DNA of 64,000 nucleotides from NCBI GenBank assembly GCA_017472965.1, contig JAFUNR010000004.1:1-64000 (forward strand), in the 5' to 3' direction. The position numbers were made by a program, and so were the translations under genes. This stretch comes from Oscillospiraceae bacterium (GTDB lineage Bacteria > Bacillota > Clostridia > Oscillospirales > Ruminococcaceae). Positions 1-64,000 of the stretch are shown one piece after another. The notes below the pieces were generated by a model, which saw only the letters and a list, made by a program, of their open reading frames with translations, did not search any database and was not told the origin of the DNA. Position 1 is the first letter of the stretch; each line of letters opens with the position of its first letter.

Positions 1-13
1 GCAACAACTCCGT

Positions 14-163
14 CAAATTTGATTTGGCGGCCCATATAGGGCCGCCATTTTGGCTCTATAAGAGCCAAAACCATCAAATATTGCAGCAAATTCCTGCGGA
101 ATTTACACGCGAAATGAAATTTCGCGTGTGGCGTGTTGTAAAAATTTCATTTTGCAACACGCC
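14..163. repeat. Tiled array of consecutive hairpins (possible mobile or regulatory repeat, cut by left edge)
   Basis: Seen directly: near-abutting inverted repeats at 14-26 (5-bp arms), 25-47 (8-9-bp GC arms), 48-70 (10-bp perfect), 88-104 (7-bp perfect), 105-129 (11-bp perfect) and 130-163 (about 13 bp with one G:U). Several stems begin at the base where the previous one ends. The array lies just past the 3' end of the minus-strand gene ending at 181, so it could serve as its transcript end, but five stems are far more than a terminator needs and no clean T-run follows. It contains no ORF that I trust. It may extend left of the window. Confidence 0.75.
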
Positions 164-180
164 CTTTTGTATGTTTCCGA

Positions 181-2196
181 TCATCCGAACAAGGCTTTCT
201 GATCGATATCTGCCAGAAAAACCGCAGCATCGCTCAGGGTCAGATGGAACAGCGAAGTGTTCCATTTGGTGTCCTTTCCCCAGCCCTCAAAGGTGGTCGT
301 GCCGCCCTCCCGCAGGATGCGCAGCCACGCACCCTCGTCTTTCAGCGCACTGCGCACCAGATCCTGTCTGCCGCAGCGGATCAGACCGTACAAAAGCGGA
401 AAGGAGCCGAACATGGAAACATCCGTGATGCCCCGCTTCTCGATCATCGCCAGAATGGCCGCCTTGCAGGCTTCGTCCGGATACAGCCGGAAAGCAAAGG
501 GGTAGATATTGCCGATGTAGCTGATGTGGCTGCTGTGCAGGCTGTCGGTAAACAGGTGCCGGGCTTCATCGTAAAAAGCAGCATAAAACGCTTCCAGCAG
601 CGGCGCTTCGTCCCGGTAGGCAGGCAGATCCAGCTCCGCAGCCATGGTGTTTGCACAGCGGATCCCCTCCAGATAAAAGGCGTTCAGGGCCACATGGGGT
701 TCATGACAGATCTGCCCCTCTGTGATATCCACATCGTAGCCGTCGCGGAAATTCATCGGCCATTCCACCACGCACCACTTGTCCAGATCCTGCAGCAGAT
801 GATCTTTTTCATATACCGTGCGGTAGTTTTCCAGCAGCGAAACCACGCCGGTGTAATTCCGGGAAAGATACGCTCTGTCACCGGTCAGCCGGTAATGCCA
901 AAGTACCAGCGATACCAGATACAGGGGGTATTCTGCGATCTCCTGCATCAAGGAGCAATCCAGACAGGTGACCATGCCGGGGGTGATGAATGTGCAGGCA
1001 AAGGCATCGTCGATCAGCTTGCGCACCATGGAATCATCGCCGGTCAGCACCATGTGCGCCAGCGCCGTGTAGCAGCCGTCACCCACATAGAAGCCTTTTT
1101 CCCGTTCCATGCAGTCCTGAATGACCTCCTGTACGCCGTATTTCTGTGAGCGGATGCACAGCTCCCAGATGCGGCGCAGCGCTTCATCTGCGGCATATTC
1201 CGGCTTCATGGCGGCATTCAGGCGGAAGGGATAATGCCGTGCCAGCAGTGAGATACTTTCCACCGATACGCCAGACGGCAGCTCCAGCTCGGCATAGCGG
1301 AAGGATTTGTAGTCGAATTGATCCAGCGTATCCCTGCCGCCGGAAAGAACCCACGGTTCACAGTAATTGCAGTTGGCGCGCAGCTGCCAGCGAACGGAGC
1401 CGTCTTCGTTCAGCTCCTGCCCGCAGCGGATCGTGACTGTATCACCGGCAGCACCCCGGACAGATGCTTGCAGATAGCCCACATAGCAGCTGCCGAAATC
1501 CGCAAAAAGTGTGTTGCCGCGCTGCTCACAGTATACAGGAGCAATGGTTTCGAATTCCAGCATACCGCTTGACTGCGGCACAAGGGTGTAATCCGCATAC
1601 CGGCGCAGCTGTGCGCGCTGCCAGCCGCTGTCGTCAAAATCCGGTGCGGCAAAGCCGGTTTCCGGTGCGGCGCTGTCATACCGTTCCAGAAACTGGGTGT
1701 CGTAGCCGGCGGTGCCGACTTCGGTGCAGCCGGTATGAGGATGGGTCAGGAAACTTTCGTCACTGCACACAAGCACTTCGCCGTCTGCGGTAAGGTCGCA
1801 CAGCAGGCCGTGCTGTAAGTCGCCGCTGACCCACACCCGGTTGATCAGCCCCTGATACAGCGTGTGCACCGCCAGCGTGTTGTGCCCGGGGCGCAGCAGC
1901 GCGGTCACATCCAGCGTATTGTAATTGTAACGGTGGCAGTAGGCGGGAGCAGGGCCCTGTCCTGCAAAAATGCCATTGATGTACACCTTGTAGTAATCGT
2001 CTGCGGTGATGTGCAAAAGCGCCTGCGCGGGCAGGGCATCCAGCGAAAAGCTGCGGCGGAACAGAATGTGCCGGTTGCGGTGCTCGTCGCAGGGCAGTGA
2101 GACCTTTTCCAGCTGTCGGTGAAATACATGGCGCGGCTGCAGCGCGGCAAACTCGCCGTCGGTGATCCAGTGTCCGCGGAATTTGTAGGGTTCCAT
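181..2196 (-). CDS. Alpha-L-rhamnosidase-like glycoside hydrolase (GH78-type)
   Basis: Probable cytoplasmic glycosidase that would remove terminal rhamnose or a related 6-deoxyhexose. The 671-residue protein opens with a beta-sandwich region like rhamnosidase N-terminal domains (about residues 45-130, containing YYKVYINGIFAGQGP) and ends in a W/Y-rich helical part consistent with an (alpha/alpha)6 barrel. Residues 361-374 (DCMEREKGFYVGDG) resemble the acidic catalytic loop of GH78, usually DCPxRxExxGWxGD. The ATG at 2196 is chosen because GAAAGGA precedes it; an upstream in-frame extension has no such site. No signal peptide. It follows the 2293-4248 gene by about 95 bases and probably shares its promoter. 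The exact substrate is not shown. Confidence 0.7.
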   Translation of the reverse strand: MEPYKFRGHWITDGEFAALQPRHVFHRQLEKVSLPCDEHRNRHILFRRSFSLDALPAQALLHITADDYYKVYINGIFAGQGPAPAYCHRYNYNTLDVTALLRPGHNTLAVHTLYQGLINRVWVSGDLQHGLLCDLTADGEVLVCSDESFLTHPHTGCTEVGTAGYDTQFLERYDSAAPETGFAAPDFDDSGWQRAQLRRYADYTLVPQSSGMLEFETIAPVYCEQRGNTLFADFGSCYVGYLQASVRGAAGDTVTIRCGQELNEDGSVRWQLRANCNYCEPWVLSGGRDTLDQFDYKSFRYAELELPSGVSVESISLLARHYPFRLNAAMKPEYAADEALRRIWELCIRSQKYGVQEVIQDCMEREKGFYVGDGCYTALAHMVLTGDDSMVRKLIDDAFACTFITPGMVTCLDCSLMQEIAEYPLYLVSLVLWHYRLTGDRAYLSRNYTGVVSLLENYRTVYEKDHLLQDLDKWCVVEWPMNFRDGYDVDITEGQICHEPHVALNAFYLEGIRCANTMAAELDLPAYRDEAPLLEAFYAAFYDEARHLFTDSLHSSHISYIGNIYPFAFRLYPDEACKAAILAMIEKRGITDVSMFGSFPLLYGLIRCGRQDLVRSALKDEGAWLRILREGGTTTFEGWGKDTKWNTSLFHLTLSDAAVFLADIDQKALFG

Positions 2197-2292
2197 GATT
2201 TTTCCTTTCTGTCGGTGGGACGGTGTGATAGACAAAAGCCCCGGCGGCCGGATAAAGCCGGGCTGCCGGGGCTGCAAAGCATTTAGCGGAGA

Positions 2293-4248
2293 TCAGCCCT
2301 TCAGACCGCGGTCGGCCAGCAGCGGCATATACATACCGCCCTGAACGCTGCGTCCGCGGAAGTGGACATACTTGCCGGTGACGGTATCGTACCAGTCGGA
2401 GAAGGGCACACGGGTGGTGCTTTCGCGCAGATAGTCGGCAACGGGGCCGATCAGTGCGCCGCGCAGAGCCTTATCCTGTGTCATGGCGGAGCACCAGACG
2501 ATCCAGTCGCTCTTGGTGTAGGTGGCGCGGGAATCCAGCGGCGCGCCGTATTTGTTGCTCATTTTCACATAGTAGGACAGCTCCGCGGCATAGACGGCAT
2601 CATCGAACAGATGCGCATCAAACAGCTTGTCCCAGACCAGATTGTACTTCAGGCTCCAGCTTTTCTCATTGCCGAAGGCCAGCACATAATGATCGCCGGA
2701 AAGTGCCCGCTGCTGCCAACTTTCGGCCATGGCTGCGGCCTTGGCGTGCAGATCGGCATAGGCGGCATCGTCACCGGCCAGCTTTTTGATCTGCGCCAGC
2801 GCTTCGATACCGACGATTGCCTTGGCGGAAAGGTTGACATTGTGGGCCAGATGGCCGGCAAAGTCGTCGGTGCACAGCTGTTCACCGGGATCGGAGCCGT
2901 ATTTCAGCAGATAGCCGGTCCAGGTCTCCAGAATGTCCATCACGGGATCGGCAAAGGCGGTGCTGTTTTCGGCCAGACATACGGCGGCGGTCAGGGTCAG
3001 CATATTGCCGCATTCCTCCACCGGCATCTGGTGGCGCAGACCGTATACGCCGCTGCCGGCGGGGTACATCCACAGCGGCGGCAGCACGCAGCCCTGTGCG
3101 TAATCGTATTCCTCCGGCTTCATTTCTGCACCGTACACCTGACCGTCGGCGTAGGGGTAGCGGCCTACATCGTGAGGAGCAAAGTCAAATTCCCATACAT
3201 CGTAGCGGGCAAAACGGAATACCGGGCGCAGCATACCCTTGACATATTCGGGGTCGGCCAGTACAAACAGCGGAGCGGAGGGATAAGTCACATCCACGGT
3301 GCCGATGCAGCCGTTGGAATCGTTCTCCTTGGAGAGCATGATCAGCTCGCCGTTCTCATCGAAGATCAGCTTGTGGGCGGCGATGGTGTGACGGTAGCTC
3401 ATGGTGCACAGGAAGGCATAGTCCTCGCCGCCGGCGGCAAGGGCAGCGGTCTCCAGCTTTTCATCCAGCCCGGCACACTCGGCCAGCAGTGCATCGTGAT
3501 CGTCAAAGGCAGCGGCAACGGCATCCAGAATGGTGGCCCAGCGGCTGGCCCAGCAGCCCTTGCGGAACTCACCGAAATAGTGGATGGAAACAAGATCATC
3601 GTAGGCAATGGCCCAGTTGGCGGTGCCGCCGCCGGTCACATCGGCGCAGCCCACCAGCTTTTCCTCGCCGGCATCAAAGTGCAGCGCGGCTTTTTCGTCG
3701 GTGCTGGCAAGATAGGCGTAGCCCCAGTCGATGGTGATGTTGTCGCCGCTGTTGCCCAGCGGGTGCTGTGCGCCCCTGCCCATCATGGCATAGCGGAAAG
3801 TTTTGGCCTTGTAGCTGCCGCCGATGATGCGGCCGGGGGTGTAGCGCACCACATCGGCGCCGACTTCCAGCCGGGCAGTGATGGGCGCATCGGTCTTGGC
3901 GGTGACGGTCATATCGATATAGGTCACCGGACGGCTGGCGAGCACGGGATCCCGCAGCAGCAGGGGAGAGGTGAAGGTGACGGTCAGCATCGCCAGTTCG
4001 TTTTCAAAGGTGTAGACGGTGCGGGTGGCGGTGACATCCAGACCGGTCTGGGGAATGGTGCGGAATACGCCCGCCGCGCCCATAAAGCAGTAGGGCACGC
4101 CGCCGATATCCAGCCAGCCCTTCAGCTGCTGCCGGATGCCGCTCCAATGGACGGGATCACCGCCGTTCAGGGTATCGGTATCGCTCCAGATGGAGAAATA
4201 CGGATCATGAGTGATCAGCGGGATCGCCGCTGCGCGTTTGACTTTCAT
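2293..4248 (-). CDS. Glutaminase A-like / DUF4965 family protein
   Basis: 651 residues. The N-terminal stretch around residues 10-22 (PLITHDPYFSIWS) is the hallmark opening of the DUF5127-DUF4965-DUF1793 family, some fungal members of which are called glutaminase A. Bacterial relatives sit in glycan loci and have a six-hairpin-like helical C-terminal domain, so a glycoside hydrolase role is plausible. The C-terminal part has the SDWIVWCSAMT and SDWYDT stretches typical of the family. The start at 4248 has AAGGAGAAC in front, and a promoter lies at 4313-4341. No signal peptide is seen, so it probably acts in the cytoplasm. It is first of two genes in a minus-strand operon with the GH78-like gene. 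The biochemical activity is uncertain. Confidence 0.65.
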   Translation of the reverse strand: MKVKRAAAIPLITHDPYFSIWSDTDTLNGGDPVHWSGIRQQLKGWLDIGGVPYCFMGAAGVFRTIPQTGLDVTATRTVYTFENELAMLTVTFTSPLLLRDPVLASRPVTYIDMTVTAKTDAPITARLEVGADVVRYTPGRIIGGSYKAKTFRYAMMGRGAQHPLGNSGDNITIDWGYAYLASTDEKAALHFDAGEEKLVGCADVTGGGTANWAIAYDDLVSIHYFGEFRKGCWASRWATILDAVAAAFDDHDALLAECAGLDEKLETAALAAGGEDYAFLCTMSYRHTIAAHKLIFDENGELIMLSKENDSNGCIGTVDVTYPSAPLFVLADPEYVKGMLRPVFRFARYDVWEFDFAPHDVGRYPYADGQVYGAEMKPEEYDYAQGCVLPPLWMYPAGSGVYGLRHQMPVEECGNMLTLTAAVCLAENSTAFADPVMDILETWTGYLLKYGSDPGEQLCTDDFAGHLAHNVNLSAKAIVGIEALAQIKKLAGDDAAYADLHAKAAAMAESWQQRALSGDHYVLAFGNEKSWSLKYNLVWDKLFDAHLFDDAVYAAELSYYVKMSNKYGAPLDSRATYTKSDWIVWCSAMTQDKALRGALIGPVADYLRESTTRVPFSDWYDTVTGKYVHFRGRSVQGGMYMPLLADRGLKG

Positions 4249-4312
4249 AATGTTCTCCTTTTTGCTTTTCCTTTTTTTAAACGGTGCGCGGCACCGCATA
4301 TCTGCAATAATA

Positions 4313-4341
4313 AGTATAAAGGCAGAACGCAAAAGATGCAA
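4313..4341 (-). promoter_or_regulatory. Promoter for the DUF4965/GH78-like operon
   Basis: On the minus strand TTGCAT (4341-4336), a 17-base spacer and TATACT (4318-4313), about 65 bases before the start codon at 4248. Confidence 0.6.
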
Positions 4342-4377
4342 TCCTGTTTTTGGGTTTGATGAAGAAAACTTTGCGCT

Positions 4378-4411
4378 AAAAAAGGAGCTGCCGCAAAGGT
4401 GCAGCAGCTCC
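4378..4411 (-). terminator. Intrinsic terminator of nagB
   Basis: An 8-bp stem (GGAGCTGC/GCAGCTCC, 4384-4391 with 4404-4411) is followed on the minus strand by a run of T (4383-4378), 36 bases past the nagB stop. Confidence 0.85.
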
Positions 4412-4446
4412 GGTAAACAGAATGCGCGGAGAAAGCGATGACGCTA

Positions 4447-5184
4447 TCAGCCCTTGTAGCCGGCGGCATCGGCCAGTGCGCGGTCGATGACGACCCATGC
4501 GTTGGGGTGAAGCTTCATAAAGGTGGAGGGATTGTGCGTGGTGATCTCGCCGCCGCACACCAGCTGACGGATGGCATCGGCTTTGGCGGCGCCGGTGGCC
4601 ACCAGAACCAGACACTTTGCGCTCAGGATGCCCTTCATGCCCATGGTGATGGCGGTGGTGGGCACATCCTCCTCTTTTTCAAAGAAACGGGCGTTGGCAC
4701 GGATGGTGGATTCGGTCAGTGTTTCGATGTGGCTTTCGGCCTTCAGGCAGTCGCCGGCTTCGTTGAAAGCGATGTGGCCGTTATTGCCGATACCCAGCAG
4801 CTGCAGATCGCAGGGGCCGCCCTCGGCGACCTTGGCATCCAGTTCGGCAGCGTTGGCAGCGGGATCGCCCAGACCGCTGGCCACAAAGGTGTTGGCTTTA
4901 TTGATGTTTACATGGTCAAACAGGTTGGTATCCATGAAATAGCGGTAGCTCTGGTCGTGATCACCGGCAAGACCGCAGTATTCGTCCAGATTGACGGTGC
5001 GCACCTGTGCGAAATCCACCTCGCCTGCAGCATTTTTGCCGATCAGCTTTTTGTAGATGGGCACGGGGGTGCCGCCGGTGGCAAGACCCAGCTTGCAGTC
5101 GGGCTTTTTGTTGATAAGCTCTGCGATCATATCTGCCACAAAAGCGGCAGAGGCGTCGTAGCTTTCGGTAACAATGATATGCAT
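4447..5184 (-). CDS. nagB: Glucosamine-6-phosphate deaminase
   Basis: Converts glucosamine-6-phosphate to fructose-6-phosphate and ammonia in the cytoplasm, the last step of amino-sugar catabolism. 245 residues, normal for the short NagB form. Visible motifs are LATGGTP (34-40, phosphate loop), NLDEY (65-69, with the catalytic Asp) and LLGIGNNGHIAFNE (129-142). AAGGAG precedes the ATG and a promoter sits at 5226-5254. The gene stands alone between a terminator and the divergent isomerase gene. Its partner nagA is in the same window at 32079-33215, supporting use of GlcNAc-containing glycans. Confidence 0.93.
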   Translation of the reverse strand: MHIIVTESYDASAAFVADMIAELINKKPDCKLGLATGGTPVPIYKKLIGKNAAGEVDFAQVRTVNLDEYCGLAGDHDQSYRYFMDTNLFDHVNINKANTFVASGLGDPAANAAELDAKVAEGGPCDLQLLGIGNNGHIAFNEAGDCLKAESHIETLTESTIRANARFFEKEEDVPTTAITMGMKGILSAKCLVLVATGAAKADAIRQLVCGGEITTHNPSTFMKLHPNAWVVIDRALADAAGYKG

Positions 5185-5225
5185 ACTCTATACTCCTTTG
5201 CTGTGGAACGGTTGGCTTCTTCCTA

Positions 5226-5254
5226 ATCCTACCACGAAAAAACACCGCTGTAAA
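5226..5254 (-). promoter_or_regulatory. Promoter of nagB
   Basis: Minus strand TTTACA (5254-5249), a 17-base spacer and TAGGAT (5231-5226), divergent from the promoter at 5285-5313. Confidence 0.55.
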
Positions 5255-5284
5255 GAGGGCGCCGGATTTTTTTGCGGACAGCTC

Positions 5285-5313
5285 TTGCATTTACGCGGGC
5301 GGAAAGGTACAAT
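5285..5313 (+). promoter_or_regulatory. Promoter of the isomerase/DUF4091 gene set
   Basis: TTGCAT (5285-5290), a 17-base spacer and TACAAT (5308-5313), about 57 bases before the ATG at 5371. Confidence 0.65.
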
Positions 5314-5370
5314 GAAATCAAAGCAGCGCGGCAGCGCTGTATCACGGAAAAAGAGAAAGGAAGAAATCAT

Positions 5371-6180
5371 ATGAAACTGGGACTTTGCGGAAGCACCGAC
5401 AATCTGCGTCTGGCGAAAGCCATCGGTTACGATTATTTCGAAGGCTCGGCCTCGGCCATTGCCGCTATGACAGAAGAGGATTTTGCCGCGCTGGCTGCGG
5501 AAAATGATGCCGTGCGGGATGATGCTTTTGAGGGTGTGAAGGTCTGCAACGGCCTGTTCCCCGGCGATCTTGCACTGGTGGGCCCCAATGCCGACCTTGC
5601 CAGAGTGCAGGCTTATCTGGATAAGCTGCTGCCCCGTCTGGAGCGTCTGGGCGTGGAGACCATCGTGTTCGGCAGCGGCGGTGCACGCAAGTGCCCCGAG
5701 GGCTTCGATGAAAAGACCGCGTGGGAGCAGCTGGTGAATGTTGCCCGTCTGGTGGCGGATGAAGCCGCAAAGTACGGCATCCGCGTGGGCATGGAGCACC
5801 TGAACACCGGCGAGACCAACAACCTGAACACCGTTGCCGAGACCTACGCTTTCACAAAGGATGCCGCCGCAGGCCGCGCTGCGGATGCCCCTGTGCCCGG
5901 CATCACGATGGATACCTTCCATGTGACGAAGGAGAATGAGCCGCTGGCAAAGATCCTGCCGCTGTTCGGCGCGGTGTATCATTGCCATACCGCCCATCCG
6001 ATCAGCCGTGCCATTGTCACCATGGAGGATCTGCCTTATCTGTGCGCCGTTATGGGCGGCCTGATGGCTGCCGGCTATACCGGCCGCTTCAGTCTGGAGG
6101 CCGCCTTCCGCGATTACGCCGCCGGTGCCGCCGCCGCGCTGCCTGTGCTGCGTGCTGCCGCCGCCGTCTGGGAGCTGTAA
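5371..6180 (+). CDS. Sugar phosphate isomerase/epimerase family protein (AP endonuclease 2-like TIM barrel)
   Basis: 269 residues, consistent with a xylose-isomerase-like TIM barrel that isomerises or epimerises a sugar or inositol derivative. Candidate metal ligands are spread as the family expects: Glu-His in GMEHLNTGETNN, Asp and His in MDTFHV, His in CHTAHP and a late Glu in SLEAAF. The ATG at 5371 is chosen because AAAGGAAG precedes it, although the frame stays open further upstream. It is the first gene after the promoter at 5285-5313, with a DUF4091 gene 90 bases downstream and a Gfo/Idh oxidoreductase after that. This pairing is common in pathways for unusual sugars. The substrate cannot be read from the sequence. 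Confidence 0.75.
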   Translation: MKLGLCGSTDNLRLAKAIGYDYFEGSASAIAAMTEEDFAALAAENDAVRDDAFEGVKVCNGLFPGDLALVGPNADLARVQAYLDKLLPRLERLGVETIVFGSGGARKCPEGFDEKTAWEQLVNVARLVADEAAKYGIRVGMEHLNTGETNNLNTVAETYAFTKDAAAGRAADAPVPGITMDTFHVTKENEPLAKILPLFGAVYHCHTAHPISRAIVTMEDLPYLCAVMGGLMAAGYTGRFSLEAAFRDYAAGAAAALPVLRAAAAVWEL

Positions 6181-6270
6181 ACGGATTGCTTCCGTACAGC
6201 GGAACGAAAAGAAATGCATCTTTTCAGCACAGCCTCACCGCTGAGAAAATAGGACAGGGAGGAGACCCAC

Positions 6271-7854
6271 ATGCGTTTGATGTTTGCAAGCGAGAACGAA
6301 TGGCTTTACCCCGATACCGCTTTGGATGACAGGACACAGTGCCCCGTACTGGATTGTGCCCGCGGCGGCTCTGCGGGCGTACAGGTGCTCACCGATCATA
6401 CGGTCGGCGGGCCTGTGCCGGTACAGCTGCGCTGGCAGGGACTGCCGCAGGGGGTGCGCTCCACCGTGTACCGGCTGCTGCCCGCCCATGTCAGCGACAA
6501 CAGCGGTGCGGAGCTTTTTACCACGCTGGATTACGAAAGCGTCCGGCATTTTGTCACCCGTCAGGCTCCCTTTGATGTGTACGATATGACCCGCCCGGTG
6601 GAAAACAGTCTGCCGGATGCGGGCCGTCTGGGGCTGTATATCCGCTTTGATGCCGCGCAGGATTGCATTCCCGGTCTTTATGCGCCGGTGCTGGAGATGA
6701 TCCTGCCGGAGGAAACACTGAAGGTCACCTTCGCGCTGCAGCTGCACGCCTGCTGCGTGCCGCCGCTGCACAAGGCAGGTTTCCACTGTATCAACTGGCT
6801 GAAAACCGAGCAGATGTGCAGCCAGCACGGCATCAGCTTCCCTTCGCCGGAATACACCGCGGTGCTGGATGCCTACCTGAAGGATCAGGTGGATATGCGC
6901 ACCGATTACCTGATGCTGCCCGCCGGCGATCCGGTGACGGATGCCGACGGCCGTGTGGTGGATTTTGATTTTTCCCACGCGGTCCATGTGGGGCAGCGGG
7001 CGCTGGCCGCGGGGTACAATGTCATCCTCGGCGGCTTTGTGGCCGAATGGATCACCTGTGCCGATCCGCGGCTGATCCTGCTGTGGGGCGAACAGGCAGA
7101 GGTGGCTTCTCTGGAGGCCTATGCCCAGCTCAGGCTTTATTTTGAAAAGCTGTGGAAAACCATCAACGAAAACGGCTGGCTGGGTCGCTACCAGCAGTGT
7201 CTGGTGGATGAGCCGCAGCTGGCGAACAGCGATCACTACCGTATTCTGGCGGATATCTGCCGCAAATTCCTGCCCGGAGTGCCCATCAACGATCCGGTGG
7301 AATCCTGTAATCTGGAGGGTGCGCTGGATATCTGGGTGGTCAAGCAGGCCGTGTTCGAAGCGCATCTGGAAAAATTCCGTGCGCTGCAGGCACTGGGTGA
7401 GGAGATGTGGATCTACACCTGCGGTTTCCCCGCGGGCAGCATGATGAACCGCGTGCTGGATCTGCCGCTTTCCGTCAGCCGTCTGGTTTACTGGATGAGT
7501 GTCGGCTACGGTGCAAAGGGCTTTTTGCACTGGGGCTACAATGTCCACAATCCCGCCGCGCAGCTGGATACCATTTACTGGCGCAACCGCGAGGAGCGCA
7601 TCGGTCTGCCGCCGGGCAACGGCTTTGTGGTCTACCCGGGGGCGGGCGGCCCCGTGCAGAGTATGCGCGGCCATGCCCAGCGTACCGGCACCGAGGATGC
7701 CGAGCTGCTCTGGCAGCTGATGAAAAAGGATGAAGCCGCCGCGCAGGCCCTGATCGCAAGGCTGTGCACCGGTTTTGATGCCTACGAGCCGTCCGCCGCC
7801 GCGCTGGATGCTGTCCGCCGGGAGCTGCTGTGCGCGCTGGATGCGCTTGCCTGA
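6271..7854 (+). CDS. DUF4091 glycoside hydrolase-like protein (paralogue A)
   Basis: 527 residues with a beta-rich N-terminal half and a barrel-like C-terminal half. The LVDEPQ motif, with Asp-Glu at 313-314, matches the acidic pair expected in DUF4091/GH123-like enzymes, where it is the likely catalytic site. Other conserved-looking stretches are NDPVES and YGAKGFLHWGYN. GGGAGGAG precedes the ATG. There is no signal peptide. The protein aligns without gaps over at least the first 320 residues with the 527-residue product of 10087-11670, and both have a CCVPP stretch at 161-165. Gfo/Idh and radical SAM genes lie between the two copies. GH123 enzymes act on beta-N-acetylgalactosaminides, but activity here is only inferred. 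Confidence 0.7.
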   Translation: MRLMFASENEWLYPDTALDDRTQCPVLDCARGGSAGVQVLTDHTVGGPVPVQLRWQGLPQGVRSTVYRLLPAHVSDNSGAELFTTLDYESVRHFVTRQAPFDVYDMTRPVENSLPDAGRLGLYIRFDAAQDCIPGLYAPVLEMILPEETLKVTFALQLHACCVPPLHKAGFHCINWLKTEQMCSQHGISFPSPEYTAVLDAYLKDQVDMRTDYLMLPAGDPVTDADGRVVDFDFSHAVHVGQRALAAGYNVILGGFVAEWITCADPRLILLWGEQAEVASLEAYAQLRLYFEKLWKTINENGWLGRYQQCLVDEPQLANSDHYRILADICRKFLPGVPINDPVESCNLEGALDIWVVKQAVFEAHLEKFRALQALGEEMWIYTCGFPAGSMMNRVLDLPLSVSRLVYWMSVGYGAKGFLHWGYNVHNPAAQLDTIYWRNREERIGLPPGNGFVVYPGAGGPVQSMRGHAQRTGTEDAELLWQLMKKDEAAAQALIARLCTGFDAYEPSAAALDAVRRELLCALDALA

Positions 7855-7893
7855 GGCTTTGTTCTGAAAATCACTTCCGGCAAAGGAGAACTT

Positions 7894-8889
7894 ATGTATA
7901 ATGCTCAGAAGCCGCTGCGCATCGGCGTGGTGGGCACCAATTTCGTCAGCGACTGGCTGGCGGAGGCCGCCGCACTGCTGCCGCAGGCCTGTGTGACCGC
8001 GGTGTATTCCCGTGCACAGACCACCGGCGATGCCTTTGCGGCAAAGCACGGCATTCCGCTGGTTTTCACCGATTACGCAGCATTTCTTGCCTGTGAGCAG
8101 GTGGATGCCGTTTACATCGCCAGTCCCAATTTTGCTCATTGCGCACAGGCGGTGGCTGCGGCGAAGGCCAAAAAGCATATTCTGTGCGAAAAGGTCATCG
8201 CCACCAACAGCCGTGAATTTGAAGCCATGCGCACCGCCGCCGCCGAAAATGGCGTGGTGCTGCTGGAGGCCATGCGCCCGGTGTACGATCCTGCGCTGGC
8301 TGTGCTGCGGCAGGCGCTGCCCGCCATCGGGCCTCTGCGCCGTGTCACGATGGAATACTGCCAGTATTCCTCCCGCTATGATAAATTCCTTGCCGGTCAG
8401 GTGATGAATGCCTTTGACCCTGCGCTATCCAATGCCGCCATCATGGATATCGGTGTGTACTGCATTGCGGTGTGCGCCCATCTGTTCGGCGAACCGAAAG
8501 CGATGCACGCGGCATCCTCCTTTCTGCACAATGGTTTTGAGGGCTGCGGCCAGCTGCTGCTGGAGTACGAGGGCTTCCAGACCAATATCACCTACTCCAA
8601 GATCAGCGAATCCATCGCGCCCAGTGTTTTTCAGGGCGAAAAGGGCAGCCTGACGGTGGATAAGATCTCCATGCCGGGTCAGATCTGGCTGTACCCCTAT
8701 AAGGGCGAGCCGCGCCGGCTGGATTACACCCCCGATAAGAATAATATGGTGCATGAGCTGGCGGAATTCATCCGTCTTGCCGGCAAGGGTGCGGTGCAGC
8801 ACCCTGGTCTTGTCACCAGCGGCATCCAGATGCGCATCATCGATGCCGCCCGCCGCACCACCGGTGTGGTTTTCCCCGCCGATGTCTGA
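7894..8889 (+). CDS. Gfo/Idh/MocA family NAD(P)-dependent oxidoreductase
   Basis: 331 residues. The N-terminal Rossmann fold is visible as RIGVVGTNFVSDWLAEA, and a CEKVIATN stretch replaces the usual EKP motif (EKV here), followed by the C-terminal substrate domain. Family members oxidise or reduce sugars, inositols or their derivatives, and some are NAD-dependent glycosidases. AAAGGAG precedes the ATG at 7894. It lies 39 bases after DUF4091 copy A and 51 bases before the radical SAM gene, so all are probably one transcript. With the TIM-barrel isomerase upstream it suggests redox processing of a released sugar. Substrate unknown. Confidence 0.8.
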   Translation: MYNAQKPLRIGVVGTNFVSDWLAEAAALLPQACVTAVYSRAQTTGDAFAAKHGIPLVFTDYAAFLACEQVDAVYIASPNFAHCAQAVAAAKAKKHILCEKVIATNSREFEAMRTAAAENGVVLLEAMRPVYDPALAVLRQALPAIGPLRRVTMEYCQYSSRYDKFLAGQVMNAFDPALSNAAIMDIGVYCIAVCAHLFGEPKAMHAASSFLHNGFEGCGQLLLEYEGFQTNITYSKISESIAPSVFQGEKGSLTVDKISMPGQIWLYPYKGEPRRLDYTPDKNNMVHELAEFIRLAGKGAVQHPGLVTSGIQMRIIDAARRTTGVVFPADV

Positions 8890-8940
8890 AAGCGGCGCCG
8901 GCCCGTCCGATTTCCGTTTTATGCCTGAAAGGAGTTTTCC

Positions 8941-10047
8941 GTGCCGCCCATCCATCTGCTGATCAAGCCTGCCTCCGGCAGCTGCAATATGCGCTGCCGC
9001 TACTGCTTTTACACCGACGAGATGTCCCGCCGCGAGACTGCCAGCTACGGCCGCATGAGCCTTGAGGTGCTGGAGGCTGTGGTGCGCCGCGCACTGGAGT
9101 ACGCCGAGGGCAGTGTCACCTTTGCCTTTCAGGGCGGTGAGCCCACACTTATCGGACTGGATTATTACCGTCGTCTTGTGGAACTGTGCCGGCAGTACAA
9201 CACCAAAAAGCTGCGCATCGATCTCGCTTTGCAAACCAACGGTCTGCTTATCGATGAGGAATGGGCGGAATTTCTGGCCAAAAACCGCTTTCTTGTGGGG
9301 CTTTCGCTGGACGGCCCTGCCGAGATCCACGATGCCAACCGGGTGGATGCCGCCGGCAAGGGCACCCATGCCCGCGTGATGGCCGCCGCCCGCCTGATGA
9401 GCAGGTACGGGGTAGAGTTCAATATCCTCACCGTGGTCACCTCGCAGACGGCCCGCTCCGGTCGTAAGGTGTGGAGCTTCTTTGATAAAAACGGTTTCAC
9501 ATGGCGGCAGTGCATCCCCTGTCTGGATCCGCTGGACGGTGCAGCCGCGCCGTGGACGCTGACAGCGGACCGCTACGCCGATTTTCTGAAAACCACCTTT
9601 GATGCCTGGTACGCAGGCTTTGCCGCCGGCAAACCGGTCAGTGAGCGCAGCTTTGACAACTGGGTGGGAATGCTGGCAGGCCGTCCGCCCGAAAGCTGCG
9701 GCATGGGCGGCGTGTGCAGCCGCCAGTATGTGCTGGAGGCCGACGGCAGCGTGTATCCCTGCGATTTTTATGTGCTGGATGAGCTGCGGCTGGGCAATCT
9801 GGCACAGGACAGCTTTGAGACCATCGAAAAAAAGCGGGAAGAGCTGGGATTCATCGCCGCCTCGCAGCACATCCGTGAGGAGTGCCGTTCCTGCCGCTGG
9901 GGGTATCTGTGCCGGGGCGGCTGCCGCCGTCACCGGGAACCCTTTGCGGACGGTCTGCCCGGGCTCAACCGCTTCTGTGAAGCCTACAAACAGTTCTTTC
10001 CCTATGCCATCGAACGGATGCAGCGTCTGGCTGCGCGCCTGCGCTGA
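8941..10047 (+). CDS. Radical SAM/SPASM enzyme of the anaerobic sulfatase-maturating (anSME) type
   Basis: 368 residues. Residues 15-22 (CNMRCRYC) give the CX3CX2C radical-SAM cluster, and the C-terminal half has a SPASM region with CSRQYVLEADGSVYPC and ECRSCRWGYLCRGGC for two auxiliary [4Fe-4S] clusters. This is the layout of anSME, which turns a Cys or Ser of sulfatases into formylglycine. The start is GTG at 8941, set by GAAAGGAG just upstream. Oddly, I find no sulfatase with a CxPxR-type motif in the window; the neighbours are two DUF4091 paralogues and a Gfo/Idh enzyme. It may serve sulfatases elsewhere or have another target, including one of its neighbours. Confidence 0.83.
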   Translation: MPPIHLLIKPASGSCNMRCRYCFYTDEMSRRETASYGRMSLEVLEAVVRRALEYAEGSVTFAFQGGEPTLIGLDYYRRLVELCRQYNTKKLRIDLALQTNGLLIDEEWAEFLAKNRFLVGLSLDGPAEIHDANRVDAAGKGTHARVMAAARLMSRYGVEFNILTVVTSQTARSGRKVWSFFDKNGFTWRQCIPCLDPLDGAAAPWTLTADRYADFLKTTFDAWYAGFAAGKPVSERSFDNWVGMLAGRPPESCGMGGVCSRQYVLEADGSVYPCDFYVLDELRLGNLAQDSFETIEKKREELGFIAASQHIREECRSCRWGYLCRGGCRRHREPFADGLPGLNRFCEAYKQFFPYAIERMQRLAARLR

Positions 10048-10086
10048 AACAATACCCTATAAAAACACGAATCAGGAGGCTTTGCC

Positions 10087-11670
10087 ATGCTGTATCAGTG
10101 CTTCAGTGAAAACGAATGGATCTACCCCGATACTGTTCTTACCGGTGAAAAAAACGCCGCTGCGCTGGAATGTGCCCGCGGCGCTTCCGTCAGCTTTCAG
10201 CTGCTGACGGACTGTGTCCTTTCCGAAAACACTCCGCTGCGGGCGGAGTGGACCGGCCTGCCGGAAAATGTCAGGGCGACAGTCTATCAGCTGCTGCCTG
10301 CCTATGTCAGCGAAAACAGCGCTGCCGACCGGCTGACCACCCTCGATTATGAAAGTGTAAAGCATTTTGTCACCCATCAGGCGCCTTTTGATGTGTACGA
10401 GATCACCCGCGAGGTGACCGACGGGATACTGCAGCCGGGGCGGGCAGGTCTTTATCTGCGTTTTGATGCGGCGGAAGGGTGTGTACCGGATACCTATGCC
10501 TTTGTGCTGAAGCTGTCCCTTGCGGGCGAAGAAATGCATATTCCCGTGACGCTGTGCGTGCACGCCTGCTGTGTGCCGCCGGTGCAGAAGGCCGGCTTCC
10601 ACATGGTCAACTGGCTGAAGACCGAGCAGCTGGAATGGCAGCATAATGTCAGCTTCCCCTCCGCGGAATACACTGCCGTGCTGGATGAATATCTGAAAAA
10701 CGAGCTGGATATGCGCAACGATACCCTGATGCTGCCCTCCGGCGAACCTGTCCGCGATGAAAACGGCCGCGTGGTGGATTTCGATTTCTCCCATGCCGTG
10801 CATGTGGGCAGCCGTGCTCTTGCCGCCGGTATGCCGGTGATCATGGGCGGTTTTGTGGCACGCTTCCATGTGTGGAATGAGCCGGAGCATTTCCTTTTGT
10901 GGGATAAGGAAGCCGAGGTGGCCTCCTTTGAGGGCTATCGTCAGCTGAAGCTCTATTTTGAAAAGCTGTGGCGTGTCGTCAATGAAAACGGCTGGCTGGG
11001 CCGCTACCAGCAGTGTCTGGTGGATGAGCCCCAGTTCCAGAACAGCGAGCACTACCGTATTCTCTCCGGCATCTGCCGCAAATTCATGCCCGGCGTGCCC
11101 ATCAACGACCCGGTGGAATCCTGCGATCTGGAGGGTGCGCTGGAGGTCTGGGTGGTCAAGCAGGCTATCTACGAGCAGTATATCGAAAAATTCCGCAGAC
11201 TGCAGGAGCTGGGCGAGGAGATCTGGATCTACACCTGCGGTTTCCCCGGCGGCAGCATGATGAACCGCATCATCGATCTGCCCCTTACCGTCAGCCGTCT
11301 GCCTTTCTGGATGAGCGTTGCCTACGGCGCAAAGGGCTTTCTGCACTGGGGCTACAACTGCCATAATAAAGAACTGGAAAAGGATACCTGCTACTGGGTG
11401 GACCGCGAGGAACATATCGCCTATCCCGCAGGTAATTCCATGGTGGTCTATCCCGGCGCGGGCAGACCCGAATACGGCGTGCGCGGCCATGCCCAGCGCA
11501 CCGGCGCCGAGGATGCAGAGCTTCTCTGTCAGCTGATGGAAAAGGATGCCGCCGCAGCCCGCGCCATCATTGCGAAGGTGTGCACTGGCTTTGACGAATA
11601 TGATCCCGCGCCCGGGGCACTGGAAAGCGCCCGCCACGAACTGCTGTGCGCTCTGGATGCGTATTGCTGA
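10087..11670 (+). CDS. DUF4091 glycoside hydrolase-like protein (paralogue B)
   Basis: 527 residues, the same length as the product of 6271-7854. It lines up with it gap-free where checked, and by eye roughly two thirds of positions are identical. The acidic pair of LVDEPQ is at 313-314 and the CCVPP stretch at 161-165, as in copy A; the C-terminal barrel contains YGAKGFLHWGYN. CAGGAGG precedes the ATG. The copies have drifted in both DNA and protein (VHVGSRALAAG against VHVGQRALAAG), so this is not a recent exact duplication. No signal peptide. Likely last gene of the isomerase-DUF4091-Gfo/Idh-radical SAM-DUF4091 group. The substrate is unknown. Confidence 0.7.
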   Translation: MLYQCFSENEWIYPDTVLTGEKNAAALECARGASVSFQLLTDCVLSENTPLRAEWTGLPENVRATVYQLLPAYVSENSAADRLTTLDYESVKHFVTHQAPFDVYEITREVTDGILQPGRAGLYLRFDAAEGCVPDTYAFVLKLSLAGEEMHIPVTLCVHACCVPPVQKAGFHMVNWLKTEQLEWQHNVSFPSAEYTAVLDEYLKNELDMRNDTLMLPSGEPVRDENGRVVDFDFSHAVHVGSRALAAGMPVIMGGFVARFHVWNEPEHFLLWDKEAEVASFEGYRQLKLYFEKLWRVVNENGWLGRYQQCLVDEPQFQNSEHYRILSGICRKFMPGVPINDPVESCDLEGALEVWVVKQAIYEQYIEKFRRLQELGEEIWIYTCGFPGGSMMNRIIDLPLTVSRLPFWMSVAYGAKGFLHWGYNCHNKELEKDTCYWVDREEHIAYPAGNSMVVYPGAGRPEYGVRGHAQRTGAEDAELLCQLMEKDAAAARAIIAKVCTGFDEYDPAPGALESARHELLCALDAYC

Positions 11671-11703
11671 CGGGAGTGCCCAACGGAAGAACAAGGAGTT
11701 TCC

Positions 11704-12447
11704 ATGGCAAAAAACGAAAAGAACAGTGCACCGATGCGATTGGACCGTTACCTGTGTGAGAGCCTGCAGATCACCCGCTCGCAGGCAAAAGAGCTGCTTG
11801 CAAAGGGCAGGGTGATCCTGAACGGTGCAGTGTGCAAAAAGGCGGATGCCAGAGTGTGCGCCGGTGATGAAGTAGTTGCCGGCGGCAAAGCGGTCAGCCG
11901 TCAGGAATTCGTCTACATTATGCTGGATAAGCCGCAGGGTGTGGTCAGCGCCAGCGAGGACGGCCATGACACTACCGTGGTGGATCTGGTGCGTCCCGCT
12001 CACCCCCGCCGCAATCTGTTTCCCGCAGGCCGGCTGGATAAGGATTCCACAGGCTTTGTGCTGCTCACCGACGACGGTAATTTTGCTCACGATATCCTTG
12101 CGCCGAAGCGCCATGTGGCCAAAACCTACACGGTGCGCATCGATACCCCGCTGACACAGGCCATGATCGACGGTTTTGCCGCAGGTGTCACGCTGGCGGA
12201 CGGTTCGCTCATGCAGCCGGCCGTGCTGCAGGGAGTACCGGGGGATCCCACACTCACCCGTGTGGTGCTGACGCAGGGGGTCTATCACCAGATCAAGCGG
12301 ATGTTCGGCACATTCGGGGCGGGTGTGGTCAGTTTGCGGCGCACCGCCATCGGTGGCCTTGCGCTGGATGAAAGCCTGGGCGCCGGCGGCTGGCGGGAGA
12401 TTTCGGCTGACGAGCTGGCGCTCATCCGTTCCAAAGAGGAAAACTGA
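11704..12447 (+). CDS. RsuA-family 16S rRNA pseudouridine synthase
   Basis: 247 residues. An N-terminal S4 RNA-binding domain (about 11-60, MRLDRYLCESLQITRSQAKE) is followed by the pseudouridine synthase domain with GRLDKDSTGFVLLT (109-122), in which Asp112 is the catalytic residue. RsuA-type enzymes isomerise a uridine in small-subunit rRNA; a RluB/E/F-type target cannot be excluded. ACAAGGAG precedes the ATG. It sits 33 bases after DUF4091 copy B and may be co-transcribed with it, although its function is unrelated. The final residues run into an AT-rich gap with the next promoter. Confidence 0.88.
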   Translation: MAKNEKNSAPMRLDRYLCESLQITRSQAKELLAKGRVILNGAVCKKADARVCAGDEVVAGGKAVSRQEFVYIMLDKPQGVVSASEDGHDTTVVDLVRPAHPRRNLFPAGRLDKDSTGFVLLTDDGNFAHDILAPKRHVAKTYTVRIDTPLTQAMIDGFAAGVTLADGSLMQPAVLQGVPGDPTLTRVVLTQGVYHQIKRMFGTFGAGVVSLRRTAIGGLALDESLGAGGWREISADELALIRSKEEN

Positions 12448-12573
12448 CATCTTTTGCCGGCATTTTCAAACAATCACCACAATTTTCTGCTACAATCATT
12501 GTACCCTGAAGCCGTCCGGTTGAGCAAAAAATAAAAATTCAACAATTATTCCATAAAAAAATGCCGAAATCTG

Positions 12574-12602
12574 TTGCAATCTACAAAGTTATTGTGTAAA
12601 AT
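12574..12602 (+). promoter_or_regulatory. Promoter of the CdaR-type regulator
   Basis: TTGCAA (12574-12579), a 17-base spacer and TAAAAT (12597-12602), inside the AT-rich 229-base gap 12448-12676, which otherwise holds nothing I recognise. Confidence 0.65.
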
Positions 12603-12676
12603 AGAAAAGGATAGTCCATGGAATTGTGGAAAATCACAATAATCAGGATGGACTTGTGAGAAGGGGAATTTCTATT

Positions 12677-13759
12677 ATGGCCAACAGGGTATTTCAGGGC
12701 GTCGTATATCAGATGAAAGATGTGGTCAAGCGCACCGTCGGCGTGATCGATGAGACCGGCACGGTGGTTGCCTGCAGCGATATGGCTCGCATCGGCGAGG
12801 TGCAGCAGCTTGACAATGTGGATCGCGCCAATGTGGAAAGCTTTCTGCGGGATGGCTGTACCTATCGGCAGTTTACCTCCAGCAAGCCCAACGATTATGC
12901 TGTTTTTGTGGAGGGCATCGACGAGGTCGCGGCCAATTATGTGGGGCTGATGGCAGTTTCGCTGCAGAATATCAAGCAGTTCCACGATGAAAAATTCGAC
13001 CGCACCAACTTCATCAAGAATGTTGTGCTGGATAACATTCTGCCCGGTGATATCTATGCCAAGGCACGGGAACTGCATTTTGCCACCGATGTCACCCGCG
13101 TGGTGCTGCTCATCCGCGTGGCCGGCGCCAATGATATCTCTGCTTACGATGTGGTGAGCAACCTGTTCCCCGACAAGCAGAAGGATTTCATCTTTAACAT
13201 CAGCGAGACGGATACCGTTCTGGTCAAGGAAGTCAAGCGCGGTATCAGCCGGGATGATATCGAGAATATGACGGCCTCCATCGTGGATACCCTCAACGGT
13301 GAGCATTATATCAAGGCTGTGGTGGGCATCGGCACCATCATCTCCAACATCAAGGAGCTGGCTACCTCTTTCAAGGAAGCACAGATCGCCCTTGAGGTGG
13401 GCAAGGTGTTTGACAATGAGCAGTCCATCATCAGCTACGACAATCTGGGCATCGCCCGTCTGATCTATCAGCTGCCCACCACCCTGTGCGAGATGTTCCT
13501 CAAAGAGGTGTTCAAGCAGGGCAGCATCGAAAGTCTGGATCAGGAGACCCTGTTCACCATCCAGCGCTTTTTTGAAAACAACCTGAATGTTTCCGAAACC
13601 AGCCGCGGCCTGTTTGTACACCGCAACACACTGGTCTACCGTCTGGAGAAGATCAAGAAGCTCACCGGCCTTGATCTGCGGGAGTTTGACGATGCCATCG
13701 TGTTCAAGGTTGCGCTGATGGTCAAGAAGTATCTCTCCACCAACCCTGCCAAATATTGA
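12677..13759 (+). CDS. CdaR/PucR-family transcriptional regulator
   Basis: 360 residues. The C-terminal end has the PucR-type helix-turn-helix (FFENNLNVSETSRGLFVHRN followed by TLVYRLEKIKKLTGLDL), typical of regulators that answer to sugar acids, purines or other metabolites. The N-terminal part (VVKRTVGVIDETGTVVACSD) looks like the sensor domain of CdaR-like proteins. The ATG at 12677 follows AGAAGGGG; a GTG at 12626 is in frame but less likely. It has its own promoter. The next gene is ftsE, 160 bases on, so it may be a lone regulator. Its targets cannot be told from the sequence. Confidence 0.8.
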   Translation: MANRVFQGVVYQMKDVVKRTVGVIDETGTVVACSDMARIGEVQQLDNVDRANVESFLRDGCTYRQFTSSKPNDYAVFVEGIDEVAANYVGLMAVSLQNIKQFHDEKFDRTNFIKNVVLDNILPGDIYAKARELHFATDVTRVVLLIRVAGANDISAYDVVSNLFPDKQKDFIFNISETDTVLVKEVKRGISRDDIENMTASIVDTLNGEHYIKAVVGIGTIISNIKELATSFKEAQIALEVGKVFDNEQSIISYDNLGIARLIYQLPTTLCEMFLKEVFKQGSIESLDQETLFTIQRFFENNLNVSETSRGLFVHRNTLVYRLEKIKKLTGLDLREFDDAIVFKVALMVKKYLSTNPAKY

Positions 13760-13919
13760 TCGACAGTATCCAACGAGAGGGCGGAGCCACGGTTCCGCAT
13801 GAGAAGCCACCGCGCGCGGGGGATTTCCGCGCCATGCGCCGCTGCCGTTTCGGCCTGTGCGGTGCGCGTGCATTCTTGTGCGCTGCGGTGGATTCGCTCT
13901 TTTTACGCAAGGAGAAGCT

Positions 13920-15065
13920 ATGATTCGACTGGACAAAGTCACCAAATTTTATCCCGAAAATGATACCCCTGCGCTGGATGAGCTTTCGCTGCACATCCGC
14001 AAGGGGGAATTTGTGTTTGTGCTGGGTTCATCCGGTGCGGGTAAAAGTACCTTTATCAAACTGCTTCTGCGCGAGGTCACTGCCGACAGCGGCAGTGTAC
14101 GGGTCAACGGCTTCAACCTGAAGAAGATCCGTCAGCGCAAGGTTCCGCATCTGCGCCGCAGCATGGGCGTGGTGTTTCAGGATTTCCGTCTGATCCCCAC
14201 GATGACCGCTTATGAAAATGTGGCCTTCGCCATGCGCGTGACCAATGTTCCCGAGCGGGATATCCGTGACCGTGTGCCTTTTGTGCTGAATCTGGTGGGG
14301 CTTGGCGATAAGCTGGACCGCTACCCCGATCAGCTTTCCGGCGGTGAGCAGCAGCGTGTGGCGCTGGCCCGTGCGCTGGTGCATTCCCCTCAGCTCATCA
14401 TTGCGGACGAGCCCACCGGCAATATCGATCCCAGCCTTTCCATTGAGATCATGGAGCTGCTTTCTGCTATCAACAGCGTAGGAGTCACCGTGGTGGTGGT
14501 CACCCATGAGCACGAGCTGGTCAACCGCTTTAATAAGCGTGTGATCCGCATCGAGCAGGGCCGCGTGGTGGAGGATACCGACCCGCCTCCCGAGAACGAG
14601 TGGGAGGAAAGCGAACCCGCTGACAGCAGCGAGGAAGCGCTGAACCGGCTGGCCGATGAGCAGCGCCGCCAGACCGGTGCCGCATGGGGTACCGATGCCA
14701 ATCTGCATGTCAGTCTGGAGCATCTGCGCAGTGAGCCTGTTGTATCCGCTGCACAGGAGGAGCCTGCGGAAGAACCGGAGGAGCCATGGGAGGATGCCGG
14801 GGAGGAAAGCCCCTTTGTGGGTGCCGTGCGCCGCAGCAGCCCTGCGCCCCACAGTCGCTTTGCACCCCCTGCGGATACCGATGATGAGCCGGCAGAAGCG
14901 ATGCCTGTCGTGCAGCCGGCGGTGGAGCAGACTGCAGAGGAGCCTGTGTATGCGGAGGAAGCGCCTGCGAAATTGGTCGCTCCGCAGCCGGCAGAGGAGC
15001 AGAGTACCCGCTCCACCACCATGGACGATGTGGATGAGCTGCTGCGTCAGCTGCTGAATGGTTGA
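13920..15065 (+). CDS. ftsE: Cell division ATP-binding protein FtsE with a long acidic C-terminal extension
   Basis: ABC-type ATPase that pairs with FtsX at the membrane to control peptidoglycan hydrolases at division. Walker A GSSGAGKST is at 36-44, the signature LSGGEQQR at 139-146 and Walker B LIIADEP at 159-165. The core ends near residue 220, where most FtsE proteins stop. Here about 160 further residues follow, rich in E, P, A and S, ending in a possible amphipathic helix (TMDDVDELLRQLLNG). The ATG at 13920 has AAGGAG in front. The ftsX start lies 58 bases after the stop. The extension is probably disordered and cytoplasmic; whether it binds a partner is unknown. Confidence 0.92.
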   Translation: MIRLDKVTKFYPENDTPALDELSLHIRKGEFVFVLGSSGAGKSTFIKLLLREVTADSGSVRVNGFNLKKIRQRKVPHLRRSMGVVFQDFRLIPTMTAYENVAFAMRVTNVPERDIRDRVPFVLNLVGLGDKLDRYPDQLSGGEQQRVALARALVHSPQLIIADEPTGNIDPSLSIEIMELLSAINSVGVTVVVVTHEHELVNRFNKRVIRIEQGRVVEDTDPPPENEWEESEPADSSEEALNRLADEQRRQTGAAWGTDANLHVSLEHLRSEPVVSAAQEEPAEEPEEPWEDAGEESPFVGAVRRSSPAPHSRFAPPADTDDEPAEAMPVVQPAVEQTAEEPVYAEEAPAKLVAPQPAEEQSTRSTTMDDVDELLRQLLNG

Positions 15066-15123
15066 TGCAGCGTTTCCCGCCTGCATCACACACCGCTGTT
15101 TTCGGAAAGGAACCGTCACCGAA

Positions 15124-16185
15124 ATGAGAATATCGAGCCTTTTCTATCTGACCCGTCAGGGCTGGAAAAATATGATCAACAACCGGATGATGACCGTGGC
15201 GAGCATCGGCATTCTGACTGCCTGCCTGTTCATCACCGGCGCTGCCGTGCTGCTTGGCCTGAATGTCAACAGCTTTGCCGGTTACCTTGCCGGCCAGAAC
15301 GAGGTGGTCGTTTATCTGCTGGATGGCATTGAAGTGCCGGCAGAAAGCCCGGAGCAGCCGCCCGTCGAAGGGGAAACCACCGAGGGAGAGCCTGCCGAAG
15401 GCGAAACTGTCGAGGGAGAGCCTGTCGAAGGGGAAGCTGCCGAAGGTGAAAGTGCCGAAACACAGCCTGCCATACAGTTTGTTCCGGTGGACATCAATGC
15501 TGCCGTCGCTGTGCTGGAAAGCATTTCCAATATCGAAAGCTACACCTATGTTTCCAAGGATGATGCGCTGACCGAGGCCATCGGCTGGATGGGCAATTAT
15601 GCCGATCTGCTGGAGGGCTACCGCAGTGATAACCCCATGCCCGCCAGCTTCCGCATCACGGTAAAGGATCTGAACGCGCTGGATGAGACGGTGCGTGCAC
15701 TGCAGGCTATCGAGGGCGTGGAATATATCAAAGCCCCCAACGAAATGGCCCAGATCCTTGTCACGCTGAAAAATGCCGTCAACTGGATCGCGCTGGGTCT
15801 GGTGGCTGTACTGGGTCTGGTGTGCATGGTGGTCATCGGCAATACCATCCGTCTGACTGTATTCGCCCGCCGCCGTGAGATCAACATCATGAAATATGTG
15901 GGCGCCACCAACGCCTTTATCCGCTGGCCTTTCTTTGTGGAGGGCGTGACCAGCGGTCTGCTGGCCGCGCTGCTCAGCTTCGGTCTGCTCAGCTTTGGCT
16001 ATATCCAGCTGGTGGAGTATATTACCTCCGGTGAGGTCGGCGGCAGCTGGCTGAACAATCTGTTCTTCAGTCTGCTGCCCTATGCCGATATCCGCGTACC
16101 CATGCTGGTGGCTTTTGTGGCCGTCGGTGTGGTGCTGGGCGGTCTGGGCACTGCCGGCAGCGTACGCAAATATCTCCGTGTCTGA
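15124..16185 (+). CDS. ftsX: Cell division protein FtsX with an EGE-repeat insert
   Basis: 353 residues; membrane partner of FtsE that carries conformational signals to a cell-wall hydrolase. One TM segment (about 24-46), an extracellular domain, then three C-terminal TM segments (LGLVAVLGLVCMVVIG, GLLAALLSFGLLSFG and VAFVAVGVVLGG) match FtsX topology. Residues 81-111 hold an imperfect tandem of EGExxEGEP-type units inside the extracellular part, encoded by a repetitive stretch at about 15364-15459. It is an unusual insert for the family. The ATG at 15124 is chosen over the upstream open frame because of GGAAAGGAA. A small membrane peptide and an M23 hydrolase follow, the natural output of FtsEX. 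Confidence 0.9.
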   Translation: MRISSLFYLTRQGWKNMINNRMMTVASIGILTACLFITGAAVLLGLNVNSFAGYLAGQNEVVVYLLDGIEVPAESPEQPPVEGETTEGEPAEGETVEGEPVEGEAAEGESAETQPAIQFVPVDINAAVAVLESISNIESYTYVSKDDALTEAIGWMGNYADLLEGYRSDNPMPASFRITVKDLNALDETVRALQAIEGVEYIKAPNEMAQILVTLKNAVNWIALGLVAVLGLVCMVVIGNTIRLTVFARRREINIMKYVGATNAFIRWPFFVEGVTSGLLAALLSFGLLSFGYIQLVEYITSGEVGGSWLNNLFFSLLPYADIRVPMLVAFVAVGVVLGGLGTAGSVRKYLRV

Positions 16186-16226
16186 GATCTCCGGGTTTTT
16201 CCCGCAATGAAAGGAAGCGTTTGACA

Positions 16227-16319
16227 ATGAAACAGAAACTGGTGCGGATCATGGGACTGATTCTGGCGGCCCTGATGATCCTGACTGCTGTGGCCGGCCC
16301 GCTGGCTGCGCTGCTGTGA
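16227..16319 (+). CDS. 30-residue single-pass membrane peptide
   Basis: Short ORF between ftsX and the M23 hydrolase, encoding 30 residues: a basic start (MKQKLVRIMG) and one hydrophobic segment (LILAALMILTAVAGPLAALL). AAAGGAAG lies 7-14 bases before the ATG. Its TGA overlaps the ATG of an alternative longer frame of the next gene (TGATG at 16317-16321). Small one-TM peptides in ftsEX neighbourhoods are plausible modulators of the complex, but I recognise no family. It could also be a chance ORF; the good ribosome site and operon position argue for a real gene. Confidence 0.6.
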   Translation: MKQKLVRIMGLILAALMILTAVAGPLAALL

Positions 16320-16369
16320 TGCAGTCAAATACCTCTTGTGCGGCAGCTGCCGCAGGATGGAGCATTCGG

Positions 16370-17569
16370 ATGAAGAAAAAAACATTCTGGCTTCGGCTGA
16401 CGGCAGTGCTGCTGCTGTGCACCGCGCTGCTGACTTTGACCGGCAGCGGCGATGGTTTTATCGCCAGAGCCGGCAAAGCGCAGGAGCGCTACGAGGAACT
16501 GGAAAAAGAACTGGAAGGGCTGGAGGAAAGCATCTCCAAGCTGGCGGATCAGACGGCAGATGTCACCGCCCGCCGCACGGCTCTTGCCCAGCAGATCACC
16601 GTTCTGCGGGAACAAATCGAACTGCTCAAGCAGCAGATCGAGGCCCAGCAGCTGGTGATCTGGGAAAAGCAGCATGAGATCATGCTGAAAAAGCAGGAGA
16701 TGACAGCTACGGACGCATTGTTCCGTGAGCGGATCCGCAGTCTGTATATGGTGCGCAACGATGGAATTCTTTCCACCGTTCTTGGTGCGAATACATACGC
16801 CGAGGCGCTGACCGCTGCCGATACGCTGCAGCGCATCACACAGGCGGATACCGAGCTGCTGGATACCCTGCAGCAGCAGAAGCTGGAGCTGGAGGCACAG
16901 GAGGCCGAGCAGCAGCTGCGGCTGGAGGAGATGGAGGCCAGCTGGGCCGCCATGGATGAAAAGCAGAATATGCTGACCGGCAGCCTGCGAGAGGTAGAGG
17001 GCACGCTGAACGAACTCTCCCAGCAGGAGGAGGATGCACAGGCGGAGTATGACCGTCTGTATGAGGAATACAAACGCGCCAAGGAAGAGGCCGAGCGGGA
17101 GTTTCAGGAGAGCCTGCAGCAAGGTCAGGGCAGCGGCAATGCGCCCCCTGAGTATGTGGGCGGCGAATTCATCTGGCCCACCCCCGGCTACACCTACATC
17201 AGCTCCTATTACGGCTGGCGTACCCTGTACGGACAGCCTGATTTCCACAACGCCATCGATATCACCGGCGGCATTCCCGGTGTGATTGCCAATGCTGCGA
17301 TCGTGGCCTCCAACGACGGCTATGTTACCATGGCAAAATACGGCGATACCGGTTACGGCAACCGCGTGTATATTGACCACGGCGGCGGATACATTACCAG
17401 ATACGGCCACTGTTCTTCGCTGGCAGTCACAGCCGGTCAGTATGTCAAAAAGGGTGATGTCATCGCCTATGTGGGAAAATCCGGCAACTCCACCGGCTAC
17501 CATCTGCATTTCGAGATGCGTGTCAACGGCGTTGCGGTCAACCCGCTGGATTATGTCTCCGCACGCTGA
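16370..17569 (+). CDS. Murein hydrolase activator-like protein with coiled coil and M23 peptidase domain
   Basis: 399 residues, secreted. A basic and hydrophobic signal segment (about 1-30) is followed by a long coiled coil (about 36-250, rich in E, Q and L) and a C-terminal LytM/M23 domain. Zinc ligands are visible in FHNAIDITGG (H, D) and in HLHFEM (H). The coiled coil plus M23 plan is that of EnvC/PcsB-type partners of FtsEX, which cleave or activate cleavage of peptidoglycan at the septum. GGATGGAG precedes the ATG at 16370, and the signal segment starts there, so this start is preferred over the GTG/ATG at 16316-16319. It lies in the ftsEX operon and is followed by an S41 protease gene. 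Confidence 0.9.
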   Translation: MKKKTFWLRLTAVLLLCTALLTLTGSGDGFIARAGKAQERYEELEKELEGLEESISKLADQTADVTARRTALAQQITVLREQIELLKQQIEAQQLVIWEKQHEIMLKKQEMTATDALFRERIRSLYMVRNDGILSTVLGANTYAEALTAADTLQRITQADTELLDTLQQQKLELEAQEAEQQLRLEEMEASWAAMDEKQNMLTGSLREVEGTLNELSQQEEDAQAEYDRLYEEYKRAKEEAEREFQESLQQGQGSGNAPPEYVGGEFIWPTPGYTYISSYYGWRTLYGQPDFHNAIDITGGIPGVIANAAIVASNDGYVTMAKYGDTGYGNRVYIDHGGGYITRYGHCSSLAVTAGQYVKKGDVIAYVGKSGNSTGYHLHFEMRVNGVAVNPLDYVSAR

Positions 17570-17633
17570 AACACACAGCAATATCCCTGTGGCTGTGCAC
17601 ACCCGAGTTTTTTAAAGGAATGGTTCTGCATCT

Positions 17634-19025
17634 ATGAATAAAAAGATCCCGATCAGTCTGGCGCTGGCCATTGCCATTGTCGCCATGACAATCACTTTCT
17701 GTATCACCATGATCGTTTCGATGAAACGCTTCGATTCCACCGTTACAGCTGTCACCGAAAAGGAGACAATGTATGATAAGATCGCCGAGGTGGATAAAAG
17801 CGTCCGTGACAACTATTACGGTACCATTGATGACAAGCTGCTGTACGATACCCTCGGCGCAGGCTATCTGGCGGGTCTTGGCGACAAGTATGCAAAGTAT
17901 TACACTGCCGCCCAGTACAACGCCTATCTGAAAACCGCCGCCGGTAAGGTGATGGGCATCGGTGTGGATGTCGTCAAGGATGCCACCGGCTATGCCCGTG
18001 TGCTGACAGTGTATGCCGACAGTCCCGCCGCCGAAGCCGGCATCACCGTCGGCAGCTATATCACCGCACTGGATGGCGTAGAGGTCAAGGCATTGAGCAA
18101 CGAGGCGATCCGTACCCTGCTGCAGGGCGAGGAGGGCACCGTTGTCAAGGTGTCTCTGCTCTCGGCCGATTTTACCACCGAATCCGCACAGGATCTCTCC
18201 CGCCGCGCCTACCGTGTGCCCAGTGTGCGCAGCGAGCTGCTGAACACCACCGGCTATATCCGCATCCGTTCGTTTAATGAATACACCCCCTCCGAATTTG
18301 ATGCCGAGCTGCAGATGCTGCTCACCGGAGGCATCACCGGCCTTGTGCTGGATCTGCGCGGCAATGCCGGCAACGATATTGAGAATATGGTACGAGTGCT
18401 GGATGTGCTGTGCCCCGCTGCCGAGGTGGGCAACGCGGTGTATAAAAACGGCGATACTGTATCACTGGGTGTCACCACGGATGAAAGCAGCATTCAGGTG
18501 CCTGTGGTGCTGATCACCAACAGCAGCACTGCTTCCGCGGCAGAACTGTTCTGTGTTACTCTGCGCGATGTGATCAGTGCCCGCATTGTTGGTGTCAAGA
18601 CCGCCGGCCGCGGTACGGTGCAGACTATCATCGAGCAGACCGACGGCAGCGCGTTGGAATTCACCGTCGCTGTCATGGTGCCCGATAATGAAGCCTTTGT
18701 CTTTGACGGCGTTGGCGTTACCCCGGATTTTGAAATCGCACTTTCCGCTGCGGAGGAGGCGAACTCCTACGAGCTGACGGTTGCCACCGATCCCCAGATC
18801 CTGCGCGCCTTTGAAATGCTGGATACCATGACCGGCGCTTCCACTGCGGCAGGTATGCAGGGCGGCAGCACCGATGAAGAAAATACCGGCAGTGAGAGTG
18901 AAGGCGAAGACATTGATGTCGAAAACGCCTTTGAAGGCTTCGGCGATGAAAGCGTCGCCGAGGAAAATCCTGCGGAAAGTGAAGCCGGAGATGCGGCGGC
19001 AGAAAGCGAAAGCTCCACCGGCTGA
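17634..19025 (+). CDS. S41-family C-terminal processing protease with Arg at the catalytic Lys position
   Basis: 463 residues, anchored by an N-terminal hydrophobic segment (about 6-29) with the domain outside. A PDZ domain (about 100-185) precedes the S41 core. The catalytic serine fits S301 (TASAAELF). The usual TFGKGxxQ motif, whose Lys is the general base, reads TAGRGTVQ here, so the position is Arg326 (codon at 18609-18611); the spacing from S301 (25 residues) and to the Gln (+4) is exactly that of Tsp/CtpB. This suggests a weak or inactive protease unless another Lys acts. The C-terminal 50 residues are acidic and low in complexity. Last gene before the terminator at 19068-19105. Confidence 0.87.
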   Translation: MNKKIPISLALAIAIVAMTITFCITMIVSMKRFDSTVTAVTEKETMYDKIAEVDKSVRDNYYGTIDDKLLYDTLGAGYLAGLGDKYAKYYTAAQYNAYLKTAAGKVMGIGVDVVKDATGYARVLTVYADSPAAEAGITVGSYITALDGVEVKALSNEAIRTLLQGEEGTVVKVSLLSADFTTESAQDLSRRAYRVPSVRSELLNTTGYIRIRSFNEYTPSEFDAELQMLLTGGITGLVLDLRGNAGNDIENMVRVLDVLCPAAEVGNAVYKNGDTVSLGVTTDESSIQVPVVLITNSSTASAAELFCVTLRDVISARIVGVKTAGRGTVQTIIEQTDGSALEFTVAVMVPDNEAFVFDGVGVTPDFEIALSAAEEANSYELTVATDPQILRAFEMLDTMTGASTAAGMQGGSTDEENTGSESEGEDIDVENAFEGFGDESVAEENPAESEAGDAAAESESSTG

Positions 19026-19067
19026 GTGCTTTTCGAGGTCTGGAAAAAAGAATAAGCAAGAGGGAAA

Positions 19068-19105
19068 AAGCAGCCTTGTCTTTTGGAAGACAGGCTGCTT
19101 TTTTT
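19068..19105 (+). terminator. Intrinsic terminator of the ftsEX-S41 operon
   Basis: AAGCAGCCT (19068-19076) pairs with AGGCTGCTT (19092-19100), with inner pairing and a T-run to 19105. Confidence 0.88.
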
Positions 19106-19259
19106 GGGTTTTGGAGCAGGACTTTTGATTGGATATGCACCCTCAGACAGTAAAAATGCCCGGCAGGCATGCACCGGTACATTGCGGCATACCTTGGAGA
19201 AAGAGATTCCGGATGCCGCAAACGGATGCCGGCATACCGCAGAAAGGAAAGGGATGCAG

Positions 19260-20063
19260 ATGCAGCAAGCAGTCGCCGCCGGACACGGCTTTTGGATGCC
19301 GGATGCCGGTGCAAGAATGGAGGCCGCCGCAAGGGTTCTGGAAAGTGAGGGTTATACCCGTCTGCCGGTGCAGCGTGCAGGGGATGCCGCGCTGGTGCTG
19401 CTGGGGGTTCCGGTGCACACATTGCAGCCGTGGGAGCCTGTACTGAAAACTCTTGTGCCGCAGACACTGCTTTTTGCCGGAGCACTCTCCGCACAGGCGC
19501 AGCAGCAGGCTGCGCGGCTTTCACTTTGTGCGGTCGATTATATGCAAAGCGAAGAATTGGCGCTTTTCAATGCCGTGCCCACCGCAGAGGGAGCGCTGGC
19601 CATCCTGCTTTCGGCCACCGACGGAATGCTCTGGCGTTCACGGGTGGTGCTGACAGGATACGGACGCATCGCAAAGGTGCTTGCCCCGCGTCTGCGGGCG
19701 CTGGGGACACAGCTCACCGTGGCGGCGCGCAGTCCGCTGGCACAGCTGCAGGCACAGACACTGGGATATGAGGCTGTTCCGCTTGCTGCGCTGCCGCAGC
19801 TGGCTGCACAGGCGGATTATCTGATCAATACGGTGCCGCATCCGGTGGTGGATACCGCTGTACTTGCCGCATTGCCGCAGCATGCCTTTGTGCTGGAACT
19901 TGCCGGTGCACCCGGCGGGGTGGATTTTGCTGCGGCACAGCAGTTGGGCATCCGCGCACAGAGCGCCCCCGGCCTGCCGGGAAAATATGCGCCCGCAGCA
20001 GCGGGGGAGGCTATTGGCCGTACTGTCTGCGAATATCTGCGCCGGCAGGTATTTATGAAGTAA
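19260..20063 (+). CDS. dpaA: Dipicolinate synthase subunit A
   Basis: 267 residues; with DpaB it makes dipicolinic acid for the spore core. The Rossmann-type nucleotide site is at VVLTGYGRIAKVLAPRL, and the C-terminal GLPGKYAPAAAGEAIG stretch is characteristic of SpoVFA. It is about 30 residues shorter than the Bacillus protein, with the missing part at the N-terminus. The ATG at 19260 is chosen because AAAGGAAAGGG lies at suitable distance; the ATG at 19254 is also possible. dpaB follows 18 bases downstream. Presence of this pair implies a spore-forming lineage, although one gene pair does not prove sporulation. Confidence 0.87.
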   Translation: MQQAVAAGHGFWMPDAGARMEAAARVLESEGYTRLPVQRAGDAALVLLGVPVHTLQPWEPVLKTLVPQTLLFAGALSAQAQQQAARLSLCAVDYMQSEELALFNAVPTAEGALAILLSATDGMLWRSRVVLTGYGRIAKVLAPRLRALGTQLTVAARSPLAQLQAQTLGYEAVPLAALPQLAAQADYLINTVPHPVVDTAVLAALPQHAFVLELAGAPGGVDFAAAQQLGIRAQSAPGLPGKYAPAAAGEAIGRTVCEYLRRQVFMK

Positions 20064-20081
20064 CAAAGAGAGGGGATTACC

Positions 20082-20654
20082 ATGGGGAAAAAGATCGCAT
20101 TTGCCATGTGTGGCTCATTCTGCACTTTTGAAAAGGTGCTGGCACAGGCCGAAAAGCTGGTCAGCAGCGGTATGCAGCTGGTGCCGGTGATGAGTACCGC
20201 TGCTGCCGAAACCGATACCCGTTTCGGCAGCAGTGCTTCTTTCAAGGCTCGGCTGTCGCGTCTTGCCAATGCATCCATCATCACCACGATCACCGATGCC
20301 GAACCGCTGGGCCCGCAGAAAATGGCCTCGGCGCTGCTTATTGCACCCTGCACCGGCAACACGCTTGGCAAGCTTGCCTGCGGCATTACGGATACCCCGG
20401 TCACCATGGCCGCCAAAAGTATGCTGCGTATCGGCCGGCCGGTGATCCTTGCCATATCCACCAATGACGGTCTGGGGGCATCTTTTCAGAACATCGGCCG
20501 GTTGATGAATACCAAAAATGTCTATTTCGTGCCGTTCGGGCAGGATGATGCTCTGCACAAGCCCTGCAGCCTGCAGGCGGATTTCTCCCTGCTGGAAAGC
20601 ACGGTGGAAAGCGCTCTCAACGGCAGACAGATCCAGCCGGTGCTTCTGGAGTGA
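20082..20654 (+). CDS. dpaB: Dipicolinate synthase subunit B (flavoprotein family)
   Basis: 190 residues, normal for SpoVFB. A flavoprotein-like fold is seen from MGKKIAFAMCGSFCTF, LIAPCTGNTLGKLACGITD and the TPVTMAAKSMLR stretch. It acts with DpaA in the mother cell to turn the dihydroxy-tetrahydrodipicolinate-type intermediate into dipicolinate. AGAGGGG precedes the ATG and it almost abuts dpaA, so the two are co-transcribed. A new promoter at 20671-20699 separates it from the M20 gene. In most genomes it is followed by asd/dapG-type genes; that is not so here. Confidence 0.9.
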   Translation: MGKKIAFAMCGSFCTFEKVLAQAEKLVSSGMQLVPVMSTAAAETDTRFGSSASFKARLSRLANASIITTITDAEPLGPQKMASALLIAPCTGNTLGKLACGITDTPVTMAAKSMLRIGRPVILAISTNDGLGASFQNIGRLMNTKNVYFVPFGQDDALHKPCSLQADFSLLESTVESALNGRQIQPVLLE

Positions 20655-20670
20655 TTTCCTGAAATGAAGA

Positions 20671-20699
20671 TTGCGTTTTTATCCTGTCTGCGGTATACT
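20671..20699 (+). promoter_or_regulatory. Promoter of the M20 amidohydrolase gene
   Basis: TTGCGT (20671-20676), a 17-base spacer and TATACT (20694-20699), 66 bases before the ATG. Confidence 0.6.
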
Positions 20700-20764
20700 G
20701 AAGAAAACGCGGCGGTGCGGCAAAGAAAGCTTTGTACCGACCGCAGATGCAGGAGGAACGACCT

Positions 20765-22138
20765 ATGACGGAAAAACAGCAGCTGCTGGTCGATGCCGTA
20801 AACGGTGCAAAGGAGCAGATCCTTGCAGCCGAGCGCTGGCTGTGGGAGCATCCCCAGACCGGCTATACCGAATGGCAGGCGCACGAATACCTGAAGCAGC
20901 GCTTTGAAGCGCTGGGCTATGAGCTGACCCTTGCCGGTGATATTCCCGGCTTTATTACCGATGTGGATACCGGTCGTCCGGGCCCCTGTGTGGTCATTTT
21001 CGGTGAGCTGGATGCACTGGAGCAGCAGGGACACCCCTGCGCTGTGGATGGCATGGCACACAGCTGCGGTCACAATACACAGGGCGCAGCCCTGCTGGGG
21101 ATTGCCGCTGCGCTGAAGGCCCCCGGCGCTCTGGAAGGCTTGAGCGGCCGCATCCGGCTGTGTGCCGTGCCTGCTGAGGAGATGATCCAGCTGGGCTTCC
21201 GGGAGCAGCTTCGCCAAAAGGGCACCATCCGCTATCTGGGCGGCAAGCCGGAATTTATGGCCCGCGGGCTGCTGGACGGCGTGGATATCGCCATGATGGT
21301 GCACGCCGGCGGCGGAGACAGCCCGGAAGATCCCTTCGATTTTGCCTGCGGCAAGGGCAGCAACGGATGTATGGCCAAAACGATCGTATACAAGGGCAAG
21401 GCAGCCCATGCCGGTGGTGCGCCCCACCAGGGCATCAATGCACAGTATGCAGCAACGCTGGGGCTTTCCGCCTGCAATGCCCTGCGCGAGACCTTCCCCG
21501 ACAGCGACCATATCCGTTTTCATCCGATCATGATGGGCGCAAACTGTGCGGTCAACATCATTCCTGATGAAATGAAGCTGGAAAGCTATGTCCGCGGCGC
21601 CACGCAGGAGGCTATGTCCCGCGAAAACCGCAAGATCAACCGCGCACTGGCCGGCGCGGCGCTGGCAATGGGCGCACAGGTGGAGCTGCATGACCGCCCC
21701 GGCTATGCCCCCGAGATCCACGACCCTGCGCTGATGAAGCTGACGGAGGAATGCTGCATCGCATTGGTGGGGGCGGACCGTGTGCGCTTCAACTACGAAA
21801 GCTGGGGATCGGCTTCTTCGGATTTCGGCGATATCACCTGCGTTATGCCCGGTGTGCAGTTCAATGCCTGCGGTGTCCGCGGCGCGGGCCACGGCGTGGA
21901 TTATACCGTTGCCGAGCCGGAGCGCCTGTGCCTGAATTCTGCCAAAGCGCAGCTGCTGCTGACGGATGCACTGCTGCGGGAGGATGCCGCTACAGCCCGC
22001 CGCATCATCGCGGATTACAAACCGGCATATCCTTCCATTCCTGCTTATCTGGAGGCCATCGACCGACTGTTTTTGGATAAGGAGGCGGTTGTCTACAATG
22101 AGGACGGTACAGCAACGGTGGATTTCGCCAACAATTAA
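20765..22138 (+). CDS. M20-family amidohydrolase (AbgB/HipO-like)
   Basis: 457 residues. The metal-binding sets are visible as GELDAL, GMAHSCGHN (His, Cys and His region), VPAEEM (Glu pair) and the dimerisation-side GKAAHAGGAPHQG. These proteins hydrolyse N-acyl amino acids, aminobenzoyl-glutamate or related amides in the cytoplasm. The dimerisation domain runs about 200-310. AGGAGG precedes the ATG at 20765. It has its own promoter upstream and a strong terminator at 22151-22197. Nothing around it reveals the substrate. Confidence 0.85.
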   Translation: MTEKQQLLVDAVNGAKEQILAAERWLWEHPQTGYTEWQAHEYLKQRFEALGYELTLAGDIPGFITDVDTGRPGPCVVIFGELDALEQQGHPCAVDGMAHSCGHNTQGAALLGIAAALKAPGALEGLSGRIRLCAVPAEEMIQLGFREQLRQKGTIRYLGGKPEFMARGLLDGVDIAMMVHAGGGDSPEDPFDFACGKGSNGCMAKTIVYKGKAAHAGGAPHQGINAQYAATLGLSACNALRETFPDSDHIRFHPIMMGANCAVNIIPDEMKLESYVRGATQEAMSRENRKINRALAGAALAMGAQVELHDRPGYAPEIHDPALMKLTEECCIALVGADRVRFNYESWGSASSDFGDITCVMPGVQFNACGVRGAGHGVDYTVAEPERLCLNSAKAQLLLTDALLREDAATARRIIADYKPAYPSIPAYLEAIDRLFLDKEAVVYNEDGTATVDFANN

Positions 22139-22150
22139 CGGCTAAAAACA

Positions 22151-22197
22151 AATACAGTCCGTATACGACATGCTTCGGCGTACGGACTGTATTTTTT
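22151..22197. terminator. Bidirectional terminator between convergent genes
   Basis: 13-bp stem (22151-22163 with 22181-22193), T-run on plus and a T-rich tail on minus. It serves the M20 gene and probably also the cyclophilin gene from the other side. A weaker 7-bp stem at 22228-22246 lies between. Confidence 0.85.
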
Positions 22198-22298
22198 ACG
22201 ATTTTTTATAAAAGAAGGGAAAACGCAGCAGCGCGATCAGCGCTGCGGGCGAAAACAGAGGCAGCAGCCTTTTTGCTGCGGAATATGTGCGCTGCGGC

Positions 22299-23063
22299 TC
22301 AATCGGCGCCTTCCGCTGCGGAATAAAAGGCCGGCTCAGCTTCCGGGTGCGTGGTCCGCCATGCGTCGTAATCAGTGATTTTCACACTGTTAAGAAGCAC
22401 GGCAGTCTGTTCCGATCCTGTGGAACCGATGGCACGCACCGTATCCAGTCCATAAAAGACCTGTCCGAACACGGTGTGTACATTATCCAGATACGGCGCA
22501 CCGCCCACCTGCGCATAGGCCGTGATCACATCCTCACTCCAGCCCTCGGTACGCATCTGCTCCTGCAGTGCGGCAGGTACGCTGTCCGCGGGACAATTCA
22601 CCACAAAAAACTGGCTGTGGTTCTCTTCGCTGCCCGCCATGGCCAGCGCGCCGGTATAGTGGTGAACAAGGTCACTGCATTCCGGTGCAAAGCCGCTGCC
22701 CCAGATGCTTGCGCCGCCGTAGCCGTTGGTGTCACCGCTCTGGATGATGAAATCCTCGATGACACGGTGAAAATCCAGCCCGTCGTAAGCGCCCTGCCGC
22801 GCCAGCGTCACAAAATTCTGCACCGCCTGCGGTGCGGCATCCGGATACAGTACAGCGGAAAATTCCCCTGCCGCCGTATCAAAGACCGCTACAAGGCTGT
22901 CCTGTGCCGGCTGACGGAACTGCAGCACATCCACCGTCGGGATCACTGCGCCGTCGGCAGCGGTGGGCAGAGCCTCCGGCTGTTCGCTGCCGCAGCCGGC
23001 AAACAGCAGGCAGAGCAGCGCAGCCGCACACGCAAGGGCGCGACGGATAAAACGGAATTTCAT
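22299..23063 (-). CDS. Cyclophilin-type peptidyl-prolyl isomerase, lipoprotein
   Basis: 254 residues. A basic N-terminus plus a hydrophobic segment ends in the lipobox LFAGC, so Cys24 should be lipidated and the protein held on the outer face of the membrane. The cyclophilin domain shows FHRVIEDFIIQSGDTNG and SQFFVVNCPADSVP, consistent with cis-trans isomerisation of proline bonds to help fold exported proteins. AGGAGG precedes the ATG at 23063. The promoter is at 23116-23143. The gene converges on the M20 gene and diverges from the DUF1292 gene. Confidence 0.92.
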   Translation of the reverse strand: MKFRFIRRALACAAALLCLLFAGCGSEQPEALPTAADGAVIPTVDVLQFRQPAQDSLVAVFDTAAGEFSAVLYPDAAPQAVQNFVTLARQGAYDGLDFHRVIEDFIIQSGDTNGYGGASIWGSGFAPECSDLVHHYTGALAMAGSEENHSQFFVVNCPADSVPAALQEQMRTEGWSEDVITAYAQVGGAPYLDNVHTVFGQVFYGLDTVRAIGSTGSEQTAVLLNSVKITDYDAWRTTHPEAEPAFYSAAEGAD

Positions 23064-23115
23064 GGCGGACCTCCTGTGAAGCGGCGCACGGCGGCGCCGC
23101 AATACTCTTTTATAT

Positions 23116-23143
23116 ATTATAGCACAAAACGGCGGCGTGTACA
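23116..23143 (-). promoter_or_regulatory. Promoter of the cyclophilin gene
   Basis: Minus strand TGTACA (23143-23138), a 16-base spacer and TATAAT (23121-23116). Confidence 0.55.
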
Positions 23144-23202
23144 GGATACAGCTGTGAAAAAATGACGATTTCAGGAAACTGTTTTTCCTCTGCGTTTTCC
23201 GC

Positions 23203-23231
23203 TTGACGGCGGCGCTGTTTTTGAGTATACT
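23203..23231 (+). promoter_or_regulatory. Promoter of the DUF1292 gene
   Basis: TTGACG (23203-23208), a 17-base spacer and TATACT (23226-23231), 53 bases before the ATG. Confidence 0.7.
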
Positions 23232-23283
23232 ATGTACAGAACGACGGCGGATTATAACAGCCGTTCAAAAAGGAGGGACCCCC

Positions 23284-23595
23284 ATGACAGATATGACGGA
23301 TAACGAGATGGATTACACCCCGGATCTGATCACGCTGCTGGATGAGGATAATAACGAGCACGAGTTCGAGGTCATCGATGCGCTGGATTACGGCGATGAA
23401 CACTATCTCGCGCTGGTGCCTTATGCTGCCGATCCCGATGCGCTGGATGAGGAAGCCGAGCTGCTCATCATGCGTGTGGATGTGGATGAGGAGAACGAGG
23501 AGTATCTTTCCATCGTGGACGATGACGAAGAGCTTTATAACGTGGGCAGAGCCTTTGCCGAGCGTCTGGAAGAGTTCTACGACATCTCCGAATAA
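23284..23595 (+). CDS. DUF1292 family small acidic protein
   Basis: 103 residues, very acidic. The pattern DLITLLDEDNNEHEFEVIDA, then YLALVPY and VDEENEEYLSIVDDDEE, is that of the DUF1292 (YrzB) family, widespread in Firmicutes and often found next to ruvX/alaS-type housekeeping genes. Its role is unknown. AAGGAGG precedes the ATG at 23284; the open frame upstream lacks a better start. It has its own near-consensus promoter. A structured RNA candidate begins just after the stop. Confidence 0.88.
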   Translation: MTDMTDNEMDYTPDLITLLDEDNNEHEFEVIDALDYGDEHYLALVPYAADPDALDEEAELLIMRVDVDEENEEYLSIVDDDEELYNVGRAFAERLEEFYDISE

Positions 23596-23611
23596 AAAGA
23601 GTATTCAGCAT

Positions 23612-23795
23612 CCTGCCCTGTCGATTTGTTGCGTTCATGTTTAATCCTACACTTATGTAATTGGGAGTTTCTGTTCGCGGACGGACTGCAGACCTCCCCC
23701 GTTTGGGGAAGAAGGGAGCGCGAACTCCGAGACTGAGCGTACCCACCCTGCTTTGAATAAAGTAGGTTTTAATTGTTCGCAGACTTCAGGGCGGG
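23612..23795 (+). ncRNA. Structured RNA candidate: 6S-like RNA or leader of the sugar kinase gene
   Basis: Seen directly: CCTGCCCTG (23612-23620) pairs with CAGGGCGGG (23787-23795, one G:U), closing a 184-base domain. Inside, TGGG/CCCA (23662-23665 with 23742-23745), AGTTTC/GAGACT and GTTCGCG/CGCGAAC (23673-23679 with 23719-23725) build a long irregular arm capped by CCCC-GTTT-GGGG. A small hairpin (23747-23766) sits on the 3' side of the open middle. Size and closing-stem/bubble/apical-arm plan suit 6S RNA, the RNA polymerase regulator. I do not see a confident promoter, and the downstream terminator abutting a kinase gene also fits a cis-regulatory leader. It does not look like TPP or T-box leaders. 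This and the next site fill the 306-base gap 23596-23901. Confidence 0.5.
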
Positions 23796-23831
23796 ATTTT
23801 GTTCATTAAAAACGTGCAAGGCACTTTTGCT

Positions 23832-23869
23832 GCGGACGCTGCGTGTTTGCAGCGTCTGCTTTTGTTTTT
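23832..23869 (+). terminator. Intrinsic terminator or attenuator ahead of the ROK kinase
   Basis: GCGGACGCTGC (23832-23842) pairs with GCAGCGTCTGC (23849-23859, one G:U), followed by TTTTGTTTTT. It ends about 18 bases before the AAGGAGG of the kinase gene, so it ends the RNA upstream or controls read-through. A smaller hairpin (GTGC/GCAC with flanking A and T runs, about 23810-23827) precedes it. Confidence 0.82.
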
Positions 23870-23901
23870 GGAAAAAGAAGAAAATCAAGGAGGAGTAAAC
23901 C

Positions 23902-24774
23902 ATGCGTATCGGAGCACTGGAAGCCGGCGGCACCAAAATGGTGTGCGCTGTTGTTGAGGAAGGTCAGGTGACGGAGCGGATCTCTCTGCCCACCCGCAGC
24001 CCTGCCGAGACCATGCCGGAGATCATTGAATATTTTGCCGCGCAGCAGGTGGAAGCACTGGGCGTGGGCAGCTTCGGCCCGCTGGATCTGGATCGCAATT
24101 CCCCCACATGGGGCTATATCACCGCCACCCCCAAGGACGGCTGGCGCTTTTATGATCTGGCAGGCGAGCTGCAGCGCGCACTGGATATCCCTGTGGCGCT
24201 GGATACCGATGTCAACTGCGCGGCGCTGGGCGAGGCCCGTTTCGGCAGCTGTGTCGGCCTGGATGACTGTGTCTATATCACAGTGGGCACCGGCATCGGC
24301 ATGGGGGTGCTGTGCGGCGGACGGCTGATCCATGGAATGCAGCATCCCGAACTGGGGCATATTCCGGTGGCGCCGGTTTTCGGGGATAACTATCAGGGCT
24401 GCTGTCCGTATCACGGGCGCTGTCTGGAGGGTATGGCCAGCGGCAGTGCGCTGCGTGGCCGCTGGGGCATTCCTGCACAGGAAATGGCCGACCGTCCCGA
24501 GGTCTGGCAGCTGGAAGCCGAGTATCTGGCACAGGGCATCGTCACCTGTATTCTGGCATATGCGCCGCGGCGCATTGTGCTGGGCGGCGGTGTGGCGCAT
24601 CAGCCGCAGCTGCTGCCGCTGGTGCGTGCGGCGGTCACCCGTCAGCTGGCGGGCTATGTTTCCACCGAAGTTGTCAAGGACATGGATTCCTACATCGTTG
24701 CTCCCGCGCTGAATGATAATCAGGCGCTGCTGGGCTGCTATGAACTGGTGCGTGATCCCTCCGTACAGGGGTAA
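23902..24774 (+). CDS. ROK-family sugar kinase (fructokinase/mannokinase-like)
   Basis: 290 residues. An ATP-binding opening (EAGGTKMVCAV), the sugar site GHIPVAPVF with the zinc cluster CCPYHGRCLEGMASGSAL and the VGTGIGMGVLCGGRLIHG stretch are those of GmuE/ScrK-type ROK kinases, which phosphorylate fructose or mannose at O6. manA follows with one small gene between, so mannose released by the GH38 enzymes could be turned into mannose-6-phosphate and then fructose-6-phosphate. An AAGGAGG site precedes the ATG. No separate promoter is seen after the terminator-like hairpin at 23832-23869. A GlcNAc kinase role is less likely but open. Confidence 0.85.
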   Translation: MRIGALEAGGTKMVCAVVEEGQVTERISLPTRSPAETMPEIIEYFAAQQVEALGVGSFGPLDLDRNSPTWGYITATPKDGWRFYDLAGELQRALDIPVALDTDVNCAALGEARFGSCVGLDDCVYITVGTGIGMGVLCGGRLIHGMQHPELGHIPVAPVFGDNYQGCCPYHGRCLEGMASGSALRGRWGIPAQEMADRPEVWQLEAEYLAQGIVTCILAYAPRRIVLGGGVAHQPQLLPLVRAAVTRQLAGYVSTEVVKDMDSYIVAPALNDNQALLGCYELVRDPSVQG

Positions 24775-24821
24775 GCGTTCCGGTTTTGTATGGAGTTTAC
24801 TGAAACAGGGAGGTTTTTGCT

Positions 24822-25097
24822 GTGAAAAATGCCGTTGCAAAACCCGTGGAACTGAACAGGGAAGAGGATTACGACCTCATCTTGGAGCAGCTGCTGGCTG
24901 AAGCCCGTGCATGGCGTGCACAAAATCCCGCAGGCGGTGCACAGGATTTCATCGATCATGTGGGCCGCCGCCGCTGGATGTCCAACTTCGCAGATTACTG
25001 GAATATTCCCGAGGATGAACAGCTCTACCGTTTTCAGATCGCTCATATCGATCGCTTTCTTGCCGATATTTTTGAAAACTGTCTGCCGGAAACCTGA
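24822..25097 (+). CDS. Small protein of unknown function between ROK kinase and manA
   Basis: 91 residues starting at GTG 24822 with AGGGAGG in front. I do not recognise a family. It is a mixed-charge, aromatic-rich, soluble protein with probable helices (LNREEDYDLILEQLLAEARA, then RRRWMSNFADYW and RFQIAHIDRFLADIFEN), no membrane segment and no Cys cluster. It lies 47 bases after the kinase and 27 bases before manA, so it is almost surely co-expressed with both. A role as partner or regulator of the mannose step is a guess from context. Confidence 0.75.
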   Translation: MKNAVAKPVELNREEDYDLILEQLLAEARAWRAQNPAGGAQDFIDHVGRRRWMSNFADYWNIPEDEQLYRFQIAHIDRFLADIFENCLPET

Positions 25098-25124
25098 TCC
25101 GGCCCAAACAGAAAGGAATGCATC

Positions 25125-26087
25125 ATGCAGGCGCTGCTTTTTCTTGAACCGGTAAAAAAACAGACCATCTGGGGCGGCAATTCTCTTGCCGCCGAATACG
25201 GCTTCGGTACCCCCGGCGAATTCATTGCCGAGGCGTGGGCAGTCAGTGCCCATCCCGCAGGTGACTGCACCGTGACCGGCGGAGAATACGCCGGCAAGAC
25301 CCTGTCGCAGCTGTGGGCACAGGCTCCGGCTCTGTTCGGCTGTCCCGGTCAGCCGGATTTTCCGCTGCTGGTCAAATTCATCGATGCAGCCTCCGCGCTC
25401 AGCGTACAGGTGCATCCCGATGATGCCTATGCTGCTGCCAACGAGCCGCCGGTCAACGGGCAGCCCTGCCGCGGCAAAAGCGAGTGCTGGTACATCCTGC
25501 ACGCCGATCCCGGAGCGGCACTGCTGCTGGGTCATAACGCAAAAACGAAGCAGCAGGCACAGCAGATGATCGCCGAAGGCCGCTGGGATGCTCTGCTGCG
25601 CTCCGTTCCGGTAAAAAAAGGCGACTTTTTCCGCATCGATCCGGGTACTGTGCACGCCATCGGCGGCGGCATCCGCATTCTGGAGGTGCAGCAGAGCAGC
25701 GATATCACCTATCGCCTGTATGATTACGGTCGGCTGCAGAATGGAAAACCCCGTGAGCTGCATGTGGAAAAATCACTGGCGGTGATGACTGTCCCCGCCG
25801 CTGATGCTGCCGAGGAACGCAGCCCGCTGCCGCTGCAGGCGATTGCCGGCACCGCAGAGCTGGTGCTGCTGGAGCGCTGTCCCTACTTCACCGTGCAGCA
25901 GCTGACACTGGATGGCGAGGCGAAATTTGCCGGTGCAGAAACCTTTTTCGCCGTCACGGTGACGGAGGGCGAAGGCTTCCTCAACGGTACGCCGGTGAAA
26001 AAGGGACAGTCCTTTATCGTGCCCCACGGCACGGAAACACTGCGCTGGTGCGGCACGCTGCAGGCTGTCCTCAGCCAGCCGGTGTAA
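25125..26087 (+). CDS. manA: Mannose-6-phosphate isomerase, class I
   Basis: 320 residues, usual for the short Firmicutes form. Zinc and active-site features are visible: LSVQVHPDD (Gln and His), GKSECWY (Glu) and PGTVHAIGGG (His), on a cupin fold. It interconverts mannose-6-phosphate and fructose-6-phosphate in the cytoplasm. GAAAGGA precedes the ATG. Its place after the ROK kinase and close to two GH38 alpha-mannosidases in the window supports a catabolic role. The C-terminal half (ETFFAVTVTEGEGFLNGTPV) is the second cupin-like lobe. Confidence 0.93.
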   Translation: MQALLFLEPVKKQTIWGGNSLAAEYGFGTPGEFIAEAWAVSAHPAGDCTVTGGEYAGKTLSQLWAQAPALFGCPGQPDFPLLVKFIDAASALSVQVHPDDAYAAANEPPVNGQPCRGKSECWYILHADPGAALLLGHNAKTKQQAQQMIAEGRWDALLRSVPVKKGDFFRIDPGTVHAIGGGIRILEVQQSSDITYRLYDYGRLQNGKPRELHVEKSLAVMTVPAADAAEERSPLPLQAIAGTAELVLLERCPYFTVQQLTLDGEAKFAGAETFFAVTVTEGEGFLNGTPVKKGQSFIVPHGTETLRWCGTLQAVLSQPV

Positions 26088-26138
26088 GGTTTTTATCCGG
26101 AGCCCCTTTGAATTCGATATAAATGAGAGGTAAGCGAC

Positions 26139-28046
26139 ATGGAACATAAGCTGTACGCACCCCTGATGCTGAGTACGCTGGATGACGAGACCCGCCCCAT
26201 CTATCTGGAAAAGATGAAAAAGGCGGGTACGGATTTTGTTTTCATTGCGCCGAACCGCCTGTTCGGCGATGAAAACGAGCAGCAGTTCGCCAATTTTGAG
26301 AAAAGCCTGCGCTATTATCAGGAGAATGGCTATTCCTGCGGCGCATGGATCTCCACCATCGGCCTGTGCGGACGGCTTTCCGGCCATGACCTTGCACTGA
26401 TGAAGGATTTCGATCTGGTCAAGGGCATGCTCAACGAGGGCTATCCCGGCACCGACCAGTTCTGCTTCCTCAGCGACGGTCTGTTTGCCCATACGGTGGA
26501 GACCATCCGTCTGTGCGTGAACGCCGGTGCAAGGATGATCATGCTGGATGACGATCTGTGCCTTTCGCTGCGCGGTCTCGGCTGTGCCTGTGATAAGCAC
26601 ATGAAGCTTTTCCGTGAAAAATACCGTGAGCCCATCACCCGCGAGGAGATTTATAAGAAGGTGACGGGAGGCGCACCCAATCCCTGCCGCAGCGCATGGA
26701 TGGCAACGGTGGGGGATTCTCTGATCGATTTCTGTACCCGCCTGCGTGCGGAGGTGGATGCCATTGATCCCGCTATCCGTATGGGCTTCTGCACCGGCTA
26801 TACCTCATGGGATGAGGAGGGCGCCGATGCGCTGACACTGGCAAAGATCCTTGCCGGCAATACCCGCCCCTTCCTGCGGTTGACCGGTGCGCCCTACTGG
26901 GTGTGGACCGACCGCTTCAAGGGTCAGAATATGCAGTCCATCATTGAATTCGTGCGTCAGCAGGTGGATTGGTGCCGGGGCGTGGATATCGAGCTGTTCG
27001 ATGAAAACGACAGCTTCCCCCGTCCGCGCCATCTGATTCCGGCTTCCTACATGGAAATTTACGACCAGTGCCTGCGGTTTGCCTGTGATGTGGGCGCGTT
27101 CAAGTATATGTACGATTATACCTCCGGCCCCAACTATGAAAACGGCTACCTGCGGGCACATCTGGCAAATAAACCGCTGCGCGACTGGATCGATGCAAAC
27201 GCCCTGCCCGAAGCCGACGGCATCATCGTGGCGGATACCCAGCGCAAGCTGGAGCATATCACCCTGCCGGAGGATGGCGGCCATTGGCGGTACACCACCG
27301 AGGTGTTCCGCAACGGTCAGCGCTTCATCACCAAAAACTCGCTGCCGGTCAAGTACAGCGGCACCGACAACACCTGCGTGGTGTTCGGCGAGTGCGCCCG
27401 CTTTGTCGATCCCGCACAGTATAAGCAGGGCCTGATCCTGGATATCCCCGCTGCCCTGATCCTGCAGCAGCGCGGGTATGATGTGGGCCTTGTACAATGT
27501 GAGGAGAAGCTGCCCTGGTTTGAACACTTCGGCGAAAAGCAGATCGTGGGCATCTCCGAGGTGTGCAGATCCGGCGTTACCTACCGCGTGGAAGCAAGCG
27601 AAAAGGCGCAGGTGCTCAGTCACTATGTGTTCGAGGATAAGAGCGAGGCCCCCGGCTGTTACCGTTACGATGCGCCGGACGGCAGCCAATATCTGGTGTA
27701 TGCCTTTGACGGCGGCTCTGCCCCCACGATGGAAAGCGCCGTCTACTGCTCCTACTACCGGCAGCGCCAGCTGGCCGATGCCATCCGGGGGATGGGCGGC
27801 CGCATCCCCGCCGTGGCCTGCGAGTGCCCCGACCTGTATGTGCTGGCCTCTGCAGATAAAGACTCCGTATCGGTGTGGCTGGCCAACATCCGTGCAGATG
27901 TGGCCTACGCCCCCGTCTTTGAGCTGGCAGAGGAATACACCCGCTGCGAGGTCATCGGCGGCAGTGCCGTGCTGCAGGGCAAAACGATTGCCTTTGAAAC
28001 AGATATTTCCGCCTATGCGTGTGCGGGCTTCCGTCTGTATAAATGA
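26139..28046 (+). CDS. Putative TIM-barrel glycoside hydrolase of unrecognised family
   Basis: 635 residues, no signal peptide. I do not recognise the family with confidence. The first part looks like a TIM barrel: LEKMKKAGTDFVFIAPNRLF, then GARMIMLDDDLCL (an acidic cluster at a strand end), RMGFCTGYTSWDEEGAD and GVDIELFDENDSFPRPRH, each a candidate catalytic acid site. The last 150 residues look like a beta-sandwich. GAGAGG lies before the ATG. The GH20 gene starts 30 bases after its stop, so both likely act on the same imported glycan. Similar barrel-plus-sandwich plans occur in GH42-like enzymes. The activity is unknown. Confidence 0.55.
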   Translation: MEHKLYAPLMLSTLDDETRPIYLEKMKKAGTDFVFIAPNRLFGDENEQQFANFEKSLRYYQENGYSCGAWISTIGLCGRLSGHDLALMKDFDLVKGMLNEGYPGTDQFCFLSDGLFAHTVETIRLCVNAGARMIMLDDDLCLSLRGLGCACDKHMKLFREKYREPITREEIYKKVTGGAPNPCRSAWMATVGDSLIDFCTRLRAEVDAIDPAIRMGFCTGYTSWDEEGADALTLAKILAGNTRPFLRLTGAPYWVWTDRFKGQNMQSIIEFVRQQVDWCRGVDIELFDENDSFPRPRHLIPASYMEIYDQCLRFACDVGAFKYMYDYTSGPNYENGYLRAHLANKPLRDWIDANALPEADGIIVADTQRKLEHITLPEDGGHWRYTTEVFRNGQRFITKNSLPVKYSGTDNTCVVFGECARFVDPAQYKQGLILDIPAALILQQRGYDVGLVQCEEKLPWFEHFGEKQIVGISEVCRSGVTYRVEASEKAQVLSHYVFEDKSEAPGCYRYDAPDGSQYLVYAFDGGSAPTMESAVYCSYYRQRQLADAIRGMGGRIPAVACECPDLYVLASADKDSVSVWLANIRADVAYAPVFELAEEYTRCEVIGGSAVLQGKTIAFETDISAYACAGFRLYK

Positions 28047-28076
28047 TTTTGCGCCGAATACGGAAAGGAACAGAGA

Positions 28077-29714
28077 ATGAAAAAGATGAGGGATTTCGAC
28101 CATTTCGGGATCATGCTGCCGGTGGCCGGCAGGGCCTCCATGAGCATGCAGAGCATGAAGGAGTTCTTCCGTATCATCAGCAGAATGGGCTATCGCGAGG
28201 TGTTCCTGTATACCGAGGACAAAATGGAGGTGAGCGGCGAGCCGTACCATGGCTATATGCGCGGCCGCTATTCCAAGGCGGAGCTGCGGGAGCTGGATGC
28301 CTTTGCCGCCTCTGTGGGCATTGAGCTGATCCCCTGCGTGCAGACGCTGGCACATCTTTCCGGCCTTTCACTGTGGCAAACCGGCGCAGTAGGGAAGGAC
28401 GGCTACAATATGGACGCCGAGGATGTGCTGCTGGTCGATGACGAGCGCACCTACACCTATATCGATAACCTGTTCGCCGCCTGCCGGGAGTGTTTCCGTA
28501 CCGATAAGATCCACATCGGCATGGACGAAGCCCATCACCTCGGCCTTGGCCGTCATCTGGATGCCCACGGCTACGAGACCAAGATCTCCATCATGAAGCG
28601 GCATCTGGCGCGTGTCAACGGGCTCGCCGCAAAGTACGGCTACGAAAATCCGATGATCTGGTCGGATATGCTGTTCTACGGCTGGAACAACGGCGTCTAT
28701 GTGGTGCCGGAGCAGCCCGTGCCCGAGGAATACAAAAATGCGCTGCCGGAAAATGTGATCCCTGTTTTCTGGGATTATTACCACGATCAGGAAAAGGATT
28801 TCGGCGATATGCTCCGGATGCATCAGCAGATCAGCCAAAGGACCTGGTTTGCCGGCGGCATCTGGAACTGGACCGGCTTTATCCCGAATAACTACTACAC
28901 CGTCAAATCCATGCTGCCCGCGCTGGATGCCTGCCGCAATAACGGCATCCGCGATGTATTTATGACCTTCTGGTGCGGCGGCGAATGCTCGTATTTTGCC
29001 AATCTGCCCAGCCTGTTTTATCTGGCCGAGTACGCCCGCGGCAATGCCGACGAAGCGGCTATCAAGGCGAAGTTCGAAAAAATGTTCGGCATCGGCTACG
29101 ATGATTTCTGCCGGCTGGATGCCGTCAATTTCATCACCGACAACTGGAAGACGGTGACCCACCCGCGCAACGGTGCGGATTATATGCTGTATGCCGATCC
29201 TTTCCGCGGTTTTCTGGATTACACCGTGCGCCCCGGCGGCGGCGAGACCTTTGCCGCGGTGGGTACACAGCTTGCCGCCACGGCGAAAAAATCCAGGAAA
29301 TACGGCTATCTGTTCGAGATGGGCGCAGCGCTTTGCGGCGTGATGGAGCTGAAGTATGAACTGGGGCTGAAAACACGCGCGGCCTATCAGGCGAACGACA
29401 GGACGGAACTGGCCCGTCTTGCAGCAGAGGATTACGCTCAGCTGCCGGCGCGCATCCGTGCCTTCCGCAAGGCTTTTGAAAAGCAGTGGATGAAGGAGAA
29501 CAAGCCCGGCGGCTTTGAATACTGGACGGTGATCCTCGGCGGTCTGGAGGAGCGTGCCCGCCATCAGCGCCGCCGTCTGCTGGATTATCTGGCCGGTAAA
29601 ACCAATGCCATAGAGGAGCTTTCGTGGGAGCTGCTGCCCTACCGCGAAAAGGAACAGAGCTGGTATTACCGCAGCTTTCTGCAGAGCATCAGCCTGCAGG
29701 CTAAGCACATCTGA
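28077..29714 (+). CDS. GH20-like beta-N-acetylhexosaminidase
   Basis: 545 residues. KIHIGMDEAHHLGLGRH carries the Asp-Glu pair typical of GH20, where Glu is the acid and Asp positions the N-acetyl group. The surrounding plan is a barrel, with IIWSDMLFY-like (PMIWSDMLFYGW), FAGGIWNWTG and FMTFWCGGECSY strands. It would remove terminal GlcNAc or GalNAc from oligosaccharides in the cytoplasm, since there is no signal peptide. GGAAAGGA precedes the ATG. It follows the unknown GH by 30 bases and ends at the strong terminator at 29741-29777. NagA and NagB can use the released sugar once it is phosphorylated. Confidence 0.82.
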   Translation: MKKMRDFDHFGIMLPVAGRASMSMQSMKEFFRIISRMGYREVFLYTEDKMEVSGEPYHGYMRGRYSKAELRELDAFAASVGIELIPCVQTLAHLSGLSLWQTGAVGKDGYNMDAEDVLLVDDERTYTYIDNLFAACRECFRTDKIHIGMDEAHHLGLGRHLDAHGYETKISIMKRHLARVNGLAAKYGYENPMIWSDMLFYGWNNGVYVVPEQPVPEEYKNALPENVIPVFWDYYHDQEKDFGDMLRMHQQISQRTWFAGGIWNWTGFIPNNYYTVKSMLPALDACRNNGIRDVFMTFWCGGECSYFANLPSLFYLAEYARGNADEAAIKAKFEKMFGIGYDDFCRLDAVNFITDNWKTVTHPRNGADYMLYADPFRGFLDYTVRPGGGETFAAVGTQLAATAKKSRKYGYLFEMGAALCGVMELKYELGLKTRAAYQANDRTELARLAAEDYAQLPARIRAFRKAFEKQWMKENKPGGFEYWTVILGGLEERARHQRRRLLDYLAGKTNAIEELSWELLPYREKEQSWYYRSFLQSISLQAKHI

Positions 29715-29740
29715 GCTCTCTTTGAGAAAAAAGCACAGAA

Positions 29741-29777
29741 AAAATATCCCCGGAGCGGTGAGCTCCGGGGATATTTT
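29741..29777. terminator. Bidirectional terminator between GH20 and GH18 genes
   Basis: 16-bp perfect stem: 29741-29756 pairs with 29762-29777. T-runs occur in both directions between the convergent genes. Confidence 0.93.
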
Positions 29778-29813
29778 TAAGACCATCTATCATTTCTGCA
29801 AAAGGCGAAAAGA

Positions 29814-30884
29814 TCAGTTTTCATGCGCCGCCTGCCATGCGGCGGGGATCAGGGTGTGCAGGTCATCCATGTCGTAGTGCCAGAACATCAGGCCCAGCAG
29901 GCCTTCCTTTTTGATGTACTGTACCTTGTGCCACAGGGATTCCTCGTCATCCAGCGTGATGAAATCCTTCCTGCTCTCACTGTACCACCAGCTGGCCTTG
30001 GCATCGTCGTCCCAGTAGCGGACATAGCCGTTGTCCTTCAGATACGGCAGCAGGTTGGATTGCTGATCGCCGCCCGGCAGCTGCAGGTAGAATTCCCGTG
30101 CAAAGGCAGGGGTCAGCAGGCCGTTATTTTCCGGCAGGCAATGGGCATAGTGCTTGGGGTAAATGCCGCTGCCGATGACGATCTTCTCGTCGGGAACGCC
30201 CCAATCGCGGAACAGTTCCACCGCATACTGGGCGCACAGAGCCTCGGGATCGCCGGCGGTGGGGTAGGTGGAGGTGTGGTGACCGACAGGCAGCCCCTTG
30301 TCGTCATGCAGCTCAAAGCAGGCAAAGGTGCCGCGCAGATCGTAGGTCATCACATTGATGTAATCCACCAGCGGCACCAGCTTTTCCACCTCAACGGTAT
30401 CAATGACAAACCGCTGGGCAGATTGGGCACAGGTCAGCAGATAATGCCGGCCGGTACGGGCTTCTTCTTCATCCATGCAGCGGCGGACCTCGCGCATCAT
30501 CATGGTGTAGGTGTATTTATCCACCGGGCGGCCGCGCACGCTGCCCAGTGTCATGGTGGGAACCTCCCAGTCGTTGTCCAGACCGTCCAGATCGTAGGTT
30601 TTCAGCAGCTCCATCAGCGTTTCGGCAAAGCGCTTGCGGCCTTCGGCACGCACAAAGACATCGGAGCAGTGGGCGCAGCCGCCCAGCATGAACAGAAACT
30701 TGATATTGGGGTTGATTTCGTGATAGCGCCGGATGCAGGAAAGATCCAGATCGTCATTCATCAGCGCGGCGGTGCCGTCCGGCAGAACCTGAATACTGAA
30801 CAGGTTGACGACATCCAGAATACGGATATCCTCCTCCCGCATTTTGTGGATGGTTTTCAGCGAGGCGTAAGTGATCAGTTTCAT
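29814..30884 (-). CDS. GH18 endo-beta-N-acetylglucosaminidase or chitinase-like protein
   Basis: 356 residues. D100-G-L-D-N-D-W-E107 (DGLDNDWE) is the DxxDxDxE catalytic motif of GH18, and NVMTYD the later conserved strand. GH18 enzymes cleave the beta-1,4 link within chitobiose, as in the core of N-glycans. There is no signal peptide, so it would act on imported glycans. The ATG at 30884 has AAAGGAG at good distance; the in-frame TTG two codons earlier is not used. It is last in the minus-strand set nagA-dehydrogenase-GH18. An ENGase-type role on N-glycan cores fits the neighbours better than chitin, but is inferred. Confidence 0.85.
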   Translation of the reverse strand: MKLITYASLKTIHKMREEDIRILDVVNLFSIQVLPDGTAALMNDDLDLSCIRRYHEINPNIKFLFMLGGCAHCSDVFVRAEGRKRFAETLMELLKTYDLDGLDNDWEVPTMTLGSVRGRPVDKYTYTMMMREVRRCMDEEEARTGRHYLLTCAQSAQRFVIDTVEVEKLVPLVDYINVMTYDLRGTFACFELHDDKGLPVGHHTSTYPTAGDPEALCAQYAVELFRDWGVPDEKIVIGSGIYPKHYAHCLPENNGLLTPAFAREFYLQLPGGDQQSNLLPYLKDNGYVRYWDDDAKASWWYSESRKDFITLDDEESLWHKVQYIKKEGLLGLMFWHYDMDDLHTLIPAAWQAAHEN

Positions 30885-30926
30885 CGTCAACTCTCCTTTG
30901 AAAGTCTTTTTATGAAGAACAGAGAT

Positions 30927-31943
30927 TTACAGCATCACCACATATTTGCCGGCGGCGCGGGCCTTTTTGTCTGCAAGAATGCCGGGCAGCTCCTCCACGG
31001 AGGGACGGGCGTAGATCATGGAGGTCACATCGATCTTGCCGCTGCCGATCAGCGCTTTGGCACGGTCAAAGGTGTAGGGGTTGATGAAGGATGCCTTGAG
31101 GGTGATCTCCTTTTTGAACAGCTGGAAGGGCTTGATCTCCATGACGGCATCCGGAGAGGTCAGGCCGAACAGCATCACCGTGGAGTATACGCCGGCGATC
31201 TCCACCGCCTGCTGCATGGTGGCGGTCTTGCCCACACATTCGATCACCACATCCACCTGATGGGTGATTTTGGCGACCTCGGCCTTGATATCGCAGCTCA
31301 TGGGATCAAGGGCGTAGTCTGCGCCCAGCGCCAGCGCCTTTTCGCGTTTGTCGGCCAGCGGCTCGATGGCGATCAGGGTGCCTGCGCCGGAAAGTCTGGC
31401 CAGCTGCAGCATCAGCAGGCCGATCATGCCGCAGCCGATGACTGCCACAGCTGCGCCGGGCTTGATGCCGCACAGATCGATGCCGTGCAGACAGCAGCTG
31501 ACCGGCTCGGTCATGGCAGCAGCCTCAAACGGGGTGCCGGCGGGGTATTTGCACAGCTGGCTGACCGGAGCGGCGCAGTACTCGGCAAAACCGCCGTGCT
31601 CGGTGGTGCCGATGCCGCGCATGGCAGTGCAGAAATGACCCAGACCGCCGCGGCAGAATTCGCACTCACCGCACAGCTTGTTGGGATCCACCGAAACGAT
31701 GTCGCCCACGGCATAGCCCTTGACATCAGCGCCTACCTCGACGATCTCGCCGGCGAACTCATGCCCCAGTACCGTGCCGGCGGGGGTGGGCGCAGCGCCC
31801 TCGTCACCGCTGAAGATGTGCACATCCGTGCCGCACACGCCGCAGGCGCGTACCCGCACCAGAACCTCGTCCTTTTTGATGACGGGGATGGGCAGCTCCT
31901 CTACCCGCAGGTCTTCCTTCTTATAAAAAACAGCAGCTTTCAT
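30927..31943 (-). CDS. Zinc-dependent alcohol/polyol dehydrogenase (MDR family)
   Basis: 338 residues. The catalytic zinc region is visible as CGVCGTDVH and GHEFAGEIVEVG, the structural zinc set as CGECEFCRGGLGHFC (four Cys) and the NAD-binding loop as AVIGCGMIGLLMLQLAR. It oxidises or reduces an alcohol or sugar polyol with NAD(P). AAAAAGGAG precedes the ATG at 31943; the longer frame has no good start. It lies 42 bases before the GH18 gene and 135 bases after nagA with a hairpin between, so it belongs to the amino-sugar locus. The substrate is not readable. Confidence 0.88.
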   Translation of the reverse strand: MKAAVFYKKEDLRVEELPIPVIKKDEVLVRVRACGVCGTDVHIFSGDEGAAPTPAGTVLGHEFAGEIVEVGADVKGYAVGDIVSVDPNKLCGECEFCRGGLGHFCTAMRGIGTTEHGGFAEYCAAPVSQLCKYPAGTPFEAAAMTEPVSCCLHGIDLCGIKPGAAVAVIGCGMIGLLMLQLARLSGAGTLIAIEPLADKREKALALGADYALDPMSCDIKAEVAKITHQVDVVIECVGKTATMQQAVEIAGVYSTVMLFGLTSPDAVMEIKPFQLFKKEITLKASFINPYTFDRAKALIGSGKIDVTSMIYARPSVEELPGILADKKARAAGKYVVML

Positions 31944-32031
31944 AATTCGTTCTCCTTTTTCCACGGGCGCTTTCGGTGTGCCCTGTGATATCATCATACA
32001 CGGAAACGCCTGCGCAATCAAGGGGCAAAAA

Positions 32032-32062
32032 GAAAAAAGGACCGCCGCAGCGATCCTTTTTT
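32032..32062 (-). terminator. Terminator-like hairpin after nagA
   Basis: On the minus strand an AAAAAAGGATCGC arm pairs with GCGGTCCTTTTTT (one mismatch), followed by T. It probably reduces read-through into the dehydrogenase gene. Confidence 0.65.
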
Positions 32063-32078
32063 GCATGCAGAAAATGGT

Positions 32079-33215
32079 TTACAGGGCGCAGCCGTGCAGG
32101 AAGATCTTCTCCGGATGCAGACCGGCGTCCATCACCAGCACATCGGCGCATTTGCCCACGGCAAGGCTGCCCACGGAATCCCACAGGCCGGCAGCCTGCG
32201 CGGTGTTGGCGGTGGCGGCGCGGACAGCGCTTTCCACCGGCACGCCGAAGCTGACGGCGCGGCGCACCATCTCGGCCAGACACACGGCGCTGCCGGCAAT
32301 GGTGCCGTCCGCCAGCGTGGCCTTGTTGTTGTTCACAAACACCTGCTGACCGCCCAGACTGTACTCGCCGTTGGGCATGCCGGCAGCGCACATACTGTCG
32401 CTGATCAGACAGACACGGTCATCGCCGAACATCCGGAAGGTATTGCGCACCACACTGGGATGCAGATGGATACCGTCGCTGATCACCTCCACATGAGCGG
32501 CAAAGTCGCCTGCAGCGCCCACTACACCGGGATCGCGGTGCGCATAGGGAGGCATGGCGTTGAACAGATGGGTGGCATGGCTTGCACCTGCTTTGTAGGC
32601 TGCGGCAGCAATATCATAGCCCGCGGTGGTGTGCGCCAGCGAGACGGTGCACAGTGCGCTTGCCTCGGCGATGAATTCCATGCTGCCCGGCTCTTCGGGG
32701 GCGATATCCACCAGACGGATGCGATTGCCGCTGCGCTCATAAAGGCGCTTGAACATACCGATATCCGGCGCCATGATATACGCGGGGTTCTGTGCACCCT
32801 TTTTGGCCATAGAGATGAAAGGGCCTTCCATGTTGATGCCGCGCAGCGTGGCTTCCTTTTCGCCGGGGGCTGCCATCACGGCATTGGCGGCATCCACGAT
32901 GCCGTTCAGGATCTCCTCACTGTAGGTCATGGTGGTGCCGCAGAAGCTGGTCACGCCCTGCGAAGCCTCCCAGGCGGCCATGTTGCGGATGTCGCTTTCC
33001 GCACCGTCGCAGAAATCGGTGCCGTATGCGCCGTGCACATGCAGATCCACGTAACCGGGCAGAATGTACTTGCCGGAGGCATCCAGCACTTCCGTTTCCT
33101 CCGGCAGGGTGCCGGGGGCGCCGATGGCGGTGATGATACCGTCTGCAAAGGCGATATCCAGCTTTTCAAAGGTGAAGTTTTCGGTGAAAACAAGTCCGTT
33201 TTTTATCAGCATCAT
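32079..33215 (-). CDS. nagA: N-acetylglucosamine-6-phosphate deacetylase
   Basis: 378 residues, normal length. Metal and active-site motifs are DLHVHGAYGTDF (HxH), INMEGPFIS (Glu), HLFNAMPPYAHRDPG (His) and LISDSMCAAGM (Asp). It removes acetate from GlcNAc-6-phosphate to give glucosamine-6-phosphate for NagB. GAAAGGA precedes the ATG at 33215. A minus-strand promoter is at 33259-33286. GH20 and GH18 genes nearby would supply GlcNAc, provided a kinase acts first. Confidence 0.93.
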   Translation of the reverse strand: MMLIKNGLVFTENFTFEKLDIAFADGIITAIGAPGTLPEETEVLDASGKYILPGYVDLHVHGAYGTDFCDGAESDIRNMAAWEASQGVTSFCGTTMTYSEEILNGIVDAANAVMAAPGEKEATLRGINMEGPFISMAKKGAQNPAYIMAPDIGMFKRLYERSGNRIRLVDIAPEEPGSMEFIAEASALCTVSLAHTTAGYDIAAAAYKAGASHATHLFNAMPPYAHRDPGVVGAAGDFAAHVEVISDGIHLHPSVVRNTFRMFGDDRVCLISDSMCAAGMPNGEYSLGGQQVFVNNNKATLADGTIAGSAVCLAEMVRRAVSFGVPVESAVRAATANTAQAAGLWDSVGSLAVGKCADVLVMDAGLHPEKIFLHGCAL

Positions 33216-33258
33216 GTGTACCGTCCTTTCTGTTCGGTGTGACTTTTGTTCTGATTTG

Positions 33259-33286
33259 ATTGTAGCATAAAATCCGAAAATGCAAA
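33259..33286 (-). promoter_or_regulatory. Promoter of nagA
   Basis: Minus strand TTTGCA (33286-33281), a 16-base spacer and TACAAT (33264-33259). Just upstream TTGCAGCGCAA (33292-33302) is an inverted repeat that could be an operator. Confidence 0.5.
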
Positions 33287-33368
33287 TCTCTTGCAGCGCA
33301 AAATGGCTGATAATGCAAAAAGATTGCGTGTTTCGGCAAATGAAACAGGCAATCTTTGCACAAAAGGG

Positions 33369-34088
33369 TTATTCTGCTTCACCGGTCAGCTGCCGGATCA
33401 CCTCGCCGGCGATCAGCAGCCCCGCCACACTGGGCACAAAGCTGACACTGCCCGGCGGCACACGGCCGCTGTGCTCATCCGCCGGCACATCGATGCGGCT
33501 CTTTCTCGGTTCCTCCTCTGAATACAGAACCTTCACATGATGAATGCCCCGCGCCCGCAGCTCCCGCCGCATCACCCGCGCCAGCGGGCATACCCGTGTT
33601 TCTGCGATATCCGCAATGCGCAGCTGCTCGGCATGCAGCTTGTTGCCGGTGCCCATGCAGCTGATGACGGGAATGCCCAGCTGCACCGCCCGCTGGATGA
33701 TGGAGAGCTTGGCCGAAACATTATCCACGGCATCAATGATGTAATCATAGCCCTCAAAGGGGATCTCCTGCGCGTTTTCCGGCAGATAGAACTGTTCCAG
33801 CGCTGTCACGCGGCAGTCGGGATTGATATCTGCAAGGCGGCGGCGCATCACCTCCACCTTGGGCTGACCCACGGTGGAATGCAGCGCGATGATCTGCCGG
33901 TTGATGTTGGAAACGCTCACTGTGTCCTTATCCACCAGCGTCAGCGCACCCACACCGCAGCGGCCCAGCGCCTCGGCGACATAGCCGCCCACGCCGCCCA
34001 CGCCGAACAGCAGCACCCTTGCCGCCGCCAGCCTTTCTGTGCCCTGTATTCCCAGCAGCATGGCGCTGCGGACGGTTTCTTCCTTCAT
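33369..34088 (-). CDS. TcdA-like tRNA threonylcarbamoyladenosine dehydratase (ThiF/E1 family)
   Basis: 239 residues. Nucleotide-binding loop GVGGVGGYVAEALGRCGVG, the DKDTVSVSNINRQ stretch and the late PSVAGLLIAGEVIR are those of TcdA/CsdL, an E1-like enzyme that cyclises the threonylcarbamoyl group at A37 of ANN-decoding tRNAs using ATP. CGGAGGA precedes the ATG at 34088. It has its own promoter at 34122-34150 and no functional link to the glycan genes. The frame upstream is open but without a good start. Confidence 0.87.
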   Translation of the reverse strand: MKEETVRSAMLLGIQGTERLAAARVLLFGVGGVGGYVAEALGRCGVGALTLVDKDTVSVSNINRQIIALHSTVGQPKVEVMRRRLADINPDCRVTALEQFYLPENAQEIPFEGYDYIIDAVDNVSAKLSIIQRAVQLGIPVISCMGTGNKLHAEQLRIADIAETRVCPLARVMRRELRARGIHHVKVLYSEEEPRKSRIDVPADEHSGRVPPGSVSFVPSVAGLLIAGEVIRQLTGEAE

Positions 34089-34121
34089 ACAAAAATCCTC
34101 CGGCAAATATTTCTGCTTATC

Positions 34122-34150
34122 AGTGTACCCGAAATGCGGGCAAAAATCAA
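34122..34150 (-). promoter_or_regulatory. Promoter of the TcdA-like gene
   Basis: Minus strand TTGATT (34150-34145), a 17-base spacer and TACACT (34127-34122). Confidence 0.55.
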
Positions 34151-34176
34151 CCGCCGTGCACAAAACGGCACGGCGG
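34142..34176 (-). terminator. Terminator of the MBL-fold gene
   Basis: 9-bp stem CCGCCGTGC/GCACGGCGG (34151-34159 with 34168-34176), followed on minus by TTGATTTTT. Its tail overlaps the -35 of the next promoter. Confidence 0.8.
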
Positions 34177-34213
34177 TGTAAAGAGTGCAGGAAAAAGGGG
34201 ATCCGCCGGAAGG

Positions 34214-35026
34214 TCAGACCTCCAGCTCCATGCCGTCATAGGCCACCAGCAGACCGTCGGCGGCAGCCTGCTCCACCAGCTCGGCGTGGGGGCGGTGCAG
34301 CGAGGGTGCAATGTGGGTCAGCACCAGCTTGGCATCTTCGGCAAAGGCCTCCTTGTGGCGCAGCACCTGCAGCATGATGCGGATCATCGGCAGGGTGTTG
34401 TGCTCGAAGATGCGGTATTCATATTCATAATCGCCGCAGGTGGCATCAAACAGGTAGCAGTCGATCTTCTGGCCGTACAGATATTTGCCGCTGGCGGTGG
34501 GCATCCACGCACCGTCGGTGCCGTATACCAGCTTTTTGCCGTCTTTTTCGATGAGGAAGAACATGGTCTGCTCGCCCTCGAACTCGGTCTGGTGGTTGGA
34601 GCGCAGCGGCCGCACGCGGTAGCCGTCAAATTCCACGGGGGTGGGTTCGGGCAAAGCGTACAGCGCATGGGGCACCAGCAGCTGGTAGCCGGGCAGCTTG
34701 CTGCCCTCTTTTTTCAGCAGATACAGGATATCGGTGTTGGCATACACATCGATGGGATGCCCCGCCTTTTCGGCGATGGCGCAAAGGTGATCGGCGCGGA
34801 AATGGTCGCCGTGGGAATGGGAAACAAGCACCTGACGGATGCCGCTCACATCCACGCCGGCGATCTCCAGCTCGTTGAGGATCCAGATGCCGCAGTCGAT
34901 CAGGAGCTGCCCGTCGATGAGTACTGCACTGGAACGGCGGGCGTCCTTGTCAAACTGATGGGCGAGCTCTGCATACAGGCTGGGCTTGAAATCCGCAGCG
35001 CCGGAACCGAGAAATAAAACCTTCAT
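34214..35026 (-). CDS. MBL-fold metallohydrolase (PhnP-like)
   Basis: 270 residues. SHSHGDHF gives the HxHxDH zinc motif of the metallo-beta-lactamase fold; VYGTDGAWMP and VLTHIAPSLH carry later ligands. Members close to PhnP act on phosphodiesters such as cyclic sugar phosphates, or on other esters. CGGAGGCGC precedes the ATG. It is 36 bases after the GH38 gene on the same strand, so they are co-transcribed and the enzyme may process a by-product of glycan use, but this is only context. Confidence 0.8.
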   Translation of the reverse strand: MKVLFLGSGAADFKPSLYAELAHQFDKDARRSSAVLIDGQLLIDCGIWILNELEIAGVDVSGIRQVLVSHSHGDHFRADHLCAIAEKAGHPIDVYANTDILYLLKKEGSKLPGYQLLVPHALYALPEPTPVEFDGYRVRPLRSNHQTEFEGEQTMFFLIEKDGKKLVYGTDGAWMPTASGKYLYGQKIDCYLFDATCGDYEYEYRIFEHNTLPMIRIMLQVLRHKEAFAEDAKLVLTHIAPSLHRPHAELVEQAAADGLLVAYDGMELEV

Positions 35027-35062
35027 AATGCGCCTCCGTATTATATTTGAATAATAAAAATA

Positions 35063-37558
35063 TTACAGTGGGTTTTCCATCAGATCACAGGGACTGGCCG
35101 CACCGTTTTCGATGCGCCAGCTGGCGACCTCGTATTTGCCAAGTGTCACGGAAAGCGGAGCCTTCAGCAGCAGGCTTTCCACCGTGGTGCTGCGGGCTTC
35201 GGCGGTGGGGTTGAACAGCCGCAGGATGCAGCCGCGGCCATCCGCCGCCTTTTTCAGTGCGGGCAGCTGGATCACGCTGTCGGAAAGCGTCAGCAGTGCG
35301 GGCAGCGGAGTGCAGCCGTCATTTCCGGCGGGGAAGAAGGAGAGGACGGTCGGCTTTTCACCGGCGGCATCTGCCTTGCGGCTGATGCCCTCCAGTACCT
35401 CACCGGCCTTGCCGGGACACAGAACAAAACGGAACAGCCGTTCACCCTGATCGATATGCGCCGTGTAGCGGTCCTGCGGGATGATCTTGCGGTCGTTGAT
35501 GGGGTGGCCGGTGTATGCCGCCGAGCGCAGCAGGCTCAGCCACAGCGTGCCCTCTTTGCCGGAAAGTCCGTAGGTGCCGTCGTTGATCACGCCCAGCGCA
35601 CGGTTTCCGTCGGTCAGCGCCGCCCAGCGCTGTGCCACGTTTTCGCGGCCGGTCATGGGCAGTTCCTCCGCACCGAAGGCCACCTGACCCACCAGTGCAG
35701 GGGTCTGCAGTGCGCCGGGGATCCTCAGCTTGAGCATCTTATGGGTCTCAGCCCACTGCAGCCGCAGATCCACGCCGATATCCGTGCCGTTAGCCGGCAG
35801 CAGATAGCGCAGCACCGCACGGGAGCTGCCCCAGCACAGAGCGCATTCCACCACGGTGCGCACCGCGCCTTCCTCCACCACGCGCACCGGAGCCAGCGGC
35901 GCTTCCACACCGCAGAAGGCCTGGTATTCCTCCGGTGTCATCACACGGAAGCTGCCGATGCGCTCCTCAAAGAAGGTCACTGTCATGCCCCACGGATCTT
36001 CATTGTCGGCGATGATATCCAGCGCACAGCCGCCGGGCAGCAGGTATTCCTCGCCGTCCACTGTGCAGCGGGCAAGAGTACCGGTGCTGCGGTCGATATC
36101 CACGGCGAGCCGGCCGTTTTCAAAGTGATAGAAGGCGCCGTCCTTCTGGTCGGGCACCGGTTTTGCGGGAATGCGGGTATAGGTGCAGTCAAAGCGGTTC
36201 ATCTGCATGGGAGCAAGTGTGGCGTGGAACACCGCGCGCTTGCGCCAGTCCAGATTCAGATTGCTGTCCTCTTTTTCACACTGGGTGGGCAGCGGGCAGC
36301 CATTGTGCCACACCTGCGGCATACTGAATTCATCGGCCCAGTTCTGATCCCACAGCATCATCTCGCAGTGCAGGTCGGCCTCCACCGGCCACGGGTGCGG
36401 GTTGTAGGCCAGAATGGGGATCTGATCCTCCGCTGCGGCCTTCTGTCCCTGCGCCAGCCGGAAGAAAGCACGGGTGCGCACGCGGGAGAGAAGCTCCAGC
36501 GCATGATCGATCTTGCGCAGGATCATGTCCTCCACCGGCTGAATGGAGGAGCCGGGCAGTGAATCGTGGAATTGCACGGTCAGCAGGTCGTACAATACCT
36601 CATTGAATTCCTGTGCAGGCCAGGGCATACCGGCGGCCTCGGCGGCGACGCACATTTTTTCGACGGCAAAAAGCTCGTTCTCCAGCCGGCGGTAACCCTG
36701 CTTGACCCGGATCTGGCTGGTGTAGCAGCCGGGGGCCCACAGGTTCAGATCGCCTTCGCGGCGGGGCAGGCTTTCGCCCTTTGCTTCCAGCGCGGCCTGC
36801 TCGGCGGCAGCGCGGGCAAAAAATTCCTCCGGTGTGGCGTGCAGCAGAAGAATATCCTTTTCGGCAAATTCCTTTTTCAGTTCGGCGATGGCAGCCAGAT
36901 CCTTACGGGAGGCGCCGCCGCCGTGGTCACCCACGCCCCACAGACAGGCATCGTAACCGGAGTCGGGACGGCGATCGGCGTAGCTGCGGATCTTATCCGC
37001 GGCCTTGCCCAAAGGGGAGTTGTAATCCGGCAGGCGCTGGCCGAGCACGGTGGAGCCGTCGCAGCCCACCCAGACGAAGGGCCCGTCCGGCAGGTGCAGA
37101 AAGCTTTCGGCGGGGCGGCAGAACAGGTAGCTGTCAAAACCGCTCTTTTTCATGATCTGCACCAGCCCGCGGCTGTGGCCGAAGGGATCAAAATTGATGG
37201 CTGTGGTGGGCACCTTGCCGAATTTTTCGGCAAAATAAAGTCTGCCCTCCAGGATCTGGCGCACAAAGCCCTCGCCGCCGGGCATATTGCAGTCCGGCTG
37301 CAGGAACCAGCCGCCCATGATGTGCCAGCGGCCGGCGGCAACGTGCTTTTTGATGCGCTCGAACAGGGCGGGTTCGTATTCCTCCACCCATTTGTAAAGC
37401 AGCGCTTCGTTGTGGTTAAAGACATAGCCGTCGAATTCATCACAGAAATCCGCAGCACAGCGGAATGTGGAAAGCGCAGCGGCAGCGCCCTCCTCCCATT
37501 CCCACTGCCAGACGGGATCCAGATGAGCGTTGCTCAGCAGGTAAACTGTCTTTTTCAT
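35063..37558 (-). CDS. GH38 alpha-mannosidase-like protein (copy 1)
   Basis: 831 residues. The opening LLSNAHLDPVWQWEWEEG (about 7-24) is the GH38 zinc-site motif (H12, D14), and FDPFGHSRG contains the nucleophile Asp (D124) in the DxFGHS context. The rest follows the helical and large beta-sandwich plan of class II alpha-mannosidases. It would cleave alpha-linked mannose from N-glycan-type oligosaccharides inside the cell, as it has no signal peptide. The ATG at 37558 has AAAGGAG upstream. Its promoter at 37626-37654 is near consensus. The gene diverges from the second GH38 gene and is followed by the MBL gene. Confidence 0.88.
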   Translation of the reverse strand: MKKTVYLLSNAHLDPVWQWEWEEGAAAALSTFRCAADFCDEFDGYVFNHNEALLYKWVEEYEPALFERIKKHVAAGRWHIMGGWFLQPDCNMPGGEGFVRQILEGRLYFAEKFGKVPTTAINFDPFGHSRGLVQIMKKSGFDSYLFCRPAESFLHLPDGPFVWVGCDGSTVLGQRLPDYNSPLGKAADKIRSYADRRPDSGYDACLWGVGDHGGGASRKDLAAIAELKKEFAEKDILLLHATPEEFFARAAAEQAALEAKGESLPRREGDLNLWAPGCYTSQIRVKQGYRRLENELFAVEKMCVAAEAAGMPWPAQEFNEVLYDLLTVQFHDSLPGSSIQPVEDMILRKIDHALELLSRVRTRAFFRLAQGQKAAAEDQIPILAYNPHPWPVEADLHCEMMLWDQNWADEFSMPQVWHNGCPLPTQCEKEDSNLNLDWRKRAVFHATLAPMQMNRFDCTYTRIPAKPVPDQKDGAFYHFENGRLAVDIDRSTGTLARCTVDGEEYLLPGGCALDIIADNEDPWGMTVTFFEERIGSFRVMTPEEYQAFCGVEAPLAPVRVVEEGAVRTVVECALCWGSSRAVLRYLLPANGTDIGVDLRLQWAETHKMLKLRIPGALQTPALVGQVAFGAEELPMTGRENVAQRWAALTDGNRALGVINDGTYGLSGKEGTLWLSLLRSAAYTGHPINDRKIIPQDRYTAHIDQGERLFRFVLCPGKAGEVLEGISRKADAAGEKPTVLSFFPAGNDGCTPLPALLTLSDSVIQLPALKKAADGRGCILRLFNPTAEARSTTVESLLLKAPLSVTLGKYEVASWRIENGAASPCDLMENPL

Positions 37559-37625
37559 GACAAAAGATCTCCTTTTGAGAAAAATGCGCAAATAGGATAT
37601 GGTGTGCAGAATACCATTTGTTTTC

Positions 37626-37654
37626 ATTATACCTTTTCAGGCATACAGTTGCAA
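37626..37654 (-). promoter_or_regulatory. Promoter of the minus-strand GH38 gene
   Basis: Minus strand TTGCAA (37654-37649), a 17-base spacer and TATAAT (37631-37626). Confidence 0.75.
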
Positions 37655-37756
37655 AACATTTTCACTTTTCTGCAAATTGACTAAATTTTTAAGAGGAAAT
37701 TTGGCAATTTGACGATAAGCTTTTGCCCCGGAAGGGTATCATTTTTGTGAGAAATC

Positions 37757-37765
37757 TGGTAAAAT
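37757..37765 (+). promoter_or_regulatory. Extended -10 promoter of the plus-strand GH38 gene
   Basis: TGGTAAAAT (37757-37765) is an extended -10 element. No good -35 sits 17 bases upstream. The 271-base gap 37559-37829 also holds the opposite promoter and AT-rich sequence. Confidence 0.5.
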
Positions 37766-37829
37766 ACAGACAACTTTGAATGTTATCTTTTGTTTAGCGG
37801 ACATCTCGGACAATGGAAAGGAGCAGCGA

Positions 37830-40800
37830 ATGAAGGATTTTATAATGGATAAACTGCGTCTGCTGTGTGAAACGCTGGAGAAGCACCACACCGTGCAGCT
37901 GGGCACACCGGAGACCATCGAATATGTCGCCTGCGGCTATAAAACGGACAATACCCCGCCCGAAACCGGCTGGCAGCCCTTTGCGCAGGGAACTCCGGTT
38001 TCCGGTGTGGACGCTCACTACTGGTTCCGCTTTGATGTGCAGACCCCTGCAGTGACGGAGGATGCAGATGTATTTCTGCGTATGACCACCGGCCACGAAG
38101 GTGAGTGGGATGCCCGTAATCCGCAGGGATTGCTGTATGTCAACGGCGTGATGACGCAGGGTCTGGATACCAACCATACCGAGGCATTGCTGCCCGGAGG
38201 CGAAAAGCTGCATATCGATATCTATTATTATACCGGTATGGATGGCAGCGACTGTATTCCCCGTTTCCATCTGGAACTGCTGGATCGCCGTATTTTTGAT
38301 GCATATTACGATTTTCTGGTGCCTTACCGTGCACTGTGCCATCTGAATGACAACGGCACGGAGTATGCCGCCATGCGCCGCATTCTGGAACGCGCCGCTG
38401 ACTGCATCGATATGCGTGCACCCAAAAGCGAATCCTATTTTGCCACACTGGCCGAAGCCCGAGCCCTGCTGGATGCAGAGCTGTATCACGGCATCTGCGG
38501 CAAACGCGGGGATGAGCCGGTGGTCAATCTGATCGGCCATACCCATATCGATGTGGCTTGGCTGTGGACCTATGCCCAGACCAAGGAAAAGACCCAGCGC
38601 AGCTTCGCCACTGTGCTCAAGCTGATGGAGGAATACCCCGAGTATCTGTTTATGTCCAGCCAGCCTCAGCTTTACAAGTACCTGAAGCAGGAGGCTCCCG
38701 AGACTTACGAGCGGCTGAAGCAGTGCGTGGCCGAGGGCCGCTGGGAGGTAGAGGGCGCCATGTGGCTGGAGGCAGACTGCAATCTGATCTCCGGCGAAAG
38801 CTTTGTGCGCCAGATCCTGCACGGCAAGCGCTTTATGAAGCAGGAATTCGGTGTGGACAGCCGCACTCTGTGGCTGCCTGATGTATTTGGCTACAGCGCC
38901 GCGCTGCCTCAGATTTTGAAAAAGAGCGGCGTGGATAATTTTGTCACAAGCAAGATCAGCTGGAATGAGAGCAACTGCCTGCCCTATGACACCTTCTGGT
39001 GGCAGGGCATCGACGGCACCGAGATCTTTACCAGCTTCCTCACCGCGCAGAATATGACGGCGGACGGCAAGCCCACCACCGGCACCACCTATGTGGCGAA
39101 TACCGAGCCCACACTGGTCATGGGCGCATGGAACCGCTATCAGCAGAAGGAATTCAACAATGAGGTCATCTCCACCTTCGGCTTCGGTGACGGCGGCGGC
39201 GGTCCCACCCGTCATATGCTGGAGATGCAGCGCCGTCTGGCTTACGGTCTGCCCGGTGTGCCCCGTACGCAGATGAGCTTTGCGAACGGCTGGCTGGATC
39301 GCAGTCTTGCCAATTTCAAGGCCAACAGCGAAAAACTGCGCCGCACCTGCCGCTGGGTGGGTGAGCTGTATCTGGAATACCACCGCGGCACCTATACCAG
39401 TCAGGCCCGCAATAAGAAATCCAACCGCAAAAACGAGTTTGCGCTGCAGCGTGCCGAGGGACTGAGCGCTGCCAATATGCTGCTCAACGGTGCGCAGTAT
39501 CCCCAGAATGTCATCAATGACTGCTGGGAGACCGTGCTGCTCAACCAGTTCCACGATGTCATTCCCGGTTCCTCCATCCATGAGGTGTATGAGGACAGCA
39601 CCGCCATGTACGCGCAGGTGGCCGCAGCTGCCGCCGCGACACAGAAGACCGCACTGGATGCCCTTGCCGCCCGCATTGATGCACCGGCAGGCGGTGTGCT
39701 GGTGGTCAACCCCACCGGCGCAGCCCATGGCGGCCCCGTGATGCTGCCCGACGGCACCACCGCCGAGGTGGAGCCCATCCCCGCATGGGGCTGGAAGGTG
39801 GTCACCCCCGCCGAAGGGACCGAAAGCGTGACAGTCAGCGGAAATACGATCGAAAACAAGTATTATCGTCTGACGCTGGATACCGCTGGCCGTATTGCCG
39901 GGCTGTGGGATAAGCGTGCACAGCGCAGCGTATTCCGACCCGGCGAAAAGGGTAACGAACTGCAGATCTTTGAGGATTTTCCCCGTGACTATGATGCGTG
40001 GGAGATCAGCAGCTACCATGAGCAGAAGATGTGGGTGCTGGACGATGCCGCCGAGCTGAGCAGCATCACCGACGGCAGCCGTGCAGGTATCCGCATCCGC
40101 CGCAGATATCTGAACAGCTCCATCACCCCGACCGTCTGGCTGTATGAGACCTGTGAGCGTATCGATATCGATACCGAGCTGGACTGGCACGAGGAGCATC
40201 AGCTGCTCAAGGCAGCCTTCCCGCTGGATGTCCACACCACTCGTGCCACCTATGAGATCCAGTTCGGCAGTGTGGAGCGTCCCACCCACCGCAACACCAG
40301 CTGGGATGCCGCCAAGTTTGAGGTCTGTGCCCACAAGTGGGCCGATCTTTCCGAGGATGGCTACGGTGTCAGTCTGCTCAATGACTGCAAGTACGGGCAC
40401 AGCGCCGAGGGAAGCGATCTGCGCCTGACGCTGCATAAATGCGCCACCTATCCCGATCCCGAAGCGGATAAGGGCGCACACAGCTTCACCTATTCGCTGT
40501 TGCCCCATACCGACGGCTGGCGTACAGCCGGTGTCCCGCAGCAGGCGCTGGCGCTCAATCAGCCGCTGATCGCCGTATCGCTGCCCGCACAGGCGGGTGA
40601 GCTGCCCGGCGAGTGGTCGATGGTCAGCTGCAGCGCCCCCAATGTGCTGGTGGATACCGTCAAAAAAGCTGAGGAAAGCGCCGATATCGTGGTGCGTGCC
40701 TATGAGGCCTTTGACCGCCGTACCCCTGCCGCCGCCTTTAAGTTCGGCTTCGGTATCCGCCGCGCCGTGCTGTGCGACCTGATGGAAAACGAGCTGCAGG

Positions 40801-40880
40801 AGCTGCCTGTCAGCGATGATACCGTCACGCTGCCGATGGCAAACTTTGAACTGGTCACTGTCAAGGTCACGCCTGCCTGA
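37830..40880 (+). CDS. GH38 alpha-mannosidase (cytosolic MAN2C1/Ams1 type, copy 2)
   Basis: 1016 residues. An N-terminal domain (about 1-225) precedes the GH38 core: LIGHTHIDVAWLWTYAQTKE (zinc site) and LWLPDVFGYSAALPQIL (nucleophile Asp in the DxFGYS context), then the three-helix bundle and beta-sandwich C-terminal half. This longer form resembles the cytosolic/vacuolar mannosidases that use free oligosaccharides, which suits an imported substrate. GGAAAGGAG precedes the ATG at 37830. It is divergent from GH38 copy 1 with promoters back to back, so the two are probably co-regulated. Confidence 0.93.
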   Translation: MKDFIMDKLRLLCETLEKHHTVQLGTPETIEYVACGYKTDNTPPETGWQPFAQGTPVSGVDAHYWFRFDVQTPAVTEDADVFLRMTTGHEGEWDARNPQGLLYVNGVMTQGLDTNHTEALLPGGEKLHIDIYYYTGMDGSDCIPRFHLELLDRRIFDAYYDFLVPYRALCHLNDNGTEYAAMRRILERAADCIDMRAPKSESYFATLAEARALLDAELYHGICGKRGDEPVVNLIGHTHIDVAWLWTYAQTKEKTQRSFATVLKLMEEYPEYLFMSSQPQLYKYLKQEAPETYERLKQCVAEGRWEVEGAMWLEADCNLISGESFVRQILHGKRFMKQEFGVDSRTLWLPDVFGYSAALPQILKKSGVDNFVTSKISWNESNCLPYDTFWWQGIDGTEIFTSFLTAQNMTADGKPTTGTTYVANTEPTLVMGAWNRYQQKEFNNEVISTFGFGDGGGGPTRHMLEMQRRLAYGLPGVPRTQMSFANGWLDRSLANFKANSEKLRRTCRWVGELYLEYHRGTYTSQARNKKSNRKNEFALQRAEGLSAANMLLNGAQYPQNVINDCWETVLLNQFHDVIPGSSIHEVYEDSTAMYAQVAAAAAATQKTALDALAARIDAPAGGVLVVNPTGAAHGGPVMLPDGTTAEVEPIPAWGWKVVTPAEGTESVTVSGNTIENKYYRLTLDTAGRIAGLWDKRAQRSVFRPGEKGNELQIFEDFPRDYDAWEISSYHEQKMWVLDDAAELSSITDGSRAGIRIRRRYLNSSITPTVWLYETCERIDIDTELDWHEEHQLLKAAFPLDVHTTRATYEIQFGSVERPTHRNTSWDAAKFEVCAHKWADLSEDGYGVSLLNDCKYGHSAEGSDLRLTLHKCATYPDPEADKGAHSFTYSLLPHTDGWRTAGVPQQALALNQPLIAVSLPAQAGELPGEWSMVSCSAPNVLVDTVKKAEESADIVVRAYEAFDRRTPAAAFKFGFGIRRAVLCDLMENELQELPVSDDTVTLPMANFELVTVKVTPA

Positions 40881-41070
40881 TCCCGTTTTGTGCTATGCGG
40901 CCCGCTTTCGGGCGGGCTGTTCGGCAGATAAAAGCAATCCCCTATCCAACCGCACATTTTTTCAAGCGAACACCCTGTCGAAAAAATGGCAGGGCCCGGC
41001 GCGTCGGGCTCCCCACCGCGATCTTCCATGCGGCGGACGCTCCCACCGGGAGACGAGGTGAAAAACCGTT

Positions 41071-42831
41071 ATGTTTCAGATTCGATGGATTTGGAAGAAC
41101 ATGGATGAGGAGTACCGCAAGAAATATCTTGTGGGCCTGCTCATCTCGCTGGTGACCACGGTAATGGGTCTGATCAACCCGTTCCTGTCCGCCGAACTGG
41201 TGGATGAGGTCATTGTCAACCACAATGTGGATCCCATGCTGCGGCTGCTCATCACCATGCTGGTGGTGGTATGTGTGCAGCAGGGGCTGCGCTATCTGAT
41301 GATGATCTGGTTCGAGGGCAGCGCTCAGAATGTTGTCTACAATATGAAGAGCCGCCTGTTCGAAAACCTGCAGCATCAGGAGATGGCCTTTTTCGACCGG
41401 CACCGTGCCGGCGATCTGATGACCCGCCTTACCGGCGACCTTGACTGGGTGCGTCATTTTACCACCCACATCGTCTTCAACCTGATGGAGTGCTTTGTGC
41501 GCTTTGGCAGCACGCTGGTGTTCCTGATGTTCATCAACACCAAGCTGACCCTTGCGCTGCTGGCCGCCGCTCCTGCGCTGCTGGTCATCACCTTCGTTTA
41601 CTCCAAAAAGATCCGTCCGCTGTTCATGGATCTGCGTGAGCGCTCTGCTGCGCTGAATACTGCCGCGCAGGAGAATATCGCCGGCAACAAGGTGGTCAAG
41701 GCCTTCGCCCGCGAGGAATACGAAAAGAATAAATTCCGCGAGCACAACAAGGCCTTCCACGATGCCAACCTGAATATCAACGAGCGTTGGCTGAAATTCT
41801 ATCCCGGCATCGACCTGCTGGCCAATGCCATGACGGTGATCACCATCTTCTTCGGCGCTTTCCTCATCATGGAGGGTGAGCTGACCTTCGGCGGCCTGAG
41901 TATCTTCACCTCGCTGTCGTGGGCACTGTCCAGCCCCATGAGCACGCTGGGCAACTACCTCAATGACCTGCAGCGTTTTGCCTCCTCTGCCAACAAGGTC
42001 ATCGAGATCTACTATGCACGGCCCTCCATCATCGACCGTGACGATGCCATCCCCCATCCCCGCGCCGATGTCAAAGGCAAGGTGGAATTCCGCAATGTGG
42101 ATTTCGCCTACGGCCGTGAAAAGGTGCTGGAGGATGTGAGCTTCACCGTAGAGCCGGGCAAGACCCTTGCCATCATGGGCTCCACCGGCTCCGGCAAGAC
42201 CACCATTATCAATCTGCTGGCCCGTCTGTACGATACCAAAAACGGCGCCGTGCTGGTGGATGACTGCGATGTGCATCTGTGGCGCATCAACGAGCTGCGC
42301 CGCTGCATCGGCAATGCCACGCAGGATGTGTTCCTGTTCTCGGATACCGTTTCCTCCAACATCGCTTTCGGCAATCCCGGCCTGAGCCAGGAGCAGATCG
42401 CCGATTTCGCCCGCCGTGCCGGCGCTGCGGAATTTATTGAAAAAATGCCCGAGGGCTATGAGACCGTTGTCGGCGAACGCGGCGTGGGTCTTTCCGGCGG
42501 TCAGCGGCAGCGCGTGGCGCTGGCCCGCGCACTGGCCATGGAAGCCCCCATCGTCGTGCTGGATGATACCACCAGCGCACTGGACAGCGAGACCGAGCAG
42601 TATATCCGCGAACAGCTCAATGAACTGCCCTATGCCTGCACCAAGATCATTGTGGCGCAGCGCATTTCCTCCGTCAAGGCTGCGGATGAGATCCTTGTGC
42701 TGGATAAGGGCCGCATTGCCGAACGGGGTACGCACGACGAGCTGATCGCTCTGGGCGGCCTGTATTATGAGACCTATTGTCTGCAGAACGACATCCCCTA
42801 TGTTGCCGCTGATCAGAAAGGGGGCGAGTGA
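41071..42831 (+). CDS. ABC transporter, exporter type, subunit 1 (degenerate ATP site)
   Basis: 586 residues: six-TM domain (about 1-320) fused to an ATPase domain. GSTGSGKTTI is Walker A and LSGGQRQRVA the canonical signature. Walker B reads VVLDDTTSALD with Asp where the catalytic Glu is usual, and the switch His is Gln (VAQRISS). These changes mark the degenerate ATP site of heterodimeric exporters. Its partner starts 3 bases past the stop. Substrates of such pairs range from drugs and peptides to lipids. The gap 40881-41070 upstream has GC-rich hairpins (around 40905-40925) but no clear promoter. Confidence 0.9.
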   Translation: MFQIRWIWKNMDEEYRKKYLVGLLISLVTTVMGLINPFLSAELVDEVIVNHNVDPMLRLLITMLVVVCVQQGLRYLMMIWFEGSAQNVVYNMKSRLFENLQHQEMAFFDRHRAGDLMTRLTGDLDWVRHFTTHIVFNLMECFVRFGSTLVFLMFINTKLTLALLAAAPALLVITFVYSKKIRPLFMDLRERSAALNTAAQENIAGNKVVKAFAREEYEKNKFREHNKAFHDANLNINERWLKFYPGIDLLANAMTVITIFFGAFLIMEGELTFGGLSIFTSLSWALSSPMSTLGNYLNDLQRFASSANKVIEIYYARPSIIDRDDAIPHPRADVKGKVEFRNVDFAYGREKVLEDVSFTVEPGKTLAIMGSTGSGKTTIINLLARLYDTKNGAVLVDDCDVHLWRINELRRCIGNATQDVFLFSDTVSSNIAFGNPGLSQEQIADFARRAGAAEFIEKMPEGYETVVGERGVGLSGGQRQRVALARALAMEAPIVVLDDTTSALDSETEQYIREQLNELPYACTKIIVAQRISSVKAADEILVLDKGRIAERGTHDELIALGGLYYETYCLQNDIPYVAADQKGGE

Positions 42832-42833
42832 GC

Positions 42834-44627
42834 ATGGCAAAACGCAATACCTTCGGCGTTGACGAAAACCTTGAAACTCCGTTTAACATAAAACATCTGC
42901 TCCGCGCCGGCAAGTACATCAAGCGCCACGGTCTGAAAATGTTCATCGCGCTGATCATGGCCTCCGTGTCTGCTGTGGTCGCTCTGTTCATTCCCAAAAT
43001 CAGCCAGTGGGTACTGGATGATGCCGTTCCCAACAAAAACTATTCCTACCTGCTTCGCCTGCTGCTCATTTATGTGGGCATTCTGGCGGGAAGCATTCTG
43101 CTCAATGTTATCCGCGCCCGTCTGATGGCGCACGCGGCACAGGGCATCATTTACGATATCCGCGAGGATCTTTTTGCCCATCTGCAGAAGCTGCCCTTCA
43201 CCTATTATGACAGCCGTCCCACCGGCAAGATCCTGGTGCGTGTGGTCAACTATGTCAACTCGGTGGCGGATATCCTTTCCAACGGCATTCTGAATATGGT
43301 CATGGAGTGCATCACGCTGATCCTTGTGGCCATCTTCATGTTCGGCACCGATGTCAAGCTGGCCTTTGTTATCGTGGCCGGTCTGCCCATCTTTGTGGGC
43401 TGGATCCTGCTCATCAAGCCCCGTCAGCGCCGTGCATGGCAGGCACAGTCCAACAAGGCCTCCAACTTCAACGCCTATCTGGCCGAAAGTCTGGATGGCT
43501 CCAAGGTCAGTGAGCTGTTTGCCCGTCAGGGCGCCAATGTGGGCACCTGCAAAGAGCTGCTGGCTGCCTGCCGCAAAACCTGGATGGACGCGATTTATAT
43601 CTCCAACTCGGTGTGGCTGTTCTCTGTCATCCTGACACAGGTGGTCTCCACCTTCCTGTATCTGACCGGCGTGTACTGGTACGGCGGCGGACTGATCGTC
43701 TCCTTCGGTATCCTCTCTGCCATGAGCCAGTATGCCAGCCGTTTCTGGGCGCCCATCACCAACCTTGCCAACATTTACAACAGCTTCATCAACAACATCG
43801 CCTATCTGGAGCGTATTTTCGAGACGATGGATGAGCCCATCACCATCGATGACGCCCCCGATGCTGTGGAGCTGCCCGAGGTAAAGGGCGAGGTCACCTT
43901 TGATCATGTCACCTTCGGGTATGAAGAGGGTATCCATGTTCTGGAGGATATCAATTTCCACATCAACCCCGGCGAGAGCATTGCGCTGGTGGGTCAGACC
44001 GGCTCCGGCAAGACCACCATCGTCAACCTGATCTCCCGCTTCTATGATCTGAACGGCGGCGCAGTGCTGCTGGACGGTAAATACGATGTCTCCAAGGTGA
44101 CGCTGAAATCCCTGCGCGACCAGATGGGTATTATGATGCAGGATTCCTTCATCTTTACCGGTACCATCCGCGACAACATCCGCTATGGTAAGCTGGATGC
44201 CACGCAGGAGGAGATCGAGCGTGCGGCCAAGGCTGTGTGTGCCCACGATTTCATCGAGCAGATGGATAACGGCTACGATACTGCCGTCAGCGAGCGCGGC
44301 GGCCGGCTGTCACAGGGTCAGAAGCAGTTGATCAGCTTTGCCCGCACACTGCTTTCCGACCCTAAGATCCTGATTCTGGATGAGGCCACCTCCTCCATCG
44401 ATACCAAGACGGAAAAGCTGCTGCAGAACGGCATCGATGTGCTGATGAAGGGGCGTACCTCTTTCATCGTGGCGCACCGCCTGTCCACCATCCGCAAGTG
44501 TGACCGCATCTTCTTCATCGGCAACAAGCAGATTCTGGAAGCCGGCAGCCATGAAGAACTGATGGCAAAGCACGGCCTGTACTACCAGCTGTATACCACC
44601 CAGATGGGCAAGAGGGACAGTGAATAA
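42834..44627 (+). CDS. ABC transporter, exporter type, subunit 2
   Basis: 597 residues: six-TM domain (about 30-330) plus ATPase domain. GQTGSGKTTI is Walker A, ILILDEATSSID keeps the catalytic Glu and AHRLST keeps the switch His, but the signature is LSQGQKQL rather than LSGGQ. The paired defects (Asp and Gln in subunit 1, altered signature here) put one weak and one active ATP site in the dimer. The ATG at 42834 lies next to the TGA of subunit 1, after AAAGGGGG, so translation is coupled. A strong terminator at 44653-44697 follows. Confidence 0.92.
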   Translation: MAKRNTFGVDENLETPFNIKHLLRAGKYIKRHGLKMFIALIMASVSAVVALFIPKISQWVLDDAVPNKNYSYLLRLLLIYVGILAGSILLNVIRARLMAHAAQGIIYDIREDLFAHLQKLPFTYYDSRPTGKILVRVVNYVNSVADILSNGILNMVMECITLILVAIFMFGTDVKLAFVIVAGLPIFVGWILLIKPRQRRAWQAQSNKASNFNAYLAESLDGSKVSELFARQGANVGTCKELLAACRKTWMDAIYISNSVWLFSVILTQVVSTFLYLTGVYWYGGGLIVSFGILSAMSQYASRFWAPITNLANIYNSFINNIAYLERIFETMDEPITIDDAPDAVELPEVKGEVTFDHVTFGYEEGIHVLEDINFHINPGESIALVGQTGSGKTTIVNLISRFYDLNGGAVLLDGKYDVSKVTLKSLRDQMGIMMQDSFIFTGTIRDNIRYGKLDATQEEIERAAKAVCAHDFIEQMDNGYDTAVSERGGRLSQGQKQLISFARTLLSDPKILILDEATSSIDTKTEKLLQNGIDVLMKGRTSFIVAHRLSTIRKCDRIFFIGNKQILEAGSHEELMAKHGLYYQLYTTQMGKRDSE

Positions 44628-44652
44628 GTCTTTTTCGCCGTAATAATGGATC

Positions 44653-44697
44653 AAAAAAGGGAGTTACCGCCCGTTTGAGCGGTAACTCCCCCTTTTT
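44653..44697. terminator. Bidirectional terminator between the ABC exporter and the peptidoglycan-binding gene
   Basis: Perfect stem AAAAAGGGAGTTACCGC with GCGGTAACTCCC and a T-run. Both convergent genes end within 60 bases. Confidence 0.92.
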
Positions 44698-44749
44698 GTG
44701 TTCAGAAAGAGGTCTGTGGAACAGATGAAAAGTTCCGTGATTGAAAGGC

Positions 44750-47566
44750 TCAGCTGTCACAGCCGCAGCGGCAGGACCTGCCTGCACCGGGGATACTGCG
44801 GCTTTGAGCGGCGCCGACGATATCGCTTTCCGGAACACTGTCAAAAGCGGCGCTTTCCGAAGCAGTGCCGCGCACCGTCTGTGCTGCCGGCTCCAGTGCA
44901 TCTATGATCGCCTGCCATGTGGCACGGTCCACGCTGTCGGTTTCCGGCTGGCCGGCATCCCGCTGTACGCGCTGTACGGCACGCAGCGTGCCGGCGCGGA
45001 AGATCCCGTCCTCCGCAACATAGCCCACGCCGCAGTATTCCTCTGCCAGTTGGTTGAGCATCCGCTGCAGCTGCAGCACATACGGGCCGAAGCTGCCCTC
45101 CCGCAGCACTCTGCCGCCCCATTCATAGCCGGAGCTCGCTGCGGCCTCCTGCTCGCCGTAGATATCCTGCGCACTGGCAAACGAGTAGACCTCAACCAGC
45201 CGGTCCCATGTGGCGCGGTCCACTTCGCCGGTTGGCGGCAGACCGAATTCCCGCTGAAAGCTCTGTACCGCAAAATAGGTATAGCGCTTGTATTCGCCGG
45301 GGTCATCGTAAACGCCCTCGTCCGGCGGCACAGGCTGGCCTGTGGGATTCACCTCCGGGATGGGGTTGCGCACGGCGGGGTAGAACAGCGAGATCAGCTG
45401 CAGCGCCTGCTGCAGCCACAGCACAAGGCTGCCCTCGCTGTCCGGACCCAGCGGACTGCTGTAGGCGGGCACCGCCGAAGACCGCGCTGCGCCCTCCACC
45501 GTGATGATGCGGATGTACTGGGCGTACAGGGCGCTCCATGTGGAGGGACCCACCACGCCGTCCGCCGTCAGCCCGAACAGCTGCTGGAATGCAATGACGG
45601 CGCTTTGCGTTGCCGCACCGAAGCTGCCGTCATAGCTGATGACGGGGATAGTGGGGTAGTACAGCGAAAGCACATACAGATAATACTGCATCTCCCGCAC
45701 GGCATCGCCGCTGTCGCCGCGCCGCAGCGGGCTGCCGGGATAGGTGCCGGGAAACTGGCTGCCGGGCACCAGCTGCAGCGCCACGGATGCGAAGATCTGC
45801 CGCAGCCGGTTCCAGGTGGCGGCGCCGGCCACACCGTCCACCGTCAGCCCGAAGGCCTGCTGGAACGCCCGCACTGCTGCAGCGGTGGCGGGGCCGAAGC
45901 TGCCGTCAACGGCAACCGCAGGGATCTGGCTGTACTGATCACTGACAACCAGCAGCCAGAATTGCAGCGTGCGCACCGCATTGCCGCGGCTGCCCTGCCG
46001 CAGCGGTGTGCCGGGGTATTCGGTCACATAGCCCAGTTCTGTGTTCTCCTCCAGAATGACGGAGGAAAACTCCCGGTAAAGGGCGTTCCATGTGGCCCGC
46101 CCCACGATGCCGTCCGTCGTAAGTCCTGCCCATGCCTGAAAGGTGCGCACGGCGGCAGCCGTCGCCTGCCCGAAGATGCCGTCCACCTCCAGCAGCGGAA
46201 GTCCCTCGATATAGCCGCGTACCGTGTTCAGCCAGTACTGTACCTGCCGCACCGCTGTGCCGCTGCTGCCCGCGGAAAGATTCGTGCCGGGGAATGCCCC
46301 CTCTGCATTGCCCACGCTGTCCTGGTTGGGGAATTCGCCCTCGCTGCCCAGCTCCGCCAGCTTTTTTACTGCCACATAAATGTAGCTGATCTTGTACCAT
46401 GTGGCATAGCCCACCACGCCGTCGGCGCTCAGGTTGAACTGCCGCTGAAAGCGGCGTACCACGGCGGCGGTGTCGGTGCCGTATACACCGTCCACCGTCA
46501 GCGTGCCGAAGGCGGGGTAGTTTTTGGCAATGCGGTTCAGCTGCCGCTGGATGGTGCGCACCGCTGTGCCGCTGCTGCCCACCGTAAGCGCCGCACCGGG
46601 ATAACTCTGCGGGATGGCTGCGATGTTGTCGGAGGTGACCAGCTCCAGATTGCTGCCATAGTAATAGGTCAGAATGCGGTAGGGTGTGTAGCCCTGATTG
46701 GCCAGTGTCACGGTGCCCCACTGCTTGAGCCCGGGGCAGGTCACCTGCTTGCCGTCACAGTATTCCGCGTAAAACGGGTTGACAGTACCGGGACGGCGGA
46801 TATAGGTGGCGAAAAGTTCATCCACAATGCGGGATACATTCTCAAAAATATTCCGTCCGTGCACATAGTATTGGTCGTAGGAGGTGGAGTTGGTGATCTG
46901 AAAAGAGTAGCCCTTGCTGAGATACCACTCCGTAAACACCCGGTTCAGCGCCAGACTGATCTGGCAGTAGATGTTGGCGCGCAGTGCGTTTTCCGGCCAT
47001 GTAGGGTAGATCTCGCTGCAGCACACATTTTTGATGTAATCCCGGAAGGTGACCGTCACATCCCGTGCGCTGGCGCTGGGTCGGCCCAGATGCACGGTGA
47101 TGTAGCTGGGAATGATGACGGAGGAAAGTACCCACGGCCTTTCGCATTCCAGCCGCGGTGCGGTGGAGGGCTGGGGAGCATCCGGGTCAAACAGATGGTG
47201 AGTGGGAATGCTGAAAACCTCCTCCGAAGCCGGCACGGCATCGTCGCCGGTCAGAGGCTGCATCGTCAGCAGCTGCAGACTGGTCTGGCCTTCAAACACC
47301 TGCACGCCCCGTACCGTAACAGGCGCATAGCCTTCCTTTTCGGCGTGTACGGTGTATACGGCATAGGGCAGCTGTGCGGTGTTTTCCTCATCCAGTGAAA
47401 GCGCTGCAGGCGGAGCCCACACCTGTACAGACGGGGCGTCGCCCTCCCGGTCGGTGGTAAGCTGTGCCAGCTCGGCATCGAATTCGTCCGTGATGCGGAT
47501 GTTTACCGCTTCCACCGGCAGTACCTCACCGGCAAAAGCCTGAACATGGATCATTCCGGTCGGCAT
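44750..47566 (-). CDS. Peptidoglycan-binding protein with SpoIID-like domain and six PG-binding repeats
   Basis: 938 residues. Order: an N-terminal region like a carboxypeptidase regulatory fold (about 1-120, AVYTVHAEKEGYAPVTVRG), a middle region (about 150-330; SEIYPTWPENALRANIYCQI, TNSTSYDQYYVHGR, YCDGKQV) resembling SpoIID/LytB-type proteins, then six repeats of the PG_binding_1 type. Each repeat shows a GxxVRxxQ helix and a DGxFGxxTxxAVxxFQ turn; the fifth is interrupted by a proline-rich loop. The tail (GRSCRCGCDS) is Cys-rich. There is no signal peptide, so export or mother-cell action is unclear. The ATG at 47566 has GAAAGGAGG. A cortex or wall role in sporulation is inferred. Confidence 0.8.
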   Translation of the reverse strand: MPTGMIHVQAFAGEVLPVEAVNIRITDEFDAELAQLTTDREGDAPSVQVWAPPAALSLDEENTAQLPYAVYTVHAEKEGYAPVTVRGVQVFEGQTSLQLLTMQPLTGDDAVPASEEVFSIPTHHLFDPDAPQPSTAPRLECERPWVLSSVIIPSYITVHLGRPSASARDVTVTFRDYIKNVCCSEIYPTWPENALRANIYCQISLALNRVFTEWYLSKGYSFQITNSTSYDQYYVHGRNIFENVSRIVDELFATYIRRPGTVNPFYAEYCDGKQVTCPGLKQWGTVTLANQGYTPYRILTYYYGSNLELVTSDNIAAIPQSYPGAALTVGSSGTAVRTIQRQLNRIAKNYPAFGTLTVDGVYGTDTAAVVRRFQRQFNLSADGVVGYATWYKISYIYVAVKKLAELGSEGEFPNQDSVGNAEGAFPGTNLSAGSSGTAVRQVQYWLNTVRGYIEGLPLLEVDGIFGQATAAAVRTFQAWAGLTTDGIVGRATWNALYREFSSVILEENTELGYVTEYPGTPLRQGSRGNAVRTLQFWLLVVSDQYSQIPAVAVDGSFGPATAAAVRAFQQAFGLTVDGVAGAATWNRLRQIFASVALQLVPGSQFPGTYPGSPLRRGDSGDAVREMQYYLYVLSLYYPTIPVISYDGSFGAATQSAVIAFQQLFGLTADGVVGPSTWSALYAQYIRIITVEGAARSSAVPAYSSPLGPDSEGSLVLWLQQALQLISLFYPAVRNPIPEVNPTGQPVPPDEGVYDDPGEYKRYTYFAVQSFQREFGLPPTGEVDRATWDRLVEVYSFASAQDIYGEQEAAASSGYEWGGRVLREGSFGPYVLQLQRMLNQLAEEYCGVGYVAEDGIFRAGTLRAVQRVQRDAGQPETDSVDRATWQAIIDALEPAAQTVRGTASESAAFDSVPESDIVGAAQSRSIPGAGRSCRCGCDS

Positions 47567-47642
47567 AAAAGCATCGACCTCCTTTCCGTCCAGTGTATGC
47601 AAAGCCGGTGGCCGATGTCCGTAGGCAGGAGAGCTTCGAAAG

Positions 47643-47685
47643 AAAAAAAGAACAGGAGACGCTGTATTCGACAGCGACTCCTGTT
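47643..47685 (-). terminator. Terminator of the trimerisation-domain GH gene
   Basis: AACAGGAG-CGCTGT arms (47651-47685, with paired single mismatches) are followed on minus by a T-run (47649-47643). Confidence 0.85.
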
Positions 47686-47698
47686 ACCAATTATGGGA

Positions 47699-49678
47699 TC
47701 AGTAGCTTATCACCAGCATCTGGTGGCCGGTGATCTCGGGGACAGTCAGCGTGCACACACCGCTTTCGGAGGTAAAGGGCAGCTCAATGTTCTGCGGCAT
47801 AAGAAGGATCTTGTGCGGCTGTTCGGGAATATGCAGACGGACGGAAGTGTTGTACAGGGTGGGGAAATCCTCCAGCACCGAGGTGCATCCGCGCTGTACC
47901 GGCGAAGCGTACATCAGATGCAGCACATACTGCCGCTGCGGTTCTCTTTTTACAAAATGGATCCTTGCCTGCGAGGGCATGGCGACCTCGACGGCATCAG
48001 CGCGGTACAGCTGACGCAGCAGCCATTTGAAATACCGGCGGTGATAGGTAACACCGTAGTCCGCATACAGCTCTGCAAGCGGGTGGGCAGCATACAGCAC
48101 ATTGCCGCACCGGATCGCTGCGGGATATTCCGCGAATTCCTCTTTGTAGGGCGTATTGCAGTGCGAACAGTATTTTCCGTAGGTGCGGTTGAATTCCGGC
48201 TCTTTTATGCGGGCAAGAACAGTGCCTTCGCCCGCCACCCGGTGAGCGCTTGTGTAGCAGAGGATCGGCGAGGAGACGATATCCTCCTCCGTCTGCGATG
48301 CCAGCTGAAAATAATCCACATCGCAGCCGGATTTTCCCAGATAGGTCAGGCCGGTGTCAAAGGCAAAGGTGTTCCCGTTTTCCATCAGTCCGCTGCCGCC
48401 CAGCATCAGAACCTTGCCGCCTTTGCGCACATAGTTGTCAAAGGCTTTGCCCAGTTCTTCGTTCAGCCGGTAGTTATCCGGCAGGATAACGGTGTCGAAT
48501 TTTTCCAGCTCCGCCGCGCAGTGCACCACATCAAAATCGATCTGGCAGTCCAGTATCAGCTTGGCAATGTCCTCGTTGCGCTTGCTGTCGGTGCTGACCA
48601 TGATGCCCAGCTTTGCGGTTTCCGCGGTGTCAAAACAGTATTCTTCAATGGACTGTGCGTAGGAAAAGGCCTTGCCGATGTTCCGGTAGGTATCCGGATC
48701 CATCCGGCCGGACGGCGGCAGCTGGTCGCCCACACTGATGCGGGCGCCGTTGGCCAGCATGGCGGCACATTCAAATTTCAGTGCCTCCGGGGTTTTGTAG
48801 CCGCCGAATTCGCCCCATGACCGGTGAAATTTGCCGGTCATGCCCAGATAATCCTTGCCTAGTCCGGCAAAGTACCGGGCACGCATGGGCATTTTGTCAT
48901 AGCCGCCCCATGCGGTGGGAAGATCTTCCATCTCAAAATGCGTGCTGGCGTAATGCCATTCCGGCTTATCGATCTCCGCACCGCCGGAATTGAAAAAGAC
49001 GGATGCCTCCGGATGTTTTTTCAGAATGATGCTGCGCAGGCCGTCCAGTGTGATCTTCTTCTGCATCCGGTAATAAGCTCTGGCATCCGCCTTGGAATCC
49101 GGATCCAGCCCCGCCTGCCGCATCCCGCGCAGACAGTCCGGACAGTAACAGGCATCGTAACAGAAAACGATATCGAAAAAGACACCGTCCAGGCGCTTGT
49201 AACGCTCACATACCTCCTCCGTCATCGCGTACAGATAATCGCGGTAGCCGCCGGCCGAGCACAGATGGATCCAGGAGCAGATCGGCCGCGGGGTATCGGG
49301 AGAGGCACTGAAATCATAGACGGTGCTCAGGCAGGAACCGTCCTTTGCGCGGGCGATCCATTCCGGATGCTGCTCGGCATCCAGTACGGAGAAGCCCAGC
49401 GTCAGGTACAGCGGTGCATATACGCCGATCTCATGGCAGGCATCCATCATTTCGCCCGCCAGATCGCGGCCGGGTGCAAGCCCGGGGTGAGGGGTACCGA
49501 CTGTAGTGGGAAAATAATGATAGCCGTGGTGACATTTTCCAAAGACTGTGATGCTGTTGATATGGCCCTCCTGCAAAGCGGCCTGAAACTGTTTTTTATC
49601 AAACTGATCGCCCACTCCCTTCATGAATTCCGAGGTGTGGAAATCCAGATGGACCTGTCTTGACGGAAGTCTTCTCAT
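47699..49678 (-). CDS. GH-like protein with beta-galactosidase trimerisation-type domain
   Basis: 659 residues, no signal peptide. The opening VHLDFHTSEF, the KCHHGYHYFPTTVG strand and GVFFDIVFCYDACYCPDCL (acidic cluster, CxPxC) are those of gut proteins annotated as beta-galactosidase trimerisation domain proteins, with a TIM barrel (about 1-330). A middle domain with VRKGGKVLMLGGSGLMENG fits the trimerisation domain. The true glycosidic activity is uncertain; fucosidase-like or galactosidase-like are both possible. AAGGAG precedes the ATG at 49678. It lies 58 bases after the sialidase gene on the same strand, suggesting one operon for sialylated glycans. Confidence 0.7.
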   Translation of the reverse strand: MRRLPSRQVHLDFHTSEFMKGVGDQFDKKQFQAALQEGHINSITVFGKCHHGYHYFPTTVGTPHPGLAPGRDLAGEMMDACHEIGVYAPLYLTLGFSVLDAEQHPEWIARAKDGSCLSTVYDFSASPDTPRPICSWIHLCSAGGYRDYLYAMTEEVCERYKRLDGVFFDIVFCYDACYCPDCLRGMRQAGLDPDSKADARAYYRMQKKITLDGLRSIILKKHPEASVFFNSGGAEIDKPEWHYASTHFEMEDLPTAWGGYDKMPMRARYFAGLGKDYLGMTGKFHRSWGEFGGYKTPEALKFECAAMLANGARISVGDQLPPSGRMDPDTYRNIGKAFSYAQSIEEYCFDTAETAKLGIMVSTDSKRNEDIAKLILDCQIDFDVVHCAAELEKFDTVILPDNYRLNEELGKAFDNYVRKGGKVLMLGGSGLMENGNTFAFDTGLTYLGKSGCDVDYFQLASQTEEDIVSSPILCYTSAHRVAGEGTVLARIKEPEFNRTYGKYCSHCNTPYKEEFAEYPAAIRCGNVLYAAHPLAELYADYGVTYHRRYFKWLLRQLYRADAVEVAMPSQARIHFVKREPQRQYVLHLMYASPVQRGCTSVLEDFPTLYNTSVRLHIPEQPHKILLMPQNIELPFTSESGVCTLTVPEITGHQMLVISY

Positions 49679-49736
49679 ACATCATTTCTCCTTATTTTCA
49701 GGGATGCAAACATGCTGCTGAAGATGCGGCATTCTT

Positions 49737-50834
49737 TCAGAAAAGCTCCGGCCCTTCGTATACTGTCAGCTTGCTGGCGATCCGCCGCAGGGCGCTGCCG
49801 GGAGCGACAAGCTTTCCGGCAAGGATGTCCTCCTCTGTGATGCTGGCGGTCAAAATCTCCCGCGCGTGTGCCAGTGCATCCTTCATGCAGCTTTGGTAAG
49901 CGCCGCGCTCCCGGTCGTAGATGATGTGGATCACGCCGTCGGCGGTCTGCGCCGCATCGGGGTAGGAGACATTGTCCCGCCCGTCCAGCAGCAGACGGTA
50001 AGGCCATGTGGCGCCCTCGTCCTCCGAAAGGAATGCCGTCAGGTTGTTGCGGCCGGTGCATGCATGGTGATTGATGAGAAGAATGCGCCCCGAGCGCAGC
50101 CGCCGGATGAAAAAGCGGGAGTTCGGCCCGCCGAGACCGCTGTCGGTGCCGGGGCTCCAGCTGCGGCCGCCGTCGGTGGAAGCGCTCCTGCAGATGCCGC
50201 AGCCGGCGCGTACATACATTTCGATGCTGCCGTCGGCTTTTTCCAGCAGCATATGCTCGTCAAACCAGCGCTGCGGCACATCGGCCGTGCCCAGCAGCGC
50301 GAAGTTTTCGCCGTTATCCGTGCTGTGCCACACGGCGGTGCCGTCGTACAGATGGGGGACGGGGTATTCCGGTGTGGGGCCGAGAACATGCTGTCCCCAC
50401 AGTGTCAGCGGCAGCAGCCACTCGCCGGTGGAAAGCACGGTGGGCTTGTTCATCATCACGCCATCGCCCACGGTGATCTCATCGCTCCAGCGCAGCACGG
50501 GGGCGTCCGGCTCGTCGCAGCGCACGGCGCGCAGCACATGATCCGGTACATCCGCCCAGAAAAACCACAGCCGGCCCAGCGGATCGATCCACAGGCAGGG
50601 GTCAAAACAGCGGTGGCCCGCTTCGGGCGCAGCCACGGCCACAGGTTCACCGAAATCGCCGTCCTTTTCGGCGCAAAGCAGCAGACAGCAGTTGCCGATC
50701 TCCTCCGTTTTGCCGCCGGAGTAGAAGGTGATAAAGTGCCGTCCGCCGGGGGTGACCTCAATGCCGGGAATGCCCTGCCAGAGCCGCTGCGTGCTGCCGT
50801 ACTGCCGCAGCGCGCTGTTTTCGGTGATCAGCAT
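49737..50834 (-). CDS. Sialidase-like exo-glycosidase (BNR/Asp-box protein)
   Basis: 365 residues. Three Asp-box-like repeats are visible: STDNGENFAL, STDGGRSWSP and SEDEGATWPY, each in a beta-propeller setting, and NVSYPDAAQTADGVIHIIYD is a typical late sialidase blade. It would release sialic acid from glycans. There is no signal peptide, unlike secreted host-attacking sialidases, so it probably acts on imported oligosaccharides. AGGGAGG precedes the ATG at 50834, and the promoter at 50865-50893 is near consensus. A sialate O-acetylesterase gene is 3 kb away. Related non-sialidase propellers exist, so the substrate is moderately sure. Confidence 0.78.
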   Translation of the reverse strand: MLITENSALRQYGSTQRLWQGIPGIEVTPGGRHFITFYSGGKTEEIGNCCLLLCAEKDGDFGEPVAVAAPEAGHRCFDPCLWIDPLGRLWFFWADVPDHVLRAVRCDEPDAPVLRWSDEITVGDGVMMNKPTVLSTGEWLLPLTLWGQHVLGPTPEYPVPHLYDGTAVWHSTDNGENFALLGTADVPQRWFDEHMLLEKADGSIEMYVRAGCGICRSASTDGGRSWSPGTDSGLGGPNSRFFIRRLRSGRILLINHHACTGRNNLTAFLSEDEGATWPYRLLLDGRDNVSYPDAAQTADGVIHIIYDRERGAYQSCMKDALAHAREILTASITEEDILAGKLVAPGSALRRIASKLTVYEGPELF

Positions 50835-50864
50835 GAATGAAAACCTCCCTGTCTGTTTTTCTAC

Positions 50865-50893
50865 AGAATAACAGAGGAAAACCGGAATGTCAA
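50865..50893 (-). promoter_or_regulatory. Promoter of the sialidase-like gene
   Basis: Minus strand TTGACA (50893-50888), a 17-base spacer and TATTCT (50870-50865). Confidence 0.7.
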
Positions 50894-50916
50894 TGGGGGA
50901 AAAACACCGGATTCCG

Positions 50917-50944
50917 TTGACAAATTTGTTCTGCAGGCTATAAT
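50917..50944 (+). promoter_or_regulatory. Promoter of the 1038-residue GH-like gene
   Basis: Consensus TTGACA (50917-50922) and TATAAT (50939-50944) with a 16-base spacer; divergent from the sialidase promoter. Confidence 0.85.
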
Positions 50945-50978
50945 GAAACTGTAAACCGCCGAAAGGAAGGATGCGTTT

Positions 50979-53900
50979 ATGTCCGATATTTACCGCGCCG
51001 AAAATCTTGCGTTTGTGGGCGAAAACCTGCCGCGTGTCTGCAACCGCGCCATCTTCTGTACCAATACGCCCACCACGCTGCTGACGGGCGACCGCCCCGT
51101 ACTGCGCCTGATCCGTTACGCCACGCTGCTGGGTACGCTGCAGCTGTGGGTGGGGGAGGAGGAGCCCCTCCGGCTGGAGGATTTTGCCGATGTGAAGTTT
51201 TCCTACCGCGCCAATCTGGCCGAATGGGAACTGCGGGATCCCCGCTGTCCGGCGGTGATCATCCTGAGCGCCGGTGCGCCGCAGGGTGTGGAGGGTTTTG
51301 TGCTGCGTGCACAGGCGGATGCACCGGTAAAGCTGCACTGGCGCTTTGGCGGCGTGCATACCTTTGATGACTGTCACTGGAACCTGAATGCCGCAAAGCC
51401 GGAGGCCATCGGCTGCGCTGAGACCCCCGCGGAGTGGTATACCGGCAATACCGTCACACAGAAGGACGGCGTTTTTACCCTGTTTGCCCCTGACGGCAGC
51501 GAGGGCAGCGGCAACGATGCCCGCCGCACGCAGAGTACCACGGTGTATCTGCGCAGCGAGCAGCCTGCCCGCTGCGGCGAAGAGCTGCCCTGCGCGGAGG
51601 GTACGCTCTTTCTTGCGCCGGATACCTGCGCATATCTTTCTGCCGGACGCACTGTGCCGGCGGCAGGTGCGGAGGGTTTTGCCGCGGTGCTGCAGCGCCA
51701 TGAGATGTTGCAGAACATCTTCGCTTCGCACACGCCGGATGCTTTTCTGGATGCGCAGATGGCGGTGCTTTCCGCCGAGATCGACGGCGCATGGTACGGG
51801 CAGTATACCGTACATTCCAACCAGTCGTGGAATGCGCCGTATCTGGGCTGGTGCAACCGCTTCGGCAATATGCTGGGCGGCTGGCTTGACCGTGTGATCA
51901 CCGAGGTGAAATACTACTGCGGCTACATGAATACCACCAATGACCTGCGCGGTATGCATGCAGACCCGGAAAAGAATTATGCGGAGGCGGCTCCCGATTC
52001 CCGCTATTACGGTCTGGGCCGTATTATGCGGCATCAGTATTTTTACAATATGCAGAGCCAATTCTTTGATCAGGCCATCTTTGCGTGGCGCATGACCAAC
52101 GATTCCGTGCTGGCAGGACTGCTGCGCCATGCGCTGGAATACCACACCCGCTGGCAGGATGAATGCTTTGATCCCGACGGCGACGGCCTGTACGAAAGCT
52201 ATATCAATACCTGGCCCACCGATGCGGTGTGGTATAACGGCGGCGGCAGCTGCGAAGAGACCTGCTACGCCCACCGTGCCCACAAGGCGGCCATGGAGCT
52301 GGCTGAAGCGGATGGCGACACCGCCGCTGCGGCGTACCACAAAGAAAAGCTGGAGCTCATCGAAAAGGGCTTCAAAGAAAAGCTGTGGCTGAAGGATGTG
52401 GGCTATCCCGCCATGTGCATCGAGGACGGCGGCCACGGCCGCGCTCACCGCTCCGCGTGGCTTTACAACAGCTTTATGCCGGTGGATATGGATCTGGTGG
52501 ATCCCTTTGAGGCCGCCATGTGTCTGGATTATCCCCGCTGGGCGCTGGAAAATGTGCCGGGGCCTGCCGGCGGCAAAATGGTCTGGATCTCCAACTGGGT
52601 GCCTTCCACCTGGTCGGCACGCGAAAAATCCGGCGGCGAAAATCTGCAGCAGGCCTACGCCTGCTTCAAGGCGGGCTTTGTGCAGGATGGTTACGATTTC
52701 CTGTGCGGCACCATGCGCAAAGCGCCGGATGCCTTTGATCAGACCGTCAGCCCCGGCAGTATTGCATCCGAGTCTGCCTCGCTGCTGGCGCGTGCCGTCG
52801 TCTGCGGTCTGCACGGCTTCCGTCCCGATTACCCGAATGGAATTGTCACCGTTGCGCCGCAGTATCCCGCGGATTGGGATCATGCCTCGTTCCGCACCTC
52901 GTATTTTGGCTGCGAGTACCGCCGCAGCGGCGATACTGTCAGCTACCGCTTCGATATGGCGCAGCCCGCACAAAAGATCCGTCTGGTGCTTCCGCTGCAC
53001 GGCGCGGGCATCCGCAGTCTGACCGGCGCACAGACATACACCACCGTAGAGGGCATCGGCTGCCGCAGTCTTGTGATCGAACTGCGTGACACCGACTGCG
53101 CCGAGATTTCTTTTGCTGTGGAGCGGCCTGCAGCCCCTGCCGCGCCGCTGGATATCGCCTGCGCCCCCGGCGATACCCTCGATCCCGGTGTTGACGGTGT
53201 GACAGCCGTGTACGATCCGCAGGGCGTTCTGGCCGCTTACAGCGTGCGGGAGGGCCGTGCCGGGCTGCAGCTGCGCAGCGATATGGACGGTGATCACATG
53301 GTCTTTGTGCGCCGCGGCGAAGGCGAGGAGGCCCTGTGGCAGATCCTGCGGCTGGATATTTCGCCCACACAGCAGCGGCTGGATTATCAGGCGCATACCG
53401 AAATGGATGCCGCCGGCTGCCGCTGCGAACCGCTGCCGCTGTCACTGACGGACGATGTCAAAACCATTTTCAAACAGAATTACTATGTGCCCCGGGGCAA
53501 GATCTGCCTGACCCTTGCCGCGGACGGCTATGCTCCGTGGAACTTCCATTACGATACCCCGCCCGCGCCGCCTGTCTGTATGGATAAGGCCGGCGAGACC
53601 GTCACCGACCGGCAGGGCGTGCCTTACCGCATCGGCAGCGATGAGTGCAATATTGCCTTTACCTCGCTGTATCCCAACTGGCCGGACTCCGTCACCTTCC
53701 CGGTGGAACGCACCGCCCGCGCCGTCAAGCTGCTGGTGTGCGGCTCCACCAATCATATGCAGGTCGCCATTGCCAATGCGGTGGTGCGCTTTACCTACAC
53801 CGATGGCAGCACCGAGGAGCTGGAACTGGTGCCGCCGGATAACTTCTGGCGTCTGTGCGGCTACAATAAATTCCCCGGCAACGGCACCACGCAGGATTAC

Positions 53901-54095
53901 AGCTACGAGCGCGACGGCTTCTGCCTGCCCGAGACCCCGCCTGATCTGATCCGGTTGGGCGAAAACTGCCGGGCCGTGTCGCTGGTCTGGCGGCTGACAG
54001 AGGGTAAAAAGCTGGCAAGCATCACGCTGGAGACCCTTTCGCAGGAGGTCGTCATCGGTCTGATGGCCGTTACGCTGGTGGATCCGCTGGATTGA
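50979..54095 (+). CDS. Large putative six-hairpin glycosidase (DUF4450-like)
   Basis: 1038 residues, no signal peptide. An N-terminal beta-rich part (about 1-240) leads into a helical core (about 255-660) with QSWNAPYLGWCNRFGNMLG, DPDGDGLYESYINTWPTD, AHRSAWLYNSFMP and VSPGSIASESASLLA, repeated acidic and aromatic stretches like six-hairpin glycosidases. The C-terminal 300 residues are beta-sandwich (AVVRFTYTDGSTEELELV). I compare it with DUF4450-type proteins, without certainty. GAAAGGAAGG precedes the ATG. The O-acetylesterase gene follows 52 bases later. Substrate unknown, probably a host-type glycan given the neighbours. Confidence 0.6.
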   Translation: MSDIYRAENLAFVGENLPRVCNRAIFCTNTPTTLLTGDRPVLRLIRYATLLGTLQLWVGEEEPLRLEDFADVKFSYRANLAEWELRDPRCPAVIILSAGAPQGVEGFVLRAQADAPVKLHWRFGGVHTFDDCHWNLNAAKPEAIGCAETPAEWYTGNTVTQKDGVFTLFAPDGSEGSGNDARRTQSTTVYLRSEQPARCGEELPCAEGTLFLAPDTCAYLSAGRTVPAAGAEGFAAVLQRHEMLQNIFASHTPDAFLDAQMAVLSAEIDGAWYGQYTVHSNQSWNAPYLGWCNRFGNMLGGWLDRVITEVKYYCGYMNTTNDLRGMHADPEKNYAEAAPDSRYYGLGRIMRHQYFYNMQSQFFDQAIFAWRMTNDSVLAGLLRHALEYHTRWQDECFDPDGDGLYESYINTWPTDAVWYNGGGSCEETCYAHRAHKAAMELAEADGDTAAAAYHKEKLELIEKGFKEKLWLKDVGYPAMCIEDGGHGRAHRSAWLYNSFMPVDMDLVDPFEAAMCLDYPRWALENVPGPAGGKMVWISNWVPSTWSAREKSGGENLQQAYACFKAGFVQDGYDFLCGTMRKAPDAFDQTVSPGSIASESASLLARAVVCGLHGFRPDYPNGIVTVAPQYPADWDHASFRTSYFGCEYRRSGDTVSYRFDMAQPAQKIRLVLPLHGAGIRSLTGAQTYTTVEGIGCRSLVIELRDTDCAEISFAVERPAAPAAPLDIACAPGDTLDPGVDGVTAVYDPQGVLAAYSVREGRAGLQLRSDMDGDHMVFVRRGEGEEALWQILRLDISPTQQRLDYQAHTEMDAAGCRCEPLPLSLTDDVKTIFKQNYYVPRGKICLTLAADGYAPWNFHYDTPPAPPVCMDKAGETVTDRQGVPYRIGSDECNIAFTSLYPNWPDSVTFPVERTARAVKLLVCGSTNHMQVAIANAVVRFTYTDGSTEELELVPPDNFWRLCGYNKFPGNGTTQDYSYERDGFCLPETPPDLIRLGENCRAVSLVWRLTEGKKLASITLETLSQEVVIGLMAVTLVDPLD

Positions 54096-54147
54096 TCCAT
54101 GTACCCGAAAACGCATTTTCGCAAGAACACGATAAGGAGAAACCGTT

Positions 54148-55644
54148 ATGAGTGAAGAACTGAAGAAAGATGCTGCCCTGCCGGAGGATGCCCCTGCCAT
54201 GCCCACGGACGGCACTGTGGAAGCGGTGGAAGCCGCCGCCGATATCCAGCCGCTGCCGGAGTGGAAGGTCTCCGGTATCTTCTCCTCCCACATGGTGCTG
54301 CAGAGGGAGCGTCCCATCACCGTCTGGGGCTGGAGCACCCACACCGGCGCTGCCGTCACCGGCTGCTGGAGCGGCGAGACCGTCACCGCCGAGGTGGATG
54401 AAAACGGTCGCTTTGCGCTGACCTTTGCCCCGCGTCCCGCCAGCTTTGTTCCCACCGAAATGACCGTTTCCTCGCCGTACGGCAGTGATACCTTCACCGA
54501 TATTCTGGTGGGCGATGTGTGGCTGGTGGGCGGTCAGTCCAATGCCGAGCTGACTCTGGAACCCTGTCTGCGCACCACGCCGGAGATCGCGGCCACACTG
54601 TGCGGTGAGCATCCCATCCGTCTGTTCCGCCAGACCTGTGCCGGCGCACGGGAGCACGAGGAATTTTTCGCCGAGCCCGCACGGGATATCATCGATCCCA
54701 CATGGTGCTGGAACCTGCCGGATGAGCTCAATGCCAGGCGCTTCTCCGCACTGGGCTATTACTTCGCCCGCATCATGAGCGAACAGGTGCCCGTACCCTT
54801 CGGCATGGTGATGATGTGCGCGGGCGGCGCCTGCCTGCGTGAGCTGATGCCGCTGGAGCTGGGCCACCGTCTGGGCTATACCACCGGCGCCAATGTGCCC
54901 GTGGCCGGTTACTTCAATACCCTGATTGCGCCGCTCATCGGTCTGCAGTTCACCGGCCAGATCTTCTTCCAGGGCGAAAGCGAGGGCATCTGGAAGGAGA
55001 TGGCGCTCTCTTACGATACCGATCTTGCCGCCTATGTGGAGGACGAGCGCTGCCGCTTCGGTTTCGATTTCCCGTTCCTCAATGTGCAGCTGTCCTCTTA
55101 CCGGGATGAATGCGATGCCTATTTCAAGCATCTGTACTGGGTGCGCAGCCGTCAGCTGCGTGCAAAGAATATCATTCCCGGCTACTGCATGGCGGTGGCA
55201 CGCGATCTGGGCTCTCTGCCCGAGGATCCCGATTTTGCCCACTCTCCCTACAAATACCCGCTGGCAAAGCGTGTTGCCGCACAGGCGCTGGCATATGTGT
55301 ACGGCGTCGGCAGCAAGACGCAGGCCGATCCACCGATGCCCGCCGAAGCAATGCGCAGCGGGGATTCCGTCACCGTGCGCTTTGATTGCGCACAGGGCGG
55401 CCTTGTCACCGCGGATGGCGGTGAGCCGGTCGGCTTCTCCTTCATGAATGCCGAAGGCGAGGAGATCGCAGCCGCGGCCGTCATCACCGGCGGGGATACC
55501 GTTACCGTCACCCTGCCGGCGGATGTGCTGACCGACGAGGTGCATTACGCCATGTACAACAAGGTGTATCTGGAGCAGGCCAACCTGTGCCGTGCCGACG
55601 GTATGCCCGTACCCGCCTTTGTGCTGCCGGTGCAGAATGCCTGA
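54148..55644 (+). CDS. Sialate O-acetylesterase-like SGNH hydrolase
   Basis: 498 residues. VWLVGGQSNAELTL holds the nucleophile Ser of the GQSN motif, FFQGESEGIWKEM is the second block and DFAHSPYKYPLAKRVAAQAL the Asp-His end; beta domains flank the core. This is the sialate O-acetylesterase (DUF303) plan, which removes O-acetyl groups that block sialidases. The first 35 residues are acidic and not a signal peptide. AAGGAG precedes the ATG. With the sialidase gene across the divergent promoter it supports use of O-acetylated sialoglycans, though some relatives are general acetyl-esterases. Confidence 0.83.
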   Translation: MSEELKKDAALPEDAPAMPTDGTVEAVEAAADIQPLPEWKVSGIFSSHMVLQRERPITVWGWSTHTGAAVTGCWSGETVTAEVDENGRFALTFAPRPASFVPTEMTVSSPYGSDTFTDILVGDVWLVGGQSNAELTLEPCLRTTPEIAATLCGEHPIRLFRQTCAGAREHEEFFAEPARDIIDPTWCWNLPDELNARRFSALGYYFARIMSEQVPVPFGMVMMCAGGACLRELMPLELGHRLGYTTGANVPVAGYFNTLIAPLIGLQFTGQIFFQGESEGIWKEMALSYDTDLAAYVEDERCRFGFDFPFLNVQLSSYRDECDAYFKHLYWVRSRQLRAKNIIPGYCMAVARDLGSLPEDPDFAHSPYKYPLAKRVAAQALAYVYGVGSKTQADPPMPAEAMRSGDSVTVRFDCAQGGLVTADGGEPVGFSFMNAEGEEIAAAAVITGGDTVTVTLPADVLTDEVHYAMYNKVYLEQANLCRADGMPVPAFVLPVQNA

Positions 55645-55678
55645 ACGGAAAAACGGATTCTTTCCGGATAAAACGATG

Positions 55679-55713
55679 AAAAAACACGCGCCCGCCGCCG
55701 GGTGCGTGTTTTT
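55679..55713. terminator. Bidirectional terminator between O-acetylesterase and ferredoxin genes
   Basis: AAAAACACGC (55680-55689) pairs with GCGTGTTTTT (55704-55713), with an inner CCG/CGG stem and A- and T-runs on both sides. Confidence 0.9.
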
Positions 55714-55748
55714 GTATTGGTTCAGGATATCTTTGGCAGCCGGCCGTC

Positions 55749-55937
55749 TTACAGCACCGGCTCAATGGCAGCCATGGGGCAGCCCACCATGGCATCGATG
55801 GCGCTTCTTTCCGCTTCGGGCGGCACATCGTCCGCGATGGCCTGTGATTTACCCTGCGCATTCAACGAAAACACCTGCGGGCAGCGCACCACGCACATGC
55901 CGCAGCCGATGCACTGATCTTTAACGGTAAAACGCAT
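55749..55937 (-). CDS. Small ferredoxin ([4Fe-4S])
   Basis: 62 residues. CIGCGMCVVRCP gives the CxxCxxC cluster plus a close fourth Cys followed by Pro; GCPMAAI is the second conserved Cys-Pro end. One [4Fe-4S] cluster is expected, as in small monocluster ferredoxins; it would carry electrons in the cytoplasm. GAAAGGAAAC precedes the ATG. It is last of three minus-strand genes with the GH43-like and SGNH genes. It could serve the radical SAM enzyme or general metabolism; the link is not shown. Confidence 0.92.
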   Translation of the reverse strand: MRFTVKDQCIGCGMCVVRCPQVFSLNAQGKSQAIADDVPPEAERSAIDAMVGCPMAAIEPVL

Positions 55938-55999
55938 ACCTGTTTCCTTTCTGCGGAAAGCTCCGCCGGATGATTTTATGTCCCGCCGGACGGCTGTTT

Positions 56000-56866
56000 T
56001 TACTTTACAAGCTGCAGACCGTCGGGAGTTTCCTTTACAGGCAGAAGAATGGGATGCTCCTGTCCCACGATGTTGGGCCCGTGCAGGATCAGATACCGTG
56101 TGCCGTCAAAGGCGCGGAACACCATGCCGTGGCCGCCGTTATCGGCGTACAGCGGCGGAATGGCCGCCCGCCACGGGCCGCGTATGCTGCCGCTTTCGCT
56201 GATCGCCACGGCCTGCCCGTAGCAGCGCCATGAGCAAAAGCCGGACCACAGCATCAGCAGCTGACCGTCGGCCTGCCGCCAGAAGAACGGCCCCTCACAA
56301 ACAAGGTCATCCGGACGCTCCGTCAGCGACCAGCCCCAGCCGGCATCGGTGGCGTGCACCAGCGAAACCGATTCGCCGGCGGGCGCGGTCAGATCCTCCG
56401 TCAGCGGAACGGCGCGGATATTGCCCACGTGGATCTGAGTCCAGTCGACGGCGTAAGCCATCCACGGCGTACCGTCCTCCACATACAGCGTGCCGTCCAG
56501 ACAGGTGAACTCCGCCGGTGTGGGCGGCAGCGGGCTGATGGGAACAAACGGCCCCACAGGGCTTTCGGCGCTGAAAATATGCGTGCCGCGGCGGCGGCCG
56601 GGGCCGCGGGGACTGACCAGCATATAAAATCGGCCGTTGTATTTGTGCACTTCAGGCGCGAACAATTCGCTGACTGCCCAGAAATCCTGCGGCAGCGTGC
56701 AGCATTCCGCAGGGGCAGACCAGTTTTCAAGGTCTGTGCTGGTATACACATCCACCGCGTCGGCGAAATGCCCGCCCGCCCGGTCGCAGCGGGTGCCGTA
56801 CATATAATAGCGGCCATTCTCCGCCAGAACAAAGGGGTCGCGCAGGCTGATCTCGTGCAGATACAT
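56000..56866 (-). CDS. GH43-like five-bladed propeller glycosidase
   Basis: 288 residues. The acidic triad is laid out as in GH43: LRDPFVL (Asp, base), CLDGTLYVEDG (Asp) and VCEGPFFWR (Glu, acid). The fold is a five-bladed propeller, often alpha-L-arabinofuranosidase, beta-xylosidase or galactanase. No signal peptide. AAAGGAG precedes the ATG. It lies 48 bases after the SGNH gene and 62 before the ferredoxin gene. Given the neighbours it may trim plant or host glycan side chains; the sugar is not known. Confidence 0.83.
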   Translation of the reverse strand: MYLHEISLRDPFVLAENGRYYMYGTRCDRAGGHFADAVDVYTSTDLENWSAPAECCTLPQDFWAVSELFAPEVHKYNGRFYMLVSPRGPGRRRGTHIFSAESPVGPFVPISPLPPTPAEFTCLDGTLYVEDGTPWMAYAVDWTQIHVGNIRAVPLTEDLTAPAGESVSLVHATDAGWGWSLTERPDDLVCEGPFFWRQADGQLLMLWSGFCSWRCYGQAVAISESGSIRGPWRAAIPPLYADNGGHGMVFRAFDGTRYLILHGPNIVGQEHPILLPVKETPDGLQLVK

Positions 56867-56914
56867 TTTCTTGCTCCTTTCGGACGGTAAAGTTTGGCTC
56901 TGACAGCGAGTGCG

Positions 56915-57466
56915 TCAGGCGTTTCGGCTTTTCCAGTGCGTAAAGACGGTGTTCCAAAGCTCGCGCGCGGCAATGGCGCTGCCGGCCGGTGTGGCGTGTC
57001 CGCCGTCGGGGGCATACAGCTCCAGCTCCGGGTTGGCGTCAATGGATGCCCACCACGCATTGCCCACCAGTACCGGCAGTGCGCCGGCAGCGGCGGCGGC
57101 TTCGCGGCAGCCGGCATCGATCTCGCCCTGTTTTTCCCGCTCCCACCTCTGTGCCCATGTGCCGAAAATCACCGGAACGGTACCGCACTCGCGGCCCCAT
57201 GCAGCCATCTGGGTGCAGGCGGGAACCATCTGCCCGTCAAGGTTGAAGGGGTGGGTGTGCTCCTGAAAGACCACATAGTCGTAATGGCCTTTGCGCAGAT
57301 TGTAAAATACATCCGGCTCTTTTGCGTGCTGGCCGAGCGTCCAGCCGCCGTGCGCCAGCATAACAGCATGACAGTCGATGCCGTCGGCGGCAGCCAGATC
57401 GCAAAACAGTGCGGGAACCTCGTTGCAGAAGGTGTGGCTGTTGCCGATGAAAAGAATCCTGAGCAT
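56915..57466 (-). CDS. SGNH/GDSL-type hydrolase
   Basis: 183 residues. FIGNSHTF near the N-terminus gives the nucleophile Ser in a GNSHT block, and APDGGHATPAGS the Asp-His end of the SGNH triad. It likely removes an acetyl or other acyl group from a carbohydrate. No signal peptide. GGAGG precedes the ATG. It is first in an operon with GH43-like and ferredoxin genes, with the promoter at 57521-57549. Confidence 0.8.
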   Translation of the reverse strand: MLRILFIGNSHTFCNEVPALFCDLAAADGIDCHAVMLAHGGWTLGQHAKEPDVFYNLRKGHYDYVVFQEHTHPFNLDGQMVPACTQMAAWGRECGTVPVIFGTWAQRWEREKQGEIDAGCREAAAAAGALPVLVGNAWWASIDANPELELYAPDGGHATPAGSAIAARELWNTVFTHWKSRNA

Positions 57467-57520
57467 GATAGTCGTCCTCCGTTTGTTTGATGCTGCCTGA
57501 AAAAAGCTCTTGCAATTGTG

Positions 57521-57549
57521 AGGATAGCATATTCCGGCCCGAATTGCAA
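57521..57549 (-). promoter_or_regulatory. Promoter of the SGNH-GH43-ferredoxin operon
   Basis: Minus strand TTGCAA (57549-57544), a 17-base spacer and TATCCT (57526-57521). A second TTGCAATT copy at 57510-57517 brackets it. Confidence 0.6.
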
Positions 57550-57686
57550 TAGTAAAGAATATATGCCCGCTGCGGTATTTTTTTCAAAGCGGCACTGTTT
57601 TGTTTCCAAAACAGCAGGATCGGCCCAAAAGCAGCGTGCAGCTTTTAAAAGAGTCACAAAAATGGCGATGCGAAGCAAAGATTTGC

Positions 57687-57746
57687 ACAATTGATTTTAT
57701 ATTTGTACAAAAAAACAAAAAGTTTGGATGGTGTGTACAATTGATT
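57687..57746. promoter_or_regulatory. Direct repeats upstream of the importer operon
   Basis: ACAATTGATT occurs at 57687-57696 and again at 57737-57746, exactly 50 bases apart, with a TTGTACAA palindrome at 57703-57710 between. This looks like a regulator binding area. It lies in the 474-base gap 57467-57940. Confidence 0.5.
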
Positions 57747-57772
57747 CGAAGGATTTTTGTGGAAAAAACCCT

Positions 57773-57801
57773 TTCTTTTTGAGGGGTAATGATGATATAA
57801 T
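57773..57801 (+). promoter_or_regulatory. Promoter of the sugar ABC importer
   Basis: TATAAT (57796-57801) with a weak TTCTTT 17 bases upstream (57773-57778), suggesting activator dependence. Confidence 0.6.
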
Positions 57802-57819
57802 ATTTTCAATTCAAAAGTT

Positions 57820-57859
57820 CACAAAGGGTACCCTTTGTGTTTCCTTTGGAAAAGGAAAC
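57820..57859 (+). promoter_or_regulatory. Perfect 20-base palindrome and abutting hairpin in the importer leader
   Basis: 57820-57839 is a perfect 20-base palindrome, and GTTTCCTTT/AAAGGAAAC (57839-57847 with 57851-57859) forms a second stem right after. They lie about 20-60 bases past the -10, so they could be an operator or 5' hairpins of the mRNA. Confidence 0.65.
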
Positions 57860-57940
57860 AATTCCCTGCTGTGAAGCATCCACCGTATTTATGCAGGACG
57901 GGTTCCGATCCTGCTGAATAAAGAAAAGGAGAAGAAGATT

Positions 57941-59524
57941 ATGAAGAAGATTTTGGCACTTGTGCTGGCGCTGGTCATGGCTCTGTCCATGGTTGCCTGC
58001 TCCGGCAAGTCTGACACCGGTCTGAGTGTTGGCGTGGATGACATGATCACCGACGCTGCCCCCACTTGGGACACCTCCAAGGAAGATGAGATCGTCATCT
58101 CCGCTATGTCCAACTACTATGAGTCCGGTTGGAAAATGATGGCCGAGGAGTACACGAAGCTGCACCCCGAGACCACCGTTACCATCGACGTTGTTGCTGA
58201 CAACGACACCCTGAACCAGAAGTTCGTCACCTGGTTTGCCAGCGACGATCTGACCGACGCTTCCGATATCACTCACATCAACTTTGCTGGCGCTGTTGGC
58301 GGCGCTGATCTGCTGATGGAGCGTGGTCAGGTTTACGACTTTACCGATCTGCTGGATCAGGTCAACCCCTACACCGGTACCACTATGCGTTCCTACATGT
58401 ATGAGGATGATATCGCCGCGTTGGCTACGCCTCACGGTCTGGCTGCCGCTCCGTTTGACCATGTTGCCGTTGCTATGATGGTCAACGTTGACCTGCTGAA
58501 AGAGCACGGTCTGGAAGTTCCCAAGACCATGGAAGAGCTGATTGCTGCCTGCGCCAAGCTGAAAGAGGGCGGCATTGAGTATCCCATCCAGGCTACTGCC
58601 GAAGGTTCTTACTTCATCTCCGTTCTGGGCGACGCCGCCATGCGTGATATGTACGGCGACTTTATCTACAAGCCCACCGACGAAGGCTACGATCCCGCTA
58701 CCATGGCTGCCAATGACGGCTACAAGTATGATCCCGCTGTTCCCGGCGGCGATAAGGATCTGAAGATCAACGGAGAGGCCAAGGCTACTTACGTCAGCGA
58801 GAATGGCTTTGCCACCGATCTGTCCCTGTCCATCTGGACTGAGTATGCCAAGCTGCATCCCTACTTCAATGCCAACTATCTGGCCTCCTCTCCCACCGAT
58901 GTTCTGACCTCCTTCGAGATGCAGAACGGCGCTTTCCTGATCTCCGGTTCCTGGAACGTTGGCGTTCTGAACAAGGATGTTCAGGATATGGGCGAAGATG
59001 GCTTTGAGTGGGTCACTGTTGCGTTCCCCAACTATGAGACCAAGCCCGAAGGCTGGGCCACCGGCAACATCCGTTCTCTGTACGTTATGGGTAACCAGAT
59101 GGGTATCATTAAGTCTCAGGGCGATGACGCTGACCACCTGGCCCGTGTTCTGGACTTCTACCAGTTCGTTTACAACCCCGTTGGCTGCGCTATGATGTAT
59201 GAGAAGACTCTGGCTGACGGTTACTTCGTACAGGGTAACTGCGCCATCAAGGGCGTTGTGCTGCCTGAGGATGTCGATGCTAAGCTGGCTGGCTTCTATC
59301 AGGAAGCTCCCATGCGTTCTGATCTGGATTCTCTGTTCGGCAAGGAGTACTACATGTCCGAGGATATGGGTACCTACCGTGAGTACTTCAACAAGCTGGG
59401 TACTGAGCTGGATGCCGCTGCCTTTATGGCCGCCATTAAGGATATCAACGAGAGAAAGCTGGCCGACGATATCGACCAGAACAACTGGGATCTGGATCCC
59501 AGCACCAAGGAAGAGCATAAGTAA
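57941..59524 (+). CDS. Sugar ABC transporter substrate-binding lipoprotein (family 1)
   Basis: 527 residues, longer than the usual 400-450. The signal segment ends in the lipobox SMVAC, so Cys20 is lipidated and the protein sits on the outer membrane face. The rest follows the family 1 binding protein plan (TWFASDDLTDASDITHINFA, LAAAPFDHVAVAMMVNVDLL). It captures oligosaccharides for the two permeases. AAAAGGAG precedes the ATG. Codon choice differs from its neighbours, with many GTT and GCT, as in very highly expressed genes. A long hairpin separates it from the permeases. Confidence 0.92.
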   Translation: MKKILALVLALVMALSMVACSGKSDTGLSVGVDDMITDAAPTWDTSKEDEIVISAMSNYYESGWKMMAEEYTKLHPETTVTIDVVADNDTLNQKFVTWFASDDLTDASDITHINFAGAVGGADLLMERGQVYDFTDLLDQVNPYTGTTMRSYMYEDDIAALATPHGLAAAPFDHVAVAMMVNVDLLKEHGLEVPKTMEELIAACAKLKEGGIEYPIQATAEGSYFISVLGDAAMRDMYGDFIYKPTDEGYDPATMAANDGYKYDPAVPGGDKDLKINGEAKATYVSENGFATDLSLSIWTEYAKLHPYFNANYLASSPTDVLTSFEMQNGAFLISGSWNVGVLNKDVQDMGEDGFEWVTVAFPNYETKPEGWATGNIRSLYVMGNQMGIIKSQGDDADHLARVLDFYQFVYNPVGCAMMYEKTLADGYFVQGNCAIKGVVLPEDVDAKLAGFYQEAPMRSDLDSLFGKEYYMSEDMGTYREYFNKLGTELDAAAFMAAIKDINERKLADDIDQNNWDLDPSTKEEHK

Positions 59525-59569
59525 GCTTCTTTTGAAAGCTGCGACTGTGTTCTGAAAAACAGGCTATAG

Positions 59570-59600
59570 ACGGGCAGGGCAGGGTTTCTGCTCTGCCCGT
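59570..59600 (+). terminator. Intergenic hairpin between binding protein and permeases
   Basis: ACGGGCAG/CTGCCCGT plus inner GCAG/CTGC forms a long stem without a clear T-run. It probably stabilises the upstream mRNA and lowers permease expression by partial termination. Confidence 0.7.
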
Positions 59601-59627
59601 TCCTGCTTTCAAAAGGGAGGTCTACCA

Positions 59628-60518
59628 TTGGAAAAGAAAAAAGCCAAATTTTCCATCTATCCCTATCTGTTCATCGCCCCCACGATGATCCTGATCGGCA
59701 TTTTCAGCTACTACGCTATGTTCAATGGCATCTATATGTCGTTGACCGATTACCGCATCTCCTATGAGGAGATCACCTTTGTCGGTCTGGAAAACTACCG
59801 CTACCTGTTCAGCCCGGATGGTGCTCTGTTCTGGAAGAGCTTCAGCAATCAGGCTATCATTACCATCTGCGCCGTGGTCAACTCGGTTTTCTGGCCGCTG
59901 CTTACCGCCGAGCTGCTGTTTTTTGTCCGGCACAAAAAAATCGCCAATACCATCAAATCGATGTTCGTTATGCCCATGCTGGTCCCCGGCATCGTTTCCA
60001 CGCTGATCTGGCGTTTCCTGTACAATAAGGACTTCGGCTTTAACACTATGCTGGAAAAGCTGGGCCTGGAAAGCCTGCAGCACGACTGGATGAACGATGA
60101 CAAGACGGCGCTGTTTGCCGTTATCTTCATGGGCTTCCCGTTTGTTTCCGGTATGTATTTCCTTATTTTCCACTCCGCCGTCAACAACGTTGGCCAGGAG
60201 CTGTACGAGGCCGCTGTTATTGACGGTGCTACAAACTGGCAGGTGGCGTGGAAGGTACATATTCCCAATGTTATGGGCTATGTCACGGTTATTTCCACCC
60301 TGTCGCTCATCGGCTCGCTTTCCGGCTTCGGCGCCATTGCTGCCACCACCGGCGGCGGCCCCGGCAATGCCACCATGATACCCGCCATGCTGATCTACCG
60401 CGTGGCCTTTACGGATGGCCGCTTCGGCTATGCCTCCGCCATGGGTACCATTATGATGATCGTCATCATGACGCTCACTCTGATACAGCGTAAGCTGACT
60501 TCTTCGAAGGAGGTGTAA
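59628..60518 (+). CDS. Sugar ABC transporter permease 1
   Basis: 296 residues with six predicted TM segments. The EAA loop (EAAVIDGATNWQVAWKVHIP) that touches the ATPase is clear. The start is TTG at 59628, after AAAGGGAGG at perfect distance; no ATG fits. It forms the channel with permease 2, whose start lies 4 bases after its stop. No ATP-binding gene follows, so the pair must use an ATPase encoded elsewhere (MsiK-type, inferred). Confidence 0.92.
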   Translation: MEKKKAKFSIYPYLFIAPTMILIGIFSYYAMFNGIYMSLTDYRISYEEITFVGLENYRYLFSPDGALFWKSFSNQAIITICAVVNSVFWPLLTAELLFFVRHKKIANTIKSMFVMPMLVPGIVSTLIWRFLYNKDFGFNTMLEKLGLESLQHDWMNDDKTALFAVIFMGFPFVSGMYFLIFHSAVNNVGQELYEAAVIDGATNWQVAWKVHIPNVMGYVTVISTLSLIGSLSGFGAIAATTGGGPGNATMIPAMLIYRVAFTDGRFGYASAMGTIMMIVIMTLTLIQRKLTSSKEV

Positions 60519-60522
60519 GACC

Positions 60523-61359
60523 ATGCGTGTAAAAAAGAATTTTGGTTACTTCCTTTCCCGCATCATTCTGATCGCGTTGGTTGCCATGACCTTCTTCCCG
60601 TTCGTTATGATGATCAACATGTCGCTGAAAAAGACACTGGACGTCAAGCTGCACTTCCTGGCATGGCCTGCACCCAACGAGATCTATTGGAAGAACTTTG
60701 AGAAAGCCTTTGATTTCGTGTTCCATCCCATCGTCAACTCGCTGATCGTCTGCGGCATTTCTCTGGTGCTGATCCTGATCATGGTCTCCATGACCGGTTA
60801 CGCCTTCGGCCGTCTGAAATTTGCGGGTAAGAACCTGTTCTTCCTCATGGTTCTGGCGGTTATGATGATCCCCTACACCATGTTGCTGGTGCCCAACTAC
60901 ACCATCATCCGCAACATGGATCTGCTGAACACCAAGTGGTCTCTGATCATTCCTTACATAGCAGGTCAGCAGATGTTCGGTATCGTGCTGTCCAAGACCT
61001 TCTTCGAATCTCTCCCGCAGGAGATGTTCGAGGCGGCCAAGATCGACGGCGCTTCCGAATTCCAGTCCTATACCCGCATCGCTCTGCCGCTCAGCGTTCC
61101 CACGCTGATCACCGTCGGCGTCACCTGCACCATCAGTATGTACAACGACTACATCTGGCCGGCGCTGGTGCTGACCAAGGGTGATAAGATCAAGACCTTC
61201 TGTCAGATCGTCTTTAACAATGCCGCAGGTAAGGGTACTTCTGACTACGGCATGACCACGGCGGCTTTCATCATCGGTACTCTGCCGCTGCTGATCATCA
61301 CTCTTTCCTGCCTGAAGTATTACCTTGCCGGTATGCTGGATGGTGCTGTCAAGGGCTGA
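60523..61359 (+). CDS. Sugar ABC transporter permease 2
   Basis: 278 residues with six predicted TM segments and the EAA loop FEAAKIDGASEFQSYTRIALP. It partners permease 1. AAGGAGGTG precedes the ATG. The end of the operon is marked by the terminator at 61401-61441. The substrate is likely an oligosaccharide of the sialylated or mannose-rich kind, judged only from the neighbours. Confidence 0.93.
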   Translation: MRVKKNFGYFLSRIILIALVAMTFFPFVMMINMSLKKTLDVKLHFLAWPAPNEIYWKNFEKAFDFVFHPIVNSLIVCGISLVLILIMVSMTGYAFGRLKFAGKNLFFLMVLAVMMIPYTMLLVPNYTIIRNMDLLNTKWSLIIPYIAGQQMFGIVLSKTFFESLPQEMFEAAKIDGASEFQSYTRIALPLSVPTLITVGVTCTISMYNDYIWPALVLTKGDKIKTFCQIVFNNAAGKGTSDYGMTTAAFIIGTLPLLIITLSCLKYYLAGMLDGAVKG

Positions 61360-61400
61360 TGGGACGTTCTGCGTTTATTTGAATCTTTTATGAGAAGAAT

Positions 61401-61441
61401 GCCCCAGGTTTGCCGGCACGGTAAACTCTGGGGCGTTTTTT
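61401..61441 (+). terminator. Intrinsic terminator of the importer operon
   Basis: GCCCCAG/CTGGGGC stem with inner TTT/AAA and CCG/CGG pairs, then a T-run. Confidence 0.9.
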
Positions 61442-61510
61442 CAAAAAAAGTATTTTTGACAAAAGCTCCGCTTTTCGACACCGAGGCGCTGCAGGCGGCA
61501 GCGCTGTATA

Positions 61511-61539
61511 TTGCAAAAACGAGCCGGAAGCGGTACAAT
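61511..61539 (+). promoter_or_regulatory. Promoter of the alpha-galactosidase gene
   Basis: TTGCAA (61511-61516), a 17-base spacer and TACAAT (61534-61539). Confidence 0.7.
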
Positions 61540-61585
61540 GAATGAGCAAGACAAGATTCGGGGCAGGAAAGAAAGGTGGTATACG

Positions 61586-63721
61586 ATGCAGAATTATGCA
61601 CGCAATACAGGTGTTCCCTTTGAAACCTACAATACCGCGGCTACAGCGCAGGAATGTGCCCGGGCGGCTGCATATTACCGGAAGCTGGTGGAGCAGCCGG
61701 CAGATTTTCCGTGCTCTTTCCGGCTGGACGGAACGCAGTATCAGGGCTTCGGTGCGGATTTTACCCGCGTATCTGCCGAAGCGGAAACAGCGGAAAATAA
61801 GCGCACGGATACGCTGGTGTTCCGGCATACCTCCGGTCTGCAGGTCACGGCGATTTGTGCGCACTATCCCGATTTCGCTGCGTTCGAATGGACCCTGTGG
61901 TTTGAAGCCGGCGGCGCGGACAGTCCGCGCATCCATGCCCTGAACGGCGCGGATGTGCATTTTGGCGGTAAAGCGCCCCGCCTTTGCGGCATTCTGGGCG
62001 ATGCCCGCAATGAGGATTTCGGCACCGAGGCCGAGATGCTGCAGGGCAATCTGGGCTATGTGGGCGCGACCTACGGCATGAACAACCAGCCGTACGATAA
62101 CCCGCTCGCCCTTGGCATCCCCTACGAGATGAAGCCCCGGGGCGGCTGCGCCTCCAACCACGAGTTTCCATATTTCAAGCTGCAGTTTGAAAATGACGGC
62201 GTTTTTACGGCAGTCGGCTGGCCGGGCCAGTGGCGCGCCGGCTTTCTGGCCGGTCGCGAGGGCGTGCGCCTGAGCATCGGACAGGAGTTTCTGGACACTA
62301 TCCTGCACCCCGGCGAAAAGCTGCGTACCCCGCTGAACTGCTTTGTGCTGTATGATGGCTGCGATGCCGACCGTCAGGCCAACCTGTGGCGCCGCTTTAT
62401 GATGGAGTGCAATATGCCACGCCGCAACGGGCAGCTGATGCAGCCGGCCACAGCCTCGCTGCCGGTGGGTACGGCTCTGATGGCCACCGCCACCGAGGAA
62501 AACCAGCTGGCCCGCATCAAAGCGTATCGGGATAAGGGCATCCACTGGGATTACTGGTGGATGGATGCCGGCTGGTATACCATCGGCACCAACGGCGAGT
62601 GCCCGCAGGAGCTGGATGACTACGGCTTCTCCGGCACATGGGAGCTGCGGGAAAAGGATTTCCCCACCCGCATGAAGGCGATCTCCGACTGTATGGCCGA
62701 GACCGGCGGCGAGACCATTCTCTGGTTCGAGCCGGAGCGCTGCGGCCTTGAGCCGGATACCCTGCGGGATGACGGCACGACCCTGAAGAAGGAGTGGCTG
62801 CTCAATTACCGGTGGGAGGTCTCCGTTCCCCGCAAGGACGGCAGTATGATGACCGTTCCCATGCAGATGGTCAATCTGGGAGATCCCGATTGCTATACAT
62901 GGCTGCGCGACCGCATTTTCAAGGTCCTGCGTGAGGGCAACATCGGTCTTTACCGCGAGGATCACAACATCCGTCCGCTGGAATACTGGAAGCGTACCGA
63001 TGAGCCCGGGCGCATCGGCCTGACCGAGAACAAATACATCATCAACCATCTGCGCCTGTGGGATGATATCCGTGCCGAATTTGACGGGATGTTTATCGAC
63101 AGCTGCGCCTCCGGCGGCCGCCGCAACGATCTGGAAAGCATGCGCCGCGCCCTGCCGCTGCACCTGAGCGATTTCTTCAACTGGCGCTTCTCCTGCCGGC
63201 AGGCGGTGCAGCAGTCCATGTTTGCCTGGTTCCCGTATTTCAAGTCCTGGACAAAATTCATGGAGGAAAAGCTGGACGATACGCTGGAGTATCAGATGCG
63301 CACCTCCATGGCGCCGTTTACCAGCGTGCGTGTGGATTGTCTGGATATGACGGACGAAACCGCTGCATCCATCCGCACTTATCTGGATGAGTGGCGTGCG
63401 GTGTGCAACTATTATTACGCCGACTATTACCCGCTGCTGGACTGGAACTATGACGAGGGCCGCTGGATGGCGCATATGTTTGTGGATCCCGTCCGTCAGG
63501 AGGGCTTTGTGCAGGCGTATCGCCGTGAACTGAATGACGAGCCGCTGCGGTATATCCCGCTCAAGGGGCTGGAGCCTGAGGCGCTGTACGAATTTACCGC
63601 CGTGACGGCGGAGGGCGCAAATGTGCGGCTGACAGGCGCACAGGCGATGACAGAGGGTCTGCCGGTTTCGCTTTCGCAGCCGGCAAGCGCTGCGACGGTC
63701 AAGTTCACTGCGGTGGGATGA
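61586..63721 (+). CDS. Alpha-galactosidase (GH36-like)
   Basis: 711 residues. A beta-sandwich first third precedes the barrel, whose motifs are WDYWWMDAGWYTIG, LWFEPERC, LYREDHNIRP (nucleophile Asp in the YRxDxN variant) and FIDSCASGGRRNDLESMRR (acid/base Asp). These support a retaining alpha-galactosidase or related alpha-GalNAc enzyme of the GH36 group. No signal peptide. AAAGGTGG precedes the ATG at 61586. It has its own promoter. An opposite-direction terminator at 63735-63778 follows. Confidence 0.87.
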   Translation: MQNYARNTGVPFETYNTAATAQECARAAAYYRKLVEQPADFPCSFRLDGTQYQGFGADFTRVSAEAETAENKRTDTLVFRHTSGLQVTAICAHYPDFAAFEWTLWFEAGGADSPRIHALNGADVHFGGKAPRLCGILGDARNEDFGTEAEMLQGNLGYVGATYGMNNQPYDNPLALGIPYEMKPRGGCASNHEFPYFKLQFENDGVFTAVGWPGQWRAGFLAGREGVRLSIGQEFLDTILHPGEKLRTPLNCFVLYDGCDADRQANLWRRFMMECNMPRRNGQLMQPATASLPVGTALMATATEENQLARIKAYRDKGIHWDYWWMDAGWYTIGTNGECPQELDDYGFSGTWELREKDFPTRMKAISDCMAETGGETILWFEPERCGLEPDTLRDDGTTLKKEWLLNYRWEVSVPRKDGSMMTVPMQMVNLGDPDCYTWLRDRIFKVLREGNIGLYREDHNIRPLEYWKRTDEPGRIGLTENKYIINHLRLWDDIRAEFDGMFIDSCASGGRRNDLESMRRALPLHLSDFFNWRFSCRQAVQQSMFAWFPYFKSWTKFMEEKLDDTLEYQMRTSMAPFTSVRVDCLDMTDETAASIRTYLDEWRAVCNYYYADYYPLLDWNYDEGRWMAHMFVDPVRQEGFVQAYRRELNDEPLRYIPLKGLEPEALYEFTAVTAEGANVRLTGAQAMTEGLPVSLSQPASAATVKFTAVG

Positions 63722-63734
63722 GCTTTTGAAAGCA

Positions 63735-63778
63735 TAAAAAAGCTCCGCATCGCCGGCTGTCTGCCGCGATGCGGAGCT
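63735..63778 (-). terminator. Terminator of the minus-strand gene at the right edge
   Basis: 13-bp stem AGCTCCGCATCGC/GCGATGCGGAGCT (63741-63753 with 63766-63778), followed on minus by six T. Confidence 0.88.
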
Positions 63779-63787
63779 GTATGCAGC

Positions 63788-64000
63788 TCAGATGCCTGCC
63801 ACCTTACAGTTGCGCAGAATAAGGGTGTAAAAATCCAGTGTTTTTGGCGAAATGCTTTGCGGCATACGGGCAGCGACGGTGTGCGCATTGCGCAGCAGAT
63901 CATAATCGGCATTGGGATAACGCCGTTTTGCCCGGTTGGTCATCAGTGCGGCGCACACATGAAGCAGAGCGGTCTCGTCGGGTTTTTTGAGGAAGCGGAT
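63788..64000 (-). CDS. 3' part of an unrecognised gene, cut by the window edge
   Basis: The last 70 residues and TGA stop of a minus-strand frame that runs open to the right edge. The visible part is basic and helical (RFLKKPDETALLHVCAALMT, then NRAKRRYPNADYDLLRNAHT, ending NCKVAGI). The terminator just downstream supports a true gene end. I cannot name a family from this fragment. Confidence 0.6.
   Translation of the reverse strand: MRFLKKPDETALLHVCAALMTNRAKRRYPNADYDLLRNAHTVAARMPQSISPKTLDFYTLILRNCKVAGI

Follow-up and report, generated by a model that had tools for sequence, protein, structure and literature searches.

Which RNA lies just ahead of the ROK family kinase gene in this window (the whole 64,000-nucleotide stretch of DNA that was analysed), and how is it made? 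The sequence-only reading of the locus described a closed, 6S-like structure followed by a perfect terminator, and proposed either a 6S RNA gene or a leader sensing a metabolite from mannose or amino-sugar metabolism. It called for comparison with the Rfam 6S and riboswitch models and with the downstream genes of relatives, and made both options depend on covariance support. The features of the locus are collected in Table 1.

Table 1. Features of the locus, with positions in the window and supporting evidence.
Feature	Position	Strand	Evidence
Promoter candidate TTGACG-17-TATACT, before the DUF1292 gene	23203..23231	+	Consensus scan; shuffle p 0.04 (260 nt before DUF1292)
DUF1292 gene (103 aa, acidic)	23284..23595	+	PF06949, 62.9 bits (cut-off 24)
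6S RNA, as assigned here	23607..23801	+	RF00013, full length, 32 bits, below cut-off; model R1, 133.6 bits, E 8.4e-33
Predicted pRNA template, 5' side of the central bubble	23635..23650	+	Motif CCnAC
Intrinsic terminator	23832..23869	+	Pattern: 12-pair stem 23832-23859, then T-rich tail TTTTGTTTTT
ROK family kinase gene	23902..24774	+	PF00480; neighbour common only to the same-genus relative, outside the 6S unit

Identity of the structured RNA

Comparison with the Rfam 6S model (RF00013) yielded a match over model positions 1-187 of 187, with an E value of 5.5e-5 in the 351 nt searched and of 1.0e-4 when the whole genome was searched. The score of 32 bits nevertheless falls short of the Rfam gathering score of 46.4 bits, which is a threshold set by curators and no property of the molecule. 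Standard annotation would miss the RNA because of this score, and a search of the whole window at gathering thresholds matched no family. At E up to 10, RF00013 matches nothing else in the genome, and a second 6S copy was rejected on this ground. Examination of its own genome together with 60 relatives revealed a match at E up to 1 in 52 of the 61, above the cut-off in 39, and each matching genome carries a single copy except one (G005), which carries two. The latter pair, equal in score and about 3 kb apart with a DUF1292 copy ahead of each (L076, G005:C3:1074000-1083000), is either a tandem duplication or an assembly artefact.

A covariance model (R1) was built from 22 aligned 6S RNAs of other genera, leaving out the RNA of this locus and that of the same-genus genome G001. 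Of the 47 pairs in the consensus, 27 have both partners changed in one or more of the sequences, and these compensatory changes back a structure made of a closed stem and a terminal stem. Aligned to this consensus, the left-out RNA has a few non-standard pairs. R1 recovers it with the score given in Table 1; of 19 other loci submitted to the model, 18 score at least 104 bits and one (L075) gives no match. The whole-genome runners-up reach 26.4 bits (E 7.6e-4, 67 nt) and 13.9 bits (E 1.2) and were taken as chance. Both the R1 score and the common DUF1292 neighbour make the RNA an orthologue of the above-threshold 6S RNAs of relatives. The copy in G001 is 84% identical across 191 nt, and in these two RNAs the inner end of the closing stem reads GUCGA and ACUUC, against UUCGA and ACGGC in most relatives; this alteration, we think, accounts for part of the low Rfam score.

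The RF00013 match, the covariation among relatives, the R1 score and the related copy in G001 leave hardly any doubt that positions 23607-23801 code for the 6S RNA of this gut bacterium's genome. The first option of the sequence-only reading is borne out by the model scores, the covariation, the single RF00013 match and the pRNA-template motif described below. A phage origin was also considered and rejected, a phage collection having given no match.

Fold, terminator and predicted pRNA template

The minimum-energy fold of the RNA is closed from 23610 to 23797. For 23607-23801 the energy is -68 kcal/mol (z -2.62), equalled by 2 of 200 shuffles, and with the terminator added (23600-23869) z reaches -3.38, equalled by none of 200. 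Both the closed structure and the strong terminator ahead of the kinase that had been read from the letters are therefore real. Folding energy alone is not decisive for the nature of the RNA; the comparative evidence of covariation and R1 score is. A terminator-like site also follows the 6S RNA in 46 of 60 loci (one further locus was omitted, its sequence being too short) as against 31 of 295 control windows, and is lacking in the remaining 14.

On the 5' side of the central bubble, the predicted pRNA GUAGGAUUAAACAUGA would start at C23650 (nt 44 of the RNA) and be read off UUUAAUCCUACA, its initial letters being GUAGGAUU. Its GG at positions 4/5 matches the pattern of known pRNAs, which have GG at 4/5 or 5/6 and, immediately before the start, an adenine that is conserved (PMC8414754). 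Of the 61 loci, 57 contain the CCnAC motif and 54 have its last C at nt 40-46; it is also present in all 30 of the wider-class loci introduced below. This 6S RNA is predicted to bind polymerase and to template a pRNA.

Relation to the downstream kinase

A leader that senses a mannose or amino-sugar metabolite and regulates the kinase through the terminator would explain why the RNA sits just ahead of the ROK kinase and manA, with the terminator near the start codon. Against it stands the identity of the RNA, which is a 6S RNA by covariance models. Furthermore, no riboswitch family matched positions 23560-23910 at E up to 10, where the only Rfam matches besides 6S are two at chance level, neither of them a riboswitch. 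At least 1 kb of downstream sequence could be inspected in 58 of the 61 loci. Among the 57 other than the present one, ROK and manA follow the 6S RNA only in G001, in the same order, and the other 56 gave no ROK or manA match in the sequence inspected (tblastn, E 1e-3). The position ahead of these genes, which had been suggested for checking, is thus not conserved in relatives. The model scores, the absence of a riboswitch match and the restriction of the downstream ROK gene to one genus rule out the leader for all practical purposes. The kinase gene, which lies past the terminator, is a neighbour that the 6S RNA has in this lineage only.

The genes at 23902-30890 code for the ROK kinase, a phosphomannose isomerase, a GH20-type hydrolase and, on the opposite strand, a GH18 hydrolase, and look like a cluster for the use of amino sugars or mannose; a 635-amino acid protein encoded at 26139-28046 has no Pfam match. 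On the other side of the RNA, at 19083-20654, two adjoining genes code for proteins with NAD-binding and flavoprotein domains, which look like the two dipicolinate synthase subunits, a spore gene pair.

Association with DUF1292 genes

The 6S RNA starts 11 nt after the stop codon of the DUF1292 gene, which the sequence-only reading passed over. Of the 52 loci fetched by 6S, 50 have a DUF1292 gene immediately ahead of it in the same orientation, 48 of them identified by tblastn within 400 nt upstream and two more (G058 and G039) by a profile made from the others; neither approach detected one upstream of 6S in G022 and G037. The reverse search led to the same order, all nine named contigs fetched by DUF1292 (from Subdoligranulum, Gemmiger, Pygmaiobacter and relatives) bearing a 6S RNA right after this gene. 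In a wider draw from the class, 124 of 148 genomes gave a 6S match. Among the best 30 of these loci DUF1292 is upstream in nine, with a gap of at most 36 nt in four of the nine, so the link extends past the order and is far from universal.

The gap between the two genes was measured in 57 pairs including the present one. It does not exceed 36 nt in 41 of them and is wider in the other 16, a limit set after the values had been seen. In G017 the DUF1292 frame overlaps the 6S region (gap -38) and the locus was placed in the short-gap class. No PDB chain matched the DUF1292 protein by sequence at E up to 1. A literature search, covering few subscription papers, found none that pairs 'DUF1292' or 'UPF0473' with '6S RNA' and six in which DUF1292 occurs at all; the link may already be published elsewhere.

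Promoter patterns and transcription

Promoter calls throughout are matches to the consensus. The candidate before DUF1292 is the only promoter-like site (at least 9 of 12) on the + strand in 22800-25200, and the statement that the kinase has no visible promoter therefore stands. No promoter of the 6S RNA's own was found in this genome, the best site in the 80 nt before it scoring 6 (shuffle p ~0.8). In the same 80 nt, a score of at least 10 is reached in none of the 41 short-gap loci as compared with 11 of the 16 long-gap loci (Fisher 2.4e-8, a value that is too kind because the loci are related), and a score of at least 9 in 3 of 41 and 12 of 16, respectively. The 11 long-gap loci indicate that independent transcription of 6S exists in this group.

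Equal stretches of 110 nt were also compared. Among short-gap loci (n=40, one being omitted for lack of upstream sequence), a score of at least 10 occurs before DUF1292 in 24, before 6S in one and within the gene in none; the corresponding counts in the 16 long-gap loci are 13, 12 and one. These stretches favour the region before DUF1292 over that before 6S (Wilcoxon p 4e-6). On the other side of the balance, short-gap loci beating their shuffles at 0.05 number only 20 of 41 before DUF1292, and 4 of 41 do so before 6S. A promoter inside DUF1292 was rejected, as none appeared in the scan of this locus or in the 40 short-gap loci.

The tree built from the 57 6S RNAs has little support, with 4 of its 54 inner branches starred. 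The gap class switches at least nine times on it, with one independent pair on well-supported branches, and this weak tree is unable to date gains or losses of promoters. Two loci that are sisters on it have unlike designs: in L079 (G006) the gap measures 68 nt and TTGATT-17-TATAAT precedes 6S, and in L069 (G029) it measures 7 nt and such a site is missing.

The promoter pattern, the conserved order, the terminator and the sole + strand promoter candidate of the scanned region led us to infer a single transcript running from DUF1292 through 6S to the terminator, and we consider it likely that the two genes are co-transcribed here. Weighing against the overall picture are the Rfam score below the cut-off, the dependence of the promoter calls on consensus matches, the kinship of the loci, the weak tree, the gap limit chosen afterwards and the 14 loci that lack a terminator-like site. 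The main alternative is a promoter of the 6S RNA's own, concealed in the 3' end of DUF1292 and too unlike the consensus for a simple scan. The good sites just before 6S in long-gap relatives and the four short-gap loci that beat their shuffles there speak for it; the poor best site at this locus, the short-gap loci that all stay below a score of 10 and the outcome with equal-length stretches make it rather unlikely. Read from the sequences themselves, like the identity of the RNA and the gene order, the promoter pattern points to co-transcription followed by processing. With good confidence, we thus regard the RNA as a 6S RNA that is made as the 3' portion of a transcript shared with DUF1292 and then cut out.

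Transcription would start from the candidate promoter ahead of DUF1292, and a single transcript would carry DUF1292 and then 6S before ending at the terminator, after which nucleases would excise the 6S RNA. Imitating an open promoter, 6S RNA binds to the housekeeping RNA polymerase holoenzyme, and the copying of a pRNA sets it free again (PMC8414754, PMC3879012). The excised RNA would likewise hold this holoenzyme, until a short pRNA is transcribed from the predicted start in the central bubble and the polymerase lets go of the RNA.

The sequence-only reading had set a strong 6S match with an independent promoter against the leader; the 6S identity held up and the independent promoter was not found, which leaves room for some expression of the kinase by read-through. 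In E. coli, transcription reading through from 6S supplies the downstream gene. Here, a leaky terminator would let the 6S unit supply transcripts of the kinase and manA, an addition to the DUF1292-6S transcript and no replacement for it. Only 32 nt separate the T tract from the kinase start, the scan shows no promoter there, and G001 has the same gene order; yet the terminator pattern is strong and the kinase promoter may simply be non-consensus. We regard read-through as plausible, if not quite the likelier outcome.

Discussion

The RNA resembles 6S/SsrS RNA (RF00013) in its full-length match, its layout of closing stem, bubble and terminal stem-loop, its pRNA-template motif and its single copy, and differs in the score below the cut-off, the genus-specific change at the inner end of its closing stem and the absence of a visible promoter of its own. 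In cyanobacteria, purK and 6Sa are co-transcribed. The 6Sa/Yfr7 RNA offers a precedent, lying, as here, directly downstream of a conserved protein gene on the same strand, whereas the gene there is purK and the phylum is different (PMC1242208). With the 6S locus of lactic acid bacteria, the present one shares a conserved gene order, a terminator in most species and the conserved GG of the pRNA, which is a predicted one here; that locus lies between rarA and uspA and is described as probably monocistronic, unlike this one with its DUF1292 neighbour (PMC8414754). Northern blots of Clostridium acetobutylicum showed several bands for 6S, which were read as processed forms (PMC3879012).

The RNA belongs to a known family despite its score below the cut-off, and the place that it occupies behind DUF1292 is conserved and apparently lacks a promoter. 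Only one feature is unusual, its apparent production as the tail of the DUF1292 transcript; the setting is mildly surprising.

A bolder reading, which we put forward as speculation with little probability, makes DUF1292 and 6S a functional unit in Clostridia, the 6S RNA of many genera arising only as the processed 3' end of DUF1292 mRNA. A ribosome terminating on DUF1292 would then sit on the 5' arm of the stem that closes 6S. Maturation of 6S would in this way be gated by translation, and the DUF1292 protein, which is acidic, may have a role of its own in the RNA polymerase-6S pathway.

Identification of the RNA as 6S removes a false riboswitch lead, and low-scoring 6S genes of these Clostridia can be located simply through the conserved DUF1292-6S order. 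For DUF1292, a domain of unknown function, a conserved tie to 6S would be a first clue. A question that also arises is whether an abundant regulatory RNA can rely on the promoter of an mRNA together with processing.
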